This document shows, in pieces, positions 1-64,000 of a DNA stretch of 64,000 nucleotides. The stretch spans positions 27,077 through 91,076 of IMG/VR virus record IMGVR_UViG_3300008262_002626. The stretch is one strand, 5' to 3'. A program made the position numbers and the translations under genes. Under the pieces are notes generated by a model that saw nothing but the letters and a program-made list of their open reading frames with translations, did no database searches and was not told where the DNA came from. The DNA is from a virus. Within the stretch, counting starts at the first letter, position 1. Every line of letters begins with the position of its first letter.

Positions 1-14
1 TGTCTATTAGCATA

Positions 15-242
15 TTATACCTTTTGTAAATGTGTGCGTAGTTCTGTAAACCCGCCTATTAATTTATCATCTAAAAAAATCTGCGGTAAAGTTCTGGCTG
101 TTGGAACTGCTTCTAGTAATTGTTCCTTGGTCCAATCTTTATTGATATTTCTTTCCTCGTACTCAATGTTCTTTGATGCGAGCAAGTTTTTGGCTTGAAC
201 ACAAAAAGGACACTGATCCTTACTCCAAACTATTGCTTTCAT
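15..242 (-). CDS. grx: Glutaredoxin
   Basis: A 75-residue thiol-disulfide oxidoreductase that most likely re-reduces the phage ribonucleotide reductase. Visible features are the redox motif CPFC at residues 11-14, a cis-proline segment TLPQIF near residue 52, and a GGF glutathione-binding turn near residue 63. The length is normal for a small glutaredoxin. It lies 10 bp downstream of nrdB in the same direction, so it probably shares the nrd transcript, and NrdA here keeps a C-terminal CxxC tail that such a protein would reduce. Confidence 0.95.
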   Translation of the reverse strand: MKAIVWSKDQCPFCVQAKNLLASKNIEYEERNINKDWTKEQLLEAVPTARTLPQIFLDDKLIGGFTELRTHLQKV

Positions 243-251
243 AATTCCTCT

Positions 252-1352
252 TTAAATTGCTGGTAATTTATCGTAATCAATTACGTCACTCATAACACCA
301 ATGACATAATTCGTTGATTCGTTTTCTTGTAGTGCAGTTTGTTTTTTGCTAGTATCGCTATGTTTATTGAACCACGGAATCGGTGTTGTCTTTGATGCAG
401 AATTCCAGTACTTGATTCCAATGTCTTTAAGAGCACCAACTGCTGTGTAGTCAACAAAATCTTTTAGAATATTTGCGTTAAGACCGATAACAGGTCCTTT
501 CATAAACAAATAGTCTGCCCATGCTTTTTCTTCTGCAATGACATCCTTATATATCTGTAAGACTTCTTCTTGACATTCCTGTGCGGCCCTAGCAAAACGT
601 GGATCTTCTTTAACTACTTGATTAATTAACCAAGCTGTCCAACCTTTGTGTAGTAGTTCGTCTTGTAGAATTAGGCTGATGATGTTGCCATTACCAATAA
701 AGATCTTGTTCTCAACCATTGCTAGACTTGTAGCAAATGACACCATAAAGCGGAATGCTTCTAAGGCATAACTCGCATGTAAAGCGAGGTAAATGGCCTT
801 GATATGAATCTCTTCAGGTACCACTTCGCCAAGCTCTTTCCTGCTGTTGATGATATGCAGGTCATCATAATAACGTCCAACACTTGATGCCATATCGACA
901 ATTTCTTTAGTGTCATGGATTGTATTGAATATGTCTTTTGGTACATTGTAAATATTCCGAATAATATGACTGTAACTACGGCTATGAATGTTAGTTTCAA
1001 AGAATGTCCAGTTGTAGACCAATGCTTCTAGTTCTGGAAGACTTACGACCGGAGTAAAGATTTGACTTGGGCCGCGACCTTGCAGACTGTCAAGAGCAGT
1101 TTGCCTAAGCAGGTTGCTAGTGAAGATATGTTTAACTGCATCTGATGCATCCTTAAAATCTTGTGCATCTTTGGTTAGACTAATCTCTTCTGGAACCCAA
1201 AAGAAACCCCTAGCTGTCTTTTCAAAGTCTGCAATCTTGTTATACTTTACTTCTTCAAATCGTTGAATGGTAACTGGGCCCGCTGGATCCAAAAACATTT
1301 TACGACTCAAGTAGTCAGTTTTTGTCTGTAAGTTATATTGTTGTTTGCTCAT
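252..1352 (-). CDS. nrdB: Ribonucleotide reductase class Ia, beta subunit
   Basis: The 366-residue radical-generating subunit that works with NrdA to make dNTPs. It shows the ferritin-like di-iron/tyrosyl-radical segment HSRSYSHI near residue 120 and a second ligand motif QDELLH near residue 230. I start it at MSKQQYN because that ATG overlaps the stop of the upstream aldolase gene (TAATG), which suggests translational coupling. The open frame continues 24 codons further upstream, but that part lies inside the aldolase gene. One oddity is that the glutamate-histidine spacing reads ETNIH, one residue longer than the ETIH I remember from E. coli. Confidence 0.95.
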   Translation of the reverse strand: MSKQQYNLQTKTDYLSRKMFLDPAGPVTIQRFEEVKYNKIADFEKTARGFFWVPEEISLTKDAQDFKDASDAVKHIFTSNLLRQTALDSLQGRGPSQIFTPVVSLPELEALVYNWTFFETNIHSRSYSHIIRNIYNVPKDIFNTIHDTKEIVDMASSVGRYYDDLHIINSRKELGEVVPEEIHIKAIYLALHASYALEAFRFMVSFATSLAMVENKIFIGNGNIISLILQDELLHKGWTAWLINQVVKEDPRFARAAQECQEEVLQIYKDVIAEEKAWADYLFMKGPVIGLNANILKDFVDYTAVGALKDIGIKYWNSASKTTPIPWFNKHSDTSKKQTALQENESTNYVIGVMSDVIDYDKLPAI

Positions 1353-2008
1353 TAGTAATTTCCTGATGCAAGAACAATCTTGCAAATATGTTCTAATCGT
1401 TCTATATGTTCGTAGGCACGCCAAGGACTAGTATCGATAGCAACTACACCATGTCCTTTGATGCCTACTATATCAAATTTAATATTGCCATCACGATCTA
1501 ATTGTAACTTCTCGTGACATTGATTTCCTAGTTCTTCGGAAATTGGGGGTACGTCACCTACATTCGGAGCAACTTTAGTGTACCGACTAAGCTCTGGAAA
1601 ATATTGGCAGAGAGTATTCAATTCGATTCCGGCATGCATAGCCGCAACAGTATAAGTTGGATGCACATGAATCACTACCCGAACGTCGTCCTTGTGTTGT
1701 CCCATTTCTTTTTGTAATCCAAAATGTAATGGGATCTCTCCAGATGGTCTTAGTTTGGCGCTGATATCAGTATATTGTATATCTTCCCAACTGTAGTTAA
1801 ATGCGGCACTACCTACACCACTATTAATAGTTCTCCAAATTTTAATTTTCTTGAACTGATCAGGTTGTAGTGTTTGCTTACGGACACCGCTAGGTGTAAT
1901 ATAAAAGTGATCACGGTCGTGGTGACGAATACTTACATTACCATCACGACTGGTAATCCAATTACGTTGATAAGCATCTTTAAGAACTTCACAAATAGTT
2001 TCTAACAT
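1352..2008 (-). CDS. Class II aldolase/adducin-family protein
   Basis: A 218-residue protein of the fuculose-phosphate aldolase / ribulose-5-phosphate 4-epimerase / MtnB superfamily. It shows the phosphate-binding segments SRDGNVSIR and TPSGV, a catalytic glutamate in PSGEIPLH, the HVH zinc pair in VIHVHPTYTVA and a third histidine in GIKGHGVVA, so it looks catalytically complete. It sits between nrdA and nrdB with one-base overlaps on both sides and so is co-translated with ribonucleotide reductase. The substrate cannot be told from the sequence. Sugar-phosphate or methylthioribulose-phosphate chemistry feeding nucleotide or S-adenosylmethionine metabolism is possible. Confidence 0.88.
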   Translation of the reverse strand: MLETICEVLKDAYQRNWITSRDGNVSIRHHDRDHFYITPSGVRKQTLQPDQFKKIKIWRTINSGVGSAAFNYSWEDIQYTDISAKLRPSGEIPLHFGLQKEMGQHKDDVRVVIHVHPTYTVAAMHAGIELNTLCQYFPELSRYTKVAPNVGDVPPISEELGNQCHEKLQLDRDGNIKFDIVGIKGHGVVAIDTSPWRAYEHIERLEHICKIVLASGNY

Positions 2009-4356
2009 TATAACTTACACGCCTCACAATCTTCTTCTACCATCTCGACATCGACACTATGCCCATTCATTCCAGCTGTGTGGTATCCGTTAACTTCCGA
2101 TGCTACTTCGATTGCTTTACTGCCTGCTTTATTAATTAGGCTGTAGTAGAAAGTCTTAATACCCCATAGCTGTGCTTGCATTAAGTTCTTAGCAATCAGT
2201 GTAGTTGGTACTTTGCGCTCTGGGAAGTGTGCAGGATTATAGAATGTGTTTGTTGAGATACTTTGATCAACATAGACTTGGAGAACAGCCGCTGTTTTTA
2301 AATATCCTACACAGTCAGTTTGATCCCACATCAATTGATACTTGTTCTTTAGTTTATGATAATCCGGAACAACTTGTGTGAATGATCCTGCCTTAGACTC
2401 TTTAGTACTAATAAGGCTCATCGGCATTTCTATTCCATTTGTACTATTAATAACAACACTACTAGACTCAACTGGAGCAATAGCCATAAGTGTAGCATTT
2501 CGTACGCCATGTTCCTTCATCTCCTTACGTAGTGGTTCCCAGTCAAGCTCTGGTTTAAAGTTTGCTAGTTCGTTTACACCCTTAGCACGGATTTCCCATG
2601 GAAATATACCTTGACCATAGCGTGTCTTATCACTGTCTAAACATTTTCCACGTTCTTTAGCTAGTTCAACCGTTGCTTCTGTTAGATAATAGGCTTGATG
2701 CTCCATCCAGCTCTTAACTTCTGCTAGTGCATCTTTCTCACCATACTTATGACCTCGCTTGGCATGCCAGTAGGCTAGATTAGTTACGCCAATACCCAGT
2801 GGTTGAATTTCGTCGTTACTTAATTTAGATTGGATGCTAAGAAAGTCTTGGTAATCCAATATATTGCAAAGACTACGCTGAAGTATCCTGCAAGCACGAC
2901 GCATATCTTCGGGATTACGGAACGCTCCCCAGTTGATGCTGCCAAGAGTACATAAAGCGATGCGGCCGGAAGGGTCATCGAGGCGCTTAAAACTACGAGT
3001 AGGTAAAAGTATTTCACAGCATAAGTTTGACTGATAGATAGTGTGGTACTCAGGATCAAATGGCCCTTGGTTCATGACATTATCAATGAACACCAGGTAG
3101 ATGCGACCTGTATCAGTCCTCTCCTTTAAAATACCACCTTTAAATACATCTTCGGCATTCATCGACTTCTTACGAAGGCCGGCCTGCTTCTCATATTTGA
3201 CATACAATTTTTCGAATAATTCGGTGTCTCTGTAAAAGGCTTCGTACAAGTCAGGCACTTCATTAGGATCAAAAAACGTAATGTTTTCTTTATTTTTGAA
3301 ACGGCGCCAAAAGAATGCTGATAGCACCACTCCGTAGTCCATGTGACGCACACGAGTTTCTTCAGTTCCTTGATTGTTCTTAAGGACAATGAGGTCGTCA
3401 AACTGATGATGCCAAATAGGATAAAAGACTGTAGCACTAGCGTTACGTATTCCACCTTGACTGCAACTCCTTAAATCTCCAAACCATTTCTTTAGAAATG
3501 GGATCATACCAGTATGCATGATCTCACCACCTCTGATGGGGCTACCTAGTGGACGTAGACGCCCAATCTCCAAACCAATGCCAGCACGTTTGCTGGCATA
3601 CTTGGCCATCATCTCACCAGAAGCAAATATGCTATCCAGATCGTCGTCACTGCGGATAAGAACACAACTAGAAAACTGTTTAGTAGGAGTCCCGAGGCCA
3701 GCCAACACAGGTGTAGCAAGAGTAAACAGACCATCTGAAGCACAGTTGTAGTACTCTTTGATGTAACGCATACGGGCCGCATTAGGTTCCTCTTTATGGA
3801 ATACAGTCGCGGCCGCAACCATATAACGAACCTGTGGTGTTTCATAAATTTCCTTTGTCGCACGATTGCGTACCAAATATTTTTCAATCAACTGCTCAAT
3901 AGCGGCGTACGAGTATGTTTCGTCTTTTTCGTGATCGATAAACTCGTCCATCTTATTCCAATCATCTTCTGAATACCAGTTTAGCAACTCCGGAGTATAT
4001 AGACCAATGTCTACATTTCGTTTGACAATTTCGTATAGACGAGGAACTTGATAGTCTCCGTACACATCCTTTCGCAACATACTAAGACGTTGTTTGCCTG
4101 CTACATATTGATAATTGGTGTGCCCTACATCTGGATTATGTTCTACATCAATAAGATCAACGATTGCTCTAAGAGTTATTTCGTCGATTTCTCTAGTAGT
4201 AATTCCATCATAGAAATGTGGTTGACTCTTAATTTCTATCATTGATTGGCTAACGTCGGCAATACCACTGCATACTTTCGCTACCTGAGCTTGCCATTTT
4301 TCTACTGCTAGTGGTTCACGCTTTCCGGATCTTTTAATTACTGTAATGTTATTCAT
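2008..4356 (-). CDS. nrdA: Ribonucleotide reductase class Ia, alpha subunit
   Basis: The 782-residue catalytic subunit that reduces ribonucleoside diphosphates. It has an N-terminal ATP-cone-like region (residues 1-100), the active-site cysteine segment FSSCVLI, the NLCCEI radical-site segment and the partner cysteine in ALCTLGSINWG. It ends in CEACKL, a CxxC tail expected to exchange with glutaredoxin. It is first in a minus-strand operon with aldolase, nrdB and glutaredoxin. The length is close to the bacterial and T4 proteins (about 750-760), so it appears intact. Confidence 0.97.
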   Translation of the reverse strand: MNNITVIKRSGKREPLAVEKWQAQVAKVCSGIADVSQSMIEIKSQPHFYDGITTREIDEITLRAIVDLIDVEHNPDVGHTNYQYVAGKQRLSMLRKDVYGDYQVPRLYEIVKRNVDIGLYTPELLNWYSEDDWNKMDEFIDHEKDETYSYAAIEQLIEKYLVRNRATKEIYETPQVRYMVAAATVFHKEEPNAARMRYIKEYYNCASDGLFTLATPVLAGLGTPTKQFSSCVLIRSDDDLDSIFASGEMMAKYASKRAGIGLEIGRLRPLGSPIRGGEIMHTGMIPFLKKWFGDLRSCSQGGIRNASATVFYPIWHHQFDDLIVLKNNQGTEETRVRHMDYGVVLSAFFWRRFKNKENITFFDPNEVPDLYEAFYRDTELFEKLYVKYEKQAGLRKKSMNAEDVFKGGILKERTDTGRIYLVFIDNVMNQGPFDPEYHTIYQSNLCCEILLPTRSFKRLDDPSGRIALCTLGSINWGAFRNPEDMRRACRILQRSLCNILDYQDFLSIQSKLSNDEIQPLGIGVTNLAYWHAKRGHKYGEKDALAEVKSWMEHQAYYLTEATVELAKERGKCLDSDKTRYGQGIFPWEIRAKGVNELANFKPELDWEPLRKEMKEHGVRNATLMAIAPVESSSVVINSTNGIEMPMSLISTKESKAGSFTQVVPDYHKLKNKYQLMWDQTDCVGYLKTAAVLQVYVDQSISTNTFYNPAHFPERKVPTTLIAKNLMQAQLWGIKTFYYSLINKAGSKAIEVASEVNGYHTAGMNGHSVDVEMVEEDCEACKL

Positions 4357-4603
4357 GTCTTTTACGCTCTTTGTGTATGGTTCTATATTGTTGTTTATTA
4401 TGATTAGGAAGTATTTAGTGGCTCATACCGAACCAAAGAAATATCGTGGTTCTCAATGGTTTAAGCCTTGATTTTGCTTGATTTTGGAAAAAAAATTTTT
4501 CAACACGAACCTTATCAAAGATATAAAGTAAATTATATGCGTATTTTTTGATAAGGTCAAGAAAGATTGATTAGGATGGAAAATAATATTCCATCCAAAC
4601 CAA
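4357..4603. other. Intergenic region upstream of nrdA
   Basis: About 250 bases, AT-rich. It contains the hairpin at 4574-4596 and a longer-range inverted repeat, CCTTATCA...TGATAAGG (about 4510-4556, loop about 31 bases). It probably holds the promoter of the nrd operon, but I could not pick a convincing -35/-10 pair. Confidence 0.5.
4574..4596 (-). terminator. Hairpin, probable terminator of the tail-fibre gene
   Basis: Perfect 8-bp inverted repeat GGATGGAA/TTCCATCC with a 7-base loop, lying 8 bases past the stop codon of the tail-fibre gene and before nrdA. The following T-tract is weak, so termination is likely but may be partial. Confidence 0.55.
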
Positions 4604-6793
4604 TTACATGATTGCAGTATATGAATATGTAAATGTGCCACTAGCCAAATCATTTACGACACGTAGGGCAACTGCTCGAGGAGTGTCTGTACCACCAAAC
4701 ACTGATCCATTTTCATTTAATAGAACTGCTGAGAATTCTAAGTCTAACGATGATTCTTCAGATACTCCGGTGATAACGTAATCGTCGGAAAGCTGGAGTT
4801 TGTTTTGACCGGTGGAATCACTTGCATCAACATCAACTAGTAATGATATTTTTCCTTTTCTAGTAAAAGTATTACTGTCTGCTTTGAAAACATAATCAAT
4901 AACATAACTTATTGATCCACTAGCTGTCCCATTAGCACCTGTTGAGATTGGTAATACAGTAACCAATGATGGACTTGAAATCGGTCCAAGGTTTACTTGC
5001 CTTGTTGCATATGATGTATAGGTAACATTTCCTGCAACTTCTGGAATATATGGTATCAACGACAGGTCTCCAACTAGTGTTGGATGGGTGCTTGAATTAA
5101 ATGTTCCAGTCATATTTCCTGTAGAAACAGTTAATGATCTTTGTGGGCCGCCTAAAGTGTTGCTAATCGAAAACGTATTATCATCAACAATATTTTGAAC
5201 ATAATATGTTGTTCCAGAAGTAACACCACCTAAGTTGCTGTTAAATGTAATAGGTGTTCCTACTACTAATACATCCGTTGACTGGCTCGATTCAATAGTA
5301 AATGCTGTTGATGATGAACTTACGATTGTTAATGTGTCTTGATCTGCAAAGGCTTCTGTAAAAGTTGTTTCGCCTACCGGTCTTATTTTCAAATTACTAA
5401 AATTGTTAAATTCAGTTAGATATCTTGTTACAAGAGTTATTGTTGAATCTGAAGTATAATCTTGTTTCAACGTTCCTCTAACTAGTGTTGTATTCTGCTC
5501 AATAGTATCTCCGCGACTAGCAGTTATAGGAGCACTCAATGTTAAGTCAACTGTAAATGACAGCACTGACAGTGATTCTTCTCTATCGGATTGATTATTA
5601 CTACTTACATTACCTATTGAGCCGAACCACATCTGAGGATACTCTGGAAAGAAAACGCCGGCGCCGTCGTTACCAACATTAACTAATTTAGAATCTTCTA
5701 CAGTATTTCCTTTGCCTCTACCGATGTAAACAGCATGTCTCATTATATCTTCAAACTTACAAGAGCTAATCTGTGTTTCTCTAGGACCATATTGTTGTCC
5801 AACTGTAGTACCGTCAGCAGTTTCGCCTAGAACGAATCCCTGGCGGCAATCTCTTACTACGCATTCAGTAAATTGATTATTTAAAATATCTTGATTAGCA
5901 TATACAGCAAAGCTAAATCCGAATATATTAATTCTATTAAACACGTTGTCCTGGCAGGTAACAATGCTAGATACAGCATTCATAACTATACCTTTACTGT
6001 CAGGATCATATATACCTTGCCAGCTACCTTCTATTACTAGATCTTCGAACACACTGTCTTTAACTGCATCTAGTTGTAGTACAGTTTGATCATTGTCATT
6101 ACTCTTAAGAGTCATACCTTTGATTATAATGTGTCTTGGCTGTGTATTTGCTGTTGTACTACCTAATGCACTTGGATTGTCAATAACCGAACTATCATTA
6201 ATAAATTGAATTACAGGACCATTGCCTGTATGAGAAATAATAGTGCTGTTTGGGCCTGCGCCAATTAAACTGGCATAACTTGGAATATATAGTGTTCTTG
6301 TAGTTTTGTAAATGCCCGGAGGTAATTCTAAAATCACACGAGCTTTAGCACCATCAGCGTCTTCAACTGATGCTTTTGTTGTTGGGTTGAGAAATAATTG
6401 ATCTATGGCACGTTGTAATGCATCAGTGTCATCTGTTGTGCTGTTGGCTTCTGTTCCGAAGTCAGCTGTAGTAACTCTCTCATCTAACCGATCTTGTAGA
6501 TCTCTTGATACAGGGTCGTTTGTTGATGGACCTGTTTGTATGGCAGGATCATTAACTTTATAAATGTAACTTAATAAATTTAGTAGGTTACCCTGAGCAG
6601 TTAGGTCACGCTCAGTTAGAATCTTTGTATTACCTACAGCAGGTGCACCTTCAGAAACAGACCCGTTACCAATATAAAGCTCTTGGGTATCTAGAGACCA
6701 CGCTAGTTCGCCCGAAGCTAACTGCGGAAGTCCTGTTCCTGATAGTGATTTTCCTCTGCGTATTTGAATACGGCTGATTTGCACAACTGCCAT
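4604..6793 (-). CDS. Tail fibre / beta-helix structural protein
   Basis: A 729-residue virion protein. Residues 1-60 carry the short repeat-like N-terminal module common on phage fibres (IRRGKSLSGTGLPQL, then DTQELYIGNG). Residues about 100-390 look like a pectate-lyase-type right-handed beta-helix, introduced by the AD(F/Y)G-like segment TTADFGTEANSTTDDT and a PPGIYKTTRTLYIPS segment. The C-terminal half is Ser/Thr/Gly-rich beta sequence, likely stacked distal domains. A late promoter element lies about 20 bases upstream. Such proteins usually contact or degrade host surface glycans. Which glycan cannot be said. Confidence 0.85.
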   Translation of the reverse strand: MAVVQISRIQIRRGKSLSGTGLPQLASGELAWSLDTQELYIGNGSVSEGAPAVGNTKILTERDLTAQGNLLNLLSYIYKVNDPAIQTGPSTNDPVSRDLQDRLDERVTTADFGTEANSTTDDTDALQRAIDQLFLNPTTKASVEDADGAKARVILELPPGIYKTTRTLYIPSYASLIGAGPNSTIISHTGNGPVIQFINDSSVIDNPSALGSTTANTQPRHIIIKGMTLKSNDNDQTVLQLDAVKDSVFEDLVIEGSWQGIYDPDSKGIVMNAVSSIVTCQDNVFNRINIFGFSFAVYANQDILNNQFTECVVRDCRQGFVLGETADGTTVGQQYGPRETQISSCKFEDIMRHAVYIGRGKGNTVEDSKLVNVGNDGAGVFFPEYPQMWFGSIGNVSSNNQSDREESLSVLSFTVDLTLSAPITASRGDTIEQNTTLVRGTLKQDYTSDSTITLVTRYLTEFNNFSNLKIRPVGETTFTEAFADQDTLTIVSSSSTAFTIESSQSTDVLVVGTPITFNSNLGGVTSGTTYYVQNIVDDNTFSISNTLGGPQRSLTVSTGNMTGTFNSSTHPTLVGDLSLIPYIPEVAGNVTYTSYATRQVNLGPISSPSLVTVLPISTGANGTASGSISYVIDYVFKADSNTFTRKGKISLLVDVDASDSTGQNKLQLSDDYVITGVSEESSLDLEFSAVLLNENGSVFGGTDTPRAVALRVVNDLASGTFTYSYTAIM

Positions 6794-6814
6794 AATAATA
6801 TCCTCTATATAGGA

Positions 6815-6822
6815 TATTTATC
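6815..6822 (-). promoter_or_regulatory. T4-type late promoter
   Basis: GATAAATA on the minus strand, 22 bases upstream of the tail-fibre ATG, matching the T4 late consensus TATAAATA in 7 of 8 positions. Confidence 0.7.
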
Positions 6823-7540
6823 AGTTGTTGCGGTAGTATTCCTCTACTCTGTCCCACCAGCGTTTTTCCCAGTAGTCAAAGTCTTTTGATTCAAGTATAA
6901 ACTCTTGATATTTGGGTTCTTCCACCATAATTAACTGCTCGTTTAATTTAGGGCTAACACACATTAAGACAACACCTTTGCGTATGTTTGTACCATGTAC
7001 TTCATTGTGTGCTAGGGCATAGGCAGTTAATTGTAGATAATAATCCTCAATCCACTCTTGTTTTTTAGGTTTATTAGTTTGTTTGTAGTCTAGGATACTT
7101 TCTTCGTTTAGGTGTAAACCGCATCCATCAGTCGTTCCTGCATACAGCCCCGGAAAATACAAAGGAACTTCTACACCCCATACTTCGTTAACATTTTTAA
7201 GGCCTTCACTAATAATGTGCTGTGCCATTTTATGACTTTGTTTACTGTAAGGATTAGTCCCTGGATCGTTTAAGTTTCCTGTAGTAATATAATCTTCTAG
7301 AAACTTGTGCATCCTAGTTCCCCTGCCGGCAGCTTCTGTAACGATAGCCTGTGCCTTTTCTTCACCTACTCGTTTCTTCCAGGCCTGAAGAGCCTGTACT
7401 TTTTCAATAGGTTTTGTTTTATCTAGGATTGTTGTAACTGACGGAACTTTGCTTCCGTCTGGAGTAGCATAAAGTCTTCGACCTTCTACGCTTTCTCTGC
7501 TGATTGGTGTATAATTAAATTTTGAAGTTAAGAGAGTCAT
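6821..7540 (-). CDS. PD-(D/E)XK-family exonuclease
   Basis: A 239-residue nuclease of the RecB/Cas4-like PD-(D/E)XK fold. The catalytic aspartate lies in AGTTDGCG, followed by ILDYKQ (the (D/E)xK motif) and the helix QLTAYALAHN typical of this clade. The N-terminal PSVTTIL segment and the AAGRGTRMHKFLEDY helix also fit. It lacks the four cysteines of Cas4. Close relatives in T4-like marine phages are annotated as exonucleases and probably process host or concatemeric DNA. Confidence 0.85.
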   Translation of the reverse strand: MTLLTSKFNYTPISRESVEGRRLYATPDGSKVPSVTTILDKTKPIEKVQALQAWKKRVGEEKAQAIVTEAAGRGTRMHKFLEDYITTGNLNDPGTNPYSKQSHKMAQHIISEGLKNVNEVWGVEVPLYFPGLYAGTTDGCGLHLNEESILDYKQTNKPKKQEWIEDYYLQLTAYALAHNEVHGTNIRKGVVLMCVSPKLNEQLIMVEEPKYQEFILESKDFDYWEKRWWDRVEEYYRNN

Positions 7541-7579
7541 GGTGCAAGTATATAGTCACTTGCACCATTTGTCAATATA

Positions 7580-7804
7580 TTATTTGCCTAGTTTAGTGGC
7601 ACGTTTAGCCATTTTCTCAACTTCACTTTGGCCGGAATCTGTTCCTACTTCTGGTTCTTCTTCTGCCGTCTTTAGTGTAAGTCCTGTGCCGTCAAACTTA
7701 TCTACCATTTTATGTAAAACCTGTTGTTCAGGTGGTAGTTGATCTTCTTGATCCCACGCGGCCAACTTCAGCTGCCGGAGCGGCCATTGGCTCTTCTTCA
7801 GCAC
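7580..7804 (-). CDS. C-terminal portion of the 7728-8666 gene in the +1 frame, or a small overlapping gene
   Basis: A 74-codon frame overlapping the 3' end of the upstream gene by 77 bases. Beyond the overlap it encodes an acidic Gln/Glu-rich tail (DQEDQLPPEQQ ... KMAKRATKLGK). The composition matches the acidic Pro/Ala-rich C-terminus of the upstream product, so the two may be one protein joined by a +1 frameshift, natural or a sequence error. Taken alone its N-terminus, read in the other frame of the upstream gene, looks unnatural. Confidence 0.5.
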   Translation of the reverse strand: MLKKSQWPLRQLKLAAWDQEDQLPPEQQVLHKMVDKFDGTGLTLKTAEEEPEVGTDSGQSEVEKMAKRATKLGK

Positions 7805-8666
7805 CTAATTCTGGTGGTGCGCCTAAGTCTGCTGTCATTTCGTCGCCTGTTGGTGCGCCCATTGCCATAGGTGCCTCACCGCCTGATACGATAGATAATG
7901 CTGATGAAAGGCCTGTACGTGATGTTTCAAGTGCTGTATAAATTGCCTCAAGTGCTGGCTTGACTGATTCTTGCCAACGTTGTGCAACGTCGCTACCTTG
8001 TGTTTCTCTTATAGAGTCTACTAATTCTAAAAGCTGTTCTGCCTTCATGGCGGCCACGTCTTCTAGCCACCCTGTGATGCGGTCAACCATATCTTTGGTA
8101 GCCATAATGGTTTCAGCTTTATCTTCTTCGCCTTCCATTAGAACCCAGCCGGCAACGGATTCGTTTAGGTCGTAACGTAGTTGTAGTTCGGCCTTTAATT
8201 CTTCCTTGTCTGACTCGCCTAGTTCCATACGTGATAAAGCAGTATTGATCCAAGTTGTTGGAACTGACTCACTCATTGCACGTTTGCGAATAGTTGCGAA
8301 ATAAACATTTTCGCCTTTCTCTTTACCATATTGTTTTTTCATAGATGCCTTCATTCCTGAATCGTCTGTTTTAGCTTTGATATCTTTTTCTTTCTTTTTC
8401 TCAGCTGGAGTCATTTCTCTTTCTAGGATCTCTTGATTAATAACATCTAGCATTAGTCTTGTTTTTTGATATGTTGGACTTTCTAGCACAGAATCAAAGC
8501 TTTCTGAAAGCTCTAGTTGGCTTATTCGTGTGCGTAGCTTATTACGTGCATCTTCAAGTTGCACATCTGTAAACTGCTCAAAGTTTAGCTTGTAGCCAAA
8601 CTGTTTAGCTAGACTCTCGTTGAGCTGACTAGCTGTAGGTTGTTTTGAAAATTCTCTAATTTGCAT
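7728..8666 (-). CDS. Virion-associated conserved protein, acidic C-terminus
   Basis: A 312-residue protein, predicted helical for most of its length. It has a central KxYGxEKGxxVYFAT segment that I recognise from conserved phage structural-cluster proteins, and an Ala/Pro/Gly/Glu-rich C-terminus. The start MQIREF resembles the short N-terminal signature shared by several proteins of this cluster. A perfect late promoter lies 27 bases upstream. The reading frame ends shortly after entering the acidic tail while another frame continues with similar composition (see 7580-7804). Confidence 0.75.
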   Translation of the reverse strand: MQIREFSKQPTASQLNESLAKQFGYKLNFEQFTDVQLEDARNKLRTRISQLELSESFDSVLESPTYQKTRLMLDVINQEILEREMTPAEKKKEKDIKAKTDDSGMKASMKKQYGKEKGENVYFATIRKRAMSESVPTTWINTALSRMELGESDKEELKAELQLRYDLNESVAGWVLMEGEEDKAETIMATKDMVDRITGWLEDVAAMKAEQLLELVDSIRETQGSDVAQRWQESVKPALEAIYTALETSRTGLSSALSIVSGGEAPMAMGAPTGDEMTADLGAPPELGAEEEPMAAPAAEVGRVGSRRSTTT

Positions 8667-8692
8667 GATTCTGTCCTAGAATTCTTATTACG

Positions 8693-8700
8693 TATTTATA
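8693..8700 (-). promoter_or_regulatory. T4-type late promoter
   Basis: Perfect TATAAATA on the minus strand, 27 bases upstream of the gene starting at 8666. The best match to the T4 late consensus among the minus-strand sites in the window. Confidence 0.8.
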
Positions 8701-9151
8701 CAAATGACCACTTAAACATCTTAGAAATTTCTTGCTTAAAATGCTGTTCTTTGAATGAGCTAGTTTCAAATCTAGTCAGCAATATCTGATATCTTTCGTA
8801 GTCTTTGGTTAATTTCATATTGTATTTAAACACTTGAGAATCAATATGATTTGCCCAGTATTGTGTATCCAAGCGTTTAATTTCTTGTAGTTTTTCTAAC
8901 TTAATCTCGTTATAGGCTTTTGCTGCCATAAGAGCACAGGTTTTTAAGAAAAACTCTCCTACATGCTGATCATGTTTAAAATTATACACAGACCAGTTGC
9001 CGGCTTTGGTCTGTTTAACGATAAAGTCTTCGTAGGATATCGAACCGTTGGGTAAAACTGTAATAGGAAGATTGCGATCTAGCTCTTCCTTAAATTGTTC
9101 AGCTAGGGCTCGTACTTTAGAACGATTGATTTTATGTTTTGATTTTTTCAT
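8696..9151 (-). CDS. Conserved phage protein, unknown function
   Basis: A 151-residue basic protein. The start MKKSKHKINRSK is chosen over an ATG two codons upstream because both lie within the end of the preceding gene and the inner one is typical. It is rich in Lys and aromatic residues, with no transmembrane segment or catalytic motif that I recognise. It overlaps the preceding small gene by 20 bases and so is probably co-translated with it. Similar proteins occur in T4-like marine phages. Confidence 0.7.
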   Translation of the reverse strand: MKKSKHKINRSKVRALAEQFKEELDRNLPITVLPNGSISYEDFIVKQTKAGNWSVYNFKHDQHVGEFFLKTCALMAAKAYNEIKLEKLQEIKRLDTQYWANHIDSQVFKYNMKLTKDYERYQILLTRFETSSFKEQHFKQEISKMFKWSFV

Positions 9152-9341
9152 TTGCAACTACAGTAGGATTTTCCATTCCTATCTTAGTTACCAAACTTTT
9201 GCGGATCATGGCCTCAACTTTGAATTGCTCGTGTTCGCTTAGAGTAGAGAGCTTAACTGGACGAGTTAGCTTTTTTAATATTTCTGCTTCTTCGTTAGTA
9301 GTCCAGATTTCGAAGTTATCAACTAGTTCGCTTATTTTCAT
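9132..9341 (-). CDS. Small conserved protein
   Basis: A 69-residue acidic/helical protein beginning MKISELVDN, one of several proteins here with an M(K/R)xxEL/F start. It overlaps its upstream neighbour by four bases (ATGA). Function unknown. Confidence 0.7.
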   Translation of the reverse strand: MKISELVDNFEIWTTNEEAEILKKLTRPVKLSTLSEHEQFKVEAMIRKSLVTKIGMENPTVVANEKIKT

Positions 9342-10036
9342 AGCCCAGATAGTTTCTTAATTGCTAGTAGTTCTTGATTTTCAAACTTTAGACTTGGATT
9401 TGTAGGATGTTGTCCAGGAAGACCAATAAAATCTAAACCTCTACCTACCATATTTGATTTTTGTAGGTATTCGGGACTTAGTCCATCCTTGCCAATCAAT
9501 CTTGCAATAGTTGTTGGATCTGTAGTTTTCTCCCACTCAACTGGAGAAAGTACTTTTTTGTCTCTAGGTACTTGTCCTGACTGTACCGCTTTGATTCTAT
9601 ATTCTAACTGCTTCTTTTCCCAGGGTTGGGTAGCCTGTTGCATTAATGCAGTCAGCTGAGAAATATAATTTTGTGCTAGTTGATCATTAGGACCTTCTTC
9701 CATGTTCTTTTCAGCATTGACTGTAGTACCAGGTGCAATATTATCAGGAGTATTTAAGGTTAAAGTATTATTCTCGCCGGGTTTTAATTGTGATAGTTCG
9801 ACAGTTTTGGCCTGCCCGTCTGGTCCGGTAATAGTTGCTGTGCCTGCGGCTTGGTTAACCTGGGAAATTTTACCTACCATACCACCTGGTTGCGTTTCGT
9901 TGACTTTCTTTTTGTCATCTCCCGGAGCAACAGGACCTTGTGGCTTTATCGGCTCAATATACTGCTTTGGCTTCTGTGCATACTTTTTAGCTCTAAAGCC
10001 TTTTTTATGTTCACCTACGATCTGATTAACCTTCAT
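9338..10036 (-). CDS. Probable virion-associated protein
   Basis: A 232-residue protein. I start it at MKVNQIVGEHKK because GGAG lies seven bases upstream. The N-terminus MKVNQIVGE resembles a T4 capsid-targeting sequence followed by a possible protease site. Residues 50-110 resemble a small beta-barrel with Gly-rich turns (ATITGPDGQAKTVELSQL). The C-terminal half is helical. It overlaps the nucleotidyltransferase gene by 11 bases. No enzymatic motif is visible. Confidence 0.7.
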   Translation of the reverse strand: MKVNQIVGEHKKGFRAKKYAQKPKQYIEPIKPQGPVAPGDDKKKVNETQPGGMVGKISQVNQAAGTATITGPDGQAKTVELSQLKPGENNTLTLNTPDNIAPGTTVNAEKNMEEGPNDQLAQNYISQLTALMQQATQPWEKKQLEYRIKAVQSGQVPRDKKVLSPVEWEKTTDPTTIARLIGKDGLSPEYLQKSNMVGRGLDFIGLPGQHPTNPSLKFENQELLAIKKLSGL

Positions 10037-10727
10037 TTTGTTCTCCAATGCTAAGACTAGCACTTTCTAATTTGTCTATATATTTACGCAATTTATCAAT
10101 CTTACCTCTCGCTCTGAGTAACTTAAAAGCTAGATTTTCAACAGAATGTTCGCCGCCTTGTTCTAGGCCTGCTTGGCGGAGTCGTCTTATATTAGCCATA
10201 GTTTCTTTGGCTGTGGTTAGATCATCAGATTTTAATGCTTGATTGATGCGTGAAGCATAGTTTCGAGCTTTGCTTTTTACTTCTTGTGCTGTAGCACGAG
10301 GTGCTCCCGGTTTTGGTTCACTGAGCCAGCTGTTATTTAAAACACTATAGATTCCAGCCGAGTAGTGTCGTTGTTCGTGGTCTTGTACATAAAGTTCTAC
10401 ATCGATATCTTTGATTTTAATAGAGTATCGACTGTTGTAGACATTCTTTTTAGCATCGTAGAGTTCTACCTTTTCCGGTGAGTCTACTACTGCTACTAGG
10501 TGCAGATCTAGATCACTGCTGTCGTTATAACCATAGCTGGCATTTGAGCCACTAATAGTTATGTCTTTAAGATCTAGTTTTTCTACGTTGAGATATTCTG
10601 CGAAGTGTCGAGCTATTTTTAGTAGTTGTAGTCTAACTTCGGGTATGAGTTTATTGTTGTCCCAGAGTTTAGGATTTAACTCGGGATGATAGGTAATAGG
10701 AGCAACTGATAGTTCTTGAAAGTTCAT
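10026..10727 (-). CDS. Nucleotidyltransferase-fold protein
   Basis: A 233-residue protein with the DNA polymerase beta-like signature GSNASYGYNDSSDLDLHLV (residues about 58-76): a Gly-Ser turn followed by the metal-binding DxD-type pair. This predicts transfer of a nucleotide to an unknown acceptor. The C-terminal third (about 150-230) is helical and basic. The N-terminus MNFQELSVAP belongs to the family of short signatures in this cluster. It sits among structural genes, so it may be packaged. Confidence 0.75.
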   Translation of the reverse strand: MNFQELSVAPITYHPELNPKLWDNNKLIPEVRLQLLKIARHFAEYLNVEKLDLKDITISGSNASYGYNDSSDLDLHLVAVVDSPEKVELYDAKKNVYNSRYSIKIKDIDVELYVQDHEQRHYSAGIYSVLNNSWLSEPKPGAPRATAQEVKSKARNYASRINQALKSDDLTTAKETMANIRRLRQAGLEQGGEHSVENLAFKLLRARGKIDKLRKYIDKLESASLSIGEQNEG

Positions 10728-10730
10728 TCA

Positions 10731-11015
10731 TTATTTAAAGAATTGTGCTACGCTATCCCAATGACTTGACATCCAACCAAGCACGGCCATGCCGCCTAGT
10801 ATCATGTAAGTCCATTTCATCTTAAACCCTTCTAGGTCTTTGATCTTTCCAGCAAGTTGGGCGTGTTGTTCGCAACTGGCATCATACATGGTCTTTAGTT
10901 GTGCTTTGATATCGTCATGGCCAGCTTTGATGTCCACCTGCAGATGGTCAATTTTTTCATCTAAGTTAGCTACTTTCGTTTCGACTATACCAAGTCGTTC
11001 TGCTGTTGTCGCCAT
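10731..11015 (-). CDS. Coiled-coil protein with C-terminal membrane anchor (XhlA/holin-like)
   Basis: A 94-residue protein. Residues 5-65 form heptad-like coiled coil, and residues about 70-86 form one hydrophobic helix (WTYMILGGMAVLGWM) followed by a short tail. This architecture resembles haemolysin XhlA-type membrane proteins found next to phage lysis genes, so a role in lysis is possible but unproven. Confidence 0.6.
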   Translation of the reverse strand: MATTAERLGIVETKVANLDEKIDHLQVDIKAGHDDIKAQLKTMYDASCEQHAQLAGKIKDLEGFKMKWTYMILGGMAVLGWMSSHWDSVAQFFK

Positions 11016-11094
11016 CGTGGCATTCTCCGTTATTAAGTCAGGGCTCTTATGAGCATGTGCCTAATCAAAAATGCCTTGTAGTTGCCTTATGATA

Positions 11095-11102
11095 TATTTA
11101 TT
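11095..11102 (-). promoter_or_regulatory. T4-type late promoter
   Basis: AATAAATA on the minus strand, 80 bases upstream of the coiled-coil membrane protein gene and overlapping the end of the gene at 11101. Confidence 0.5.
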
Positions 11103-11502
11103 AAAGTTGTTTAAAAATAATGTTGCGGGCATCGCCATCTGTTACAAAAACAGCATAGTTTTGCTCCATAGATTCGTCTAATCCACTAATATAAGGTACA
11201 CCCTCAAAGTCATTTATTAAAAATGAAACAGGATTATTCAAATCTCCGAATAGGTAATCTTTTTCTACTTCAAATTCAAAAACCCAAACTTTTATTATTT
11301 TACTAGTTTTAAATCCAACTACGTTACCTGCTACTGTTATTACTTCAGGTTTTTTAGAAAAAGATACATTTGCCCTCATACCTAAAGTTTGAAGAACTGT
11401 TTGGAAGTTTTGTTCCTTCCATCGATCTGTTTCTTGTCCAGAAATATTTCTATATTGTTCTGTATTAGTAATATCAACTGTAGTATAGATAGTATAACGC
11501 AT
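11101..11502 (-). CDS. Conserved T4-like marine phage protein
   Basis: A 133-residue protein beginning MRYTIYTTVDITNT, a start I recognise from a family conserved in T4-like cyanophages. Mostly beta with no catalytic motif. Separated by a strong terminator from the gene upstream. Function unknown. Confidence 0.75.
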   Translation of the reverse strand: MRYTIYTTVDITNTEQYRNISGQETDRWKEQNFQTVLQTLGMRANVSFSKKPEVITVAGNVVGFKTSKIIKVWVFEFEVEKDYLFGDLNNPVSFLINDFEGVPYISGLDESMEQNYAVFVTDGDARNIIFKQL

Positions 11503-11520
11503 GGCTGTATTTAACAGTCA

Positions 11521-11547
11521 TAAAAAAAGCCTACTATAAAGTAGGCT
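11521..11547 (-). terminator. Intrinsic terminator
   Basis: 8-bp stem AGCCTACT/AGTAGGCT (11528-11547) with a four-base loop, followed on the minus strand by seven T residues. It ends the short transcript of the gene at 11569-11901. Confidence 0.9.
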
Positions 11548-11568
11548 TCCCTTCCCATCCCTAGGAAA

Positions 11569-11901
11569 TTATACTGGGTTCTGATCGAAATCAGCAACAA
11601 CAGCTAGAGTAATGTCTGTACCGTAGTCGCCTGAGCTAGTACCGATAGTACCTGTTCCTTGAACTGCTAGGTAAACTGGATCTGTACCGATAGTTCCTGC
11701 GATACCTGCAACTGTGAATGCATCGTTTGTTGAACCAACGTCTGTTCCAACTGTTAGTGCTTTGATAACTGCAACTAATTCAGCTTCTGTTGCGTTGCCT
11801 GTTCCTTTGTTTACGCTAACAATGCGTGTACGTGGGCCTAGGCCGTTTACTGTTGATAATTGCTCGTAATTAGCAATGACTGTTCCTGATAATGCTGGCA
11901 T
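11569..11901 (-). CDS. Small Gly/Thr-rich probable structural protein
   Basis: A 110-residue low-complexity beta protein (MPALSGTVIANYEQL...), rich in Gly, Thr, Val and Ala with no charged clusters, as in head-decoration or tail proteins. It is a monocistronic unit with a late promoter 55 bases upstream and a strong terminator after it, the layout of an abundant late product. Assignment as a decoration or structural protein is inference. Confidence 0.7.
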   Translation of the reverse strand: MPALSGTVIANYEQLSTVNGLGPRTRIVSVNKGTGNATEAELVAVIKALTVGTDVGSTNDAFTVAGIAGTIGTDPVYLAVQGTGTIGTSSGDYGTDITLAVVADFDQNPV

Positions 11902-11955
11902 AATAATTTCTCCTCTTTAGCATTAAACCTACCACTCCGTAGGCTTTTGTATATG

Positions 11956-11963
11956 TATTTATT
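11956..11963 (-). promoter_or_regulatory. T4-type late promoter
   Basis: AATAAATA on the minus strand upstream of the small structural gene at 11569-11901. Confidence 0.7.
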
Positions 11964-11983
11964 ATTTGGACTAGAAATCTAGC

Positions 11984-12826
11984 TTAAAGGGCCAGTTTTT
12001 GGCGAATAGATTTGAACCAATCTACTGTGCCTTCTTTTACGGCTACACCCTTTTTAGCCATATCGTCACGGAACTGTGCTAGGCGAGGGCTGTCTATGCC
12101 CCCAACAGCATCTATAATGCTTTCAGCACTGCCTAGATCGTCTGCTGTAGCTTTAGGACCTAGCACAATGCGAGCAAGCTCGTCAACATCTTGTGTTACG
12201 ATTTCTCCAGTAGCACGATTTTTTAGGCTACCGCCAAACCCGTCATACTGGAATGTCTTAGGAGGGTGTCCTGGAATACTGTTAACTAGACTAGATACTG
12301 CTAACTGTTGATCAACACCTTTGTACGGACTGTCTTTGCGACTGTAATCATGCTCATGATGACGTCCGATAGCATGGGCATTTTTCATAGTCATTAGATC
12401 TATTTGAAAGTATGCAGGTAGGCCTTCTATTTCTTTGCCCACAGGCAAGCCTATGTGTACATTTTTACCAATCTGTGTAGTTGGAAACTGCTGGCTCATT
12501 GCTTTAGCCAGGGCAACACGTACTTCTTTGTCGTCTGCTTCCGGTGCTAGGCCAAGTTTGCCTTTGATTGCATCTGTGTCAATAAACACGTCAACATCAC
12601 CGGAATCAATTTTAGTAGTTCCTTTCTTGGCAAAACGATGTTCTGGGTCAAATGATCCGGCGCCACCACTACGCCAAAAACCTGGATCACCTAGGTCTGC
12701 TAGAATAGGCTGTAGTTGCTTTTTGATCTGTAAAAACTGTTCTTTGCTTAGGCGGACTAATACACCCTTTTCTGGGTTATTGTCTAGCGCATCTATTCCT
12801 AGCTTTTTAAGAGCATTACCACTCAT
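11984..12826 (-). CDS. Second nucleotidyltransferase-fold protein
   Basis: A 280-residue protein with a probable nucleotidyltransferase core: SGDVDVFIDTD (residues about 75-85) supplies the two-aspartate motif and FQIDLMTM (about 144) the third acidic strand. Unlike the gene at 10026 it lacks the M(K/R)xxE N-terminal signature. It overlaps the preceding small gene by four bases. Substrate unknown. Confidence 0.65.
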   Translation of the reverse strand: MSGNALKKLGIDALDNNPEKGVLVRLSKEQFLQIKKQLQPILADLGDPGFWRSGGAGSFDPEHRFAKKGTTKIDSGDVDVFIDTDAIKGKLGLAPEADDKEVRVALAKAMSQQFPTTQIGKNVHIGLPVGKEIEGLPAYFQIDLMTMKNAHAIGRHHEHDYSRKDSPYKGVDQQLAVSSLVNSIPGHPPKTFQYDGFGGSLKNRATGEIVTQDVDELARIVLGPKATADDLGSAESIIDAVGGIDSPRLAQFRDDMAKKGVAVKEGTVDWFKSIRQKLAL

Positions 12827-13074
12827 TCTTTAGATTCCTGAATACGTTTAACACCACGCTTAAATTTCGCAGGATCACCTGATTTAATGCTATTGATAAA
12901 TCTACGCTCAAGTTCTGCGGCTGTTTCGATATCGTAATGTTCTCTAATCAGTGAGATTAGATTGATAGCACTTTGTATGATGTTACTGCCCCGGCTTTCT
13001 ACTACGAGATCAGTATCTCTACTAATCCCTAAATCCGAAAGCTCCTGCAGAATCGATCTAGTTGATTTTCTCAT
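12823..13074 (-). CDS. Small basic protein
   Basis: An 83-residue protein. A start at MRKSTR (13074) is preferred because a late promoter lies at 13093-13100, which would put the transcript start downstream of the alternative ATG at 13092. GGAAG lies nine bases before the chosen ATG. The N-terminus contains SILQELSD, similar to the (L/I)xE sites seen in neighbours. Function unknown. Confidence 0.6.
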   Translation of the reverse strand: MRKSTRSILQELSDLGISRDTDLVVESRGSNIIQSAINLISLIREHYDIETAAELERRFINSIKSGDPAKFKRGVKRIQESKE

Positions 13075-13092
13075 ATTTGTGTCTTCCAACAT

Positions 13093-13100
13093 TATTTATT
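13093..13100 (-). promoter_or_regulatory. T4-type late promoter
   Basis: AATAAATA on the minus strand, 18 bases from the chosen start at 13074. Confidence 0.55.
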
Positions 13101-13175
13101 GTATATTACAATATCTTTTTGGTAAAATCAAGCCGTTAGAACAGGTCAATAAATGTGCAGTTGCACACGACTCAG

Positions 13176-13183
13176 TATAAATA
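13176..13183 (+). promoter_or_regulatory. T4-type late promoter (plus strand)
   Basis: Perfect TATAAATA on the plus strand, 24 bases upstream of the ATG at 13207. It shows that the small plus-strand island is also late-transcribed. Confidence 0.75.
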
Positions 13184-13206
13184 CTGATACACACAAGGAG
13201 AGAGTA

Positions 13207-13329
13207 ATGTTTAAAAAAGTTCTATCATCAGTATGGGATTTTTTCTGTGCAGTTGGGGAAGCTCGATATGCCGCAGAATTAGCCCGCAATGGCAAATGGC
13301 GTGAAGCCCAGGAATATTGCCAGAAGTAA
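13207..13329 (+). CDS. 40-residue protein
   Basis: ATG preceded by AAGGAGAGAG at good spacing. It encodes MFKKVLSSVWDFFCAVGEAR..., an amphipathic N-terminal helix and a basic tail. First gene behind the plus-strand late promoter. Function unknown. Confidence 0.65.
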   Translation: MFKKVLSSVWDFFCAVGEARYAAELARNGKWREAQEYCQK

Positions 13330-13330
13330 T

Positions 13331-13540
13331 ATGTTTTGCGAATTCCAAGAAGTACCGTATCACCAGTGGGGGCCGTGGCGTAATCAATGGGGTTACATAA
13401 CCACGGTAGCCCAGTTTGCTGAAGATGATATCCTGCTTAAATCTATCACCCCTTATAAAACAAATATCGTTAAACGATATAGCGACTGGGAAGATTGTCA
13501 GCGTGGGATAGAATTAATTGAACAGGATAGGAGATTCTAA
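13331..13540 (+). CDS. Small aromatic-rich protein
   Basis: A 69-residue product starting MFCEFQEVPYHQWG, chosen because the ATG follows the previous stop by one base. Trp- and Tyr-rich, no known motif. Probably translated by coupling, as no clear ribosome-binding site is seen. Confidence 0.6.
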   Translation: MFCEFQEVPYHQWGPWRNQWGYITTVAQFAEDDILLKSITPYKTNIVKRYSDWEDCQRGIELIEQDRRF

Positions 13541-13617
13541 TGACACAGTTACACTGGCAACCAATGACCGACGAAGATGTCGAATGGGTAAATAATCCAG
13601 GGAAAAAATCATGTTGA
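13540..13617 (+). CDS. 25-residue micro-ORF
   Basis: TAATG overlap with the previous stop and a strong AGGAGA site eight bases upstream. The peptide is MTQLHWQPMTDEDVEW followed by VNNPGKKSC. Small size makes this tentative. Confidence 0.4.
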   Translation: MTQLHWQPMTDEDVEWVNNPGKKSC

Positions 13618-13620
13618 CTC

Positions 13621-13649
13621 TTGATTTCTTTCCTGCAGGTATATATAAT
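13621..13649 (+). promoter_or_regulatory. Sigma-70-type promoter
   Basis: TTGATT, a 17-bp spacer, then TATAAT, in front of the gene at 13677. The leader contains ACACATACACACAAGGAGG. Confidence 0.6.
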
Positions 13650-13676
13650 AATAACACATACACACAAGGAGGAGTT

Positions 13677-13898
13677 ATGTTTTCACCACACTTTTATATT
13701 GAATCTTTTCAGAACACTAAAAAGATTGTTACTGATCAGATCTTCAAAGATCCCGCCCTAAACAAAGCGGCACATGCATATATCGATGCACAAACCCAAT
13801 TCGCCAAGATGGCTGTTAACAACACCATTGACATGGCTAAATATTCTGTGGAAACAGTCAGCAAGTATCTGTTTCCTAAGAAGGAAGGTACCGCCTAA
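13677..13898 (+). CDS. Small helical protein, weakly phasin-like
   Basis: A 73-residue product starting at MFSPHFYIESF behind AAGGAGGAG. Wholly amphipathic-helical (FIESFQNTKKIV..., FAKMAVNNTIDMAKYS...), a pattern reminiscent of phasin family proteins, but too short to assign. Confidence 0.55.
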   Translation: MFSPHFYIESFQNTKKIVTDQIFKDPALNKAAHAYIDAQTQFAKMAVNNTIDMAKYSVETVSKYLFPKKEGTA

Positions 13899-13930
13899 AG
13901 GTACAGACATACACACACAAGGAGATTATT

Positions 13931-14215
13931 ATGTCAACAGTATTAAATGGACTACCAGAAGTGAAACTACCAGAAGTTAAATTTAACAAGAACGGCTACG
14001 AAATCCGTACAGACATCCTAGCAATGGCCAAGGACCTAGTTGAAAGCGAATATCGCGTTGCTTTCCAAGGTTGGGAAATGTCAGCACAGCGTGACGAGAA
14101 GACTGGTCAGATCGTTACTACAGTGGCTATGCCACAATTTCCAGGACTTGATAAAGTTCTAGAAACAGCTGAAAAGATGTATGGTTTTGTTAACGCTGGT
14201 GCTAGCAAGAAGTAA
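13931..14215 (+). CDS. Conserved T4-like marine phage protein
   Basis: A 94-residue protein with the signature NGYEIRTDIL...AFQGWE and a C-terminal PGLDKVLETAEKMYGFVN helix, which I recognise from a conserved cyanophage family. AAGGAG lies seven bases before the ATG. Function unknown. Last gene of the plus-strand island. Confidence 0.75.
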   Translation: MSTVLNGLPEVKLPEVKFNKNGYEIRTDILAMAKDLVESEYRVAFQGWEMSAQRDEKTGQIVTTVAMPQFPGLDKVLETAEKMYGFVNAGASKK

Positions 14216-14267
14216 TTATATCGGCTAAATGCCTTATAGTCACGCATAGCGTTTATTATATATTAGG

Positions 14268-14288
14268 ACGGGCACTACGGTGCTCGTT
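14268..14288 (+). terminator. Intrinsic terminator with UACG tetraloop
   Basis: Eight-pair stem ACGGGCAC/GTGCTCGT (one G-U pair) closed by a C(UACG)G loop, a very stable UNCG type, followed by the pyrimidine-rich TCTCTT. It ends the plus-strand island before the convergent minus-strand genes. Confidence 0.65.
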
Positions 14289-14398
14289 CTCTTATGTGAG
14301 CTTAGGGAATTTGGCCTTTACCCTTGTGCTAGTGGAAACAAGGAAAACACTAGCATTCAGCATCCTTCCATACCTTGTTGATCTAAGCTCAATAGTAT

Positions 14399-14803
14399 TT
14401 AAACTATCGACTCTCGATCAAACAGGTTAGGGTGCTTTTTACCCCAATTACGCATAATCACTGCGGCTTCGGCATTGGCTTCGTTTTCTTGTGGGCTACC
14501 GGTAGCACCAGGATCGTCGCCATCAAGTTCTCGATTTAGATCTTGTTTGTAGTGGACAAGCTCGTGTGCCAGTGTACGACAGACATCCATGATGTGTCTG
14601 TTAACTACAGTAATACGAATATGTTCGTTACCGTAGCCTCCGAAACTAGAATGTTCAACACTACCTTTAGCATCAAACTTAAATTCAAACTTAGGAAGGC
14701 TGTCAAGTTCTAAGTGTTCTGCGGCAAATCGAACAAATTCAAGCAAGGTGCTGTAAGTATCTTTACGACTCATTCCTTCGGTTAGTAGCTCTTTGATTTT
14801 CAT
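14399..14803 (-). CDS. HExxH zinc metallopeptidase-like protein
   Basis: A 134-residue protein with the zincin motif HELVH (residues 80-84) and a downstream acidic segment QENEANAEA that could provide the third zinc ligand, as in gluzincins. The N-terminus MKIKELLTEG strongly resembles the T4 capsid-targeting signal, with a possible cleavage after LTE. It could therefore be a head-packaged protease delivered into the host. That is inference. It overlaps the next gene upstream by one base. Confidence 0.75.
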   Translation of the reverse strand: MKIKELLTEGMSRKDTYSTLLEFVRFAAEHLELDSLPKFEFKFDAKGSVEHSSFGGYGNEHIRITVVNRHIMDVCRTLAHELVHYKQDLNRELDGDDPGATGSPQENEANAEAAVIMRNWGKKHPNLFDRESIV

Positions 14804-15216
14804 TACTTCTTCCTACCTTGGCAATGAGCACGTTGGCTAAATCCTTTTGGATTGTTACAGTTGATAGAACGCTTGTATTTGTCGCTCCACTCTTCACCAA
14901 TATTTTTATCTATACCTCTGCTACCTGTACCACCCTTACGACGTTTGGCAGCTAGTTCTTCAATGCCGTGGCGAATCTGTTCTAAGTTCTGCTCTAGACC
15001 CATAAACAGACCGCCCTTGGCATCACGCACAATACTCTGCCACACTAGTAAATCGTTTGACTCTGCACGTTCTGCTAGATCTTTTAATTGAGCACGGGCC
15101 TGCATGATGCGCCCTTTTAAGCTCATTGGATTAGCTTTTTCGTGGCCGTAGATTACGGGATCGTTAGGATCACCGGTCATATCTATTGGAGTTTCTAGCA
15201 GTTGATGTATCTTCAT
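14803..15216 (-). CDS. Virion-cluster protein with NPKGFSQRAHC tail
   Basis: A 137-residue protein with the capsid-targeting-like N-terminus MKIHQLLET, a helical middle (residues 30-90), and the C-terminal module INCNNPKGFSQRAHCQGRKK. This short Cys/His module is shared by many unrelated phage proteins and may be a metal-binding or assembly tag. Function unknown. Confidence 0.7.
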   Translation of the reverse strand: MKIHQLLETPIDMTGDPNDPVIYGHEKANPMSLKGRIMQARAQLKDLAERAESNDLLVWQSIVRDAKGGLFMGLEQNLEQIRHGIEELAAKRRKGGTGSRGIDKNIGEEWSDKYKRSINCNNPKGFSQRAHCQGRKK

Positions 15217-15231
15217 AATAATACTTATCTT

Positions 15232-16563
15232 TTAGTAGATTTCGCGCCACTGTAGACCTGCACCTACGTTAGTGCTCTGAGCGCCAATATTAGTTGCTAC
15301 AATCAAATAAATTTCGCTATCAGTACTGTCATAGTTTTGTACGATATAATTCTTTTTAGCTTCGCTAGGTAAGTTAGATGCTGGCGCACCACCTGCTTTT
15401 TGACTACCCTGTGTGCTGGCTCCTACCCAACCGTTGTCTAGCTCGTCACCGTCAGTCCAAGTAGTAGCATCTACATTATATTGTACACCGCTGTCATCAT
15501 CTACATCTGTCCAGGTAGTGTCGTTAAGAAAAGTACTATTGGGTAGTTTTAACAAGCGCCATTTAATACTGTCGCCATCACTGAACATCTTAAGATTGCC
15601 CATACGCACAATCATACGATTGGCATAGGTTCTAAATGCAGTTTTTAATCTAATGGCTATGATAGGCGATGTAGCACCTGCGGCAATATTTTTTAGGGTA
15701 GGACTAGTTACAGCCCAATCAATACCTGCTTCCACATAGCCACCTTCGCTGGCCACAGTACTACAGATCTGATCAAAGTAGGCACCTGTGGTTGCGCCTG
15801 TGTTTACAATTTCACAGCGTACAGGCAAGTTAGGTGTACTCATATACACAGTAGACAAATTATTAGAGTGATGGAATATGTGACAGGGTATGAATGAACC
15901 TTCGTGTACAAATCCCACAGTAACCGAACCTACCCCTAACCATTGAAACTCTATAAATGACAGTTGTGTTTTAGTAATATCTAAGCTAAATTGGCTTCCG
16001 CCTTGTCCGTTACAACTATCAATGTTCCATTCGCTTTGTGTCTTACGAACTTCTTGTGGCGCTCCAGTTATATAACTGCGTATGACCCAACTCAGTGTAC
16101 CATCGCCCGCCTGTTCAAAGTAGATGCCATTGTTGTCATCGTAGTAACCTGTGCGTTTGGTTACATTAGGTGTTGCCGCATAGAAATTAAAACTGCTGAG
16201 TATCTGCTGACTCTTGCCAGGCATATAATGATGATAGAATTTGGTCTGATGCACTACACGGCTGCTAGGATCGTTTGAGGTTGTTAGTCTAGCACAGGCT
16301 TTGTTAGGTTGAAATGCCACAGTACCGCCATTGACTAGGTAATCTACAAAGTTTGGATCTAATCCATATAAATGCTTATAGTCGCCTAAGGTAAACGGAC
16401 TAGACATACGAATACGGCCAAACGCATCTGTCTGTCCTACCTTAAGTGTGGTACGAAGCACAGGTTGCCCTAGAGCATTGTACTCCATGGTATTATGTAG
16501 GTCTAGTAGATTAGACTCATGCGGATGCTGATAGTTAGTTGAATTAGGTTGTTGAACGCCCAT
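15232..16563 (-). CDS. Tail/fibre structural protein
   Basis: A 443-residue beta-rich protein. The central segment WLGVGSVTVGFVHEGSFIP and a following His-rich strand (CHIFHHSNN) are typical of a family of phage particle proteins. No signal peptide or enzyme motif. It forms a tail-fibre-like pair with the lectin-like gene 3 bp upstream. Confidence 0.75.
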   Translation of the reverse strand: MGVQQPNSTNYQHPHESNLLDLHNTMEYNALGQPVLRTTLKVGQTDAFGRIRMSSPFTLGDYKHLYGLDPNFVDYLVNGGTVAFQPNKACARLTTSNDPSSRVVHQTKFYHHYMPGKSQQILSSFNFYAATPNVTKRTGYYDDNNGIYFEQAGDGTLSWVIRSYITGAPQEVRKTQSEWNIDSCNGQGGSQFSLDITKTQLSFIEFQWLGVGSVTVGFVHEGSFIPCHIFHHSNNLSTVYMSTPNLPVRCEIVNTGATTGAYFDQICSTVASEGGYVEAGIDWAVTSPTLKNIAAGATSPIIAIRLKTAFRTYANRMIVRMGNLKMFSDGDSIKWRLLKLPNSTFLNDTTWTDVDDDSGVQYNVDATTWTDGDELDNGWVGASTQGSQKAGGAPASNLPSEAKKNYIVQNYDSTDSEIYLIVATNIGAQSTNVGAGLQWREIY

Positions 16564-16566
16564 GGA

Positions 16567-17583
16567 TTACAAGCCCCATTTATTGCTGAGATAGTTTTCC
16601 ACGTTAGAAATTTCAGTAGAATTTAACGCATGGGTAAAAATTAAGAACTCGCCTATATCACCTGTATAGTAGTTGGCACCATTATTGTTACCAATATATA
16701 AAGTAGTATTACTTGCACTGAGAGTATCACCTACTGTTCCGGCAAATGTAAGTGTAATATCAGTTTTATCGTATCGGTACTTTAAACTTGCGGCATTGGT
16801 AGTTTGTGTACCGTCATAGGCAAAAGTATGTATATGGAATGCTGTGCCATCATTGACTACTGTACTAGTTCCTACGCCGCCAGCAGCCTTGGCTACAAAC
16901 TTTCCTGCCGTAGTATCATAAATCAATCCGGTAGCACCACTATTGGTTACAAATATATTTGGGCTTCCTGTTGTTGCTGTCATCTTCATCACTACAAAAA
17001 CTGTCAGGGCAGGAGCACTGGCTAACGAAGAATACGGATTGATACTTAAACCATCGTTACCGTCAAAACGAACAACACTTAGAGTATTCTGTTCACTGGT
17101 CTGGTAACTGGCTCTAGTAGTAGCACCGCCAATTGGGTTAGCGTTGTGGGCGAAACCAGACTTGTCTGTCCATTGCGTGAACGTCTGGCCGTCACTAGGG
17201 TTGCTTGGAACGAATTGTACTCCATCACTGCCATCATACCAAGATTCAAGCTGAACAAAAGTTTCTGTAGGAACTGCTTCTTCAATTGTAGCAGGTGCCG
17301 ACAATGATGCAATTCCTACCCAGGGCCTAGCTGGTAGTAAAGGGTCTGCATCTGCTGTGGTTCCGTAGGCCAAACTTAATGCATCTAAATCATAAACGTT
17401 GTTAGTTCTATAATAGGGTTTAGATGAATCTACTGATCCAGAAATAGTTCCATCATCAGCAACTATTTTACCTTGACGTTTTGCCTGTGCAATATCTAAT
17501 TTAGCCACCTGTCTTGCGGCTTTGTTAGCAACAGGATCAGATCCGTCGCCTGAAATTAAATGAGCAATACCGTTAGCTGACAT
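16567..17583 (-). CDS. Fibre protein with concanavalin/LamG-like domain
   Basis: A 338-residue protein. The N-terminal 80 residues are linker-like. Residues about 110-338 form a laminin-G/concanavalin-A-like jelly roll: WYDGSDGVQF, WTDKSGFAHN, VVRFDGNDGL, and the closing GDIGEFLIFTHALNSTEI. Such domains bind glycans, so this is probably a receptor-binding or fibre-tip component. The start overlaps the stop of the upstream gene by one base. Confidence 0.8.
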   Translation of the reverse strand: MSANGIAHLISGDGSDPVANKAARQVAKLDIAQAKRQGKIVADDGTISGSVDSSKPYYRTNNVYDLDALSLAYGTTADADPLLPARPWVGIASLSAPATIEEAVPTETFVQLESWYDGSDGVQFVPSNPSDGQTFTQWTDKSGFAHNANPIGGATTRASYQTSEQNTLSVVRFDGNDGLSINPYSSLASAPALTVFVVMKMTATTGSPNIFVTNSGATGLIYDTTAGKFVAKAAGGVGTSTVVNDGTAFHIHTFAYDGTQTTNAASLKYRYDKTDITLTFAGTVGDTLSASNTTLYIGNNNGANYYTGDIGEFLIFTHALNSTEISNVENYLSNKWGL

Positions 17584-17918
17584 TATTCATTCTCCGGATT
17601 ATGTTGGTGCCCAGGATAAGCACTTGGATGCTGTACACGAATATCGCTAGGATGTTTAGGTTCTTGCCAACCACCGCCAGCATCTTTAGTTACTGCGTCT
17701 ATATCTGCATATTCTTCCTTAGGTGCATTTGAAAAAACGCTAGCAGAGCCGTCTGTATCGTCTTTGCTGACTAGATCTACTATCTGTTTAAATTTGCGAA
17801 TAGTATCCGGATTCTCTTCTTGCGGCTCTGCTACAGCAACTACCTGTATTTCTGGTTCTGCTGTTTTCTGGCCGTCAATTAAGTCTAAAATACTGCGTAT
17901 GATTTCTTGGGCTCTCAT
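17583..17918 (-). CDS. Conserved small virion-cluster protein
   Basis: A 111-residue acidic protein with N-terminus MRAQEIIRSILDL and a C-terminal segment AGGGWQEPKHPSDIRVQHPS that I recognise from T4-like marine phage gene clusters. Natively disordered composition. Function unknown. Confidence 0.65.
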   Translation of the reverse strand: MRAQEIIRSILDLIDGQKTAEPEIQVVAVAEPQEENPDTIRKFKQIVDLVSKDDTDGSASVFSNAPKEEYADIDAVTKDAGGGWQEPKHPSDIRVQHPSAYPGHQHNPENE

Positions 17919-17960
17919 GATTGTTTCCTGTATCCTATATTTAGTGTTAAATAGCGTACT

Positions 17961-19163
17961 ATGATAAACAAAGAACCTTTCAAAAAACTACTACAAGATC
18001 TAAAAGATTCAGGAAAATATCGTGTTTTTAACGATATTGTACGAGAAGCTGGTAAATTTCCTACAGCTATTTGGTATGGACCCTATGCTATTAAAAATAT
18101 AGTTAACTGGTGCTCGAATGATTATCTAGGCATGGGACAGCACAAAGTTGTTATTGATGCTATGCACACAGCATTAGATCATACTGGGACAGGATCAGGC
18201 GGAACTCGTAACATCGGAGGAACTAGTCATTATCATGTAGCTTTGGAACATGAACTAGCAACATTACATAAGAAAGAACGTGCCTTGCTGTTCAGTAGTG
18301 CTTACGTTGCAAATGAATGGACACTGATCGCATTGAGCAAGATCGTACCCAATATTGAGTTTATCAGCGATAGTAAGAATCATAATAGTTTGATAGTCGG
18401 AATACAACATAGTAAAGCTAAGAAAGTAGTCTTTAAACATAACGACTTAGAAGATCTAGAACAAAAACTTAAAATTAGTTTTGCACAAGGCAATACTCCT
18501 TGCATAGTATTTGAAAGTGTTTATAGCATGGATGGAGATGTTAGTCCTATCAAAGAAATATGTCGCCTAGCTAAAAAATACAAAGCAATCACTTATATCG
18601 ACGAAGTACACGCAGTAGGACTCTACGGAAATCGCGGAGGAGGCAAAGTAGAAGAATTAGGCCTAGAAGATCAAATTGATATTATCAACGGAACATTGGG
18701 TAAAGCATTTGGTGTTCAGGGCGGATACATCGCAGCCGATAGTGATATCGTTGATGCTATCCGTTCAGTGGCTGCTGGCTTCATCTTTACAACATCGATG
18801 AGTCCTGTAAGTTGTGCCGGTGCTCTGGCCGCAATCAAGTGGTTGAAGGAGCATAACGAAATACGCGAAAAGCACCAAGAACGTGCTCGTAAATTAAAGT
18901 ATCGATTGAACAAAGCAGGTATTACAGTTATGGAGTGTTCAACTACACACATTGTTCCTGTACTAGTAGGTGAGGCTAAGAAATGTAAAAAGATCAGTGA
19001 TTACCTATTAGCTGAACACGGTATCTATGTACAGCCAATTAATTACCCAACTGTCGATGTAGGCACAGAACGACTACGCTTTGCTCCTACACCATACCAT
19101 GATGACGGTATGATCGAAGATCTAGTTGATGCTCTTAAACAAGCATTTGAGCAATTTGAGTAA
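17961..19163 (+). CDS. hemA: 5-aminolevulinate synthase (C4 haem pathway)
   Basis: A complete 400-residue PLP enzyme predicted to condense glycine with succinyl-CoA to 5-aminolevulinate, the first step of haem and corrin synthesis. It shows SNDYLG (residues 52-57), [11 protein letters not shown] (78-88), [10 protein letters not shown], the cofactor aspartate/histidine in IDEVHAVG (Asp214, His217) and the PLP lysine in TLGKAFG (Lys248). These positions match the Rhodobacter capsulatus enzyme as I recall it. The close relatives 2-amino-3-ketobutyrate CoA ligase and AONS are the alternatives. The LYGNRGGG segment favours ALAS. It is a lone plus-strand gene among minus-strand late genes, typical of an acquired auxiliary metabolic gene. 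Confidence 0.92.
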
Positions 19164-19371
19164 CACCAAAAACTAGCATAGAGCGAGCTTCGGCATTAGT
19201 TGCTTCTTCGTTTAACTTATCTGTATTAACCAAATCTTGTAACAAAGCACGAGCTTCGTCTGCTGATATTTCACCGTTGCGGTTAGCTTCGGCAATCTGT
19301 AGTGCCATCTGGGCACGAGTCTCAGCCCAAGGTAAACCACATCCTGCTAGTTGTAATAGACTATCTGACAT
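19135..19371 (-). CDS. Small conserved helical protein
   Basis: A 78-residue protein with the segment [20 protein letters not shown], which I associate with a small family in T4-like phages. Its 3' end overlaps the end of the convergent 5-aminolevulinate synthase gene by 29 bases. Function unknown. Confidence 0.65.
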
Positions 19372-19755
19372 TTAGAATCTCCCCTGTACTGTATGAGCAA
19401 TCATATCAGCCTGTTGAATTAATATCTTCTTTTTGATTTCGCAATAGGTAGGACTTACTGGACCTTTGGCTGTACGATCTACCATTTCTTTTACAGAGTC
19501 CTGCATCTTGCCTACAGGTACAATTACGTCGCGTGTTGGTTTGCTCTTTGCGTAGATTTCAAACCATTCGATCTTTTGTGCTAGGTCTCTTGACTGTTGT
19601 GCAATATCGCCTTTGCAGTCAAAGTTACGAGTTGTCTGTTGTATTGTTGTAATGCTATGGCTTTGGTTGGCATCCCATTTAACCGGGATCCATTGTTGAA
19701 TTGTTGAACAACCGGTTAGCCCAACAAATGCTAATGCTAGTATTATATTTTTCAT
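19372..19755 (-). CDS. Lipoprotein, possible outer spanin
   Basis: A 127-residue protein with a clear lipoprotein signal: MKNIILALAFVGLTGC, cleavage before Cys16 (lipobox LTGC). The mature part is helical and Lys/Gln-rich, as in o-spanins, but longer than Rz1. It abuts the small gene downstream and may act in outer-membrane disruption or superinfection exclusion. Function not established. Confidence 0.7.
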   Translation of the reverse strand: MKNIILALAFVGLTGCSTIQQWIPVKWDANQSHSITTIQQTTRNFDCKGDIAQQSRDLAQKIEWFEIYAKSKPTRDVIVPVGKMQDSVKEMVDRTAKGPVSPTYCEIKKKILIQQADMIAHTVQGRF

Positions 19756-19763
19756 GACTATCC

Positions 19764-20168
19764 TTATGTAATAGGGCCGCCTTCGATCCAGGCATCACAT
19801 GTCCGTTTAGCGGCACATTTAAATTTTAAAAACTTACAGTAGCCTAACTGCCCTGCATCTACTGTATCGTGTGGATTTGAACCGGGCTCACTGCCTATAC
19901 CTGTTGCTATACAATCCTGCATTTTTTCTGATATATCAAATGCTCCGCAGTTACCACAACGATTATTTTTAACTGATTCTATATCTTTAGTGTTCCACTT
20001 ATCTGCTAGTTTTTGCCAATATTCATCATTTGGCTCGTTAGGATTTAGTGGGCCGTAATGATACTCGTTTATAGCCTTTTGTCTATTCTTTAGATTAAGA
20101 TCGATATCTTGGGTAGCTGGTGGACACCCCTTCTCTAGTGCCTCAACGACATTGATATAATTTCTCAT
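19764..20168 (-). CDS. Cysteine-rich conserved protein, possible metal/Fe-S site
   Basis: A 134-residue protein with cysteines clustered in the second half: RCGNCGAF, QDC, GYC, KFKC and RTCDAW, ending in WIEGGPIT. This CxxC...C...C arrangement is conserved in a cyanophage family and looks like a metal or iron-sulfur centre reminiscent of high-potential iron proteins. No enzyme motif. It overlaps the HAD gene upstream by four bases. Confidence 0.65.
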   Translation of the reverse strand: MRNYINVVEALEKGCPPATQDIDLNLKNRQKAINEYHYGPLNPNEPNDEYWQKLADKWNTKDIESVKNNRCGNCGAFDISEKMQDCIATGIGSEPGSNPHDTVDAGQLGYCKFLKFKCAAKRTCDAWIEGGPIT

Positions 20169-21292
20169 TTCTTTTTTGCCCTTCCGGCTTTCATGTTAGC
20201 TAACCAATGTGCTAGTTGTCCTTTACGTCCACCCTGCTTGGCAGTCTTACGTAGACTACTAATGCTAGCTTTAGTATTGATACCATGGCGTTTAGCATCT
20301 CCTTTGTCTTGTGGATTGCGTCCATCTGCAAAGTTTTCATCTATGTCGTGTGTTGTTAGTCCTAGATCTTTTAGATACTTTAAGTATTCGTGTTCTAGTG
20401 GTTCACTGCCAAAAGCCATTACAGTCTGTGGAGGTCCTTTACCAAAATCATGTTTTCCTAGACCATCGAGATCGCTAATGTGCTGTCCTAACTTATACCA
20501 ATCATATACATCGCTAACGTCGATCTTTACAGTACCTTTAGGCCAAGGTATTAAATCACCCTCTTCTATACTTTCGCCACCTCCGTCTCCACCACCGCCA
20601 TCTCCGCTGTAGCCTGAGTCATACCCGTACCAACCATATGGGCCTGGGCCGTATGCTCCGAAACGATACTTAGTCTTTTTCTTACGCCGTTTAGCTTCTT
20701 CGATATTCTGTGTTACACCACCAGGGCCAACATAGATAGCACGGAAATCTACTTGAGGATATTCTTTTTGTAGTTCCTTAAATACACGCAGATTGCTCAT
20801 GCTATCATCATACAAGCGAACATGTCCATATTGTTTAGTGTCGAGGTATTTACGAACCCATACCGCTTTCTTGTAAGCTGGAGATTCATCTCCAGGTAAG
20901 TTACCTGCACGATGCACGTGAACACGGCTCATGTTTATGCCTAAATCTTTAAATGTCTGCAGAAACTCTTCTTTGTTGTCAAAGTCTGCACGGGCTGTCA
21001 GCATGATAACTTTGGCATTACCTGCATGATTAAGAATTGTTTTAAGTTTTCTAATCATCGGAACGATCGGCTTGCTTTCTTGGCGGAACTTTTCTGCATC
21101 TCTAAATTCGCCAAAGTCAAACTTTTCACCCGGTTGTAGTTGGTAGTTATTAAACTCTTGGTTAGTTAAATCACGTATGACCTGCCCTTGTGCATTTAAA
21201 ACTTTAATCTTTGCTGTCGTGTGAAGTAATGTATCATCTATATCAAAGATGATTAGATCTCGATTACCGGGAGTAAATTCATTCGCTCTCAT
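20165..21292 (-). CDS. HAD-family phosphatase with phage C-terminal module
   Basis: A 375-residue protein started at MRANEFTPG, where AGGTGGA provides a ribosome-binding site. Residues 10-200 form a HAD hydrolase: DIDDTLL (nucleophile), VIMLTARAD (motif II), a KKAVWVRKY lysine and RLYDDSMSN (motif IV), similar to polynucleotide 5'/3'-phosphatase-type domains. A Gly/Tyr-rich linker (about 215-245) leads to a second small domain and a basic tail with GGRKGQLAHWLANM, a module carried by many phage proteins. Substrate unknown. Nucleotide or nucleic-acid ends are plausible. Confidence 0.8.
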   Translation of the reverse strand: MRANEFTPGNRDLIIFDIDDTLLHTTAKIKVLNAQGQVIRDLTNQEFNNYQLQPGEKFDFGEFRDAEKFRQESKPIVPMIRKLKTILNHAGNAKVIMLTARADFDNKEEFLQTFKDLGINMSRVHVHRAGNLPGDESPAYKKAVWVRKYLDTKQYGHVRLYDDSMSNLRVFKELQKEYPQVDFRAIYVGPGGVTQNIEEAKRRKKKTKYRFGAYGPGPYGWYGYDSGYSGDGGGGDGGGESIEEGDLIPWPKGTVKIDVSDVYDWYKLGQHISDLDGLGKHDFGKGPPQTVMAFGSEPLEHEYLKYLKDLGLTTHDIDENFADGRNPQDKGDAKRHGINTKASISSLRKTAKQGGRKGQLAHWLANMKAGRAKKK

Positions 21293-21368
21293 AAGGTATT
21301 CCACCTAAGCCGCAACCAAAGCGGGCTATTGCCTCATACAGGGCTGTAAGGATTTCTTGGAAGGTCAT
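21279..21368 (-). CDS. 29-residue micro-ORF
   Basis: MTFQEILTALYEAIARFG..., preceded by GAGG nine bases upstream and overlapping the HAD gene start by 14 bases. It resembles the N-terminal MxxxEIL signatures of the cluster. Tentative because of size and because it overlaps another small frame. Confidence 0.4.
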   Translation of the reverse strand: MTFQEILTALYEAIARFGCGLGGIPYESE

Positions 21369-21411
21369 AGCCGTCGTCCTCTGGATAAACTGGATAATCG
21401 TTTGGGTTCAT
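21334..21411 (-). CDS. 25-residue micro-ORF
   Basis: MNPNDYPVYPEDDGYDLPRN..., Pro/Tyr/Asp-rich, starting in a TAATG overlap with the nuclease stop codon. It could be translated by coupling. Tentative. Confidence 0.35.
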   Translation of the reverse strand: MNPNDYPVYPEDDGYDLPRNPYSPV

Positions 21412-21857
21412 TAGTTACACCAACTTTGTTTTGCATCACCATAGTATTCACGAGCAAAGCCGTTAGCAATTAAAGCTGAACGTAGGCTCTGTCCGTTGAC
21501 TAAAATGTCCCCGAGAACACGACCACCAAATTTGTCCCATCCGTAGAGTGTAGCTTGAAATTTACCACCGCTGGCTGCGGCTTGGGCGATTGCATTTTTA
21601 GTAAAAGCAGATGCGGCTTCTCCTCGCTGTGCTTCGCTAGGGCATTGTGCTCTGTGTCCTTTTTCTGGAGTGTCAACTCCGTAAACTCTGACAGCAAGTT
21701 CTGGCTTAAGAGGTGCTGGTAAAAAGGGGGCGGCGATCACAACTGTATCGCCATCGCTCACTCGTAGAATTTGTGCGTCATATGTAACACCTTTGGGTGC
21801 TTTTTGTGCTAGGGCTAGTGTTGGAACTAGTAATAATAAAGCCAGTAACTTTTTCAT
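21411..21857 (-). CDS. Exported thermonuclease (staphylococcal nuclease family)
   Basis: A 148-residue protein with a Sec signal peptide (MKKLLALLLLVPTLALAQ, cleavage after ALA) followed by an SNase OB-fold: DGDTV, RVYGVDTPEK and WDKFGGRVLGD supply the calcium ligands and catalytic arginines. It should cut DNA and RNA in the periplasm or outside the cell. A late promoter is 26 bases upstream, so it appears late, perhaps to clear extracellular or periplasmic DNA at lysis or to block competing DNA. Confidence 0.88.
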   Translation of the reverse strand: MKKLLALLLLVPTLALAQKAPKGVTYDAQILRVSDGDTVVIAAPFLPAPLKPELAVRVYGVDTPEKGHRAQCPSEAQRGEAASAFTKNAIAQAAASGGKFQATLYGWDKFGGRVLGDILVNGQSLRSALIANGFAREYYGDAKQSWCN

Positions 21858-21882
21858 AGAATACTCCGTAATATTTACAGAG

Positions 21883-21890
21883 TATTTATT
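21883..21890 (-). promoter_or_regulatory. T4-type late promoter
   Basis: AATAAATA on the minus strand, 26 bases upstream of the thermonuclease ATG. Confidence 0.7.
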
Positions 21891-22323
21891 AGATATAATT
21901 GTTGAACCAACCTACTTTACGTCCTTCTGCGATACGACGATCGTGTTCTTCTACACTACTAGGATAACGCCAAGCCCATACTGCAACACAGGCCATAAAG
22001 ACTGCTGTACTGATTATACCAATAGGCTTTACTCCGCCTGTGTACATAAGCACAAGACTTAAACTCATCATGGCCAGCATGAAATATTTCATTTTCTGGG
22101 GGAATACACGCTTTTCATTCCAGTTGGTTAGGAACGGCCCAAATAGTTTATGATTGTACAGCCAGGCATGCATCTTGGGTGAGCCTTTGGCAAAACAATA
22201 GGCGGCAAAAACCACAAAGGGACTGTAGGGTATGCCGGGTGTTACCACGCCGACATACGCCATACCTAGGCTACAAAAGCCTAGTATCTTCCAAAACCAC
22301 TTTTTTAAATGAACTGTAACCAT
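21889..22323 (-). CDS. DUF454/YbaN-like inner-membrane protein
   Basis: A 144-residue protein with about four transmembrane helices and the family core LGMAYVGVVTPGIPYSPFVV followed by AYCFAKGSPK, matching bacterial YbaN/DUF454 proteins over nearly the full length. The family function is unknown. Phage copies could affect the envelope or lysis timing. It overlaps the HNH gene by 19 bases. Confidence 0.8.
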   Translation of the reverse strand: MVTVHLKKWFWKILGFCSLGMAYVGVVTPGIPYSPFVVFAAYCFAKGSPKMHAWLYNHKLFGPFLTNWNEKRVFPQKMKYFMLAMMSLSLVLMYTGGVKPIGIISTAVFMACVAVWAWRYPSSVEEHDRRIAEGRKVGWFNNYI

Positions 22324-22817
22324 TCGTCAAACCTCACGTTGAAGCCTTGCTTCTTACGCTTATTTACAAGTTCAAAGTAGTCTGGCTTGTAAGGTTTGAT
22401 TTTAGGCTTGTGGGTGTGGGTCTTGTCTGCCTTATCAGCATTACATGGGCCACATGCAGTCACACAGTTTTCCCAGACGGTTTTACCACCCTTTGAAATA
22501 GGGTGTACATGGTCTAGGGTAGATTCTTTACGTTCTACTCCTGTACCGCAGTATTGGCAAGTTCCTTCGTCGCGTAGGTACACATTGCCGCGACTGAAGC
22601 GGACAGCATTTTTTGGCTTCATGTAGTCTCTAAGCATGATAACGCTAGGAACAGGTGTTTCCCAACGTGCAGATCTCACGATCCAATTGTCATGCCAAGA
22701 CAGTACATCGGCCTTATCAAGGACCATGTATTTGATGGCTTCTTGCCAATCAATAGTGCTCAACGGTAGGTAGCTGACTGGTAATCCGTCAGCATTCAGA
22801 ACTAGGGTGTCTGACAT
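22305..22817 (-). CDS. HNH endonuclease
   Basis: A 170-residue nuclease with a zinc-ribbon HNH core: CQYC, then LDHVHPISKGGKTVWEN (His-Asn pair) and ACGPCN. The N-terminal 80 residues (VLNADGLPVSYLPLSTIDW) match the family of free-standing phage/bacterial HNH proteins. It may be a homing-type or DNA-processing nuclease. Confidence 0.88.
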   Translation of the reverse strand: MSDTLVLNADGLPVSYLPLSTIDWQEAIKYMVLDKADVLSWHDNWIVRSARWETPVPSVIMLRDYMKPKNAVRFSRGNVYLRDEGTCQYCGTGVERKESTLDHVHPISKGGKTVWENCVTACGPCNADKADKTHTHKPKIKPYKPDYFELVNKRKKQGFNVRFDEWLQFI

Positions 22818-22898
22818 TTTACTTCCTTCTTAGTTGTGTTACAGACCCAACCGAACGAGCTTAAATTATAAGCTCATATTGTACTTATGTCAACTCTT

Positions 22899-23450
22899 TT
22901 ATGCTAGTATTTTTTGGGCGAATTCTAATCCGGAACGGTCAAGGGCGTTGCACCATTGATCCTTATTGTCCGATCCGAAAACCAATTCTTCGTCTGCACT
23001 AGCCAAGCACCAACTAGTTTCTTTATTCCAGGGCGGATCACCTTTGATTTCGCCTGCCAGTTGCCCATGCGCCCAACCACACATACCGAGAAACATACGC
23101 CAACGTTCGGGCTCATCTCCGTTAGCAATTCTAGGTAATATATCATCAGCAGAGCTTATGCTGAAGTGATCGTTAACACGCATGGTATTTTTACATTCCC
23201 AATCGCTGGTGTGTAATAGGCTTAGACTTTTTACGTTAACCGGGCCACCTAGATAAATGAATCCCGGACGATCTAGTGGAAATCCTAATTGGTCTCCAAA
23301 CTCTTTTACGCTCATCTGGCTACGTTTGTTTAGTACTAAACCGACACTACCATGATTATGGTTTTCAGTAATCATAACTACTGTCTTGTACCAGAAGCTG
23401 CCTTTGACCGCAGGCGGCGCGATGATAAGATTTCCAACTAATGTGTTCAT
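22899..23450 (-). CDS. YqgE/AlgH (UPF0301) family protein
   Basis: A 183-residue protein started at MNTLVGNLIIAPPAV. The segments VVMITENHNHGSVGLVLNK and FIYLGGPVN and the C-terminal FLGMCGWAHGQLAGEI are characteristic of the family. The open frame extends 26 codons upstream but into the neighbouring gene. Biochemical role unknown. The family recurs in T4-like marine phages. Confidence 0.85.
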   Translation of the reverse strand: MNTLVGNLIIAPPAVKGSFWYKTVVMITENHNHGSVGLVLNKRSQMSVKEFGDQLGFPLDRPGFIYLGGPVNVKSLSLLHTSDWECKNTMRVNDHFSISSADDILPRIANGDEPERWRMFLGMCGWAHGQLAGEIKGDPPWNKETSWCLASADEELVFGSDNKDQWCNALDRSGLEFAQKILA

Positions 23451-23463
23451 GCAATATTTACAT

Positions 23464-24873
23464 TTATGCGCGAGCTTGGATCGCTCTTCTGACATCGCCT
23501 GCTGTGAGTATTCCATCCTTGGTAACATCTAACCCGTCGTTCCAGTCGTAGACTGCACTTCCTCTTTTAGCAATGACGTAACTGTTAGGTTTTCCTACAC
23601 CTGCAGGCCAGAACACTGAAAGATAAAGATCGCCTAACTTCATTCCTGGTTGTACACCTCGCATGACAAAATACTTGTAGACATAATCTAGCTGTTCAAC
23701 TGCTGACATTTTCTTTAGTTCATCAACTGTTGTCCCAAGAGATCGTGCTGTGTCTGGCATAAACTGAATTAATCCAGTAGCCTTAGACTTTTTGTTTTGT
23801 ATTGTATGATCAAGGCCAGATTCTAACCTCATGATAGCAATTAGATCTGATTTAGCTACTCCTAACTTATCGGCAATCTTTTGTAGTTTGTTATTAAAGT
23901 CTGGATCCTGTATTGTTGTAGTGTCAATCTTACGTTTCTCAAACGATCCTCTAGCTGGTTTAACTTCTGCATCTGTACTCTTAGTTAGGCCTTTGAATAG
24001 CTCAGGTTTAGATTTGATTATTGCATTTAACTTCGCGACAGTTTCTGGTCCTGGATCTCCGTCAACACTAAGTCCATTGTCTCGTTGGAACAGCATTACT
24101 GCCGCAGATGTTTCTCTTCCTCTAATACCGTCGACGCCGTGTGTTGGTAACTTATAGCCTAGAGCCAATAATGCTTTTTGTACGTCTGCTACTGCTGGCT
24201 CTCGTCGAGTCTTAGGAACATCAATTATAAACGATCCAGGTGTGGTGGGCTGTACAGGCTTACCGCTTTGATCCGGCTTTGCTGGTGTTGTGCTAGCGGA
24301 CCTACCTGCTAATGATATAGCTTCTTGGGCCGCGGATTTGTAAGCCCCTGGAGTGCCATGTATTCCATCTGAAGAAAGACCTTTGCCATCTAGGTCAACA
24401 ACAGGAACACCTACAGCAGATTTAATTGCCTGTCTAACTTCTTCTTGGTAATCACCTGAATAATACTTGGCCAATCCTGGAGCTCTCGCCTGGCCGTTTG
24501 GAAATAAAATAAACACTACAGTATGTCCTGCAGCCTTGGCAGCATCAACTACTCGTCTTACGTTGCTGGCAATCGTAGCTGGGGGTACTAAGGGTCTTTT
24601 ACCTTTAGAATCCATATGTGCTCTTGCACTGTTAGCAGTATCGTTGGCACCTTGGCTAATTAAAACTATTTGATTTTTTGGAATAGTTTCAATACCTACT
24701 GGGCCACCGTTCTTTGTATGGCGCCCATTAAAATTATTTTGGTGTGTCGATGGAACTCCACCGTTGGCTCTATTAATAACACCTTTCTGATAGGCCAATC
24801 CTTCAGCATGACTATCGCCTACTGAATAGACTTTTCTTTCTTCTTCAAATAGTTTAAATTCTGCGTATCTCAT
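23464..24873 (-). CDS. SGNH hydrolase - peptidoglycan-binding - lytic transglycosylase fusion
   Basis: A 469-residue wall-active protein. The N-terminus MRYAEFKLFEE resembles a capsid-targeting signal. Residues 15-195 form an SGNH esterase (GDSHAEG, GANDTA, SDGIHGTPGAY). Residues about 215-290 are a peptidoglycan-binding domain (VQKALLALGYKL, DGIRGRETSAAV). Residues about 320-440 are a soluble lytic transglycosylase (MRLESGLDHTI, ATGLIQFMPDTARSLG). It probably de-acetylates and cuts peptidoglycan during entry or release. Next to an M23 peptidase with a nearly identical N-terminus. Confidence 0.85.
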   Translation of the reverse strand: MRYAEFKLFEEERKVYSVGDSHAEGLAYQKGVINRANGGVPSTHQNNFNGRHTKNGGPVGIETIPKNQIVLISQGANDTANSARAHMDSKGKRPLVPPATIASNVRRVVDAAKAAGHTVVFILFPNGQARAPGLAKYYSGDYQEEVRQAIKSAVGVPVVDLDGKGLSSDGIHGTPGAYKSAAQEAISLAGRSASTTPAKPDQSGKPVQPTTPGSFIIDVPKTRREPAVADVQKALLALGYKLPTHGVDGIRGRETSAAVMLFQRDNGLSVDGDPGPETVAKLNAIIKSKPELFKGLTKSTDAEVKPARGSFEKRKIDTTTIQDPDFNNKLQKIADKLGVAKSDLIAIMRLESGLDHTIQNKKSKATGLIQFMPDTARSLGTTVDELKKMSAVEQLDYVYKYFVMRGVQPGMKLGDLYLSVFWPAGVGKPNSYVIAKRGSAVYDWNDGLDVTKDGILTAGDVRRAIQARA

Positions 24874-24874
24874 A

Positions 24875-25477
24875 TTATTCTGCTATTGGGTTAACTTGTT
24901 GACCGCTTGCATATTTTTCCCAATGCAAGTGAGGGCCTGAACTAAAACCAGTGCTGCCAACTGCACCTACTGTTTGTCCTTTTTTCACTTCATCACCTTG
25001 TCTTACTGATATCTTTGATAGATGCATAAATCTATGTTTCACGCCGCTGGCTGTAATTAGTTCGACTAGATTGCCTGCTGAGCCTGCCATACCAGCAAAT
25101 TGTATCTTGCCATCATCAGGTGCGATAACTGGAGTTCCTGTAGGTGCTCCGATATCAACACCCGGGTGTTTAACTTTATTTCCTTTAGGGCCAGTTACAG
25201 TTCTACCATAGTGTCCTGTGATCGTGCCCTTGGTTGGCATGATTTCACCTGAGGAAGTTGTTGGAGATCTAGGTTGTGTGTTTGTTCTGGGAGCAGGTGC
25301 TGAGCCTGGCGACTGTCCGCTTAGATATTTGTCTACAGCGGCCTTAGTGTAAGGTCCCATTATTCCGTCATCTTTAGTAGGACCTAGATCATAACCTTTG
25401 GATATCAAATATCGTTGCATTTGTTTCACGATTGGACTAAAAACACCTTCGAGTAATTTAAATTCTGAGTAACGCAT
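24875..25477 (-). CDS. M23 peptidase (LytM-like) with N-terminal wall-binding segment
   Basis: A 200-residue endopeptidase started at MRYSEFKLLEG with GGAG eight bases upstream. Residues 12-55 resemble a half peptidoglycan-binding domain (MQRYLISKGYDLGP). A Pro/Ser/Thr linker follows, then the M23 core with HPGVDIGAPTGTPV (zinc His and Asp), HRFMHLS and HLHWE. It is expected to cleave peptide cross-links. Its first ten residues nearly duplicate those of the downstream transglycosylase fusion, suggesting co-targeting. Confidence 0.88.
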   Translation of the reverse strand: MRYSEFKLLEGVFSPIVKQMQRYLISKGYDLGPTKDDGIMGPYTKAAVDKYLSGQSPGSAPAPRTNTQPRSPTTSSGEIMPTKGTITGHYGRTVTGPKGNKVKHPGVDIGAPTGTPVIAPDDGKIQFAGMAGSAGNLVELITASGVKHRFMHLSKISVRQGDEVKKGQTVGAVGSTGFSSGPHLHWEKYASGQQVNPIAE

Positions 25478-25479
25478 CG

Positions 25480-25821
25480 TTAACTCCAATCGGGCAAAGG
25501 CCCGCCGTACTTGTGGCCTTTGATCTTATGTCCGCCTACCTTAACACGGCTCTTGGGACTTTTACCAAGTTTATGACTCTTTTCGCCATCACGAGCACGT
25601 AGACCTTGACTCTTACAGCTGGACAGTTGGCTAGCACCTAATTCGTCGTCGGGCTTAGAACTTAGGCATAGTTTACGACTAGCCTTTCCTGCTTCGTCTA
25701 CATCAACTGATTTGTATTGAGGCACTGGTTCGTGCCCGCGGCTAGGACGGCTACCAGATCTTGCTGGGCGTTTAGGGTTTATACCTATAGGGTCTTCGAC
25801 TATAAATTCTTTTGCTCGCAT
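25480..25821 (-). CDS. Small basic virion-cluster protein
   Basis: A 113-residue Lys/Arg/Gly-rich protein with N-terminus MRAKEFIVEDP (capsid-targeting-like, possible cleavage after IVE). Its C-terminus KSRVKVGGHKIKGHKYGGP belongs to another module shared among phage proteins. A late promoter is eight bases upstream. It could be a DNA-associated internal head protein. Confidence 0.65.
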   Translation of the reverse strand: MRAKEFIVEDPIGINPKRPARSGSRPSRGHEPVPQYKSVDVDEAGKASRKLCLSSKPDDELGASQLSSCKSQGLRARDGEKSHKLGKSPKSRVKVGGHKIKGHKYGGPLPDWS

Positions 25822-25828
25822 AGTTATG

Positions 25829-25836
25829 TATTTATT
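25829..25836 (-). promoter_or_regulatory. T4-type late promoter
   Basis: AATAAATA on the minus strand in front of the gene starting at 25821 and of the two wall-degrading genes after it. Confidence 0.65.
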
Positions 25837-25840
25837 GTTC

Positions 25841-26659
25841 TTACTGTGCTAAGAACTCAAATACATTTAGCCATTTACGTTTGCCTATAGTTGCTTTAAG
25901 ATTAGTTAAATCTGCCTTAGTTGTGTGTCTAAAGCGGGTTTTTTCGATATCAGGCATGGGTACAAATTCTAAAGGTACACCTTCTTGCTCTGCTATCTCT
26001 TCAGCAATATCTAAGAAACTGTGGGTAAGCCCGCTACCAACATTCCAAATTCCGGACCCATTAACTTGTTTAATGAAGTCAATGTGTAGACGACAAACAT
26101 CACCAACCCAAGTCCAATCACGACGAACATGTTCAGCGTTCTCCCATACTGTTATTTTACCCTCGTTGCGAGCCTGTGTACGCCACTTATGTATTGCGTT
26201 TGCCCTACGTCCTCTAAGATGCATCCATTTTCCGTAAACATTAAAATAACGGAAACCCTGCACCATTACAGTAAGCCTTTGTTGAAACACCCAACGATCA
26301 AATAGATACTTGCTCCAAGCATAAGGAGTCTGTGGATGACAGGCAGAGTGTTCGCTAAAGTCTTTAGTATCGCCGTATACTGAACTCGAACTAGCATATT
26401 GTAGATGTGTACCATGTTTGTTGCACTCGTTGAACAACCATTGACTAAACTCGTAGTTCTGTTTCATGACTAGATCTACATCTGTACAGGTCATGTCGGC
26501 AATAGCACCTAGGTGTATAACCCAATCGTAGTGTTCTACTTCGGGTAAATTTATAGGGTCCCATTCCCAACCATCAACTTGCCAGCCTTCTTCTTGGTGG
26601 CACCAAGCCAGCATATTGCGGCCAATAAAACCCTCATGGCCGGTTATTAGTATCTTCAT
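25841..26659 (-). CDS. NAD-dependent sugar epimerase (extended SDR)
   Basis: A 272-residue Rossmann enzyme: NAD-binding GHEGFIG at residues 7-13, catalytic Ser in ASSSSVYG and YAWSK, and the FRYFNVYG segment typical of ADP-heptose 6-epimerase (HldD) and UDP-sugar epimerases. A full-length short member. Probably modifies lipopolysaccharide or capsule sugar nucleotides of the host. Substrate unresolved. Confidence 0.85.
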   Translation of the reverse strand: MKILITGHEGFIGRNMLAWCHQEEGWQVDGWEWDPINLPEVEHYDWVIHLGAIADMTCTDVDLVMKQNYEFSQWLFNECNKHGTHLQYASSSSVYGDTKDFSEHSACHPQTPYAWSKYLFDRWVFQQRLTVMVQGFRYFNVYGKWMHLRGRRANAIHKWRTQARNEGKITVWENAEHVRRDWTWVGDVCRLHIDFIKQVNGSGIWNVGSGLTHSFLDIAEEIAEQEGVPLEFVPMPDIEKTRFRHTTKADLTNLKATIGKRKWLNVFEFLAQ

Positions 26660-26667
26660 ACTGCTAT

Positions 26668-27015
26668 TTAATTCGTAGGTAGCTCTTGTAAAAAATTATA
26701 ATTTTCTACAATTAATTTTAATTTGAAATGTCTTTCTTTAATAAGATCTTCTACATATTTCTTAAGAGTCTTCATTGAAACATCTTCATTCAGCCACTCT
26801 GTTTTCCAGTCTTCTATTTGCCAGATGTTATCAATATACTGTGTTTTGATTGTACGTTCAATGGCTTTGGCGTGAGCTCTAAGTCCACCGTACAGATGCA
26901 TATTAACAATACCGCCCGCATGTGAGCAGTATTGTTTATTACGTTCTTTAGGATCCTGTGCAATGCCAAAGCCTGCACGGCCTCCTAACGATTCGATCAA
27001 ATAGAAGTAATACAT
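26668..27015 (-). CDS. GIY-YIG-like protein
   Basis: A 115-residue protein whose first half (YYFYLIESLGGRAGFGIAQ, DPKERNKQY) resembles a divergent GIY-YIG nuclease core with the second strand read as GFGIAQ, followed by a helical region. The catalytic arginine and glutamate are plausible (KERNKQ, AIERTIK). It could be a homing-type nuclease or a degenerate relative. Confidence 0.5.
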   Translation of the reverse strand: MYYFYLIESLGGRAGFGIAQDPKERNKQYCSHAGGIVNMHLYGGLRAHAKAIERTIKTQYIDNIWQIEDWKTEWLNEDVSMKTLKKYVEDLIKERHFKLKLIVENYNFLQELPTN

Positions 27016-28145
27016 TAGTCAGCCATGTCTAGCAAGTCTTGATCAAAGAATTCGATCAAACCATCAAACTGATCTAACAGGGTTGGAGCAATCTTTTCCT
27101 TGCCGCCGAAATGTTGATACAGCTGAACAAGGGCGCAAGCATAAGCGTCATCGTCCCAGTTGGCTTGATAGCCGTAACGCTTTGTAGTCCAACGACGATG
27201 TGCCTCTGTTACACTCTCTTGGAACTGTGACAGATTACCAAACAGGTTCTGCACTAGAGCCGCAAGCTCTTCTAGGAACTTAGGTGTGAGTTTAATCTTT
27301 GCACTGTCAGACTGACGAATTAAATCACGGAAGGCAAAAAACAAACTAACGTGAACATTTTCATAATGGAAGTATTTGTCATGCCATCCACAGGCAACAC
27401 TAATTTCTTCTGTATTAAGAGTCTTAAATGTTGCGATGTTAGTAAAGGTGCCTGGATACTTGCTTAGGTCACTGTCTACTTCAACAGGGAAGCAATTATG
27501 CTTTTCTGCTGTAGCAACTTTCTTTTCAAGTTCAACATCGTCCTTATCACTCTTATCCTTGTCAATACGAATAGCAAAAACGCCATTACGGAGATCTTGA
27601 TAAGCACTCTGTTTCTTTTTACCTTTGCCGTTAAGGATACCAAACGCCTTACGAGCATAAGCAAGGTTGTCCGTTTCTATATACATAAACGGATATTTAA
27701 ATGTGCGCCAGTTAGTGTGTCCAGGGACTAGTCCTGCATCAATTAAGGCCGCAACGGTACTGACAGAATGTTGTGCGTCAATACTGATGAATTTGCCTTT
27801 GCTTGTTTTGATACAGATAACTGGCTGTAGTAGGGCAGGGTCAAAGACATCAGGATTAGCGATCGTTTTAGCACAATGCTTCTCGTCTAACTCGCGCTGA
27901 ATATCCTCTTCGATATCTAGCACAACTAATTCTTCATTAGTGATTTTTGGAAAACGAGTCATGTCAAAAGTTTTATTTTGGGCCAGCCATGCCTTGATGG
28001 TCTTTTTCCAAACTGCACTCTTGTTTAGTTTATCAACTCGATCCTGTAGGTTAACAACCTTAGCAGATCCACGTTTGAGTGGATTGATTTTAACCATCGG
28101 ATTTGGTTTACGAACTACATCTTCGTATTTGAGTTTAAATGCCAT
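27015..28145 (-). CDS. ParB/Srx-like or DGQHR-type protein, unknown role
   Basis: A 376-residue protein. The segment FISIDAQHSVSTVAALIDAG (residues about 118-137) resembles the ParB/sulfiredoxin or DGQHR nucleotide-binding/hydrolase motif. The rest is helical with no further recognisable domain. It overlaps the next gene by one base. The call rests on one motif only. Confidence 0.5.
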   Translation of the reverse strand: MAFKLKYEDVVRKPNPMVKINPLKRGSAKVVNLQDRVDKLNKSAVWKKTIKAWLAQNKTFDMTRFPKITNEELVVLDIEEDIQRELDEKHCAKTIANPDVFDPALLQPVICIKTSKGKFISIDAQHSVSTVAALIDAGLVPGHTNWRTFKYPFMYIETDNLAYARKAFGILNGKGKKKQSAYQDLRNGVFAIRIDKDKSDKDDVELEKKVATAEKHNCFPVEVDSDLSKYPGTFTNIATFKTLNTEEISVACGWHDKYFHYENVHVSLFFAFRDLIRQSDSAKIKLTPKFLEELAALVQNLFGNLSQFQESVTEAHRRWTTKRYGYQANWDDDAYACALVQLYQHFGGKEKIAPTLLDQFDGLIEFFDQDLLDMAD

Positions 28146-28199
28146 TGTGTGCCTTTCTGTGTTTATGTGCCTTTATTATATTCTCGTTTATGCAAACTG

Positions 28200-28430
28200 T
28201 CAAAAACTATTCCGATTATAGACAACTGGCATCTCACAAACATACTGCCTATTAACAGTATGTTTAATAAGATTACAGTCTCCGCCTGTGACTGCAGAAC
28301 CTGCATGGTCACCTATGCCTTTACCCGTTACGGCGTATGAACCTATACTAGCCGCAGTATAAACAGCACAACCGTTTAACGAGATTCCGGCAATGGCGAG
28401 AATCGCGATAAGAAGGCTTCTTGTCTGCAT
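28200..28430 (-). CDS. Small lipoprotein
   Basis: A 76-residue product started at MQTRSLLIAILAIAGISLNG, with lipobox LNGC. The mature part AVTGKGIGDHAGSAVTGGDC matches a recurrent small lipoprotein family with a conserved DH and two cysteines. Its start lies inside the 3' end of the preceding gene. Possibly involved in envelope immunity or lysis. Confidence 0.65.
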   Translation of the reverse strand: MQTRSLLIAILAIAGISLNGCAVYTAASIGSYAVTGKGIGDHAGSAVTGGDCNLIKHTVNRQYVCEMPVVYNRNSF

Positions 28431-28558
28431 GAGTATTCTTGTAGAGTCTTGATATTGAAGTATTCTACCCAAGGGTCGTTTTCTTCACTTTTATTGAATA
28501 CGGCTTTGATCTTAAATATCGTGCCATTGCCGCCGCTGTATAAATCGTTTAACTTCAC
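28376..28558 (-). CDS. Small conserved protein
   Basis: A 60-residue protein (MKLNDLYSGGNGTIFKI..., then WVEYFNIKT and a C-terminal EAFLSRFSPLP) resembling a small T4-like phage family. It overlaps the lipoprotein start by 55 bases and the upstream gene by four bases. Confidence 0.6.
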   Translation of the reverse strand: MKLNDLYSGGNGTIFKIKAVFNKSEENDPWVEYFNIKTLQEYSCRQEAFLSRFSPLPESR

Positions 28559-28845
28559 ATTAGCATCCTTATTAATCCAATGGTATCAATAGTAGTCAGC
28601 AAGAGGTAGTTAGCCAACATGCCAAATGATTTCCTAGTATAACTAGCCCAGCCATACATAGCACAGCCAAAGATCCAGATAGGATATAGGACAAGTAAGG
28701 GAGGATTGGGAACTGTAAGAGCCATCGTAATGCTACATCCAATCGATATCGCCCAAGCCAGTACCTCAACAACGAAACGAAACGGATTTGATTGCCAGTC
28801 ATCTTTTATCCATTCTAGTGTAGGTTTAAAAAAAGTATCTATCAT
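28555..28845 (-). CDS. Conserved membrane protein
   Basis: A 96-residue product started at MIDTFFKPTLEW. It has two or three hydrophobic helices (FVVEVLAWAISIGC, LLVLYPIWIFGCAMYGW). The pattern matches a conserved membrane protein of T4-like cyanophages. Function unknown. Confidence 0.7.
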   Translation of the reverse strand: MIDTFFKPTLEWIKDDWQSNPFRFVVEVLAWAISIGCSITMALTVPNPPLLVLYPIWIFGCAMYGWASYTRKSFGMLANYLLLTTIDTIGLIRMLM

Positions 28846-28892
28846 AAGTTTATTATATAACATCTTAACTAAAATGTCAAGACATAAAATGA

Positions 28893-28916
28893 AAAAGCCC
28901 ACCGAAGTGGGCTTTT
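28893..28916 (-). terminator. Intrinsic terminator (bidirectional)
   Basis: 10-bp stem AAAAGCCCAC/GTGGGCTTTT with a CGAA loop and U-tracts on either strand, located just after the gene ending at 28940. It also faces the divergent leader of the membrane protein gene. Confidence 0.9.
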
Positions 28917-28939
28917 GGATAGGCCTATCCTCTGATTAA

Positions 28940-29212
28940 TTAGAGGGTGATACCCATTGCCTTAGCCTTGTAGCCAAGTGCAACGATTTCACGTGATGGC
29001 TTACCCATAACATACTCAGTTACTGTAACGCCATTACCTGCTGTACGGCTATTAGCATAGACAGCATAACCGTTTGAACGGATGCGGCTTGCTTCAGCGG
29101 CTAGGTTCTTTACACCAAAACGCTTAGAAGCCTGAGCGGCTGTTAGTGCTTCGCCATTGTAAAGTGCGTTAAAAACTTTGTATGTCTTTGTCTCTGGGTT
29201 AAAAAATTTCAT
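28940..29212 (-). CDS. Small winged-helix-like protein
   Basis: A 90-residue protein with TAAQASKRFGVKNLAAEASR, a helix-turn-helix-like segment, and a C-terminal wing-like strand. A monocistronic unit ended by a strong terminator, so probably well expressed. Conserved in T4-like marine phages, likely DNA binding. Confidence 0.7.
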   Translation of the reverse strand: MKFFNPETKTYKVFNALYNGEALTAAQASKRFGVKNLAAEASRIRSNGYAVYANSRTAGNGVTVTEYVMGKPSREIVALGYKAKAMGITL

Positions 29213-29282
29213 ATCATTTCCTCTTTTAGATTATGCTGTAATTAAACAGCTAGTATTAGTTTATAATAATCTGTAATCTAAA

Positions 29283-29651
29283 TCAAGCTGTTTGGTTAGA
29301 TATGTGTTGTTTTTCCAGCCAAAAACTTTTGCCAGGGAATCTTGATTTGGCTACGAGGAAAGCATCTTCAATGCTAGATCCCTGTGCTATAAATTGATTA
29401 TCATCAAGCCCAAAAAGATAAACATTTGAGTTGATGACTTCTGCGCGAACTTTAACACCTTCTGCAATTTTCACAGCGTCTTCGGAATTAAATCCAGCTT
29501 GCTCAGCTTCGTTAATCTTTTGGATCTTTTTAAGAGAATCAATTACCTGTTCTGGATTTTCGCTTAGATGGTATAGCATAATTGCTCCGCGAGTTCGCCA
29601 GCCAATCCACGCTCCAACAAGTCCTGCAACAATGTAACCAAAGTATTCCAT
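29283..29651 (-). CDS. Membrane-anchored conserved protein
   Basis: A 122-residue protein with one N-terminal transmembrane helix (YFGYIVAGLVGAWIGW), a helical stalk (LSENPEQVIDSLKKIQKINE) and a small C-terminal domain. Conserved in T4-like phages, function unknown. Confidence 0.65.
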   Translation of the reverse strand: MEYFGYIVAGLVGAWIGWRTRGAIMLYHLSENPEQVIDSLKKIQKINEAEQAGFNSEDAVKIAEGVKVRAEVINSNVYLFGLDDNQFIAQGSSIEDAFLVAKSRFPGKSFWLEKQHISNQTA

Positions 29652-29672
29652 AGAATGCTCCTGTTTGATTTG

Positions 29673-30002
29673 TTATTTAATCAATTCCAAGTTCAAAATC
29701 TTAGCTACCCTGGCACCCACGTCTTCTCCACTGGGGATAACATAAGTTTGAGTATCGTGCATGTCTTTACGCTGATCATATCTGCGTACATTTAGGATGC
29801 GGCCGCCTACTGCTGATGTAAGCTCAAAACTAATACGATCCTCGCCCTCGGCCCGACCCTTTTCGATTGCCATTGCTGTTCCCACCTGTAATCCCCTATG
29901 TGCTTTCGTTTTGTTAACGTAAATGTCTTCTTCGTATTTTTGGCTATTGTCCCACATGTTGCGAACTTTGCCGTATAGCCATCGATCAAACCATGTTGTC
30001 AT
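29673..30002 (-). CDS. Conserved protein
   Basis: A 109-residue product started at MTTWFDRWLYGKVRNMW, overlapping the upstream gene by 17 bases. Mixed alpha/beta, with the segment GRILNVRRYDQRKDM. No recognised domain. Confidence 0.6.
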   Translation of the reverse strand: MTTWFDRWLYGKVRNMWDNSQKYEEDIYVNKTKAHRGLQVGTAMAIEKGRAEGEDRISFELTSAVGGRILNVRRYDQRKDMHDTQTYVIPSGEDVGARVAKILNLELIK

Positions 30003-30192
30003 CAGGTTCTCCCACAGGTTTTTCGATTCCAATCTTGCCACGACCTGCGGCTATATTGGCCAAGATTTGTGTTTTTTGTTCTGCCCATGCTTGTTCGCTT
30101 AGGGTATGTAAGCCTAAACATTTTCCTGTTGGGCTACGGCCACAGCCGCAACGTCCAAACTCTTCAGAATCTTCAGTTACTCGTACTTGCAT
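29986..30192 (-). CDS. Small CDGSH-like cysteine protein
   Basis: A 68-residue protein whose segment CGCGRSPTGKCLGLH (residues about 15-29) follows the CxC...S...C..H spacing of CDGSH iron-sulfur proteins, with GL instead of GS before the histidine. Probably binds a metal or [2Fe-2S] cluster. Confidence 0.6.
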   Translation of the reverse strand: MQVRVTEDSEEFGRCGCGRSPTGKCLGLHTLSEQAWAEQKTQILANIAAGRGKIGIEKPVGEPDDNMV

Positions 30193-30655
30193 TCTTTGTC
30201 TCCTTGGTAAGTTCGCAAATCATTATAAATTTTTCAAAGGCCTTACGCACGACTGGATTAGTCAACAGATGTTCTGCTTCAGTCATCATAGCCTTAACTC
30301 CTGCTTCGGCAGCTTCTCTATATGAACAATATTCTAGTGCATATACTTCTTTTCCCATGGCCTTACTAAAGTTTTCCCAGGCAAGACGTTGCTCGTTTGT
30401 GAGTTGTTTACGATCACGTTCTGGAACACGAAGTTTACTAGTTTCCATAATATGTTTGCTGATAGCATCTTCGGCAACACGGCCGGCTGCAATCATAGCC
30501 ACATAGTTTGGATCAACATTGAACCTACGACTTGAGCCACCGGGGTAGACCATAACCAGATGGTTTCCTTTTGGAAAAGCATCGAGAAAGTCACTATCGT
30601 ATTCCTGTACAGGAACATAGCGTCGGCCTTTCTTTTCGTAATAAATTTTTTTCAT
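30173..30655 (-). CDS. Conserved T4-like marine phage protein
   Basis: A 160-residue product started at MKKIYYEKKGRRYVPVQEYD, a start I recognise from a conserved family (followed by DAFPKGNHLVMVYPGG). Basic N-terminus and helical C-terminus. Function unknown. Confidence 0.75.
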   Translation of the reverse strand: MKKIYYEKKGRRYVPVQEYDSDFLDAFPKGNHLVMVYPGGSSRRFNVDPNYVAMIAAGRVAEDAISKHIMETSKLRVPERDRKQLTNEQRLAWENFSKAMGKEVYALEYCSYREAAEAGVKAMMTEAEHLLTNPVVRKAFEKFIMICELTKETKNASTSN

Positions 30656-30909
30656 TACAAACCTTTTGAACGTCTTTCTTCTATAGTCTGGCAATGGATG
30701 CAGAGTTGCACTCCTGGGATTGCCTTCTGTCGAGCTTCGGGTATATCTTCTCCACATTCAGCACATTCACTAAGACTTACAAACTTACGCTGTTCTGCAA
30801 GTTTTCTTTGAACATCGCCGATGGCGTTTAAGTGCATGTGGATACTTTGAAGTTGAGCCATTTCGGCTTCTTCTTCATTATTGTATTCAAAATCATTAAT
30901 ATCATTCAT
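30655..30909 (-). CDS. TraR/DksA-type zinc-finger protein
   Basis: An 84-residue protein with the DksA-family C4 zinc finger: CAECGEDIPEAR ... LCIHCQ (residues about 49-73). By analogy it could bind the secondary channel of host RNA polymerase and modulate transcription. The N-terminal helix is short and acidic, as in TraR. Confidence 0.85.
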   Translation of the reverse strand: MNDINDFEYNNEEEAEMAQLQSIHMHLNAIGDVQRKLAEQRKFVSLSECAECGEDIPEARQKAIPGVQLCIHCQTIEERRSKGL

Positions 30910-30939
30910 GCCTAATTATAGCACCTAGTGACATTTCAG

Positions 30940-31311
30940 TCAACCTGTGTACCATCCTCGCAGAACATATTCTGTCCACCGTTTGGGCGTTATGTGTGCT
31001 GTGATGACAACTTGATATCCGTATGAAATTGGATCTGCATTGATATGATAGGTCGGATCTTTAGAGTTAGCCATTACCCATTTGCCATGATCTGTTTGTT
31101 GCCATTCGTAGATTGGGTGGGCCATGTATATCTCTGGATCTTCTACATCGCCTAAAACAAATTTGTGAACAACTCGGCGTTCATATACGTGATCGTCATA
31201 TACTTGATACTTTTGGGTTTTCTTTGTTGTATCCATGCCTAGCTGTTTACTCACCTGTTCTCGTAGATTTTCATCCAGCCCAGGCCATCGTACCTTTGAA
31301 CTTATCGCCAT
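30940..31311 (-). CDS. Hypothetical protein
   Basis: A 123-residue protein starting MAISSKVRWPGLDENLREQV, overlapping the end of the nucleotidase gene by 41 bases. Trp/Tyr-rich beta C-terminus. No recognised family. Confidence 0.6.
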   Translation of the reverse strand: MAISSKVRWPGLDENLREQVSKQLGMDTTKKTQKYQVYDDHVYERRVVHKFVLGDVEDPEIYMAHPIYEWQQTDHGKWVMANSKDPTYHINADPISYGYQVVITAHITPKRWTEYVLRGWYTG

Positions 31312-31798
31312 TAAAAATTTCCTCTAACCAAGGTCTACACTTTTCCCATGTAGTGTATTCGTGTGCTAGGCCTCCAGCACTACGCCATTCTGAACAATTA
31401 CTGTGTCTATCATCAATTAGGATATCTCCTACTTCGCAATGGCGCCACTTATCGTGACTATACGGGCCAAAGAATACAGGAGTACCTTTGAAGTATTCAT
31501 CTGCCCACCACACCTTATCCTGCGAAGCCCAAGGCATAGAGTTGTCATGCGGTAGTGCTGTTAAAAAGAACAGACCTTCTGCTTGGCCTTCTTCTACTAA
31601 AGACTTGCAGTAATTGTAGAGTTCATAGGCACCTGGTTTCAAAGGTAGCTCGCGATAGAAACGGCTGTACTGTTTAATCTTGTTCCATTCGTGTTGTGGA
31701 ATACGTTCACCCTCTTTGTTCCAGCGGCGCTTGAGGAATATCTGTGCGGCCTCGTGCCAGTCTGCAACAACATCGTCCATATCTAAATAAATCTTCAT
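31271..31798 (-). CDS. HAD-family 5'-nucleotidase-like protein
   Basis: A 175-residue protein with the HAD motifs of the 5'(3')-deoxyribonucleotidase type: YLDMDDVVADW (nucleophile), FLTALP (motif II) and ILIDDRHSNCSEW (motif IV). It probably removes phosphate from nucleotides and so links to nucleotide recycling. Confidence 0.8.
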   Translation of the reverse strand: MKIYLDMDDVVADWHEAAQIFLKRRWNKEGERIPQHEWNKIKQYSRFYRELPLKPGAYELYNYCKSLVEEGQAEGLFFLTALPHDNSMPWASQDKVWWADEYFKGTPVFFGPYSHDKWRHCEVGDILIDDRHSNCSEWRSAGGLAHEYTTWEKCRPWLEEIFNGDKFKGTMAWAG

Positions 31799-32040
31799 TC
31801 TTCTGCCTTTAACATATCAAACACTGTACCGTATTCTACTATAGGTTCCATGTGAAAGCCTGTACCCCATACTGCCCAGTACTTACGCTTATACACTTTC
31901 TTACCCCAGACATATCGACCACCGACTGTCTTAACTGGCCATAAAGCATAAACTTCGCGCCACGGATAGCAATCTGCTCCGTTAAATATTCGTTGCGTTA
32001 TTATCATAGGTGTAAATGTATCTTTGCCAAACTTTTCCAT
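31795..32040 (-). CDS. Hypothetical protein
   Basis: An 81-residue basic, aromatic-rich protein (MEKFGKDTFTPMIITQRIFN...), overlapping its downstream partner by four bases. No recognised motif. Confidence 0.6.
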   Translation of the reverse strand: MEKFGKDTFTPMIITQRIFNGADCYPWREVYALWPVKTVGGRYVWGKKVYKRKYWAVWGTGFHMEPIVEYGTVFDMLKAEE

Positions 32041-32041
32041 A

Positions 32042-32683
32042 CTACTTTGATAAATTATCTTTTAGAATTCTCTGTATCGTTTTTGCTGTTTCGATTTGAG
32101 AAAGAGGCCCCGGGTGCCGATCGTTTTTACATTCATCGATACAACTAATTCCATCTGTATAGAGATTGTCAATCGGTCCAATAAAGTCAGGCCTGTGTTC
32201 TGATAGCTCGTGTGGGAAAGCTGGGAAATGTATATATTTTAAATTTAAACTCTTAAGATATAAATCAGCATGGTGCATGTACAACCAACTCTTTATTATA
32301 CTGTCCACTGGTTCGACTCTAGATAACCATTCGGCAATGTATCCAGACCTTGCCGACATCCAAACTCCTAGTTGCCGGTAAGGTTTTATTTTTTTAGTAC
32401 CAGATATAAAATGCATGTCTCGATTAGGTAAACTCCACATAACGACTACAAAATCGTTAGGTTGAAAATCAAAATTTAATATATGATACAATATTTCAAT
32501 ATTACTTGATCCAGGTACGCCTTTGTTCACTGCTTCAACATTTAGCAATTTTCCTAATTCAAATGGCCAAGATTGTTTAGCAGGCTTTGAACTTATTTTA
32601 GTCGTGTTGTTACCGGTCTTACATCCTGGAAGACCCGACCCGTATGTAAATGAACAGCCAAAGGCAACAACTCTATTAATCAT
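32042..32683 (-). CDS. SGNH/GDSL-like hydrolase
   Basis: A 213-residue protein started at MINRVVAFGCSFTYGSG, block I of the SGNH fold with Ser as nucleophile. A C-terminal DRHPGPLSQ gives the Asp-His pair. Probably an esterase or deacetylase acting on glycans or lipids, target unknown. Confidence 0.65.
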   Translation of the reverse strand: MINRVVAFGCSFTYGSGLPGCKTGNNTTKISSKPAKQSWPFELGKLLNVEAVNKGVPGSSNIEILYHILNFDFQPNDFVVVMWSLPNRDMHFISGTKKIKPYRQLGVWMSARSGYIAEWLSRVEPVDSIIKSWLYMHHADLYLKSLNLKYIHFPAFPHELSEHRPDFIGPIDNLYTDGISCIDECKNDRHPGPLSQIETAKTIQRILKDNLSK

Positions 32684-32940
32684 TTCCAATACTTTATTTT
32701 GAACAGCATAAACTTCTTTGGATTCTTTATAGTATAATCAGCCGTGTAATTTCCTGTGCCATCTATAGCCATGGCAAATCCATACTTTTCTTCTGCCCAA
32801 TAATGTATGCTAGGACGACTCATGCTGAAGTCTCCTTTATATTCTTCCATGTACTCTTGACGCATCCTACGGATAGCATCAAAGTATCTTTCACGTTCTG
32901 CTTTGTCCTGCATATCCCATGCTCGGTATTCGTAGACCAT
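32680..32940 (-). CDS. Small protein of the W-F-x-L-R-W tail family
   Basis: An 86-residue product started at MVYEYRAWDMQDKAERERY. Its C-terminus KFMLFKIKYW is one instance of a recurring terminal motif (see findings). Function unknown. Confidence 0.6.
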   Translation of the reverse strand: MVYEYRAWDMQDKAERERYFDAIRRMRQEYMEEYKGDFSMSRPSIHYWAEEKYGFAMAIDGTGNYTADYTIKNPKKFMLFKIKYWK

Positions 32941-32946
32941 TCCCAT

Positions 32947-33168
32947 TTAAAAATACTCGTCTGGTTCTGCAAAGTAATCCCAACCTTGACCGCCTAGAGC
33001 TTTCCACATATCCCATCTAGCTTCTTCATCTTTGCACTTCTGTGGCATCTGGTCACTGCCTACTACTGCTTCACATTGAGCACAAAAATAGTTCATACCG
33101 AATGTAGGTTCATCGTAATAGGCAACTCCGCCACAGGGCAGTACCATGTAATCAGTAAAATCTTTCAT
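32947..33168 (-). CDS. Small zinc-binding-like protein
   Basis: A 73-residue product started at MKDFTDYMVLPCGGVAYYDE. It has a Cys-Gly pair, FCAQC and QKC, an arrangement likely to bind zinc. Acidic C-terminus. Confidence 0.6.
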   Translation of the reverse strand: MKDFTDYMVLPCGGVAYYDEPTFGMNYFCAQCEAVVGSDQMPQKCKDEEARWDMWKALGGQGWDYFAEPDEYF

Positions 33169-33359
33169 GACCACCTCATAACAAACCACATGGCTTTCTT
33201 TTCGTCATTAAAAGTTAATCCTTTGCTACCCGTAAAGGCTGTAACCCCATACTCCTGTTCAAGCCAGTCATAGATATTATCAATATCCTGTTCCCACTTT
33301 ATATGATCGTAAAAATAATCAATAAGTTTATCCCAGTACAGCTCTTTGTCTACTGTCAT
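33165..33359 (-). CDS. Small protein of the W-F-x-L-R-W tail family
   Basis: A 64-residue product started at MTVDKELYWDKLI, ending KKAMWFVMRWS. Acidic and aromatic-rich. Confidence 0.6.
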   Translation of the reverse strand: MTVDKELYWDKLIDYFYDHIKWEQDIDNIYDWLEQEYGVTAFTGSKGLTFNDEKKAMWFVMRWS

Positions 33360-33649
33360 CCTAACCACCTCATCTTGAACCACATAGCATCTGTGTCTTC
33401 TTCAAATAACCAAACCAATCCTCGATTCCAAAATCTTCCTTTGACACGTTTGCTAACCCAAACGTCAACTTCTGTACTCTGTTCATGTGTCATAACCCAA
33501 GGTACAACAACTTGATGCCAACCGATTCCTACCAGCATACCTCTAAGCACTTCAGCATCAATTTCGTCTGCAAGGGCTTTGGCTTTTTCTTCCAGTATCT
33601 GTTCTTGTAGATCACCGGAACGATCGGTTAGTAACTTCTTTTTAAGCAT
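33356..33649 (-). CDS. Protein of the W-F-x-L-R-W tail family
   Basis: A 97-residue product started at MLKKKLLTDRSGDLQEQIL, with a helical N-terminal part and the C-terminus TDAMWFKMRWLG, a close match to the family motif. Confidence 0.65.
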   Translation of the reverse strand: MLKKKLLTDRSGDLQEQILEEKAKALADEIDAEVLRGMLVGIGWHQVVVPWVMTHEQSTEVDVWVSKRVKGRFWNRGLVWLFEEDTDAMWFKMRWLG

Positions 33650-33872
33650 TGTCTTCTTTCTTGCAACGTTTATTAATTTCATCCGACCAGCGTAGTATAA
33701 ACCACTCTCTGTGTGCTTCTTTCTTAAAAGACCACAGACGTTCTGTCATGCTCATGCCTACACCTTCTGCTTCAGCCCAGGCGATCATTTCTTCGTTTAG
33801 ATCTTCAGGCAATTCACCTTTGTCAAAGGCAATGCCTGGCAAACGAAAAGGGCCTACTTCACAGTTTTCCAT
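33642..33872 (-). CDS. Protein of the W-F-x-L-R-W tail family
   Basis: A 76-residue product started at MENCEVGPFRLPGIAFD, with HREWFILRWS near residue 60 followed by a basic tail. Overlaps both neighbours. Confidence 0.6.
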   Translation of the reverse strand: MENCEVGPFRLPGIAFDKGELPEDLNEEMIAWAEAEGVGMSMTERLWSFKKEAHREWFILRWSDEINKRCKKEDNA

Positions 33873-34140
33873 TGCTGATAATCTCACTGAACTTCATTAA
33901 AAACATTGTACGCTTATTCTCACTGTAGAAATCTAAATGTATTTGGAATTGATAATAGCCAACATTTAGATCATCTCCGGCAGTATCGGGCTTGTCTATC
34001 CAAGCCTTGTGTTCACGCACAGTAAAACCCAAGACACGTTTCATCTTGTCTCGGATCATAAACACAGTCTTAGGATACTCTTCGTGTAGTTCTTTACGAA
34101 TAGCCTTCCACTGTTCAACGCTTAGTATTACGGGCTTCAT
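33859..34140 (-). CDS. Protein of the W-F-x-L-R-W tail family
   Basis: A 93-residue product started at MKPVILSVEQWKAIRKEL. The near-C-terminal KRTMFLMKFSEI is a degenerate copy of the motif. Mixed alpha/beta. Confidence 0.6.
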   Translation of the reverse strand: MKPVILSVEQWKAIRKELHEEYPKTVFMIRDKMKRVLGFTVREHKAWIDKPDTAGDDLNVGYYQFQIHLDFYSENKRTMFLMKFSEIISNGKL

Positions 34141-34540
34141 TAGCAATGGCTTGATAGCCCTGGTAAGTTGGATGGACACCGTCTTTGCTCAGAGGGTGTT
34201 GGCGGCTGTCAATAACTATGTCACCATACTTGTCGGCTACCTTACGAACATCACTGCGTTTATTATCTTTGATCGCAGGCAAGATCCAGTAGACACGATC
34301 AGCACGTACTAGATGACGTAGTGTATCCAGTTCTTCATAGGTTTTGATTCTAGCCGTGTCGTTAGAACCCAAACTGATAATCACAGTCTTGGCTTCTTTG
34401 TTATTTGATCCTGTGTGCATGACGTGTCTATTGACATAGTCATAACTGTTAATACCGCTCTTGGCATAGGTTACACATTCTTTGCTTACCTGTCCTACAC
34501 CTACTGCTAGGCTATCGCCCATGATTAAACATTCTAACAT
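34115..34540 (-). CDS. SGNH hydrolase
   Basis: A 141-residue compact SGNH enzyme started at MLECLIMGDSLAVGVGQ (block I). GSNDTA and DGVHPTYQGYQ supply the remaining blocks (Gly-Asn-Asp and Asp-His). Smaller than most family members but all motifs are present. Probable esterase or deacetylase. Confidence 0.8.
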   Translation of the reverse strand: MLECLIMGDSLAVGVGQVSKECVTYAKSGINSYDYVNRHVMHTGSNNKEAKTVIISLGSNDTARIKTYEELDTLRHLVRADRVYWILPAIKDNKRSDVRKVADKYGDIVIDSRQHPLSKDGVHPTYQGYQAIANEARNTKR

Positions 34541-34542
34541 TA

Positions 34543-34818
34543 TTATTCCTCGTAAATTTCCCAACATCCGCGATCGTAGTTCCAATGCCTGGTGTCGTGG
34601 ATGACCAAAGTAAAACACCATGTAAACAACCCAAACTCAAATCTAAGGCCTGCATGATCCTGTCTATGTGTTAGTTCAAACACGAACTCTGCTAGTACAT
34701 TACTACGATATACTTGGCACTCCCAGGCCTTGTGTTTGGTTAATTTATTACCCCAACACCAACCAGCATCAAATAAGGTACTCCAGGGATTAGTAATACT
34801 GAATCTAAAGTTAATCAT
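34543..34818 (-). CDS. Conserved phage protein
   Basis: A 91-residue product started at MINFRFSITNPWSTLFD, rich in Trp and His (HRQDHAGLRFEFGLF, DTRHWNYD). The NPW and DHAG segments resemble a T4-like family. Function unknown. Confidence 0.65.
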   Translation of the reverse strand: MINFRFSITNPWSTLFDAGWCWGNKLTKHKAWECQVYRSNVLAEFVFELTHRQDHAGLRFEFGLFTWCFTLVIHDTRHWNYDRGCWEIYEE

Positions 34819-35180
34819 GTCAACATCCAAACAATAAACAAGTAGGTAAAATAGTGTGCCATTTGATCTAGGCCCAGGTGATTCCAAAAAGCAGGCGTAG
34901 TAATATCTCTATTACCCCAGTTCATCTTGGCCCAGTCAATGTGATAGTGTAAAATGAAATCTATAATACCAGCTGTGATACTAAACCATAGGACCACATC
35001 TGCGGTGGCCAGCATCAGTAGCGTACCTATGCCATGTTTAAGGCTGTGCTTGATGCCCAGCCATCGACCATACTGTCCTTTGTTGTCTACTTCTTCTTGG
35101 GTTTGATCAACAAAGTCTATGTACCAATGTTTGATAAACAGCAGGCCCAGTAAGATGAATATTGCGCTAGAGTAATCCAT
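34815..35180 (-). CDS. DUF3307-like membrane protein
   Basis: A 121-residue protein with three or four hydrophobic helices and the motif HYHIDWAKMNWG near residue 78, as in DUF3307 family membrane proteins. Function unknown. Confidence 0.7.
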   Translation of the reverse strand: MDYSSAIFILLGLLFIKHWYIDFVDQTQEEVDNKGQYGRWLGIKHSLKHGIGTLLMLATADVVLWFSITAGIIDFILHYHIDWAKMNWGNRDITTPAFWNHLGLDQMAHYFTYLFIVWMLT

Positions 35181-35340
35181 TTCTTATCCTATGAAGGTAT
35201 TCTCGTTTGAGCCAATACTTGTAGCGTTGGAAGTATTCTTTCTGGGTATAGGGCAGTTCGCCGTAGAGTCTATGTTCCTCGACGTTGTCGTACCAAATTT
35301 CCTGCACCCAACTACGGAAAGATTTTCTACTGATTCCCAC
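35167..35340 (-). CDS. 57-residue conserved protein, GTG start
   Basis: Starts at GTG with GGGAGCAG just upstream: MGISRKSFRSWVQEIWYDN..., ending YFQRYKYWLKREYLH. The SWVQEIWYDN and YKYWLKREY segments resemble a small T4-like phage family. It overlaps the membrane protein start by 14 bases. Confidence 0.65.
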   Translation of the reverse strand: MGISRKSFRSWVQEIWYDNVEEHRLYGELPYTQKEYFQRYKYWLKREYLHRIRNGLL

Positions 35341-35387
35341 ACCTGCTCCCTGTAGAGTTTACGATATTATCTTGTATTTTATTACAA

Positions 35388-35711
35388 TTAGTTAGATCTG
35401 TCAATGGTCTTGACTATAAGCTCAGTCCAATAGAGTTCGAATAGCATGGCTCGTTTGGGCACCCGTATGTTCATAACCCAAACATTATCCTGGGCACCGC
35501 CTTCATAGATAAACCAATCTTTGTACTTTTCTCCCAAGTTTTGAGCGGACCACTTGTAGAGTTCGTGCTTGTGTGTTTTCTTGATGTGATAACACCTAAA
35601 TGGACGTAGATACTCTGTGACCATGCGTCCAAAGTCCGGATCTGATTCACCGGGCATTTTTACTGTGCCGCCACTGTCAAGGACTTGATTGTACTTGTTC
35701 AGATTCTGCAT
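35388..35711 (-). CDS. Protein of the W-F-x-L-R-W tail family
   Basis: A 107-residue product started at MQNLNKYNQVLD, with VPKRAMLFELYWTELI near the C-terminus as the degenerate motif. Its start overlaps the structural-like gene upstream by 35 bases. Confidence 0.6.
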   Translation of the reverse strand: MQNLNKYNQVLDSGGTVKMPGESDPDFGRMVTEYLRPFRCYHIKKTHKHELYKWSAQNLGEKYKDWFIYEGGAQDNVWVMNIRVPKRAMLFELYWTELIVKTIDRSN

Positions 35712-36072
35712 CGTTGTCGTGCTCCACAAACTTTTCAATTAGGTCAAAGTTTGCTTCAGCTCGTTGTATAGCTTCCCAGGCCCGTTGTAGTGCTGGATTG
35801 TTTCGTATCAATGATTGACGCTGTGCTTGTCGGTCACGTTCCTGTCTAGCCCAATCTAACAGCATCTGTGCTTCGCTATTTAGATCTACAGTAGCATAGT
35901 TCATGGCCAACTGCATCCAGTTGTTACCATCAAACACTTCCATATTTTGACTGGTAGTGTTGAACCGTATCTGCCCTACATTTAGAGCACCTGGAAAGTG
36001 ATTTACATAGTTACTGGAGGGCTGTCCGTTTTGTACATTTAGGTAGCGGCCACCGGATATTCCTTTGATCAT
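35677..36072 (-). CDS. Phage particle-like protein
   Basis: A 131-residue protein. Its first half (GGRYLNVQNGQPSSNYV, GQIRFNTTSQNMEVFDG) resembles fibre- or neck-associated modules. The second half is helical (LLDWARQERDRQAQRQ). Ends acidic. Confidence 0.6.
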   Translation of the reverse strand: MIKGISGGRYLNVQNGQPSSNYVNHFPGALNVGQIRFNTTSQNMEVFDGNNWMQLAMNYATVDLNSEAQMLLDWARQERDRQAQRQSLIRNNPALQRAWEAIQRAEANFDLIEKFVEHDNDAESEQVQSSP

Positions 36073-36073
36073 A

Positions 36074-36427
36074 TTATTTCCTTGACATTTCTAACAGCAG
36101 TTGATAGTTACGCCAAGCTCGCTCCACACTGGGATTATTCTTGCGTACCACTTCATCTGCGACCATTTGATTGACCACTTGTACAGCGTAGTCGTGCTGT
36201 CGACTCATTTTAGTCCAGTATCGATCCTGTTCTACTAGAGTCTGGAACTCACGCTGAGGTATCAGCATTTCTACATAGCGTAGACGCACATGGTCTACCA
36301 AGCTCATGCTGGCAGTGACATTGGTCCAATCGTGCAGTCTAGGCACCTGGGGTTCCATATATTCCTTATGGGGGTGCAGGCTGGCCTGGGCACGGTATTT
36401 CTTTAGAAAATCATCTACATCTTGCAT
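36074..36427 (-). CDS. Helical hypothetical protein
   Basis: A 117-residue charged helical protein with NPSVERAWRNYQLLLEM near the end, echoing NPALQRAWEAIQRAEAN of the neighbour at 35677, so the two may share a duplicated C-terminal helix. Confidence 0.6.
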   Translation of the reverse strand: MQDVDDFLKKYRAQASLHPHKEYMEPQVPRLHDWTNVTASMSLVDHVRLRYVEMLIPQREFQTLVEQDRYWTKMSRQHDYAVQVVNQMVADEVVRKNNPSVERAWRNYQLLLEMSRK

Positions 36428-36428
36428 A

Positions 36429-36794
36429 TTAACTATTCCACCTTAGAACAAACCAATCACGATCTTTACAATCTCGGAACCAAAACTTACGATTATTCAT
36501 ATACCAACGTTCACTGGGCGAGGGTGCAGTCTTGTCACCCCACATGTTGTGGCCACTAGAGCCAAATGTAGTCAAACACCAGGCCTGCATGTCAACCCAC
36601 GAGCCACCCACGGGCTCTACACAGTAGTAGCGAGCACCGTAGACACGACCTTCAGTGAGTATCAGAGCTTCCAGGGGCTGACTGTTTAGATCCTGCATGA
36701 GTCGTTCGATAGCCTGGGCTGTGAACTGGCTCTTGCCCTGACCACGCCCTGTGATCTGTATCAAGCCCCGACCAATATAAACAGGCTCACTCAC
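36429..36794 (-). CDS. Protein of the W-F-x-L-R-W tail family
   Basis: A 121-residue product from a GTG start (reads MSEPVYIGRGLIQITGRG), overlapping the stop of the upstream 55-codon gene. Ends CKDRDWFVLRWNS, an excellent match to the tail motif. The longer frame from an ATG ten codons upstream lies within that gene. Confidence 0.6.
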   Translation of the reverse strand: MSEPVYIGRGLIQITGRGQGKSQFTAQAIERLMQDLNSQPLEALILTEGRVYGARYYCVEPVGGSWVDMQAWCLTTFGSSGHNMWGDKTAPSPSERWYMNNRKFWFRDCKDRDWFVLRWNS

Positions 36795-36954
36795 GGGGCA
36801 CCTCAAACAGCAGGGTCTGATCATAGATCTCCAATAGATCCTGATCAGTTAGGTCAGCCAGTTCATCCTCAGTGATGCTGAAACGCTCAATCAGCTCTTC
36901 GGGATCAAAGGCAAACAAGATATACTCTATGATCAGTTCACGTAGGGTCAGCAT
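36787..36954 (-). CDS. 55-residue acidic protein
   Basis: MLTLRELIIEYILFAFDPEE... with AAGGA seven bases upstream, overlapping the next start. Strongly acidic helical protein with many Glu/Asp pairs. Resembles small helical proteins of T4-like phages. Function unknown. Confidence 0.6.
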   Translation of the reverse strand: MLTLRELIIEYILFAFDPEELIERFSITEDELADLTDQDLLEIYDQTLLFEVPRE

Positions 36955-36955
36955 G

Positions 36956-37231
36956 TTATTCCTTGACTATCAATTTGAACAGACCCTGCTTGGCCCTGGG
37001 TTGCCAATACTGAGCAGTGGGTCCACAGTCACGTTCACGGATCCTATAGCTGGCGCAGTTTTCATAGCCCCCGGGTATGTGCTTGACGCCTATCACAGGG
37101 TCCTCTACAGAGTGTGCTTCACGATAGCTGAGCCTACACTGTCGGCTGTAGGGCGAATTGAATCCGTGTGCTAACACTAGACTGACAGTTCTAAAACTAT
37201 GGCGACAGTCCTTGCAGGTATATTGGCTCAT
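36956..37231 (-). CDS. Cysteine-rich small protein
   Basis: A 91-residue product started at MSQYTCKDCRHSFRTVSLV. CKDC, CRLSY, NCAS and DCGP suggest one or two zinc sites. Ends GLFKLIVKE, reminiscent of the F-x-L motif of neighbours. Confidence 0.6.
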   Translation of the reverse strand: MSQYTCKDCRHSFRTVSLVLAHGFNSPYSRQCRLSYREAHSVEDPVIGVKHIPGGYENCASYRIRERDCGPTAQYWQPRAKQGLFKLIVKE

Positions 37232-37581
37232 ACGGTCTCCTTGACATGTTTGCACGAGCCTCTAAAGGTAAATCCCGGACAGGTACAGCTGGGGTTTTTG
37301 CCCAGGGTTACTGTATAGTCCTGGCCTTTTGAACCCTGAACAATACGAGTAACAGTTTTAATAACACCCTCGCTGTACTCGTAGGCAACACCATCAATTT
37401 CACGGATGTTACGACGCTGTATGATACGGAGTCCCACTTGATCATTAGTCCGGATAGCCAGTTGGTCTGCGCCGGCCCATTTTACCTGAGTTTCTAGACC
37501 TTCATAGTAATGGAATTCGGGCACAGTAAAGAAGTATGCATCCCGGCGATCATACTGTGTATTATATACTTTGAGTCGCAT
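37228..37581 (-). CDS. SWIM zinc-finger protein
   Basis: A 117-residue product started at MRLKVYNTQYDRRDAYFF. The C-terminus has the SWIM signature CTCPGFTFRGSCKHV (CxC...CxH). Such domains bind DNA or proteins. Overlaps the next gene by four bases. Confidence 0.8.
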   Translation of the reverse strand: MRLKVYNTQYDRRDAYFFTVPEFHYYEGLETQVKWAGADQLAIRTNDQVGLRIIQRRNIREIDGVAYEYSEGVIKTVTRIVQGSKGQDYTVTLGKNPSCTCPGFTFRGSCKHVKETV

Positions 37582-37649
37582 ATAGACCTTTCTCTGAGTT
37601 CGATGTAATACACTGAGTATAGCACCTAAACAGATGCTTGTCAACTCAA

Positions 37650-38219
37650 CTAGTTCAAACTGTAGGTAAAGACCACTACACGGCGTGTTTGGCTGTCTGG
37701 GGGCAGTCTATGAGTGTGTTCATCTCCCCCAAAGGTCAGGGCCCAATCTTTGCGGCAGGGCCATTCATTGACTATCCGGCCTTCAAGGTCAAAGCTGACT
37801 GTTTCGGCTCCGGGCACATCATCCAAATACCACAGCCAATTACAGTGTGGCCAACGATGATCAGTATGGGGCATGACATACAGAGCCCCGGGCACCGCAT
37901 GATGCACCTGATTGACTGCGGCACGATAGACCCTAGCAGGCTCAATGCCCTGCTCTGCTAACCAAGCAATAAAATGATCATAAAAGAACTGATAGTAGGG
38001 GCTGTTTATGATACCTTCCCGACCTTCCTGTTCACTGGGCAACATTAGGGTATGCGACCAAAAGGGCACGTTAGCCAAGGGCTGTCCACGATAGCAGTCA
38101 CGAGGCACATGATTGATCTGATGTGTGTAGTAGTACCAGGGAAACCTAAAGTTCAGTATCTGTTCATCTAGATATTGTCTAGCAGAATCAGTGATGTTTA
38201 GGGGAGCATAGATGTTCAT
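37650..38219 (-). CDS. 2-oxoglutarate/Fe(II)-dependent oxygenase-like protein
   Basis: A 189-residue double-stranded beta-helix protein with the HxD motif in PHTDHRWPH, LWYLDD, and a distal EHTHRLPPDSQTRRVV giving the second iron His and the 2-oxoglutarate arginine. Common in T4-like cyanophages, substrate unknown (protein, nucleobase or cell-wall hydroxylation possible). Confidence 0.8.
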   Translation of the reverse strand: MNIYAPLNITDSARQYLDEQILNFRFPWYYYTHQINHVPRDCYRGQPLANVPFWSHTLMLPSEQEGREGIINSPYYQFFYDHFIAWLAEQGIEPARVYRAAVNQVHHAVPGALYVMPHTDHRWPHCNWLWYLDDVPGAETVSFDLEGRIVNEWPCRKDWALTFGGDEHTHRLPPDSQTRRVVVFTYSLN

Positions 38220-38221
38220 AC

Positions 38222-38447
38222 TAGTAATTTATCCCCTGTAGGATAACTGTAACCAAGAAGCGGCTAGAGCCCAAACATGCTCGGAGAGCGGCGCGATAGT
38301 CCAACAGTCCGCGAAGCGGTCAGCGAAAAATTTTGAGCATCTAGCAAGCCAAAACCACTCGCCTAGTCCAAGGACCTACCCCTCGGACTAGACTCTGGGC
38401 TGATGATTAACTGACAGTTAAATCACAAGAACTGGACCAGTAAATAT
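38222..38447. repeat. Non-coding stretch with GCGAAGC repeat element
   Basis: 226 bases without a convincing gene. Contains CCGCGAAGCGG (38309-38319) and the block GCGAAGCGGTCAGCG followed by AAAAATTTT (38311-38334), which recurs in inverted orientation at 53023-53045. GCGAAGC is a known ultra-stable DNA mini-hairpin sequence. See findings. Confidence 0.55.
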
Positions 38448-38621
38448 ATGACCATGATTGAGTATGCACGTTGCATTTATCTTGCTTGGGCTAGACTGCA
38501 CACAGCCGAGTATATCGAGACACACGAACAGGAAGTTCTAGATCTGATCAGCAGAGCTTTGGGCTATACACAACAAGAGCTACGAGCTAGACTCTGTAAC
38601 GAAACATGGTATCTACACTAG
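38448..38621 (+). CDS. 57-residue hypothetical protein
   Basis: MTMIEYARCIYLAWARLHT..., helical, acidic/neutral, no recognised family. Ribosome-binding site weak. Plausible because the frame is clean and in the plus-strand block next to 38641. Confidence 0.45.
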   Translation: MTMIEYARCIYLAWARLHTAEYIETHEQEVLDLISRALGYTQQELRARLCNETWYLH

Positions 38622-38640
38622 TAAACGGCAAGACCCAACA

Positions 38641-38868
38641 ATGACACCTCAGCAGGCTGAACAGTATATACTAGAGCAATTACAACTAATGGCTCAAGAC
38701 CAGTATCCCAATAACAAAGACCTACAGAATCAGTTTAAAATTGGTTTCCTAACGGGTAATCTCGCATCAGCATTCCTGCATGACAATTACACATACTACC
38801 GTTTCAAAGAACGTGTAAGTCAATTGGGCTACAAGTATCCACGTAGTAACACACTGAACAAACGCTAA
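38641..38868 (+). CDS. Hypothetical protein
   Basis: A 75-residue protein, MTPQQAEQYILEQLQLMAQD..., helical with a conserved-looking YKYPRSNTL tail. Function unknown. Confidence 0.5.
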   Translation: MTPQQAEQYILEQLQLMAQDQYPNNKDLQNQFKIGFLTGNLASAFLHDNYTYYRFKERVSQLGYKYPRSNTLNKR

Positions 38869-39055
38869 CACACTACTGCATCGTAATATTCTATACTTAC
38901 TAGAGTGAGTTATACTAGTTCTATAGTTATGGGCGGAACCTTGTTTAATAGCTAGACTATACTAGACGTATATACTAGTGAACAAGAGATATCGAGCAAG
39001 CTCGCTATGGGCTTACGCCCGTTAAACACTCAAACATACAGGCCCCGCTGTAGCT

Positions 39056-39256
39056 TTATACGTACCAATCGTTGTGAGGATGCGCTCGTAGATCACTGTC
39101 TATGAGCAGAGCCCAAGTGACTAGATGTTCTGGAATATAGAAGTAGTTAACAGGATTAACAGGGCCTGCAGAGAACCATCCTTGATCCTTGAGCAACTGC
39201 CAAAGCTGTTGCTGTGTGTCAGGATCTGCCCAAGATGAATAACAGTAGACTCGCAT
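39056..39256 (-). CDS. Hypothetical protein, degenerate tail-motif relative
   Basis: A 66-residue minus-strand protein MRVYCYSSWADPDTQQQLWQ... with YIPEHLVTWALLIDSD near residue 50, which resembles the W-F-x-L-R-W terminal motif family. Isolated among repeats. Confidence 0.45.
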   Translation of the reverse strand: MRVYCYSSWADPDTQQQLWQLLKDQGWFSAGPVNPVNYFYIPEHLVTWALLIDSDLRAHPHNDWYV

Positions 39257-39711
39257 TGAGTATTTACTGCTGACTGCAATATGGGCTATAGGCCCCGCTG
39301 TACGGCCTAGTGTATATAAGCTAGACTAGCATAGGCCCCGCTGTAAGGTCTGCTATAGCGAGTAACCATTTTAACTATGCCCATTTCGACCACCTGTCAA
39401 GAATTTTTTGACCCTATGCCGGCACCATGGCCGCCACGATTCTGACGCAAAATCTAGGATTGGCCACACAATTCCACACAATTCTACACTTTTCTGCACT
39501 TTTCCTATCCTGGCACCACCGTTTGCGGCACCTATACGCAGGCACTAGTGATCTAGATCACACAATTCTGCATTCTAGATCAGGTTTACACAAACTTGTT
39601 GTATAATAGTCAATCTAGATCAGGGTTATGTAACGCATTATATACAAGCAGGGGCGGTAGGGAGCCTAGATAGTATAGTATTAAGGGGCTGGCCTAACCG
39701 TTAAATACTTG
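39257..39711. other. Repeat-rich intergenic region at the divergent strand switch
   Basis: No gene seen. Contains two of three copies of AGGCCCCGCTGTA (39290, 39333; a third at 39040), three ACACAATTC copies (39466, 39476, 39560) and three TCTAGATCA copies (39552, 39574, 39614). One of these forms a perfect 12-bp palindrome TGATCTAGATCA. A TATAAT at 39602 lies between two TCTAGATCA sites but lacks a good -35. Candidate origin or operator region. Confidence 0.6.
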
Positions 39712-39921
39712 ATGATCAACTATAAGATGGTTCCCCTAGCACACGTAAGAGTACGGGATCATGACTATGCTGTATATATTAGTCTATGTCTACACACCCG
39801 TTCAATGCACATATTCAAGTATAATGATCTTTGCTGTGAATATGATGTATTTGATGTGCAGGAGGAGGCCACACGATTTATAGAACAACCATTGCCCAAG
39901 CCCAGAGCCCGATCTAAATAA
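39712..39921 (+). CDS. Hypothetical protein
   Basis: A 69-residue product starting MINYKMVPLAHVRVRDHDYA, basic C-terminus KPRARSK. No recognisable domain, weak start signal. The terminator at 39963 follows. Confidence 0.45.
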   Translation: MINYKMVPLAHVRVRDHDYAVYISLCLHTRSMHIFKYNDLCCEYDVFDVQEEATRFIEQPLPKPRARSK

Positions 39922-39962
39922 GAACGATTCGCACGTAAGAACTGTTCTTATCTAAGTTAATA

Positions 39963-39990
39963 ACCCTTGTGTCAACCAGGGTATTTTTTT
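39963..39990 (+). terminator. Intrinsic terminator
   Basis: Short stem ACCCT/AGGGT with about 10-base loop followed by seven T residues. It separates the repeat region and gene 39712 from the first early promoter. A further hairpin GTGGC/GCCAC lies at 39993-40008. Confidence 0.6.
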
Positions 39991-40062
39991 CTGTGGCTTT
40001 TATGCCACGGGCGAGTGCGGTGTTTGTGGCTCAAAAACAACACTTTTCTAGGCGGATTTTGG

Positions 40063-40091
40063 TTGACAGTTTGGCTGGGGTCTGCTATACT
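40063..40091 (+). promoter_or_regulatory. Sigma-70-type early promoter
   Basis: TTGACA, 17-bp spacer, TATACT. First of the array. Drives the GIY-YIG-like gene. Confidence 0.85.
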
Positions 40092-40115
40092 ATAGTCATA
40101 GTGAAGGAGCGAACA

Positions 40116-40439
40116 ATGGCAAGAACCCGTAAAATCCGTTCAGACTGTAATTACATCATCTACGAAGCGGTGGACGAGCATGGTGAGAACTACATTGGGC
40201 TCACACGAAAAGCCACTACCGTAGTCCGTTCAGTCAAAGAGCGGTGGCGTAAGCATCTGTCCAGAGCTCGTAACGAGAATCGCGAGTGGGTACTATATCA
40301 GTATCTAAAGGCGGGTGCCCTGGACTTCCACTGGGAACATAGAGTCCTGGAGATCGTCCGAGGACGCAAGGCGGCCTATGCTCGTGAGCGTGAGATCGTT
40401 AAGATCCAAAAGCCCACACTCAACGATCAGTATCTCTAA
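40116..40439 (+). CDS. GIY-YIG nuclease-like protein
   Basis: A 107-residue product started behind AAGGAGCGAACA. YIIYEAVDEHGENYIGLT corresponds to the two core strands, followed by RWRKHLSRA (catalytic-Arg helix), a Glu in HRVLEIV and EREIVKIQKPTLN. Likely a small nuclease. It may act on host or competitor DNA. Confidence 0.75.
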   Translation: MARTRKIRSDCNYIIYEAVDEHGENYIGLTRKATTVVRSVKERWRKHLSRARNENREWVLYQYLKAGALDFHWEHRVLEIVRGRKAAYAREREIVKIQKPTLNDQYL

Positions 40440-40446
40440 GGATTGG

Positions 40447-40475
40447 TTGACAGCTGGTCCTTAGAGTGCTATACT
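40447..40475 (+). promoter_or_regulatory. Sigma-70-type early promoter
   Basis: TTGACA, 17-bp spacer, TATACT, with the leader ATAGGCTACAGTAAAC before the gp88-like gene. Confidence 0.85.
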
Positions 40476-40506
40476 ATAGGCTACAGTAAACGATTAGGAG
40501 CGAACT

Positions 40507-41229
40507 ATGAAACTGTTATCTACAGCCAACCCAAAGATCCAAAAGGGCACCAAGCTCGGCTATTTGAGCTTTATCCTGCATCTTGCACCTGCCCAACTCA
40601 GCGGTAAGGAGACTTGCCCTAAGCGAACCGCAGGCTGTACTGAGGCTTGCCTTAATACCGCAGGCAGAGGGGGCATGTTCCGCAAGGGCGAAAACACCAA
40701 CGTGATCCAGCAGGCTCGTATCCGCAAGACCAAGATGTTCTTTGAAGATCGCGATACCTTTATGGAGTACTTGGAGCAGGACATCAACCTGGGCATCAAG
40801 CAGGCAGCTCGCTTGGGCTTGAAGCCCGTGTTCCGCTTGAATGGTACTTCAGACCTTGCTTGGGAGAAGTATAAGCTCAAAGGTTCGGACATGAACGTCT
40901 TTGAAATGTTCAACGACATTCAGTTCTACGACTATACTAAGGTCCTGGGGCGCAAGGTTAAGGATATCCCCAACTACCACTTGACATTCAGCGCCGCAGA
41001 CGGCAACGAATCAGACGTACAAAAGGCAGTGAGTGCAGGTATGAACGTGGCTGTGGTGTTTGATCGCCTGCCCGAAACTTACCTGGGCCGTGAGGTTATT
41101 AATGCAGACGACACTGATCTCCGCTTTTTGGACCCTAAGGGTACTATCGCAGGGCTTAAGGCCAAGGGTCGTGCTAAAAAGGACACCACTGGCTTCGTGC
41201 GCAGGGTGATTGACATCCAGGCAGTTTGA
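40507..41229 (+). CDS. gp88-domain phage protein
   Basis: A 240-residue protein matching the phage 'gene product 88' family: SxxNxK-type N-terminus (STANPKIQKGTKLGY), LAPAQLSGKETCP, GCTEACLNTAGRGG and a long mixed C-terminal part. The paired cysteines (CP, GC, AC) suggest a metal site. Role unknown. Ribosome-binding site AGGAGCGAA. Confidence 0.8.
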   Translation: MKLLSTANPKIQKGTKLGYLSFILHLAPAQLSGKETCPKRTAGCTEACLNTAGRGGMFRKGENTNVIQQARIRKTKMFFEDRDTFMEYLEQDINLGIKQAARLGLKPVFRLNGTSDLAWEKYKLKGSDMNVFEMFNDIQFYDYTKVLGRKVKDIPNYHLTFSAADGNESDVQKAVSAGMNVAVVFDRLPETYLGREVINADDTDLRFLDPKGTIAGLKAKGRAKKDTTGFVRRVIDIQAV

Positions 41230-41238
41230 GCTTATACT
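41210..41238 (+). promoter_or_regulatory. Sigma-70-type early promoter
   Basis: TTGACA (inside the end of the gp88-like gene), 17-bp spacer, TATACT, leader ATAGGCTAAGTTAAC. Confidence 0.8.
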
Positions 41239-41268
41239 ATAGGCTAAGTTAACAAAAAGGAGCGAAGT

Positions 41269-41547
41269 ATGGACATCAAAGCAATCAACACCGCAATCAT
41301 TTCGGGTAACTTTACCGCTACAGAACTGGACAGCCTGCAGGATGCTATCAAGTTCGCCCGTAGCAAGACTGCTCGTACCAATGCCTTTACTTTCAAGGCT
41401 GGTAGCAAGGCCAAACTGACCCACGATAAGCTGGGTGGCACTGTGGTTGTCACGGTAGGTAAGATCAAGATCAAGAAGGCAGATGTGGTAGTAGATAAAA
41501 CGGGTGCTCGTTACTCCGTCCCACTGTCCATGCTGGAGGCTGTATAA
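41269..41547 (+). CDS. Conserved phage protein with KOW/SH3-like C-terminus
   Basis: A 92-residue protein of a widespread phage family: N-terminal MDIKAINTAIISGNFTATEL helices, then LGGTVVVTVGKIKIKKADV, resembling a KOW-like barrel, and VPLSMLEAV. May bind nucleic acid or RNA polymerase. Unproven. Confidence 0.75.
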   Translation: MDIKAINTAIISGNFTATELDSLQDAIKFARSKTARTNAFTFKAGSKAKLTHDKLGGTVVVTVGKIKIKKADVVVDKTGARYSVPLSMLEAV

Positions 41548-41774
41548 TGAAGACCATACAAGAAATCTTTCCGGGCATTATGATCTACGATACTGAGCCA
41601 GTGGCTGTAGAGAACCCGTTCAGTGGGGAGAGCTATACCCTAAGCCCTGAAGAAGTGGCGGTCTACGACTACCTCAAAGGGTGCGAACTCATTGGTGACT
41701 ATGCAGGTGTCCGCAAGGCCCTGGACTGGTTCATGGATAACAATGCAGAAGCCTACATGGCTCTGCTGGACTAA
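41547..41774 (+). CDS. Small conserved protein
   Basis: A 75-residue acidic protein coupled to the preceding gene (ATGA-type junction; A of the upstream stop shared). Motif LSPEEVAVYDYLKG. No known domain. Confidence 0.65.
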   Translation: MKTIQEIFPGIMIYDTEPVAVENPFSGESYTLSPEEVAVYDYLKGCELIGDYAGVRKALDWFMDNNAEAYMALLD

Positions 41775-41783
41775 GGAGCAGAT

Positions 41784-41985
41784 ATGTACACGGTTATCGT
41801 TTATAAGGTAGACAAGCGGACAGCATACCGTCAAGCATACATGGCGGGCGGCACATGGATTCCGCTATGAGATCCACGAAACTATGGTCACCCGTAAGAA
41901 CCTAATGGGTGGTGCTGAGTATCAGGAGCGGTTCGATACGCCCAGGTACTGTAGCCCTAGTTCAGAAGCCTACTGGTCAATGTAG
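41784..41985 (+). pseudogene. Frameshifted remnant of a conserved phage gene
   Basis: Starts well (AAGGAGCAG, MYTVIVYKVDKRTAYRQAY) but stops after 28 codons at 41870. The next frame reads GFRYEIHETMVTRKNLMGG and RFDTPRYCSPSSEAYWSM to 41985, which looks like the C-terminal half of the same family. Consistent with a deletion plus frameshift. Confidence 0.55.
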
Positions 41986-41989
41986 TACC

Positions 41990-42053
41990 AAGGCCCCCAT
42001 CGCCTGGACCCTCTCCATAGGACTTGGGTTCTGCAACCGGGGGCCTTCCTTTT
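41990..42053 (+). terminator. Intrinsic terminator
   Basis: 9-bp stem AAGGCCCCC/GGGGGCCTT with a long loop, then CCTTTT. Follows the remnant gene and precedes the next promoter. Confidence 0.6.
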
Positions 42054-42196
42054 AATCACCCGCCAAAACCGACAGGCACCCTCGACGTCCACCCCCTTTA
42101 AGTTCGAACATGTGTATATTATACCCTCGTGGGCCCAATCTGTCAACCGAAAGGCCGGAATACCCGAGTAACCTGTAGGGTCTTTAGACATAGGGG

Positions 42197-42225
42197 TTGA
42201 CAATTTGGGCTAGGTATGTAATAAT
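42197..42225 (+). promoter_or_regulatory. Sigma-70-type early promoter
   Basis: TTGACA, about 16-17-bp spacer, TAATAA/AATAAT, with leader ATACACATACTG. The -10 is less regular than its neighbours. Confidence 0.75.
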
Positions 42226-42254
42226 ACACATACTGCAACAAAGGAGCGAACTTT

Positions 42255-42497
42255 ATGCAAACAAACTGCCTAGCCCGTGCTACACTAGTAAAAAGCCGTA
42301 AATTGCAAAATACGCAATTTTATAAACTCAAAGTAGCATTTAATGTTACGCAAGTAAACCCTGTCACCGGCAAGTATATTTTCCCTACACAAAAAGCCTG
42401 CGCTTATGTAAGCGGAGACATACAAATAGACGAATTAGGGCGTGTGCTTGTTAATGTGCAAAATGTTATCCGTAGCAAAAATATAGAACTTGTATAA
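42255..42497 (+). CDS. Hypothetical protein
   Basis: An 80-residue AT-rich-coded protein with SD AAGGAGCGAACTTT and alternating beta-like strands (YKLKVAFNVTQ). No recognised family. Confidence 0.6.
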   Translation: MQTNCLARATLVKSRKLQNTQFYKLKVAFNVTQVNPVTGKYIFPTQKACAYVSGDIQIDELGRVLVNVQNVIRSKNIELV

Positions 42498-42521
42498 CTT
42501 GTAGGGTTATTGCACAGCAAG

Positions 42522-42550
42522 TTGACATTTTGGACTTGCTGTGCTATAAT
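42522..42550 (+). promoter_or_regulatory. Sigma-70-type early promoter
   Basis: TTGACA, 17-bp spacer, TATAAT. Confidence 0.85.
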
Positions 42551-42579
42551 TGTTTTTTAAGTAGCAAAAGGAGCGATAA

Positions 42580-42903
42580 ATGCAAAAACTTACACTAGTG
42601 CGTTACGAACGTGACGAAGACTGTATTATTACAGAGTTTGCTTGCGAATATGCAGTTACTACAGCTGGAGACGGCTTGTGGGGGTGCGAAGCAGGTAGGA
42701 AAGTAAATGTTACAGGTATTACTATTATTAATAACATTTACGACGGCGAGATTTATACGCAAGTAAATGTTACACACGACAGTACTTGGGACATTTATAC
42801 AGACACGGGTTTTGAAACTGCTATTAGCGACGCTTTAGGCTTTGCTGTTACATTTACAGAACAAGGTATGCAAGACGACGAGTTTGCGAGTATGGAAGCA
42901 TAA
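42580..42903 (+). CDS. Hypothetical acidic protein
   Basis: A 107-residue acidic protein with the SD AAGGAGCGATAA, beta-rich (FACEYAVTTAGDGLW, NVTGITIINNIYDGE). Function unknown. Confidence 0.65.
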   Translation: MQKLTLVRYERDEDCIITEFACEYAVTTAGDGLWGCEAGRKVNVTGITIINNIYDGEIYTQVNVTHDSTWDIYTDTGFETAISDALGFAVTFTEQGMQDDEFASMEA

Positions 42904-42922
42904 AACAAATAGCACAGCACAG

Positions 42923-42951
42923 TTGACATTTTGGCTGTGCTGTGCTATACT
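42923..42951 (+). promoter_or_regulatory. Sigma-70-type early promoter
   Basis: TTGACA, 17-bp spacer, TATACT, before 42980. Confidence 0.85.
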
Positions 42952-42979
42952 GTTGTTTTAGTAGTTAGAAGGAGCGAAA

Positions 42980-43159
42980 ATGCGTAAAGTAGACAAGGTG
43001 CTAGCACTGCTAGCAGAGGCACGTGCATTGTGCGACGAGCTTACTATTGACGGTGTTAAGTTTGGTGAGGACACAGACTGCGATAACGCTTTTTATGACG
43101 TGTTTGAGAAGCTGGATACTGCACAGGAGGCAGTGGGCTTTTACTTTGATTTGGAATAA
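42980..43159 (+). CDS. 59-residue hypothetical protein
   Basis: SD AAGGAGCGAAA immediately upstream. MRKVDKVLALLAEARALCDE..., acidic, helical. Function unknown. Followed by 43169 in the same transcript. Confidence 0.65.
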   Translation: MRKVDKVLALLAEARALCDELTIDGVKFGEDTDCDNAFYDVFEKLDTAQEAVGFYFDLE

Positions 43160-43168
43160 GGAGCGACA

Positions 43169-43360
43169 ATGTTGACAGCAAAACAAAAAATTGAGAAGTT
43201 GCAGGAAGCTATTGCACTGCTACAAGATGTAGATGCACTACAGCAAGTAGGCATGGAAGGCTTTGACAGTGACGTGTGCTATGAATTGCACAATGAGATT
43301 GAGAACATTATAGACACGCTAGGCGAGGCTATAGGGGAGTTAGAGGTAGAGAATGCTTAA
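43169..43360 (+). CDS. Small helical hypothetical protein
   Basis: A 63-residue acidic helical protein (KQKIEKLQEAIALLQDV) behind AAGGAGCGACA. Probably a coiled coil. Function unknown. Confidence 0.6.
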   Translation: MLTAKQKIEKLQEAIALLQDVDALQQVGMEGFDSDVCYELHNEIENIIDTLGEAIGELEVENA

Positions 43361-43565
43361 TAGTATTTTAAAGTGGACTGCGCTTGCGGCAACGCTGACG
43401 GGTGCAGGCTTCACTGCCTTTGAGCTACACTTTGCCAACAGAGAGTTGCTGGCACTGGGTAGCCTGCTGTACTTGGTATGGAGTGTACGCATTAGAGAGG
43501 CTAACTTGATAGCTGTTAACGCAGGCCTATTAGCCCTATACGCTGTAGGGTTATTCTTGAAGTAG
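43353..43565 (+). CDS. Small membrane protein
   Basis: A 70-residue protein with two or three hydrophobic helices (ILKWTALAATLTGAGFTAF, LLALGSLLYLVWSV, AGLLALYAVGLFL), overlapping the preceding gene by eight bases. Function unknown. Confidence 0.6.
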   Translation: MLNSILKWTALAATLTGAGFTAFELHFANRELLALGSLLYLVWSVRIREANLIAVNAGLLALYAVGLFLK

Positions 43566-43566
43566 G

Positions 43567-43595
43567 TTGACTGTTTGGGCTAGGCTTGCTATAAT
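43567..43595 (+). promoter_or_regulatory. Sigma-70-type early promoter
   Basis: TTGACT, 17-bp spacer, TATAAT, short leader to 43615. Confidence 0.8.
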
Positions 43596-43614
43596 TTGGG
43601 CATAAGGAGCCGTT

Positions 43615-43797
43615 ATGTACAATCAAGTCAAGCTAGCCCGTTTTGCCGCTAAAAATAACCTTACACTTTTCCAGCTTATTGAATACTGGAACTTTTTCGA
43701 CGAGGACGCACCTGCGGACATTGTCCAAGCATACGAAGCATTTTTTGCGGAATATAGGGACAATGTACAGGAGGAAGTCCGCATGGCACTAAAATAA
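43615..43797 (+). CDS. Small acidic protein
   Basis: A 60-residue acidic helical protein (MYNQVKLARFAAKNNLTLF...) with SD AAGGAGCC, a deviant of the array motif. Function unknown. Confidence 0.6.
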   Translation: MYNQVKLARFAAKNNLTLFQLIEYWNFFDEDAPADIVQAYEAFFAEYRDNVQEEVRMALK

Positions 43798-43805
43798 CCC
43801 TTCGG

Positions 43806-43834
43806 TTGACAGGGCGATCGTTTGGTGCTATAAT
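43806..43834 (+). promoter_or_regulatory. Sigma-70-type early promoter
   Basis: TTGACA, 17-bp spacer, TATAAT, with the conserved leader ATACACATACTAAAGGAGC. Confidence 0.85.
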
Positions 43835-43859
43835 ATACACATACTAAAGGAGCGAACCT

Positions 43860-44108
43860 ATGTTAAATGTCGATAAAGTAGCCCGGGTCTATTCCGGCAA
43901 GATTGGTTGTATGTGTGGTTGCAAGGGCAAGTACACCTACAATGAGGGCGTGGCCCACGAGGACTGGCAGGGTGCGGTCAATGTGCGTACCGTGCGTCTG
44001 TTCACCAAGCAGGTCTTGTCTCACCCTAATGTCAAGTGGGAAGACAATATTGCTTTCGTTGAGGAAGCAGGCCGCATTAAGGTTGTATTCTTTAAGGAGC
44101 AGGAATGA
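43860..44108 (+). CDS. Conserved phage protein with a CxCGC motif
   Basis: An 82-residue protein with IGCMCGCKGKYTYNEG near residue 15, a possible metal site, and DWQGAVNVRTVRLFTKQV. A common small phage family. Function unknown. Overlaps the next start by four bases. Confidence 0.7.
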   Translation: MLNVDKVARVYSGKIGCMCGCKGKYTYNEGVAHEDWQGAVNVRTVRLFTKQVLSHPNVKWEDNIAFVEEAGRIKVVFFKEQE

Positions 44109-44347
44109 TAACTGCTGACACGCTGAGTCGTATGACCACCTTCTCTGCAGAGGGCCTTACCGCCCTTATCCGCAAGGCCGGCTACAAGAAGGACAGCTTC
44201 AAAGAGGCCCAGTTCCTGGGCATAACCAATGGTGGGCAATACTGTTACAAGGTGCTCTACTTCGATGGGTTTATGGGCGAGGATGCTTGGACTAAGGTGT
44301 TCGTAACGCATGACCAGTTTGAGCAGACTACTGTAGCAGACTACTAG
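44105..44347 (+). CDS. Conserved hypothetical protein
   Basis: An 80-residue protein with a helical N-terminus (FSAEGLTALIRKAGY) and beta strand core (GGQYCYKVLYFD). Co-expressed with 43860. Function unknown. Confidence 0.65.
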   Translation: MITADTLSRMTTFSAEGLTALIRKAGYKKDSFKEAQFLGITNGGQYCYKVLYFDGFMGEDAWTKVFVTHDQFEQTTVADY

Positions 44348-44348
44348 G

Positions 44349-44377
44349 TTGACAGATTGGCTAGGGTGTGCTATAAT
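44349..44377 (+). promoter_or_regulatory. Sigma-70-type early promoter
   Basis: TTGACA, 17-bp spacer, TATAAT, leader ATACACATACTAAGGAGAGC. Confidence 0.9.
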
Positions 44378-44400
44378 ATACACATACTAAGGAGAGCGAC

Positions 44401-44598
44401 ATGGCACTAGTAGACGGACAAAGAGTTAAAGTTGGCGACTGGGTCTGCTTTAAGAGCGACATAGAACAGTCGGGTAGGATTACTGCAATCCTCAATGGCA
44501 ACAGGCTCGTACTTGAAAACCCTAATGGCTTCCAGGGCGATTACATTGGCGGGCTTGAAACTACAATGCAGTCAGCGGTTGACTGTTGGATAGAGTGA
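44401..44598 (+). CDS. Small KOW-like protein
   Basis: A 65-residue protein with GQRVKVGDWVCFKS and SGRITAILNGNRLVLENP, consistent with a small SH3/KOW-like barrel. Its last codons carry the -35 of the next promoter. Confidence 0.6.
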   Translation: MALVDGQRVKVGDWVCFKSDIEQSGRITAILNGNRLVLENPNGFQGDYIGGLETTMQSAVDCWIE

Positions 44599-44607
44599 CA
44601 GTATAAT
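44579..44607 (+). promoter_or_regulatory. Sigma-70-type early promoter
   Basis: TTGACT, 17-bp spacer, TATAAT. The -35 and spacer lie in the 3' end of the preceding gene. Unusual in being followed by an approximately 100-base structured leader. Confidence 0.8.
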
Positions 44608-44615
44608 ACAGTTAA

Positions 44616-44687
44616 TGGGCGGTACAGGCAGTCCTAGGTAATACCTTAATGCAGAGTCAAATCAAGTGCGTGCCTACTCTGCGCCCA
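44616..44687 (+). ncRNA. Structured 5' leader (possible riboswitch-like element)
   Basis: P1 TGGGCG (44616-44621)/CGCCCA (44682-44687); P2 CAGAGT (44652-44657)/ACTCTG (44676-44681) stacked on P1. The loop segment TGCCT (44671-44675) complements AGGCA (44626-44630), a possible 5-bp pseudoknot. Lies between the transcription start and the SD at 44701, unlike other array leaders, which are short. Function unassigned. Confidence 0.5.
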
Positions 44688-44712
44688 CCCTTCAACAAAC
44701 AAGGAGCGAACC

Positions 44713-44943
44713 ATGCGAGTACAAGACCTAATTGACGAGCTGAAGGCATATGACCCTGAAGCTGAAGTGCATTTCCACTATAACTATGGCGACCACTGGC
44801 GTACCCAAGTAGCACCCAAAGTCACCGAAGTGTTTGACGGCCCTGTAGAGTACAGTGAGTACCACCGTATGCACAAGCTGGCTGACGAGGACTACGACGA
44901 CGAGTGTGGCGAAAATACTACACGGGTTGTGATCATTGGTTGA
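44713..44943 (+). CDS. Conserved small acidic phage protein
   Basis: A 76-residue protein of a common phage family (MRVQDLIDELKAYDPEAEVH... TTRVVIIG), SD AAGGAGCGAACC. Acidic and His/Tyr-rich. Function unknown. Downstream of the structured leader. Confidence 0.7.
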   Translation: MRVQDLIDELKAYDPEAEVHFHYNYGDHWRTQVAPKVTEVFDGPVEYSEYHRMHKLADEDYDDECGENTTRVVIIG

Positions 44944-44968
44944 CAAGTTGACCAATTGAGCATACAAT
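44940..44968 (+). promoter_or_regulatory. Sigma-70-type early promoter
   Basis: TTGACA, 17-bp spacer, TACAAT, before 45001. Confidence 0.8.
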
Positions 44969-45000
44969 AGAGTTATAGTAAACAACTAGGAGCGAAACAA

Positions 45001-45468
45001 ATGGCTACACGTTCAACTATTGCGCTGGAATTTGCAGACGGTACTGTTCAACAAGTCTACTGCCACTGGGACGGTTACTTGGACAACAACGGCAAACTCC
45101 TGCTCAACAACTACAAAGACCCTTTCAAACTGCGTGACCTTATTGACTTAGGCGACATTAGCTCGCTAGGTCCTGAGATCGGCGAGAAGCACGACTTTGA
45201 CATTCCGCACAAATACGGTACACCGGAGTACGAAGCGGAGCAACGGGTGCGTCAGGGCATTACTACTTTCTACGGACGTGACCGTGGCGAAGAAGGCACC
45301 CAAGCCCGTAAGTTTAAGGACTACGCTGACTATCGTGCCAATGCACAGTTCGAGGAATACAACTACTGCCTGCGTAAAGACGGCAACTGGTATGTTGAGT
45401 TCTACGGTCGCTTTGACGGCTTGCTGGAGCAGGCTATTATTGAAGCAGAAGCAATGGAGGCAGCATGA
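45001..45468 (+). CDS. Widespread conserved phage protein (MATRSTIALEFADG family)
   Basis: A 155-residue protein that begins with the family signature MATRSTIALEFADGTVQQVY followed by CHWDGYLDNNG. Very common in phages and prophages, function unknown. SD AGGAGCGAAACAA. Overlaps the next gene by four bases. Confidence 0.85.
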   Translation: MATRSTIALEFADGTVQQVYCHWDGYLDNNGKLLLNNYKDPFKLRDLIDLGDISSLGPEIGEKHDFDIPHKYGTPEYEAEQRVRQGITTFYGRDRGEEGTQARKFKDYADYRANAQFEEYNYCLRKDGNWYVEFYGRFDGLLEQAIIEAEAMEAA

Positions 45469-45677
45469 AAGCCTATGTAACTACTATCCTGCGTCAAGAG
45501 ATTGAAGTACCTGAGGGTTGGGACCGTATGGATGTGTTTGACTTCCTTGGAGAGTATCAGAGCTTTCGTACCGCCTTCCAGGGTGTAAGCAACGAAGATC
45601 AAACAGCTCGTATCATTGACGTAATGGTCCTAGAAGAAGAAGTTACTGAACTTGGCGAGGAGGCCTACGATGACTAA
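45465..45677 (+). CDS. Conserved small protein
   Basis: A 70-residue acidic protein, MKAYVTTILRQEIEVPEG..., co-transcribed with the MATRST gene. Function unknown. Confidence 0.65.
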   Translation: MKAYVTTILRQEIEVPEGWDRMDVFDFLGEYQSFRTAFQGVSNEDQTARIIDVMVLEEEVTELGEEAYDD

Positions 45678-45825
45678 ATTTTGGATGGTAACTGAAGACC
45701 CGATGTATGACGAAGACGGGCAACTGGTAGACGAGGACTACATTGACCCAGATGAGTGGGACGAAGCATTTCCTCCGGAAGAGATCGACGAAACCTACGA
45801 TCCTTTTGAAACTGTTAATAGCTAG
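45670..45825 (+). CDS. 51-residue highly acidic protein
   Basis: MTKFWMVTEDPMYDEDGQLV..., about one third Asp/Glu. It starts within the end of the preceding gene. DNA mimicry or inhibition of a host factor is possible but speculative. The anti-SD hairpin begins at its stop codon. Confidence 0.6.
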   Translation: MTKFWMVTEDPMYDEDGQLVDEDYIDPDEWDEAFPPEEIDETYDPFETVNS

Positions 45826-45837
45826 TTCGCTCCTAGC
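45821..45837 (+). ncRNA. Hairpin displaying anti-Shine-Dalgarno loop
   Basis: GCTAG (45821-45825) / CTAGC (45833-45837) closing a loop TTCGCTC, complementary to the GAGCGAA part of the array SD. Sits between the acidic gene and its terminator. See findings. Confidence 0.55.
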
Positions 45838-45843
45838 ACGGCC

Positions 45844-45873
45844 AGACCCCCTCCGACATGGGGGTCTTTTTTT
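45844..45873 (+). terminator. Intrinsic terminator
   Basis: 8-bp stem AGACCCCC/GGGGGTCT, 8-base loop, then seven T residues. Confidence 0.9.
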
Positions 45874-45875
45874 GG

Positions 45876-45904
45876 TTGACACCTAGCCCAAACGATGTTA
45901 TAAT
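45876..45904 (+). promoter_or_regulatory. Sigma-70-type early promoter
   Basis: TTGACA, 17-bp spacer, TATAAT, three bases past the terminator. Leader ATACACATACTAAGGAGAGC. Confidence 0.9.
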
Positions 45905-45927
45905 ATACACATACTAAGGAGAGCGAC

Positions 45928-46149
45928 ATGCAGATCGAAGGACTGAACAAAACCCAGCGAGCCCTAGCAGACATCATGTGGGGCATGGACAGCAAGGATC
46001 AGGTCACAGCATTCATCGGATCACTGCGTGGACAGCAACAGCGTGACGCCCAAACCGTGCTAGAACTGATGCTGTTAGCCATTTGGGACGAGTGCGAAGA
46101 TACCCAGGATGCCTGTAGGGTTATTGATCAGTTCCGGTTGACAGACTGA
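45928..46149 (+). CDS. Conserved hypothetical protein
   Basis: A 73-residue helical protein (MQIEGLNKTQRALADIMWGM...). The family recurs in phages. Function unknown. The -35 of the next promoter lies in its last codons. Confidence 0.65.
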   Translation: MQIEGLNKTQRALADIMWGMDSKDQVTAFIGSLRGQQQRDAQTVLELMLLAIWDECEDTQDACRVIDQFRLTD

Positions 46150-46166
46150 GTCCAATTTGCTATACT
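46138..46166 (+). promoter_or_regulatory. Sigma-70-type early promoter
   Basis: TTGACA, 17-bp spacer, TATACT, leader ATAGGCTAAGTTAAAC. Confidence 0.85.
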
Positions 46167-46196
46167 ATAGGCTAAGTTAAACAAAAGGAGCGACAG

Positions 46197-46460
46197 ATGA
46201 ACATAGCAACTATCGAACAGTATGTGGATGGTATCAACCGTTGGGGTGCCCTGTTTGGTAACAAACCCCTGAGCCTGCTCAACGCCAAGGACCGTCAAAA
46301 GATTGCAGATCGCATTGACTCTGACCTTAGCCCTGAGAACTTGACCTGCGATGGTGAACTGCCCCGTAGCCAAGTCCAGCAACGCTACCAGTTCCTGACC
46401 CGTGCGGCCCGTGAACTGCAAAGCATTGACCCTTCAGTAACCTTTTACGAATTCAGTTGA
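46197..46460 (+). CDS. Hypothetical protein
   Basis: An 87-residue protein (MNIATIEQYVDGINRWGAL...), helical with ELPRSQVQQRYQFLT. SD AAGGAGCGACAG. Function unknown. Confidence 0.6.
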   Translation: MNIATIEQYVDGINRWGALFGNKPLSLLNAKDRQKIADRIDSDLSPENLTCDGELPRSQVQQRYQFLTRAARELQSIDPSVTFYEFS

Positions 46461-46485
46461 CAATAGGGCCGAAAGGCCCTATAAT
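46457..46485 (+). promoter_or_regulatory. Sigma-70-type early promoter with palindromic spacer
   Basis: TTGACA, 17-bp spacer holding the palindrome AGGGCCGAAAGGCCCT, TATAAT. The palindrome could be an operator or a weak upstream terminator. Confidence 0.8.
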
Positions 46486-46515
46486 TGATACATACTTAAA
46501 CACAAGGAGCGACTT

Positions 46516-47151
46516 ATGCCAAATTGGTGCAACAACACACTAGAGATTACCCATCCTGATCCTGCTATGATTGAGCGGGCGCGGGTGGCATTCGCAGAGG
46601 GCAGACTGCTTGACGAGTTTGTGCCTGTGCCCAAGGACTTGCATATCGTAGCGGGCCGTGTAGGTGCCGACAACGACCCTAAACAGATTGAACTAGAAGC
46701 ACAAGAGAAGAGCAACCTAGACAAGTATGGCTACAAGACTTGGTATGACTTCTGTGTCAACGAATGGGGCACCAAGTGGGATGTAGGTGGCGATGGCTAC
46801 GAAGCACAGGATATCCCTAACGGGTTGATCATGTCGTTTGATAGTGCATGGGCCCCTCCTTGCAATGCCTACGAGAAGATGTTGGACTTGGGTTTCAGCA
46901 TCCGTGCTACTTACTACGAACCCGGTATGGCTTTCTGCGGTGAGTGGGAAGACGGTAACGATGACTTCTACGACATCAGCAACATGACTAGCGATCAAGT
47001 TCGTGACCTGTTGCCCGAGCATCTCGATGAATCCTATGGTATTAGCGAGTGCATTGCCGAGTATGAGAATGAAGAAAAGGACGAGGTCCAAACATGGTAT
47101 GAAGAGGGTGTGGAATCAAAAGGATTGGAGCCACACAAAGTAAATGAGTAA
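46516..47151 (+). CDS. DUF1281-like (YubB ferredoxin-like) protein
   Basis: A 211-residue protein beginning MPNWCNNTLEI, a signature of the YubB/DUF1281 family found on phages and plasmids. Trp- and acid-rich, with GLIMSFDSAWAPPCNAYEK. Function unknown. Overlaps the next gene by eight bases. Confidence 0.8.
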   Translation: MPNWCNNTLEITHPDPAMIERARVAFAEGRLLDEFVPVPKDLHIVAGRVGADNDPKQIELEAQEKSNLDKYGYKTWYDFCVNEWGTKWDVGGDGYEAQDIPNGLIMSFDSAWAPPCNAYEKMLDLGFSIRATYYEPGMAFCGEWEDGNDDFYDISNMTSDQVRDLLPEHLDESYGISECIAEYENEEKDEVQTWYEEGVESKGLEPHKVNE

Positions 47152-47410
47152 ACTAGAGATCTACCTAAGGCCGCTGGTGCTGTTTGATGCAAGTAACAAA
47201 GAGCACCGGCAGCTCTACTTTAACTATTTGGCAACAGGTGGTTGGGCAGGATGTCCATATCGGTTCGCTATAGCAGAAGATTATGGGAACTTGATTGGAC
47301 ATATACAGCGAGAGCTTTTGGAATACTATATGGGCCGCGAGTTCAAAGGTAAGATCAAAGAAACAAGAGTTTTGGTTCGCCAAAAGAAGAAGAAAAAGGT
47401 TGACAACTGA
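47144..47410 (+). CDS. Hypothetical protein
   Basis: An 88-residue basic protein ending VRQKKKKKVDN, co-transcribed with 46516. No recognised domain. Confidence 0.55.
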   Translation: MSKLEIYLRPLVLFDASNKEHRQLYFNYLATGGWAGCPYRFAIAEDYGNLIGHIQRELLEYYMGREFKGKIKETRVLVRQKKKKKVDN

Positions 47411-47428
47411 CCCAAATAGTTGTACAAT
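47400..47428 (+). promoter_or_regulatory. Sigma-70-type promoter
   Basis: TTGACA, 17-bp spacer, TACAAT; the leader lacks the GGAGCGA element and uses AGAGGT instead. Confidence 0.75.
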
Positions 47429-47489
47429 ATGGACATGCTAAGGAAACTGGCATAAACTAACTAAACCACACACAGAAAGAGGTATTAAA

Positions 47490-47849
47490 ATGGCTACAGA
47501 TAAATTGTTTAACGTTTGCGGTGTTTCGAAGCTTGATGGTGAGTACAAGGTGCGCTTTGCTACTGACATCATGCGTATCAAAGTACTTGCTAAACACGGT
47601 CACGAAGACATTCGTTTGGCTGAGTTGGACAAGGCTGTTTCTAAGTACGAAGCAGTTACTCAGATCAAGACCATGGCTGAGTTCGCTGATGCGGCTGCTC
47701 AGGCTGCTATCGCTGAGTACCTTGAGGACAAAGCACCTAAGGCTCCTAAAGCTAAGGCAGCTCCTGCTCCTAAGGCTAAGGCTGCTAAGGCACCTGCCAA
47801 AGCTACTAAGGCTAAGGTTGAAGCTGATCTCGAAGACGCACCTTTCTAA
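47490..47849 (+). CDS. Conserved phage protein with Ala/Lys/Pro-rich tail
   Basis: A 119-residue protein. The N-terminal 80 residues (LFNVCGVSKLDGEYKVRFA, AKHGHEDIRLAELD) match a conserved T4-like marine phage family. The C-terminal 40 residues are a histone H1-like KAPKAKAAPAPKAKAAK tail. Likely nucleic-acid binding. Its promoter lacks the array SD. Confidence 0.75.
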   Translation: MATDKLFNVCGVSKLDGEYKVRFATDIMRIKVLAKHGHEDIRLAELDKAVSKYEAVTQIKTMAEFADAAAQAAIAEYLEDKAPKAPKAKAAPAPKAKAAKAPAKATKAKVEADLEDAPF

Positions 47850-47865
47850 GAGACTAAACAGAACG

Positions 47866-47886
47866 GCCCGGGTGCGATTCCCGGGC
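47866..47886 (+). other. T-arm-like hairpin, possible tRNA remnant
   Basis: 7-bp stem GCCCGGG/CCCGGGC with loop TGCGATT. The sequence resembles a tRNA T-arm (CCGGG TTCGATT CCCGG) with one loop change. No T-tract. Lies 220 bases before the two intact tRNAs. Confidence 0.4.
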
Positions 47887-47909
47887 ATCACTTCATATAC
47901 ACGACTAAC

Positions 47910-48098
47910 ATGAGCTGGACGCAATACGAAGTTTGGGCCGAAATGGATGGCCACCAAGAACTGATCGAAACCACACATTCCCGGAAAGAAGCAATAGCAC
48001 TAGCAGAGAAGACATTCAATGACGGGTGCGATTTCGTGGAAGTATTTGAAGAAACCAGTGATGGTGACTACCAATCAATCAAACAACTAAGTAGATAG
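47910..48098 (+). CDS. Small acidic hypothetical protein
   Basis: A 62-residue protein MSWTQYEVWAEMDGHQELIE... resembling small conserved phage proteins with a KEAIALAEKTF helix. No clear SD. Immediately precedes the tRNAs. Confidence 0.55.
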   Translation: MSWTQYEVWAEMDGHQELIETTHSRKEAIALAEKTFNDGCDFVEVFEETSDGDYQSIKQLSR

Positions 48099-48104
48099 AG
48101 TGTA

Positions 48105-48181
48105 GGGCCTATAGCTCAGTTGGTTAGAGCAGTGGACTCATAATCCATTGGTCCCTGGTTCGAACCCAGGTGGGCCCACCA
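48105..48181 (+). tRNA. tRNA with anticodon CAT (Ile2 or Met)
   Basis: 77-nt cloverleaf with encoded CCA: acceptor GGGCCTA/TGGGCCC, D-arm GCTC...GAGC, anticodon stem GTGGA/TCCAT with loop CTCATAA, T-arm CCTGG TTCGAAC CCAGG. No initiator hallmarks (no C1-A72, no three G-C pairs at the anticodon stem base). Overall sequence resembles alphaproteobacterial lysidine-type tRNA-Ile as I recall, so tRNA-Ile(CAT) is favoured over elongator Met. Confidence 0.9.
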
Positions 48182-48186
48182 ACATT

Positions 48187-48263
48187 CTGCCCTTAGTTCA
48201 GCTGGATAGAACAACGGCCTTCTAAGCCGTAGGTCAGAGGTTCGAGTCCTCTAGGGCAGGCCA
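48187..48263 (+). tRNA. tRNA-Arg (anticodon TCT)
   Basis: 77-nt cloverleaf with encoded CCA: acceptor CTGCCCT/AGGGCAG, D-arm GTTC...GAAC, anticodon stem ACGGC/GCCGT with loop CTTCTAA, T-arm AGAGG TTCGAGT CCTCT. Reads AGA/AGG codons. Confidence 0.93.
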
Positions 48264-48268
48264 ACACA

Positions 48269-48301
48269 GGGTGTTGTATTAATACAACATCCTTTTCTTT
48301 T
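48269..48301 (+). terminator. Intrinsic terminator after the tRNAs
   Basis: 10-pair stem GGGTGTTGTA/TACAACATCC (one G-U), loop TTAA, followed by TTTTCTTTT. Confidence 0.9.
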
Positions 48302-48303
48302 GG

Positions 48304-48332
48304 TTGACAGATTGGCTAGTCGGTGCTATAAT
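48304..48332 (+). promoter_or_regulatory. Sigma-70-type early promoter
   Basis: TTGACA, 17-bp spacer, TATAAT, leader ATACACATACTG. Confidence 0.9.
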
Positions 48333-48362
48333 ATACACATACTGAAACATTAGGAGCGAACA

Positions 48363-48551
48363 ATGATCAGAGTCTTTAATTCAGCAAACCCCGGTTCCGA
48401 GCAGATCCTCGACGAGCAAGATGTTACAGTTCGTGGCATCCGGCTCAACGCATTCAACGAACCCATCCTCACTTTCGCCCACCCAGACTTCCCTTTAGGA
48501 GATCTCCGTGCTACCTACTCGGGCACGATTTGGCAGTGCGATCTTGATTGA
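48363..48551 (+). CDS. Small hypothetical protein
   Basis: A 62-residue beta-rich protein (MIRVFNSANPGSEQILDEQD...), SD TAGGAGCGAACA. Function unknown. The next promoter overlaps its stop. Confidence 0.6.
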   Translation: MIRVFNSANPGSEQILDEQDVTVRGIRLNAFNEPILTFAHPDFPLGDLRATYSGTIWQCDLD

Positions 48552-48576
48552 CAACCGGACCGTTTGGGCTTATAAT
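48548..48576 (+). promoter_or_regulatory. Sigma-70-type early promoter
   Basis: TTGACA overlapping the preceding stop, 17-bp spacer, TATAAT, leader ATACACATACTAAGGAGAGC. Confidence 0.9.
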
Positions 48577-48599
48577 ATACACATACTAAGGAGAGCGAT

Positions 48600-48830
48600 A
48601 TGATTACACTAGAAACTCGAGAGAACTATGATACCACCCACGGCGGCCCATTTGACCGTGGCTCAGCAGACAGCTACTACGGTCGCCCACGTGATCCGCA
48701 CTGGTATCCAGAGGGCACCTACAACGGTGAGCGCATCACTAAAGATGCTATGACTCCTCAGCAGATCCAAGCCTACCTCGCAGGCTACCAATACAATGAG
48801 CAGTTCGGTGACAAGAAGGACTGGGGTTAA
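48600..48830 (+). CDS. Conserved small protein
   Basis: A 76-residue Tyr/Gly/Pro-rich protein with GGPFDRGSADSYYGRPRDPH and a helical C-terminus (TPQQIQAYLAGYQYNE), a family seen in many phages. Function unknown. Confidence 0.7.
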   Translation: MITLETRENYDTTHGGPFDRGSADSYYGRPRDPHWYPEGTYNGERITKDAMTPQQIQAYLAGYQYNEQFGDKKDWG

Positions 48831-48831
48831 T

Positions 48832-48924
48832 ATGGAACTCTTCAAAGAAGACCTCAAGATGCTGGGCTATGCCCTAGTGGTCTACGCTGTGCCCTTGACG
48901 ATCTACTGGCTTTTTATTGGTTGA
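48832..48924 (+). CDS. 30-residue membrane peptide
   Basis: MELFKEDLKMLGYALVVYAV then PLTIYWLFIG, one transmembrane helix. It starts one base after the previous stop. Small, but the -35 of the next promoter overlaps its stop codon just as in neighbouring units. Confidence 0.5.
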   Translation: MELFKEDLKMLGYALVVYAVPLTIYWLFIG

Positions 48925-48949
48925 CAGTTTGGGCCCGTGGTGCTATACT
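48921..48949 (+). promoter_or_regulatory. Sigma-70-type early promoter
   Basis: TTGACA overlapping the preceding stop codon, 17-bp spacer, TATACT, leader ATAGGCTAAGTTAAAC. Confidence 0.9.
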
Positions 48950-48979
48950 ATAGGCTAAGTTAAACAAAAGGAGCGAACT

Positions 48980-49366
48980 ATGATGCTAGTAATCCGTACA
49001 CAATACATGGAAAACTATGGTGCCCACGACTGGGACGGTACTGGTGCTTGCCCCCAGTACTGGAAGTTCAAGGGCGGTAGCGAGTACAAGGTCGTTGGCG
49101 TTCCTCTTAACATCGACTACGCAGAAGTGGTCGCTATGGCGGGTGTAGAAACCGACAACGACTACTGCCGTGAGTATGTCCTGGATTGGAGCATCGAGGG
49201 CGATGACTACCTCTCCGAGTTCGAGAAGAGTCAGCTGGAGTATGAAGGTGAGATCCAGTTCAAGGAGCCTGTGATCGAATACGCAGAGCTCAACGATCGT
49301 TACGAAGATCCCCGGGCCTATGCAGAAGCAGCCGCTGATGCCGACGCCCAATACTATGGAGCCTAA
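48980..49366 (+). CDS. Widespread conserved phage/plasmid protein
   Basis: A 128-residue acidic protein with the family signature RTQYMENYGAHDWDGTGACP and QYWKFKGG. Function unknown. SD AAGGAGCGAACT. Confidence 0.75.
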   Translation: MMLVIRTQYMENYGAHDWDGTGACPQYWKFKGGSEYKVVGVPLNIDYAEVVAMAGVETDNDYCREYVLDWSIEGDDYLSEFEKSQLEYEGEIQFKEPVIEYAELNDRYEDPRAYAEAAADADAQYYGA

Positions 49367-49367
49367 T

Positions 49368-49508
49368 ATGACTGACATCCTAATCCTAGCCTTTCTCGAA
49401 ACTATTGAACTCTGGGCTTTCCTGAGCATACTGGCAATAGCCCTAGCCTTTGAAGGGTTAATCAACTGGTACAGATCTAAAACGGTTGACAACCCATCCA
49501 TTTGGTAA
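49368..49508 (+). CDS. Small membrane protein
   Basis: A 46-residue product started at MTDILILAFLETIELWAFLS, with one or two hydrophobic helices. The -35 of the next promoter lies in its end. Confidence 0.55.
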   Translation: MTDILILAFLETIELWAFLSILAIALAFEGLINWYRSKTVDNPSIW

Positions 49509-49514
49509 TATACT
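49486..49514 (+). promoter_or_regulatory. Sigma-70-type early promoter
   Basis: TTGACA, 17-bp spacer, TATACT, leader ATAGGCTAAGTTAAAC. Confidence 0.85.
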
Positions 49515-49544
49515 ATAGGCTAAGTTAAACAAAAGGAGCGAACC

Positions 49545-49886
49545 ATGCAATACACTGTAGAACAAATCCGAGACATCGTAGCTGAAGCTAGCACTGCCGC
49601 TACTGAAGCCGCAACCCTGTTCTTCCAAACTCGACTAGGCGGCCGTGATCAATACGCCTGTGGCTTTGCCTGGGTAGACATCCTGGGCATCAAAGGCAAC
49701 ACCAAGCTGGGCCGCGCAATGAAAGAGGCAGGCATCCGCAAGAGCTACACTGGATCATTCCAATTGTGGAACCCATCAGGTCTGCCCGTACAGAACGTAG
49801 ACACTCTGGAAGCGGGTGCAGATGCGGCCGCTAAGGTCTTCCAGAAGTATGGTTTCACTGCCTACGCTGGTAGCAGACTGGACTAA
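49545..49886 (+). CDS. Conserved phage protein
   Basis: A 113-residue protein of a common phage family (DQYACGFAWVDILGIKGNTK, YTGSFQLWNPSG). Mixed alpha/beta, function unknown. SD AAGGAGCGAACC. Confidence 0.75.
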   Translation: MQYTVEQIRDIVAEASTAATEAATLFFQTRLGGRDQYACGFAWVDILGIKGNTKLGRAMKEAGIRKSYTGSFQLWNPSGLPVQNVDTLEAGADAAAKVFQKYGFTAYAGSRLD

Positions 49887-49896
49887 GGAGCAGACC

Positions 49897-50085
49897 ATGA
49901 GCAACCAATGGCGAGTAGGTTTTACTGTATATTTGAACGATGCTATGACCGAAACACAATCAGATCTAACCAATCTGGAGACTGTGGTCACAGCATTCCA
50001 ACCCAGCCAAGCAGAAGCTATGGTCCGGGCACAGTATAACAATAGAGCACATATTTGGTACTGTCGCCCAGCCGAATGGGCTTGA
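49897..50085 (+). CDS. Small conserved protein
   Basis: A 62-residue product started at MSNQWRVGFTVYLNDAMTE behind AAGGAGCAG. Contains a helix PSQAEAMVRAQYNNRAHIWY. Function unknown. Confidence 0.6.
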   Translation: MSNQWRVGFTVYLNDAMTETQSDLTNLETVVTAFQPSQAEAMVRAQYNNRAHIWYCRPAEWA

Positions 50086-50110
50086 CAACTAGACCAAGCG
50101 ATCTTATAAT
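50082..50110 (+). promoter_or_regulatory. Sigma-70-type early promoter
   Basis: TTGACA overlapping the preceding stop, 17-bp spacer, TATAAT. Drives the AAA+ gene and the hairpin-rich 3' RNA. Confidence 0.85.
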
Positions 50111-50138
50111 TAATGTTTTACACACAGGAGCGATTTAA

Positions 50139-51023
50139 ATGGCAAGAGTTATGACCCTAGCGGCAGTTACTGAAAAGACTCGTTCAAAGCGTTCAGGCAC
50201 CAGTGAGAGCCTGGAGATGGAGCCTATTGAGAAAGTACTAGTAGAGTCAGATGAAGAAATCATGAACCGTTTGGCTGCTCGTTTCGAAATCCTTATGGAG
50301 ATGACACGTGCCGTTAAGAAGGGCGATGTTCGTGCAATGATCGTATCAGGCCCTCCGGGTGTGGGCAAATCGTTTGGTGTTGAGCAGGTCTTGTCAAAGC
50401 ATGATGTGTTTGCAGATGTAGCCAACGATACTAAACTTAAGAAGTACGAAGTGGTCAAGGGTGCTATGAGTGCCATTGGTTTGTACAAGAAGCTCTACGA
50501 GTTCTCAGATCGCAAGTGTATCCTAGTGTTCGATGACTGTGACTCAGTACTGCTTGATGACCTTAGCCTTAACATCTTGAAAGCCGCTCTGGACAGCTCT
50601 AAGAAGCGTACCATCCACTGGAACACAGACAGTCGATTGCTACGCACAGAAGGTGTGCCCAATTCATTCGAGTTCAAGGGCGGTGCTATCTTTATTACCA
50701 ACATCAAGTTCGATAATGTACGCTCAAAGAAACTGCGTGATCACTTGGAAGCACTGGAGTCACGTTGCCACTACTTGGACTTGACTATTGATACTGCACG
50801 TGAGAAGCTCCTGCGTATCCGTCAGGTAATCCGTGACTGCGGCATGCTTGATGACTATGGGTTTGATGACACAGTCAAAGCACAGGTCGTAGACTTTATT
50901 GAGCGTAACCAAAAGCGTATGCGCGAGCTGAGCCTGCGCATGGTGCTCAAGGTAGCAGATCTAGCTAAGAGCATGCCACACAAGTGGGAAGCTGTAGCAG
51001 AAGTAACTTGCATGAAGCACTAA
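50139..51023 (+). CDS. AAA+ ATPase
   Basis: A 294-residue P-loop ATPase: Walker A GPPGVGKSFG (residues about 71-80), Walker B ILVFDDCDS (about 127), sensor-like FITNIKF (about 187) and a C-terminal lid with an arginine-rich RELSLRMVLKVADLAK. A stand-alone AAA+ family frequent in phages, possibly remodelling a protein or DNA-protein complex. SD CAGGAGCGATTTAA. Its 3' UTR carries the anti-SD hairpins. Confidence 0.85.
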   Translation: MARVMTLAAVTEKTRSKRSGTSESLEMEPIEKVLVESDEEIMNRLAARFEILMEMTRAVKKGDVRAMIVSGPPGVGKSFGVEQVLSKHDVFADVANDTKLKKYEVVKGAMSAIGLYKKLYEFSDRKCILVFDDCDSVLLDDLSLNILKAALDSSKKRTIHWNTDSRLLRTEGVPNSFEFKGGAIFITNIKFDNVRSKKLRDHLEALESRCHYLDLTIDTAREKLLRIRQVIRDCGMLDDYGFDDTVKAQVVDFIERNQKRMRELSLRMVLKVADLAKSMPHKWEAVAEVTCMKH

Positions 51024-51040
51024 TAAGCTACAGCAAGTAG

Positions 51041-51154
51041 GACAGGCCCAACGATTCGCTCCCGGTAAGCCTGTCAAGACCGAACCCGATTCGCTCCCGG
51101 TATTAGGTCATGTTGTGCCCCAGGATTCCTCCCCGGTTTCCTGGGGTTTTTTTT
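51041..51154 (+). ncRNA. Candidate anti-Shine-Dalgarno regulatory RNA (three hairpins)
   Basis: Three tandem hairpins downstream of the AAA+ stop. Hairpin 1 stem GACAGGC/GCCTGTC (51041-51047/51069-51075), loop with TTCGCTCC (51055-51062). Hairpin 2 stem GACC/GGTC, extendable (51078-51084/51103-51109), loop with TTCGCTCC (51090-51097). Hairpin 3 stem CCCCAGGA/TCCTGGGG (51118-51125/51139-51146), loop with the degenerate TTCCTCCCCGG, followed by eight T residues. TTCGCTCC is the exact complement of GGAGCGAA, the ribosome-binding element of about sixteen early genes. Function is inferred. Confidence 0.6.
51118..51154 (+). terminator. Intrinsic terminator
   Basis: 8-bp stem CCCCAGGA/TCCTGGGG with a 13-base loop followed by TTTTTTTT. 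Ends the early plus-strand block. Confidence 0.93.
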
Positions 51155-51459
51155 GGCCGGAAGGTCGGTCGGTGGTGGTCGGTGGTCTCTCTGGGGGGTC
51201 GGGGTTATATTATAAAAACTGTTGCTATTTTACAACAGTGGCAAGCAAATTTTGGTGGGTATAGACGCAAAATCACCATCATGAATCTATAAGTACTTCT
51301 TTTTAATTTTTCGTACGCTAGAAATTTGCGGAGCAAGGGACCATTTCATGGGCCCAAAAACGACCCCACTAGAACCCTAAGTACTTCTCAAATTTTTTAC
51401 GCGACCAAATTTTTTTATCCTGTAGACCCATTTGGCATATATAGTAAAAGGACACTATC
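51155..51459. other. Non-coding region after the early block
   Basis: About 300 bases without a gene. Opens with GGTCGG-type G-rich repeats (51165-51205). Then a 7-bp hairpin ACTGTTG/CAACAGT (51218-51239) and two copies of AAGTACTTCT (51291-51300, 51379-51388), each followed by an AT-rich T-run. No promoter with a good -35 was seen for the next gene. Confidence 0.5.
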
Positions 51460-51615
51460 ATGCTCATGCTCTACTTTACCGTCGCTGGTTTAATCTTAAC
51501 TCTATGGTTTAACTCAGCCATTCTAGGACTGGCTGTTGCTGGTCTAATTCTAGTGTGGATCGCAGTTATAGCTTGGCGTACACGCAACGAGCCCCACGAT
51601 CCTTCACTGTACTAA
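51460..51615 (+). CDS. 51-residue membrane protein
   Basis: MLMLYFTVAGLILTLWFNSA ..., two hydrophobic stretches (residues 5-24 and 24-39) and a polar tail TRNEPHDPSLY. First of a three-gene plus-strand run. Ribosome-binding site AAAAGGA, 8 bases upstream. Confidence 0.6.
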   Translation: MLMLYFTVAGLILTLWFNSAILGLAVAGLILVWIAVIAWRTRNEPHDPSLY

Positions 51616-51623
51616 GGACTTAC

Positions 51624-51797
51624 ATGCATCACGATCCCTATAATCAAACTATAGAATTCAAGGGCAGAACCTATCGCTACGATCCAGATTTTGACTGTTT
51701 TTATCCTGCAGAAGGATCTATGAACACCTGGGATCGTTGGGGTTGGCTTGCTGTCATAGTTGTACTGGCCCTGCTCACATTCATTGTCACACGATGA
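51624..51797 (+). CDS. Small membrane-anchored protein
   Basis: A 57-residue product started at MHHDPYNQTIEFKGRTYRYD, with one C-terminal transmembrane helix (WGWLAVIVVLALLTFIV). The longer frame extends upstream across the previous gene. Overlaps the next start by four bases. Confidence 0.6.
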   Translation: MHHDPYNQTIEFKGRTYRYDPDFDCFYPAEGSMNTWDRWGWLAVIVVLALLTFIVTR

Positions 51798-51985
51798 CGC
51801 AGTATGCAGTATTAACAGCGGATCCGCAGTTTCTTGATCTCAGCCGTTTTATTACTCTACACAGCTTACACTACGAACCACACTTAAATCGTACTCGTGT
51901 ATGGATCAGTGATCCTAGAGTTGAGCTACTGTTTCTAGCACAGTTTACTTCTGCGTTTAGGGTTCTAGAATCAGAGTCTATCTAG
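51794..51985 (+). CDS. Small hypothetical protein
   Basis: A 63-residue product started at MTQYAVLTADPQFLDLSRF, overlapping the previous stop by four bases. Mixed alpha/beta, no recognised family. Confidence 0.55.
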   Translation: MTQYAVLTADPQFLDLSRFITLHSLHYEPHLNRTRVWISDPRVELLFLAQFTSAFRVLESESI

Positions 51986-51986
51986 C

Positions 51987-52238
51987 TTAACGGTTCTTAG
52001 CTTTTACTTTGACTTTCTTGCCCCACAATGGATCATTATAGGGATTATGGTTAGCTATAGTGCCTTCGTAGTACTCAATTAGACCCCGCCAAGGACCTTG
52101 ATGCACCTGTTTAAGTGCAAACTCATCTGCTATCTGCTGTGCTAGTTGAGGATCTGTTGGTGGCTCTGCGCCCGGGTTCATGTCTACACGAGTTACTGTG
52201 TTACCTTTGCTATTACGTGCTAGTATACGATATGGCAT
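51987..52238 (-). CDS. Hypothetical protein
   Basis: An 83-residue protein MPYRILARNSKGNTVTRVDM... with a basic KKVKVKAKNR tail. Function unknown. Confidence 0.55.
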   Translation of the reverse strand: MPYRILARNSKGNTVTRVDMNPGAEPPTDPQLAQQIADEFALKQVHQGPWRGLIEYYEGTIANHNPYNDPLWGKKVKVKAKNR

Positions 52239-52263
52239 AACTGTTCATTTCCTTGTTGTATAT

Positions 52264-52473
52264 TTAGCCCCAGTTTAGTATGAACCAAACACAATCACGC
52301 TCACGCACAAAACCCACTTGTCCAAACTCTGTGTCGTTAAACCAATCCCATGTAGTACCTTTAGGGCCTATGTGCTGTTCCAACCAATCTTCTATGGCTA
52401 TCACACGATCTATCCAATCTATCTGCGGCTGTGGGCAGGCAGTTTTAGTCCAGTCTACTGAGCAGGTAAACAC
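52264..52473 (-). CDS. Protein of the W-F-x-L-R-W tail family
   Basis: A 69-residue product from a GTG start one base after the upstream stop (reads MFTCSVDWTKTACPQPQ), ending RERDCVWFILNWG, a good match to the recurring tail motif. Remote from the other copies at 32-39 kb. Confidence 0.6.
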   Translation of the reverse strand: MFTCSVDWTKTACPQPQIDWIDRVIAIEDWLEQHIGPKGTTWDWFNDTEFGQVGFVRERDCVWFILNWG

Positions 52474-52905
52474 CTATAGATCCCACATTTCTCTGAGATG
52501 ATCGCAGTAGCGTACTGCTGTCAGGGTCATTTCTGCTGTAAATTCAAAGTGTTGATTTAGTACTGTGATAGCTGGGTGCGGATTTACCTTTAATACTCGT
52601 GAGTAACAGCCCTGACCCATGTCCACAAAGTAACTGCTTTTTATACCTCTGCGCTCCATTAGCTCTGGGAACACCGCACGGGTAAACCAACAGGTATTGC
52701 CCAGTTCCAGTGCTTCTGCTGTAGTACGCAGAGTTAGATAGCGTTCTGCGTAACTGGGTTCGGGTTGCCAGGGATTCTTCGCCAGCTTGTCTGCTAGGAT
52801 CTTTACTGTGTAGTCCAGCACAGGTTCGGGCATGGTCCAACCCTGGCGATCACAGGTTTCTTGGAGTATATCTCGGAAACCCTTAACTGCGGTGTAATTT
52901 AGCAT
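52474..52905 (-). CDS. Conserved phage protein
   Basis: A 143-residue protein (MLNYTAVKGFRDILQETCDR...), with PEPSYAERYLTLRTTAEALE and FPELMERRGIKS, a family I recognise from T4-like phages. Function unknown. Late promoter 25 bases upstream. Confidence 0.65.
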   Translation of the reverse strand: MLNYTAVKGFRDILQETCDRQGWTMPEPVLDYTVKILADKLAKNPWQPEPSYAERYLTLRTTAEALELGNTCWFTRAVFPELMERRGIKSSYFVDMGQGCYSRVLKVNPHPAITVLNQHFEFTAEMTLTAVRYCDHLREMWDL

Positions 52906-52929
52906 AGTGTGATTCCTTGCTAGATTACT

Positions 52930-52937
52930 TATTTATT
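52930..52937 (-). promoter_or_regulatory. T4-type late promoter
   Basis: AATAAATA on the minus strand, upstream of the gene at 52905. Confidence 0.7.
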
Positions 52938-52982
52938 GGTTTTACAGTTCGCGGAACGCTGGTTCGCGTTTTACCGCTAGCC

Positions 52983-53072
52983 GCTTCGCGGATTTGTAAT
53001 TTTACCGCGCTTCGCGAATTCTAAATTTTTGCGCTGACGCTTCGCTTGTTTATTTGGCGTTTTCCGCTTCGC
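52983..53072. repeat. Cluster of four GCGAAGC hairpin repeats
   Basis: On the minus strand GCGAAGC occurs at 52983-52989, 53009-53015, 53039-53045 and 53066-53072, usually flanked to form CCGCGAAGCGG-type palindromes. The block at 53023-53045 matches one at 38311-38334 in opposite orientation. Lies between two minus-strand genes and overlaps the 3' end of the acetyltransferase gene. Confidence 0.65.
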
Positions 53073-53508
53073 GGTTATAGTACTCGTAGTTGACTGAGGT
53101 AGCGTTTTCTCTTCTGATACGAGCACCGTTTTTAAGATGGAAACGGCGAGCCATGTCTGTTTGGGGGCTGAGTGTTACTATGCCTTTGAGTGTGGCATAT
53201 TCTTCTTTGAGCCAACGAGCCGCTTCCTGTAGCAGTTCAGCTCCTGCGCCCGGTGCATAGCTCCATATGGTGTAGAATACTGCCACTTCTTTGTCATGTG
53301 GCATGTTCTGTAGATCTTCTTCTGTAGCGGGTATGTCTTTGAGCCAGGCCATGCAGGTAGCGGCCAAGACTTCGTCTCCAGCTTTGAGAATCAGTATCTC
53401 GGCAGCATCATTTACACGCTGTTCAAGAGGTATGTGTGGACGTACGGGGTCGTCTTTGATTATTGAGACCAATGGGTCAGTGATGTCGCGGATATGATGT
53501 ATGGGCAT
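53050..53508 (-). CDS. GNAT acetyltransferase-like protein
   Basis: A 152-residue protein with the fold of GNAT N-acetyltransferases: AVFYTIWSYAPGAGAELLQE corresponds to the acetyl-CoA-binding motif A helix, and RFHLKNGARI to the C-terminal strand. Similar proteins occur in T4-like marine phages. Its 3' end contains the GCGAAGC repeat. Acceptor unknown. Confidence 0.65.
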   Translation of the reverse strand: MPIHHIRDITDPLVSIIKDDPVRPHIPLEQRVNDAAEILILKAGDEVLAATCMAWLKDIPATEEDLQNMPHDKEVAVFYTIWSYAPGAGAELLQEAARWLKEEYATLKGIVTLSPQTDMARRFHLKNGARIRRENATSVNYEYYNREAENAK

Positions 53509-53532
53509 GGCAGTTCCTGGGCTTTATATGGG

Positions 53533-53540
53533 TATTTATT
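53533..53540 (-). promoter_or_regulatory. T4-type late promoter
   Basis: AATAAATA on the minus strand, 25 bases upstream of the acetyltransferase-like gene. Confidence 0.7.
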
Positions 53541-53584
53541 AATTTTACAATAAAACACCCACTTAATTCAAATTCAATTTAGCC

Positions 53585-53592
53585 GATAAATA
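53585..53592 (+). promoter_or_regulatory. T4-type late promoter (plus strand)
   Basis: GATAAATA on the plus strand, 20 bases before the ATG at 53612, back-to-back with the minus-strand late promoter at 53533. Confidence 0.65.
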
Positions 53593-53611
53593 TACTATCG
53601 GAGATAGTACA

Positions 53612-54319
53612 ATGCCTGCTTACACTACACAATATACTCAATTGGATTTCAATGCTGCCACTGCTGTGATGACAGTACGAGTGGACTATTTGAACAGCAA
53701 CCTTGACGTGCTCAGCACCAAGGACTTTAGGATCACACTACCTGTAGATTCACTGGGCAACGTACCCACTGGTACCCAGCTAGATGATCTGGTCAATGAG
53801 CGTATCACTAGAGAAACAGTCATAGTTCCTACCAGCTGGACCATACCTGTTACTGGCGTGGCCAATGCTGAAGAAATCATCGGTGCCACTGACTCAATTG
53901 AACCCAGCGAAGGCATTCCTGTGCTGATCGTACCTGTGGGCAGTAGTACAGGCTTTACAGCCAGCATATTGATAGCCACTACTCCCGATGCTGTGGCTCT
54001 AACTGAAACCATAGCTCGTGCAGACGTTATGGCGCCTGGCGACTTTGTAGCTGGTGATTTTATCCTGGACAATGGTAACGTCAACGGTGCTAGTCTGACT
54101 CGTATCAGGGGTATTTCTGGAGGCGCATTTACTGATGACGTTGAAATAGCCATGGACAATACTACGGTACCTGCGCCGGTGCTGTCAGCTTATCCCTATG
54201 TATTCCAGGATCCCCTGCCCGAAGGTGCTGACTTTAATGACTATATAGGACAGTACTATATTACGCACGATCCTATAACAATCAGCGGCAGTTATGCCAT
54301 AGCTGTGTTTAACTACTAA
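53612..54319 (+). CDS. Probable virion structural protein
   Basis: A 235-residue beta-rich, Thr/Val/Ala-rich protein with no enzymatic motif (MPAYTTQYTQLDFNAATAVM...). A SD CGGAGA and a late promoter precede it. Composition resembles the small structural protein at 11569 and the one at 58314. Confidence 0.65.
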   Translation: MPAYTTQYTQLDFNAATAVMTVRVDYLNSNLDVLSTKDFRITLPVDSLGNVPTGTQLDDLVNERITRETVIVPTSWTIPVTGVANAEEIIGATDSIEPSEGIPVLIVPVGSSTGFTASILIATTPDAVALTETIARADVMAPGDFVAGDFILDNGNVNGASLTRIRGISGGAFTDDVEIAMDNTTVPAPVLSAYPYVFQDPLPEGADFNDYIGQYYITHDPITISGSYAIAVFNY

Positions 54320-55743
54320 ACATCATCTGTGGGTAGATTGTTTAAGAGTTCACGTAGTTTGCTAGATTCAACCTGTGCTGTGACCTTGGGCACTGGTGCA
54401 CCTGATGTAGGCACTACTTCTCCAGTACTAGGATCCACGGTTTGACGCTGTTTGATTTGAGCCAATAGACTAGATCCTGCTGACTGTGCCCCATTACCGT
54501 AACCATCTTCTTCAGCTAGATCACGTATGCGTAGTGTGTCCACATCAAACTCTAGATCAATCTTTTGACCAACACCGCTTGATGAGCGAGTCTTCATTAA
54601 CTGTAACTGATAGCGTCCACGCTCACGCATGGCTCTGGACGTAAAGATACCAAACACGTTATCTGCTGTTTGAATCTTAGATAAGCCACCCGAAATATGA
54701 CTGTGATCAAATTCAACTTCTTCAACAGCACCACGATTAAGCTGACTTGCTGTGACGAATATGGTCTGTTTTTCCATAGCCAAGTTACGCAACTCTTCTG
54801 ATACGAACTTGTCCTTGATAAACAGATCTGCTGGGCTGATTTTCTTACTGATGGGCATTAAGAGATCCAAATAGTCTACTAATAGTACATCTGCCTTTTT
54901 GCCCAGTTTGATTTCATACTCTTTTAAGTAACTGCGGATATCATTGGCTGTCTTACCTGACGGCATGTACTTGACTTGGAAACTGCCCGACTTCTTGCCA
55001 ATCATCTTAACCTTCATTTCCACGTCATCGATCTGTTTGAAAATCTCACGAGTAGCAATACCAGTTACCATAGCATCCACACGCATTGATACCAGTTCTT
55101 CTGAAAGTTCGAATGTTAGATAAATTACGTTCAATCCTTGTAAGGCCCAGTTTACGCCAAGGTTAGCAAGAAAGAGGGATTTACCTGCACCTGATCCACC
55201 TGCAAAAATGTTAAGTTCTCCACGATTCATACCTCCGAACAGTTTGTCATCAATGGCCTTCCACCCTGTTGATATCTGTCCATTCTTTTCTTTGATCTTC
55301 ATCAGTCTTGCACGGGGATCAGCAAAATAGTCTGTGCCCATGTCTTTCTGTAGACCTATCTGTACTGCACGTTTGATCTTGTCTTCTACAGGACCATACT
55401 CACCTTTTTCCAGCATGTCTGCCGATTCAAGAATAGCACGTTCTAGTCCTTTATGTCGAATAAATGTTTCAAAGTCACCTAGCAGCCAATCATAGTGTTC
55501 TTCACGTAAATCGTTGGGCACTTTAAATTCTGTACCGCAGGCCGCATTGATGATGTCCTGCGTGGGCATGACTGAATGTTCTTTAACATACTCATTGATA
55601 AATTCTGCGGGTGTCTGTAGTTTGCGATCAAAAAGGCTATGATCAAAGATACTTTGACAGCGAGCAAATGTAGCCGCATCACTGAGCATCATTTCCAAAT
55701 AAACTTTTTGTATTTCGTAACCGTAGTCTGTATTCTGTTTCAT
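54316..55743 (-). CDS. Replicative DNA helicase (gp41/DnaB-like)
   Basis: A 475-residue RecA-fold hexameric helicase. The N-terminal 150 residues form the helical DnaB-N-like domain. Walker A is GGSGAGKS (about 195), Walker B LLVDYLDLL, then ASQLNRG (motif 3) and a C-terminal QLMKTRSSSG. T4 gp41 is the closest type. It unwinds the phage fork with the primase at 57330. Ends acidic. Confidence 0.92.
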   Translation of the reverse strand: MKQNTDYGYEIQKVYLEMMLSDAATFARCQSIFDHSLFDRKLQTPAEFINEYVKEHSVMPTQDIINAACGTEFKVPNDLREEHYDWLLGDFETFIRHKGLERAILESADMLEKGEYGPVEDKIKRAVQIGLQKDMGTDYFADPRARLMKIKEKNGQISTGWKAIDDKLFGGMNRGELNIFAGGSGAGKSLFLANLGVNWALQGLNVIYLTFELSEELVSMRVDAMVTGIATREIFKQIDDVEMKVKMIGKKSGSFQVKYMPSGKTANDIRSYLKEYEIKLGKKADVLLVDYLDLLMPISKKISPADLFIKDKFVSEELRNLAMEKQTIFVTASQLNRGAVEEVEFDHSHISGGLSKIQTADNVFGIFTSRAMRERGRYQLQLMKTRSSSGVGQKIDLEFDVDTLRIRDLAEEDGYGNGAQSAGSSLLAQIKQRQTVDPSTGEVVPTSGAPVPKVTAQVESSKLRELLNNLPTDDV

Positions 55744-55762
55744 CTGTATATTATATTATCTC

Positions 55763-57229
55763 TTATGAGAAAATCCTAGTTTTATATAGCCGTTCAAATC
55801 TTCGGGCGTCATTACTGTCGTTGATCATGGGCTCGCCACGGATGTTTAGGCTGGTGTTCAGTAGCATGGGACAGCCGGTACGTTTGAACCAAAGTTCTAG
55901 AAGCTGTCTAAAAGGTGATCCATCATTGGGCACAGTCTGCACACGACTAGTTCCGTCCTTGTGTACGATAGCAGGATACTTATCAGGTTCACGGCACAGG
56001 GATACAGTCTGCATGTATCTGCTGTTTTCCCAAGCATAGGGCAGTCTAAAATACAAGTGTGCCTGTTCCTCTAATATAGCAGGACCAAAAGGACGAAAGT
56101 CTTCTCGATGCTTGATCTTGTTGACTAGGTCTTTGATGTCAGGATCACGAGGATCAGCTAGTAAACTCCTATTGCCCAGAGCACGTGGGCCAAATTCAGC
56201 AGGGCCACGGGCTACACCTGCTATTCGATATTTTTCTAACCAATTGACTATGTCTTCATTAGACTCTCTATAGCCCATGTCGAAGCCCAGGTAGGGTGTA
56301 AACTTGTCGTTGTCTATACGCCATTCTGGATGTACTGCTAGAACTGCGCCTAGACTGCTACCAGCATCACCGGGATTAGGCATGATCCACACGCTGTCAA
56401 AATGTTTGCCGATTAGTCTGTTGGCTAGGCAGTTAAGAGCACAGCCGCCCATGAGCACTAGATTTTTACTGCCAGTTAGTTCTTTGGCTAGACTTAGTGC
56501 TGATTCAAAATAAGTTTCGTAGACTAATTGTGTAGCAGATGCTAGGTCAAAACTGTCTTTGACTGTTAGATCCGGAGCCCAATCAGTGCAACCTCGATGC
56601 AGATTCTTTTTAAATCTAAATGAGTCGTAGTCATTGACAAAGTCTTGTTCTATACGAAGTTTTAGTCGATCATCACCGAACGCACTCATACCCATTAAGA
56701 TGTATTCGTCTTCGTTAGGTTTTAGTCCTACACGTTGGGTCATTGCTGAATAAAACAAGCCCACTGAGTTAGGAAACCACTTGCTGTAGACTTTTTCTAA
56801 AGTCTGTCCCTTGGCTTTCCATATGGTCAATGTTTCAAACTCACCTATAGCATCTATGACTACTACTGCCGCATGATCATAGGGACTAGTATAGTACCCG
56901 CCAGCGGCATGTGCATGATGATGACTGACCTGCTTAACAGGTGCATGTATCTCATATCTAGCCATATATATGCCAAGATCGTTATCTCTGGCACGCCATC
57001 CTTGTCCTGCAAAAAACTGTCTTAGTGTTTTTAGTCTTGTGTTTTCATACCATACTACTTCGTTAGGATTACCCCAATGTTTGGCATAGTGTACTAGTTC
57101 TTTACAAAGGTCTCGCTCGTTTTTAACTTTAGTAAAACGTTCGCTGTGACTGGCAAATACTAGTTGTCCTTCTTTGAATACCGATATAGCGGCATCGTGG
57201 CTGTTAGCTGATATTCCCCAAGTAATCAT
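55763..57229 (-). CDS. Carbamoyltransferase (NodU/CmcH-like)
   Basis: A 488-residue protein with the TobZ/NodU carbamoyltransferase fold: N-terminal HDAAISVF, HHHAHAAGGYYTSPYDH, LMGGCALNC and the C-terminal GPAEFGPRALGNRSLL. It transfers carbamoyl groups from carbamoyl phosphate to an alcohol or nucleotide/sugar. Phage homologues are associated with nucleobase or glycan modification. Directly follows the small gene at 57226. Confidence 0.93.
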   Translation of the reverse strand: MITWGISANSHDAAISVFKEGQLVFASHSERFTKVKNERDLCKELVHYAKHWGNPNEVVWYENTRLKTLRQFFAGQGWRARDNDLGIYMARYEIHAPVKQVSHHHAHAAGGYYTSPYDHAAVVVIDAIGEFETLTIWKAKGQTLEKVYSKWFPNSVGLFYSAMTQRVGLKPNEDEYILMGMSAFGDDRLKLRIEQDFVNDYDSFRFKKNLHRGCTDWAPDLTVKDSFDLASATQLVYETYFESALSLAKELTGSKNLVLMGGCALNCLANRLIGKHFDSVWIMPNPGDAGSSLGAVLAVHPEWRIDNDKFTPYLGFDMGYRESNEDIVNWLEKYRIAGVARGPAEFGPRALGNRSLLADPRDPDIKDLVNKIKHREDFRPFGPAILEEQAHLYFRLPYAWENSRYMQTVSLCREPDKYPAIVHKDGTSRVQTVPNDGSPFRQLLELWFKRTGCPMLLNTSLNIRGEPMINDSNDARRFERLYKTRIFS

Positions 57230-57330
57230 TTGTAGATAAACGGATCTCGTTTCCTAAGTTCTTTTATCCTTTTTCTCATACGTAGGTATGCCAAAGGATT
57301 TTTAATAAATTGCCATAATTCATAAAACAT
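57226..57330 (-). CDS. 34-residue basic conserved peptide
   Basis: MFYELWQFIKNPLAYLRMRK..., ending KRIKELRKRDPFIYK. The starting ATG shares bases with the primase TGA and its stop overlaps the carbamoyltransferase ATG (ATGA), so it is tightly coupled. I recognise this KELRKRDPFIY peptide from the same position in related phages. Confidence 0.65.
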   Translation of the reverse strand: MFYELWQFIKNPLAYLRMRKRIKELRKRDPFIYK

Positions 57331-58301
57331 CATTCTTCAACCTTAAACCATTTTTTAGCACGTAGTTGTATCTTCAGACTGTTAGATTCTCGAGCTTCTA
57401 TGATCATCCATAGTACTGTTAATCTACCTAGCTTAACTACGGCATCATTAACGTCTTTGATACCTTCGGGCCAATCGGGCATACTAACACTCCACCCGTG
57501 TTCTACAGCCTGCTCTACTGTCCTAGGACCTTCATGATCTCTATCAGGCACTAAAATGATTTCACGACCTAATTGTCTTAATAGCCAGTTTTGACTATCT
57601 TTGATTTCTGCACCTAGTAAAGCACACCCATCAATACTTATCGCATCAAACGGCCCTTCACAAACAATCACGAACTGTCTATCGGGTGTTTGTCTGTCTA
57701 GATTAAACACATAACCTGGTTGTTGTTCGGATATGTATTTGGGTTTAGTATCGTTGATCGCTCGAGCGGTGTATCCCACACAGGCTCCGTCTTTATAAAA
57801 CGGAACGATCAATCGATTACTAAATCCAATTTTAGGAGTCCAATAAAAAGGATAGTAGTCCAAATACATTTTACGCTGTGCAATATATTCTAACACAGGA
57901 ATAAGTTTTTCCGGAACATCATCTAACCAATTATTAATTAGTTTTGATTCCGGTGGTAATTCTCTATGATCAAACTTTGGAATTATATTGCGGACTTCGG
58001 CTGTAGAATCTTCATTAAGACGTAATGCTTCTAATCTCAATTGGCTGATAACATCGTCGGGCATGTTTAGCAACCGCATGAGCTTGTTCATTTTTGTGCT
58101 GATAGTCCTGCCGGGTTGCCAACTGGCTTTGAATCCGCAGTTGAAGCAGTGATATGAAACTGCATCGCCTGCATTAAATATGAGCCCGCCGCGCATACGC
58201 TTGTCTGAACAACAAGGTGCGTTAAAACTTATCCAACCGCTAGGAGTGTGCTTACGCTTTGCTGGTAGATAATTAGCGACTGTATCTGGTATGAGGCTCA
58301 T
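57330..58301 (-). CDS. DNA primase (gp61-like)
   Basis: A 323-residue primase: N-terminal zinc ribbon APCCSDKR...YHCFNCGF, then a TOPRIM core CEGPFDAISIDG and VPDRDHEG (catalytic acidic residues). Size matches T4 gp61 (about 340 residues). Acts with the gp41-like helicase in primosome formation. Confidence 0.92.
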   Translation of the reverse strand: MSLIPDTVANYLPAKRKHTPSGWISFNAPCCSDKRMRGGLIFNAGDAVSYHCFNCGFKASWQPGRTISTKMNKLMRLLNMPDDVISQLRLEALRLNEDSTAEVRNIIPKFDHRELPPESKLINNWLDDVPEKLIPVLEYIAQRKMYLDYYPFYWTPKIGFSNRLIVPFYKDGACVGYTARAINDTKPKYISEQQPGYVFNLDRQTPDRQFVIVCEGPFDAISIDGCALLGAEIKDSQNWLLRQLGREIILVPDRDHEGPRTVEQAVEHGWSVSMPDWPEGIKDVNDAVVKLGRLTVLWMIIEARESNSLKIQLRAKKWFKVEE

Positions 58302-58313
58302 ACCATATTATAC

Positions 58314-59408
58314 TTAATTAACTGATATTTTGTCAACTGTTCCGGTAATATTTTTACCCGTTACTACATAGGTACTAGAACCAGTAGCCGCAGTTCCAGT
58401 CCAACTTACAGATGTTATACCGCTAATTGAGTAACTGGAAACATAACCAGTTGTTGAACCATCTGTGCCGGTAACTGTGATGATCAAATCATTTACACCG
58501 TCAGTACCGCCCAAAACACTACCTAAAACTTTTATTTGGCTACCGACAGCATAACCGGTGCCGCCACTTCTAACTTGCACAACATAGGAATTATTATCTA
58601 GTTGTACGCTAAAACTTGCACCAATACCATTACCTAATTGGCTTGAGTATGAAACACGGAAGTATTTGTAATCGCCAATAGTTAATGCTGGACTAGTTAG
58701 TGTTGCTGTTTGATCTTCAGAGTTTGAAAATGAATGAACTGTATCACCTGCTTTGAATGCTTCGGCAGTAATAGTTGTACTCTTAGTTGCTTCGATCCAA
58801 ACATTGCCAGTTAATCCTAAAACGTCAATATCAAATTGTAGGGTTGATCTTTTATCTGCTTCATAGAATGTAGCAGGTATAGCACTTGAATGCCAGGTAG
58901 GAACACCTTTAAGATCGATCTCTGCTGTAAATGTATCATATACTCTTGGTTCTAGGTCTGCCTTGTTAATGCCTTTAGCTGGCCCAACTAGTTCGAGTGT
59001 GCCGAGAGCACTAAAACGTGTGTCGCCGTATAATAAAATCTCATCGAGTCCTTTGTCACATGTAACGCTGTATCTAAAAAATTGTGCAGTAAAATCTTCT
59101 AAATCTGCCGCAGGAATAGTTGCAATGCCAATGCCCTTGGTTGGGGCTTGTGGAGTAATATCATATACACCAACTTCAAAACCCGAAGCGTCTATTACAT
59201 TTAATTTAATGTTATCTATAGCTGGGCTATTAATTAAGTCAAGTCTTTTTTGATCGGCATTCTTAATGTCAAACTCTAAGACATTGTCAACACCTTTGTA
59301 AATTTTTATCGGTCTCTGATACACGTTAGTAAACTCCACATTAAAAGTGGCCAGATCGGCTAATAGCTCGATTCTATTAGAGTATAAATATTGTGAGATT
59401 TTTTGCAT
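58314..59408 (-). CDS. Virion structural protein
   Basis: A 364-residue beta-rich protein beginning MQKISQYLYSNRIELLADLA, a start I recognise from conserved structural proteins of T4-like marine phages. The N-terminal half includes KGVDNVLEFDIKNADQKRLD, and the C-terminal half consists of Thr/Ser/Gly-rich beta repeats with VLGG and TGT motifs. Confidence 0.75.
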   Translation of the reverse strand: MQKISQYLYSNRIELLADLATFNVEFTNVYQRPIKIYKGVDNVLEFDIKNADQKRLDLINSPAIDNIKLNVIDASGFEVGVYDITPQAPTKGIGIATIPAADLEDFTAQFFRYSVTCDKGLDEILLYGDTRFSALGTLELVGPAKGINKADLEPRVYDTFTAEIDLKGVPTWHSSAIPATFYEADKRSTLQFDIDVLGLTGNVWIEATKSTTITAEAFKAGDTVHSFSNSEDQTATLTSPALTIGDYKYFRVSYSSQLGNGIGASFSVQLDNNSYVVQVRSGGTGYAVGSQIKVLGSVLGGTDGVNDLIITVTGTDGSTTGYVSSYSISGITSVSWTGTAATGSSTYVVTGKNITGTVDKISVN

Positions 59409-59426
59409 CTGGCATTCCTTATACTA

Positions 59427-59434
59427 TATTTATG
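59427..59434 (-). promoter_or_regulatory. T4-type late promoter
   Basis: CATAAATA on the minus strand, 18 bases before the virion gene's ATG and overlapping the plus-strand ATG of the next gene. Confidence 0.6.
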
Positions 59435-59806
59435 GCAAAACTAAGAGACGATATTGAACAAAATTTACCCTTTATATCAGTACTTAACTACGGTGAAGAA
59501 GAGTACGTGGGTATAATTATCAACCAAGATCAATACGTTACAAGCTTCTACGATTTAAATGCTATAAGGACTACTGACGAGAAGCAGTTATTTTTAGAAA
59601 TAGGCGAAACTTGGTGGTGGGAAAGTAACCGTCAATTTCCTATTAATATTATCTGTAGAGATCAAATACAACCCTTTGCGTATGCTATACGAACTTTTAA
59701 CAGCAAAGATGTCCGTGTAATTTTAGGGCCTGTTGTGAATTTAATGAATCTAACGCTAAAGAGAGTAAAACGTAAAAGTGTTCAACTGGTTAGAAAACCG
59801 CGTTAA
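59432..59806 (+). CDS. Conserved phage protein
   Basis: A 124-residue product started at MAKLRDDIEQNLPFISVLNY (an upstream extension is unlikely). Basic C-terminus TLKRVKRKSVQLVRKPR. A family of T4-like marine phages, function unknown. No strong SD. The overlapping promoter runs the other way. Confidence 0.7.
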   Translation: MAKLRDDIEQNLPFISVLNYGEEEYVGIIINQDQYVTSFYDLNAIRTTDEKQLFLEIGETWWWESNRQFPINIICRDQIQPFAYAIRTFNSKDVRVILGPVVNLMNLTLKRVKRKSVQLVRKPR

Positions 59807-60381
59807 CTGTAACCGTAACTAACTGATTCACAAATTAAATTCATCTGAACAACAATTACATGAGCATACGCAATAGCGTGAGCTTTCTTAAAGTAGTAGT
59901 CACCGTTCTCCGGTTTCGTCCAAATCTCTGTCCCAATCTCCGTCCAAGTCTTCCCAATTAGGTGTCTCTTGGCTGGGCGGATCAAAGCGATACACATTGC
60001 CAACTCTTCTATACTGCGTGGCTTCATTTGTTTCATTAATCCACTGTGCCCATTTACGTGGAACAATAAATCCGCGAAATCTTTCTGCTCTAGTAGATCC
60101 CATAGTGGTTCTGTCTCCATTAATTGTTTGAGATGTTGTCTATCTCTTACACCTTCGTAAACACTGACGTTCAAGAAATCTATCTTGAAATAACCTCTAT
60201 CTTCTGCTTCTTTGTAATCTATTGTACTTAGTCCTGTAATTGGATTGTAGGGCACAGAAGTACAATATATACCAGTATTGTGCTTTTTAAAAGTACTATC
60301 TTCTTTGATAGCCGCAGTAACATGCTTGAAATGTTCAAGTGCTTTTGTTCTATCTGCAAAGTCAATGTCAATATCTGGCAT
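59803..60381 (-). CDS. Mini DnaE-like protein (reduced Pol III alpha core)
   Basis: A 192-residue protein that starts directly at a bacterial PolC/DnaE-type polymerase active-site motif (MPDIDIDF, Asp3/5/7). NTGIYCTSVPYNPITG leads to EDRGYFKIDFL with the third catalytic-type Asp (68). GLMKQMKPRSIEELAMCIAL (about 114-133) and YYFKKAHAIAYAHVIV (about 162) match conserved DnaE palm, thumb and fingers segments. PHP, beta-binding and OB domains and most connecting sequence are missing. Could be a degenerate polymerase, a nucleic-acid-binding or regulatory relic, or an active minimal enzyme. Neighbours are replication genes. Confidence 0.7.
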   Translation of the reverse strand: MPDIDIDFADRTKALEHFKHVTAAIKEDSTFKKHNTGIYCTSVPYNPITGLSTIDYKEAEDRGYFKIDFLNVSVYEGVRDRQHLKQLMETEPLWDLLEQKDFADLLFHVNGHSGLMKQMKPRSIEELAMCIALIRPAKRHLIGKTWTEIGTEIWTKPENGDYYFKKAHAIAYAHVIVVQMNLICESVSYGYS

Positions 60382-60569
60382 TAGTGTTGTGTCCCTGATT
60401 CAAATAACATTAATGGTAGGGTCTCTGTTAGATAATCAGCATACCCTTCTGCTTCTTCAATATTATCAAATCCTGTAATTTTAACATATACAGAATTATC
60501 TTCTTCAACAACGATCACCTGCATACCTAACTCTTTAGCATCAGGATTTGGATTAACATGTGTGGTCAT
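60381..60569 (-). CDS. Small acidic protein
   Basis: A 62-residue acidic protein (MTTHVNPNPDAKELGMQVIV..., VYVKITGFDNIEEAEGYAD), sharing its stop/start with the DnaE-like gene. Function unknown. Likely co-translated with it. Confidence 0.6.
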   Translation of the reverse strand: MTTHVNPNPDAKELGMQVIVVEEDNSVYVKITGFDNIEEAEGYADYLTETLPLMLFESGTQH

Positions 60570-61264
60570 AAATTCGATTCCCTGACTACCTGTTTAACTA
60601 GTCCAACATCGGCAGGTAACCGCTTGAACTTATTAAGCCAAAAAGGTAAATCCATAATAGTACTTATTGCTTGTAATTGTTCGTCGTTGAGCTTCTTTAA
60701 TAAATCTTTACCGTTATTACAATTTAATAAAACCCAAGGACTAACTTTTCCATCTTTGATATCATATGTTGCACGACTAAGACTTACATACAAAAAATAA
60801 TGATTCCATACACTTTGATTATTTTCTGCCCAGTCCATCATATATTTAATACTGCGTTCTAGTGCAACCTCTACAGGCTCATTCTTAATTAAATTAACCA
60901 CATAGTTGTCATATAGTTCGTCTCTACACCAGTGATCTAATTTTACACCACTTTTAATCACATAATCAATAAACTTGTCGGGATATAAGGGATTAACATT
61001 ACTGACAAAACTACCAAACTTTATAAATGCATTGTAGTAAGGACTTTTAGCAAACTCTTCATATGTTTTGTCTTTTTTAGAATTTTGATTGAGTTTATAG
61101 AATCGATTGTAAGTATCATAGCCTAATACAACATGTCTTTCTGTCTTAGCTAGATGCCGGCGTTTTTGTTCACAGACATGTACTGCTAGAGTATTTTCTC
61201 GAGAGAATTTATGTCCACAATACTGACACTCATAACCAGATAGTTTTTCAACCAATGCCATCAT
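60566..61264 (-). CDS. Conserved zinc-finger replication-cluster protein
   Basis: A 232-residue protein with an N-terminal CQYCGHKFSRENTLAVHVC zinc-finger-like segment and a mostly helical remainder. Conserved in T4-like marine phages near uvsW. The exact role is unknown. ATG overlaps the stop of 61261. Confidence 0.7.
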   Translation of the reverse strand: MMALVEKLSGYECQYCGHKFSRENTLAVHVCEQKRRHLAKTERHVVLGYDTYNRFYKLNQNSKKDKTYEEFAKSPYYNAFIKFGSFVSNVNPLYPDKFIDYVIKSGVKLDHWCRDELYDNYVVNLIKNEPVEVALERSIKYMMDWAENNQSVWNHYFLYVSLSRATYDIKDGKVSPWVLLNCNNGKDLLKKLNDEQLQAISTIMDLPFWLNKFKRLPADVGLVKQVVRESNL

Positions 61265-61740
61265 TTAAATGTCTTTGCAATAGTAGCGTCATCCATGCCG
61301 TGTTTTTTAGCCAATTCTTTAAGTTCTTTATCGGTAACCATAGCAGACAACATTTCGATCTCGTCCATCTTTTTGTTAGGATAAATGTTTGATAAGAATT
61401 TTACTTTTTTGCTATCACTACCGGCTTTCTTTTTGTGTCCAATCCACTCATGATAAAACTGTTTCTTACCATCATAACTACACATACATAGTAGTAACCA
61501 AAGTAGCTTAGGATGTTTTTGAAGTGTGTTCCAGTGCTTATTAAAATATTCGTTAACAGTTAATACAAAGTGCTGTTGATGCTCAACATTTGAAGTTTTA
61601 GCATTACTGATGTATCTGTTCAAAATAAACAATTCGCTTTTTAGTGCTTTTTGATTTTCAGGATCCATGGCATCCCACAGTTCGCGAATGTTCTCATCAA
61701 CTGCTTGTATTTTTTCTTTTAATTGAACTTTTTCACTCAT
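61261..61740 (-). CDS. Conserved phage protein, replication cluster
   Basis: A 159-residue helical charged protein (MSEKVQLKEKIQAVDENIRE..., then HPKLLWLLLCMCSYDGKKQF). Recurs in T4-like marine phages next to uvsW. Function unknown. Confidence 0.7.
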   Translation of the reverse strand: MSEKVQLKEKIQAVDENIRELWDAMDPENQKALKSELFILNRYISNAKTSNVEHQQHFVLTVNEYFNKHWNTLQKHPKLLWLLLCMCSYDGKKQFYHEWIGHKKKAGSDSKKVKFLSNIYPNKKMDEIEMLSAMVTDKELKELAKKHGMDDATIAKTFK

Positions 61741-62003
61741 AGAGGCTTGTCTTTGCTTAAACGATATATTAGTATAGCATTATCTAATGCCTTTTGTAAA
61801 GCGATATTGGTTTTAGCTTCTCGAAATATTTCGCCCCACAATTTCGATTCTTGTATATGATCTACTAACGGACGACCGTCGGAAGTTCGAGAATCGTAAT
61901 TCCATCCAATTTCTCGTCTTTCAGTCTTACCAAACTCTCTAGCATAAACTACACCGTCGGCTCTTTCGTAAATATATGTAGCACCTGGTTTAAGAGTTCC
62001 CAT
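61737..62003 (-). CDS. Small conserved protein
   Basis: An 88-residue protein with GATYIYERADGVVYAREFG and DGRPLVDHIQESKLW. Common in T4-like cyanophages, function unknown. Overlaps its neighbours. Confidence 0.65.
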   Translation of the reverse strand: MGTLKPGATYIYERADGVVYAREFGKTERREIGWNYDSRTSDGRPLVDHIQESKLWGEIFREAKTNIALQKALDNAILIYRLSKDKPL

Positions 62004-62133
62004 CTTTTTTCTCCGGTTGAACTATGCCATATTGTTTATAAATCCATTGAATAAATCTTTCAATTTCTTTATTAGGATACGGATATGCTTTATAAGCGAT
62101 TTCTATTCGTGATAGCCAATCTTTATCAATCAT
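61990..62133 (-). CDS. 47-residue protein
   Basis: MIDKDWLSRIEIAYKAYPYP..., basic C-terminal part ending PEKKDGNS. Starts by an ATGA overlap with the stop of the gene at 62130 and overlaps the next gene by 14 bases. The coupling supports a real gene. Confidence 0.55.
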   Translation of the reverse strand: MIDKDWLSRIEIAYKAYPYPNKEIERFIQWIYKQYGIVQPEKKDGNS

Positions 62134-62636
62134 AATATTTTATCTAATTGAATAATTTCACTTTGTCTTGAAATTTCTTTAACAAAGTATGCACAATTTG
62201 GTTTTTCTTGGAATCTTGTAGGCACAGCCAACAACTGTCCATTTTTCATTTTAGGGAAATACCATTTGACATCATTATAAAAATTTACTATCTCAATCTT
62301 TTTAAATTCAACTCTAAACGAACTTAACGGGTTGAACACTAACGCTTCAAATCCTCTATCATTTAAACTAGTCAACGGTAATATTTCAATGTCGCTGGCA
62401 CTAGAACTGTCACCTACTGCTATTGACCAATCAATGGGCATAGTTACTTCATCATCGCCGATTCTTAATACCATTGCTGGTGCGTTAAAACTTTCTAAAA
62501 ATATTAACGGCATAAAATAAAAATCTGGATCTTTAGGATCTGAATTATCTAATACCGCAAATCTAGTGCTATCATCAACTTCGTCTGGTAAATTATTTAG
62601 ACTAAATGTTTTGTTATCTAATGTTAATATCTGCAT
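62130..62636 (-). CDS. Conserved phage protein, replication cluster
   Basis: A 168-residue protein started at MQILTLDNKTFSLNNLPDEV: AAGGA lies three bases before this ATG, and the longer frame begins with a TTG inside uvsW. Mostly beta with WYFPKMKNGQLLAVPTRF near the end. Conserved beside uvsW in T4-like marine phages. Function unknown. Confidence 0.7.
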   Translation of the reverse strand: MQILTLDNKTFSLNNLPDEVDDSTRFAVLDNSDPKDPDFYFMPLIFLESFNAPAMVLRIGDDEVTMPIDWSIAVGDSSSASDIEILPLTSLNDRGFEALVFNPLSSFRVEFKKIEIVNFYNDVKWYFPKMKNGQLLAVPTRFQEKPNCAYFVKEISRQSEIIQLDKIL

Positions 62637-62641
62637 GTTCC

Positions 62642-64000
62642 TTATTTTTGCCAATCCGTCTTCTCAATAGTGAAGGGATACTTGGCCTCCTTATAAAATT
62701 TCTTCCTCTCGGTGAGGTGCCGTTTGGCATACTTGCATGTTGAAGTGATGTCCCATATTTGTACGAAGTCTTTGTCTTCTGCCTTTCTAATGCCTCGGCC
62801 AATGCTTTGGATAACGCGGACAAAGCTCTTTCCGGGTTCAAGAAGAACCAGATTAAAAATCCTTGGAATATTAATACCCACAGCGGCCACACCATAAGTC
62901 GCCACAATAATCTTGTCATCACTGGTCCTAACTTCATCATATTCTTCCTTTCGGTCTTTTGTTTTTACTTCACCTGAAATAAACACTGAGCCTTCTAATT
63001 CGTTAACTAAAAATTTGCCTGAATCAATCCTATTAACTAGAACTAGAGTATTGCCTGATTTTGATATTTCTTTGATTAATTTACTGATATAGATCATCCT
63101 GTCTTCGTCAGTGACAAGATATTTTAATTCTTCTGCATAGCTTTTAAATTCTGGAACATCAATCATTTGTACAATGTTTACATGACAGTTTGATAGTACA
63201 CCTTTCTCTTGCAGTTCGTGTGCTTTGATACCGCCAATAACTGGGCCAATGCTAGCAAATATACTCTCTGACTCAAATTTTTCTTTAGGTACAGTTCCTG
63301 TAAGACCCCAACGAATTGCCGCATTAGATAAGTTCTGTGTAAGCAAATTCTTTAAAACTTCTGCTTTGGCCATATGTACTTCATCGACAATAACAGTCTT
63401 AACACCATCTAAAAATTCAGCTAGTGTCAGTATATCGTGTTCATGATTTTTAGATTTTTTATCTAAGATATTAAGACTTTGCCAAGTGCAAATTGTATGT
63501 GTTTTGTTAAGATCTTTTCTGTCGCCGTAATAAACGCCAACATCAAGACCGACGTTAATAAAATCTTCTTCTGTTTGTTCAACAAGGCTCTTATTAGGTA
63601 CGATAGTAATAGTGCGACCGTATTTTTCACACATATCAGCTAATGTTGCTGTAGTAATAGTCTTACCAGCACCGGTAGCAATCTCTTGCAGTGCTTGATG
63701 GTTGTTTAGAAATAAGTTAATAGCCTCTACTTGATAATCACGTAGCATAATAGGCTGTCCTTCTTGGGGATGCCCCTTAGGCCAAACCTTGCCTTTGTCT
63801 GCCCAATAAGTTTCTGTTACAGGTGGAAAGGAAATCTGTTGAGTAGTACGCAGGTCTTCAACTTCGTCTACGCTAATATTCATTTTGCCTAGTATATCTA
63901 GGATTGTTTCTAATTGATTTAAGTATCCGTTGCCACCTAGACCAAACAAACTGACCATTCCGTCCCATCGTCCTAGCTTATAAGCCGGGTGATACCGAGC
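62642..64000 (-). CDS. uvsW: UvsW-like ATP-dependent helicase (start beyond window)
   Basis: The reading frame stays open to the right edge (the residues YHPAYKLGRWDG precede the first internal ATG at 63958), so the start lies outside the window. Superfamily 2 motifs: ATGAGKT (I), VDEVHMAK (DExH), LTGTVP (III), QSIGRGIRK (VI). T4 UvsW remodels forks and Holliday junctions and unwinds R-loops, helping switch from origin- to recombination-dependent replication. About 450 of an expected 500 residues are visible. Confidence 0.93.
   Translation of the reverse strand, partial: ARYHPAYKLGRWDGMVSLFGLGGNGYLNQLETILDILGKMNISVDEVEDLRTTQQISFPPVTETYWADKGKVWPKGHPQEGQPIMLRDYQVEAINLFLNNHQALQEIATGAGKTITTATLADMCEKYGRTITIVPNKSLVEQTEEDFINVGLDVGVYYGDRKDLNKTHTICTWQSLNILDKKSKNHEHDILTLAEFLDGVKTVIVDEVHMAKAEVLKNLLTQNLSNAAIRWGLTGTVPKEKFESESIFASIGPVIGGIKAHELQEKGVLSNCHVNIVQMIDVPEFKSYAEELKYLVTDEDRMIYISKLIKEISKSGNTLVLVNRIDSGKFLVNELEGSVFISGEVKTKDRKEEYDEVRTSDDKIIVATYGVAAVGINIPRIFNLVLLEPGKSFVRVIQSIGRGIRKAEDKDFVQIWDITSTCKYAKRHLTERKKFYKEAKYPFTIEKTDWQK

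Follow-up and report, generated by a model that had tools for sequence, protein, structure and literature searches.

Tandem hairpins in the 3' untranslated region of a phage AAA+ gene: a candidate anti-Shine-Dalgarno RNA directed at early genes

What is the role of a row of hairpins that closes a phage transcription unit and holds, in its loops, the complement of the ribosome-binding sequence used by the phage's own early genes? Such a row begins 18 bases downstream of the stop codon of an AAA+ ATPase gene in the 64,000-nucleotide stretch of viral DNA analysed here (hereafter the window; coordinates are collected in Table 1). The initial annotation had described three consecutive loops of this kind and had proposed that the RNA pairs with many early ribosome-binding sites and blocks translation, either as a switch or as a sponge.

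The minimum-free-energy and centroid folds agree on three hairpins in series (z of -2.5 versus shuffles), as annotated. The first two display the sequence in question: TTCGCTCC is found at 51055-51062 and 51090-51097, exactly where it had been placed, and the anti-SD bases of both hairpins are predicted to be unpaired with a probability of 0.80-1.00 (0.93-1.0 for the loop of hairpin 1). Hairpin 3 is not equivalent to them, its loop containing a degenerate copy, ATTCCTCCC, at 51125-51133 that is partly paired. The annotation of this last hairpin as a terminator is borne out by CCCCAGG/CCTGGGG followed by T8; it alone has the features of an intrinsic terminator, a G+C-rich hairpin and then a U run, and the U run is absent after hairpins 1 and 2. 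The complementarity to the early ribosome-binding element also proved exact, TTCGCTCC being the perfect complement of GGAGCGAA. In the 64-kb window, TTCGCTCC was counted 14 times against 1.05 expected from shuffles (shuffle maximum 4), and 11 of the 14 TTCGCTCC/GGAGCGAA occurrences are GGAGCGAA ahead of plus-strand starts. A coding origin of the element is unlikely, since lengths, frames and stems vary freely among relatives. A scan with Rfam 15 returned no family at the gathering score except two tRNAs, the other matches being weak and to unrelated families.

The AAA+ gene that carries the element in its 3'UTR is annotated as nrdC.10 in relatives. Its consensus promoter is likely to serve the element RNA as well; no promoter belonging to the element itself was found, and none that is good lies nearer than 50082..50110. 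Strong sigma-70 promoters on the plus strand number 19 in the window, and every one of them lies within 40.0-50.1 kb, in most cases immediately 5' of a small gene whose leader is short; we read this promoter-rich stretch as the early region. When start codons were picked by rule and an SD was required, 16 early plus-strand genes were counted with GGAGCGA before the start codon, in agreement with the figure of about sixteen given earlier, and 11 of the 16 have the full GGAGCGAA. The early leaders have AAGGAGCGA(A) in common and are otherwise divergent in sequence. Genes of the minus strand (ribonucleotide reductase, virion proteins, DnaB helicase and others) have GGAA as their SD, or GGAG without CGA, and the matching SD is confined to the early block beside the RNA. 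Of the 26 early leaders, 16 are predicted to pair with the loop at energies between -12.3 and -13.3 kcal/mol, while none of the 29 minus-strand (late) leaders is predicted to reach -11 kcal/mol or below. For the same 16 early leaders, the 16S anti-SD is predicted to contribute only -6.5 to -8.5 kcal/mol. Loop pairing and 16S anti-SD pairing both use GGAG and are thus mutually exclusive. Three further early genes have a variant SD, GGAGAGCGA, at 44391, 45918 and 48590, with weaker loop pairing (about -9.8 kcal/mol). The early block also contains a pair of neighbouring tRNA genes, for Met(CAT) and Arg(TCT), at 48105-48263.

Table 1. Positions of the hairpins, early Shine-Dalgarno (SD) sites and other features in the window
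Feature	Position	Strand	Remarks
Ribonucleotide reductase large subunit gene	2008-4356	-	
Early SD GGAGCGAA	40106..40113	+	
Early SD GGAGCGAA	40497..40504	+	
Early SD GGAGCGAA	41259..41266	+	
Early SD GGAGCGAA	42243..42250	+	
Early SD GGAGCGA	42570..42576	+	
Early SD GGAGCGAA	42971..42978	+	
Early SD GGAGCGA	43160..43166	+	
Early SD GGAGCGAA	43849..43856	+	
Early SD GGAGCGAA	44703..44710	+	
Early SD GGAGCGAA	44989..44996	+	
Second-site anti-SD hairpin GCTA[GTTCGCTCC]TAGC	45821..45837	+	overlaps stop codon
Terminator 3' of second-site hairpin	45844..45873	+	
Early SD GGAGCGA	46187..46193	+	
Early SD GGAGCGA	46506..46512	+	
Early SD GGAGCGAA	48353..48360	+	
Early SD GGAGCGAA	48970..48977	+	
Early SD GGAGCGAA	49535..49542	+	
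AAA+ gene promoter TTGACA-17-TATAAT	50082..50110	+	consensus
AAA+ gene SD	50127..50133	+	GGAGCGA (GGAGCGATTT); self-target of loop
AAA+ ATPase gene	50139..51023	+	PHROG 1250, Pfam AAA, NrdC.10-like; 3'UTR holds element
Hairpin 1	51041..51075	+	outer stem GACAGGC/GCCTGTC, inner CG/CG; loop ATTCGCTCC 51054-51062
Hairpin 2	51078..51109	+	outer stem GACC/GGTC, inner CCG/CGG; loop ATTCGCTCC 51089-51097
Hairpin 3 and intrinsic terminator	51118..51154	+	CCCCAGG/CCTGGGG and T8; hairpin proper 51118-51146
Nol-like carbamoyltransferase gene	55763-57229	-	

A search with the AAA+ protein led to 80 fragmentary contigs of a large uncultivated phage group (70-88% identity), and in 80 out of 80 the element is present just 3' of the gene: the first 330 bases contain one or more ATTCGCTCC hairpins, in most cases two. 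Most relatives have two hairpins in total, and the perfect loop sits in the terminator hairpin. The loops were surveyed by requiring stems and allowing up to three loop mismatches, which yielded 91 distinct hairpins; the loop is exact in 87 of these, reads AATCGCTCC in 3 and is unrelated in 1. Since the survey tolerated three mismatches, this invariance is not an artefact of the search. In AATCGCTCC the altered base is the one facing the final A of GGAGCGAA, and among the extension bases it is this A that is least conserved in the leaders. The stems, on the other hand, are freely rewritten, with closing pairs such as CCG/CGG, GTG/CAC and CTG/CAG, among others. In a flank-swap test on 66 dissimilar hairpins, the outer helix had a mean length of 8.0 bp, compared to 3.8 after exchange of the 3' flanks (z = 24; the highest mean among 2000 exchanges was 4.5). 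An alignment of hairpin 1 from 20 sequences has 100% of its cells paired, 51 of them compensatory, and a covariation score of 0.87, against 0.03-0.17 with slid partners; sliding the partners by one to three columns left 17-44% pairing. The covariation analysis that the initial annotation had proposed therefore gave stems that covary (20-sequence alignment) around a loop that is kept (91-hairpin survey), the opposite of the pattern, non-covarying stems with freely varying loops, that the annotation itself had set against its proposal. The element is a distinct, phage-borne RNA family with a well-supported structure and without a matching Rfam entry.

Among isolated phages, neither the region nor an idealised element had a DNA match. 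Two of them have a related AAA+ protein: in PA5oct no ATTCGCTCC hairpin was seen 3' of the gene, and in RcRudolph the next gene starts within 50 bases of it. The 21-base hairpin core had no match in the bacterial genomes of 84,980 species. In many relatives (L004, L013, L015, L017 and L020), a second recurring hairpin with a core of roughly AACGCCAACAAGGCAA and variable stems lies between anti-SD hairpins 1 and 2; it is possibly a protein-binding site.

The element and the extended SD also go together from phage to phage. GGAGCGA accounts for 397 of the 962 distinct GGAG starts in the 80 element-positive loci (277 of the 397 continue with A), but for 3 of 66 in 15 element-negative sister loci, a difference whose Fisher P of 4e-11 ignores the shared descent of the loci and overstates the number of independent events. 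Within the element-positive loci, GGAGCGA is found at 339 of the 555 starts that have a promoter immediately 5', compared to 58 of the 407 that have none. Several records, 106-148 kb long, have nearly all their GGAGCGA starts gathered in a single block of about 10 kb, in the same orientation as the element, and this block ends at, or adjoins, the element; three sister records that lack the element have 0, 0 and 3 such starts. One 61.6-kb record (G014) counts against RNA-SD pairing, as it has four GGAGCGA...ATG matches but lacks ATTCGCTCC. Loop and SD are both nearly constant, so that compensatory change between them is not observable. A candidate for such a co-change was the sister phage L246 (193.7-kb record G001), which is devoid of the element and has GGAGCAC as the SD in 7 of its 20 GGAG starts. 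It was not borne out: of the 37 complementary GTGCTCC sites, 30 were inspected and none of these lies in a hairpin of this kind. The L246 bias in favour of GGAGCAC, for which no complementary hairpin was found, means that an extended SD alone is no proof of an RNA partner.

Copies of the loop are not restricted to the AAA+ gene. The window contains a fourth one, absent from the initial annotation, in the GTTCGCTCC hairpin at the second site, and this GCTA...TAGC hairpin is found in several relatives too. Elsewhere in relatives, loop hairpins lie 3' of the stop codons of other genes, usually right before a terminator; one class is situated about 600-940 bases 3' of the AAA+ gene and another has the form TGCCTAA..CCG[loop]CGG. 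In a sister subgroup, several phages have two loop sites, separated by several kilobases and with GGAGCGA starts close by. At least 120 stretches of viral DNA contain the 15-base core CCGATTCGCTCCCGG, part of these being chance matches. Reverse-strand CCGGGAGCGAATCGG sequences before ATG/GTG in other phages were not counted as mRNA targets, because most of these fragments have no sense loop and the 15-base pattern yields many chance matches. In some other phages a hairpin, CCG[GGAGCGAAT]CGG, presents the SD GGAGCGAAT itself in its loop, right before ATG/GTG (L108, L110, L111 and L130; L092, L161 and L164). Four of these hairpins follow a TAAATA late-promoter-like box, and three precede an endonuclease VII-like gene.

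Given the invariant loops, the covarying stems and the predicted preference of the loop for early leaders, a block acting in trans is the best reading, and the element is probably a 3'UTR-derived anti-Shine-Dalgarno RNA that represses the phage early genes. From the sequence features described above we infer that it is transcribed and processed, that it pairs in the cell, and in which direction and when it acts. The RNA would probably be made within the AAA+ mRNA, as its 3' portion: transcription from the promoter at 50082 would run for about 1 kb, to 51154, and the 3' end may be cut free of the message. Two, sometimes three, hairpins would hold the 9-base loop RUUCGCUCC open, and the intrinsic terminator would then end the early transcription unit. 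Each loop would pair over 7-8 bases with GGAGCGA(A), the SD of about 16 early genes including the AAA+ gene, and the duplex would hide the bases that the ribosome binds, repressing translation. As the RNA builds up with early transcription, it would exert a delayed negative feedback on early protein synthesis, that of its own gene included, and late genes would escape, having no CGA after GGAG. Of the roles initially suggested, that of a sponge appears less likely than that of a repressor. We are also inclined, with some reserve, to see the extended SD of the early genes and the self-encoded tandem-hairpin RNA as the private address code of a widespread phage group, through which the early regulon would be shut in one step.

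Other readings of the same features have to be weighed. One could imagine a device acting only in cis, where the loops pair with the SD of their own transcript (the leader of the AAA+ gene or of the operon), the mRNA is looped and that message alone is regulated. In its favour are the constant placement of the element, in a 3'UTR and ahead of a terminator, and the GGAGCGA that serves as SD of the AAA+ gene. Such a device is unlikely, since the SD recurs in front of many early genes that have promoters of their own, a single target would not call for two or more identical loops, and the hairpin is found at the ends of other genes in relatives. The RNA could also be aimed at the host: a loop complementary to GGAG would partly pair with many host SDs, and helix 24 of 16S rRNA reads GGGGAGCGAA in many bacteria, so that pairing with host mRNAs or with helix 24 would inhibit host translation. 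Helix 24, however, is folded inside the ribosome, and the GCGAA part of the complementarity fits the phage's own early SDs, themselves rare in relatives without the element; a host target is very unlikely. It is quite unlikely, too, that pairing protects or activates the early mRNAs. Shielding of GGAG from a RegB-like nuclease is conceivable, since RegB of T4 cleaves the translation initiation regions of early messages at GGAG (PMC3014915), but the SD itself lies under the duplex. A search for RegA/RegB homologues in 21 related records gave no match; control genomes gave none either.

Two readings do without any pairing. An invariant loop on variable stems would equally suit a protein ligand, for instance a phage coat protein or repressor, the complementarity to the SD being a coincidence; this is highly improbable in view of the exact 8-base match to the phage's own early SD and of the association of loop and SD across phages. 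That the row consists of ordinary tandem terminators resembling the SD complement by chance deserves next to no credence: the last hairpin is a real terminator, but the upstream ones lack a U run, and the covariation together with the invariance of the loop has already refuted this explanation.

The closest likeness to the repressor RNA proposed here is with NfeR1, of the alpha-r14 family of alpha-rhizobia, which has three anti-SD hairpins of redundant function and silences mRNAs by way of their ribosome-binding sites (PMC10746234). The repressive sign that we assign to the phage RNA is deduced from the covering of the SD, as in NfeR1. Both have several hairpins with differing stems and an ultraconserved unpaired anti-SD motif (PMC10746234). 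However, the NfeR1 motif, CCUCCUCCC, is a general anti-SD, whereas the phage RNA shows UUCGCUCC, fitted to the extended early SD, and NfeR1 is a stand-alone bacterial sRNA, while the phage RNA is phage-borne and located in a 3'UTR. The alpha-r14 motif is not the phage loop, which is ATTCGCTCC (87) or AATCGCTCC (3) in 90 of 91 hairpins. With another motif, another host and no Rfam match (Rfam 15 may hold no alpha-r14 model), the phage RNA was not filed under NfeR1/alpha-r14. The cyanobacterial RNAs Yfr1 and Yfr10 also have a conserved unpaired motif that pairs with mRNAs and contains UCCU; it is single-stranded between two stem-loops in Yfr1 and, like that of the phage element, in a hairpin loop in Yfr10 (PMC6778093). 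The phage motif thus differs in placement from that of Yfr1, and the cyanobacterial RNAs are cellular, with a different, single-copy motif and broad host targets.

Among phages, T4 offers a parallel in function, with RegB directed at GGAG SDs and RegA repressing about 30 mRNAs (PMC3014915). The task proposed for the element is the same, the inactivation of many early messages at their translation initiation regions (PMC3014915), but it is carried out by proteins in T4 and would be carried out by an RNA here. As an address code, the system would do with an RNA what T4 does with RegA and RegB, and this RNA would be supplied by the 3' ends of the early transcripts themselves. The lambda OOP and P22 sar RNAs (2025 review of phage sRNAs, PMC12197685) are likewise phage-encoded and act on phage mRNAs by base pairing. 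Each acts on a single message, whereas the element would reach a whole regulon through a common SD code. The passages of that review located by keyword show no RNA of the anti-SD tandem-hairpin kind, and a literature text search for GGAGCGAA gave nothing on phage translation among the matches listed. Known trans-acting phage RNAs mostly address one or a few messages each; a regulon-wide RNA fitted to a phage-specific SD extension would, if real, be a new timing device in the phage life cycle. It would account for the CGA(A) that is common after GGAG in early genes, and would provide a ready orthogonal SD/anti-SD pair for studying the joint switching of many genes.

Beyond the terminator, the window has a non-coding stretch, 51200-51460, that appears conserved in relatives. 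It contains an ACTGTTG...CAACAGT hairpin, AAAATCACC, and TAAGTACTTCT repeated at 51290 and 51378, and is a possible origin or control region.
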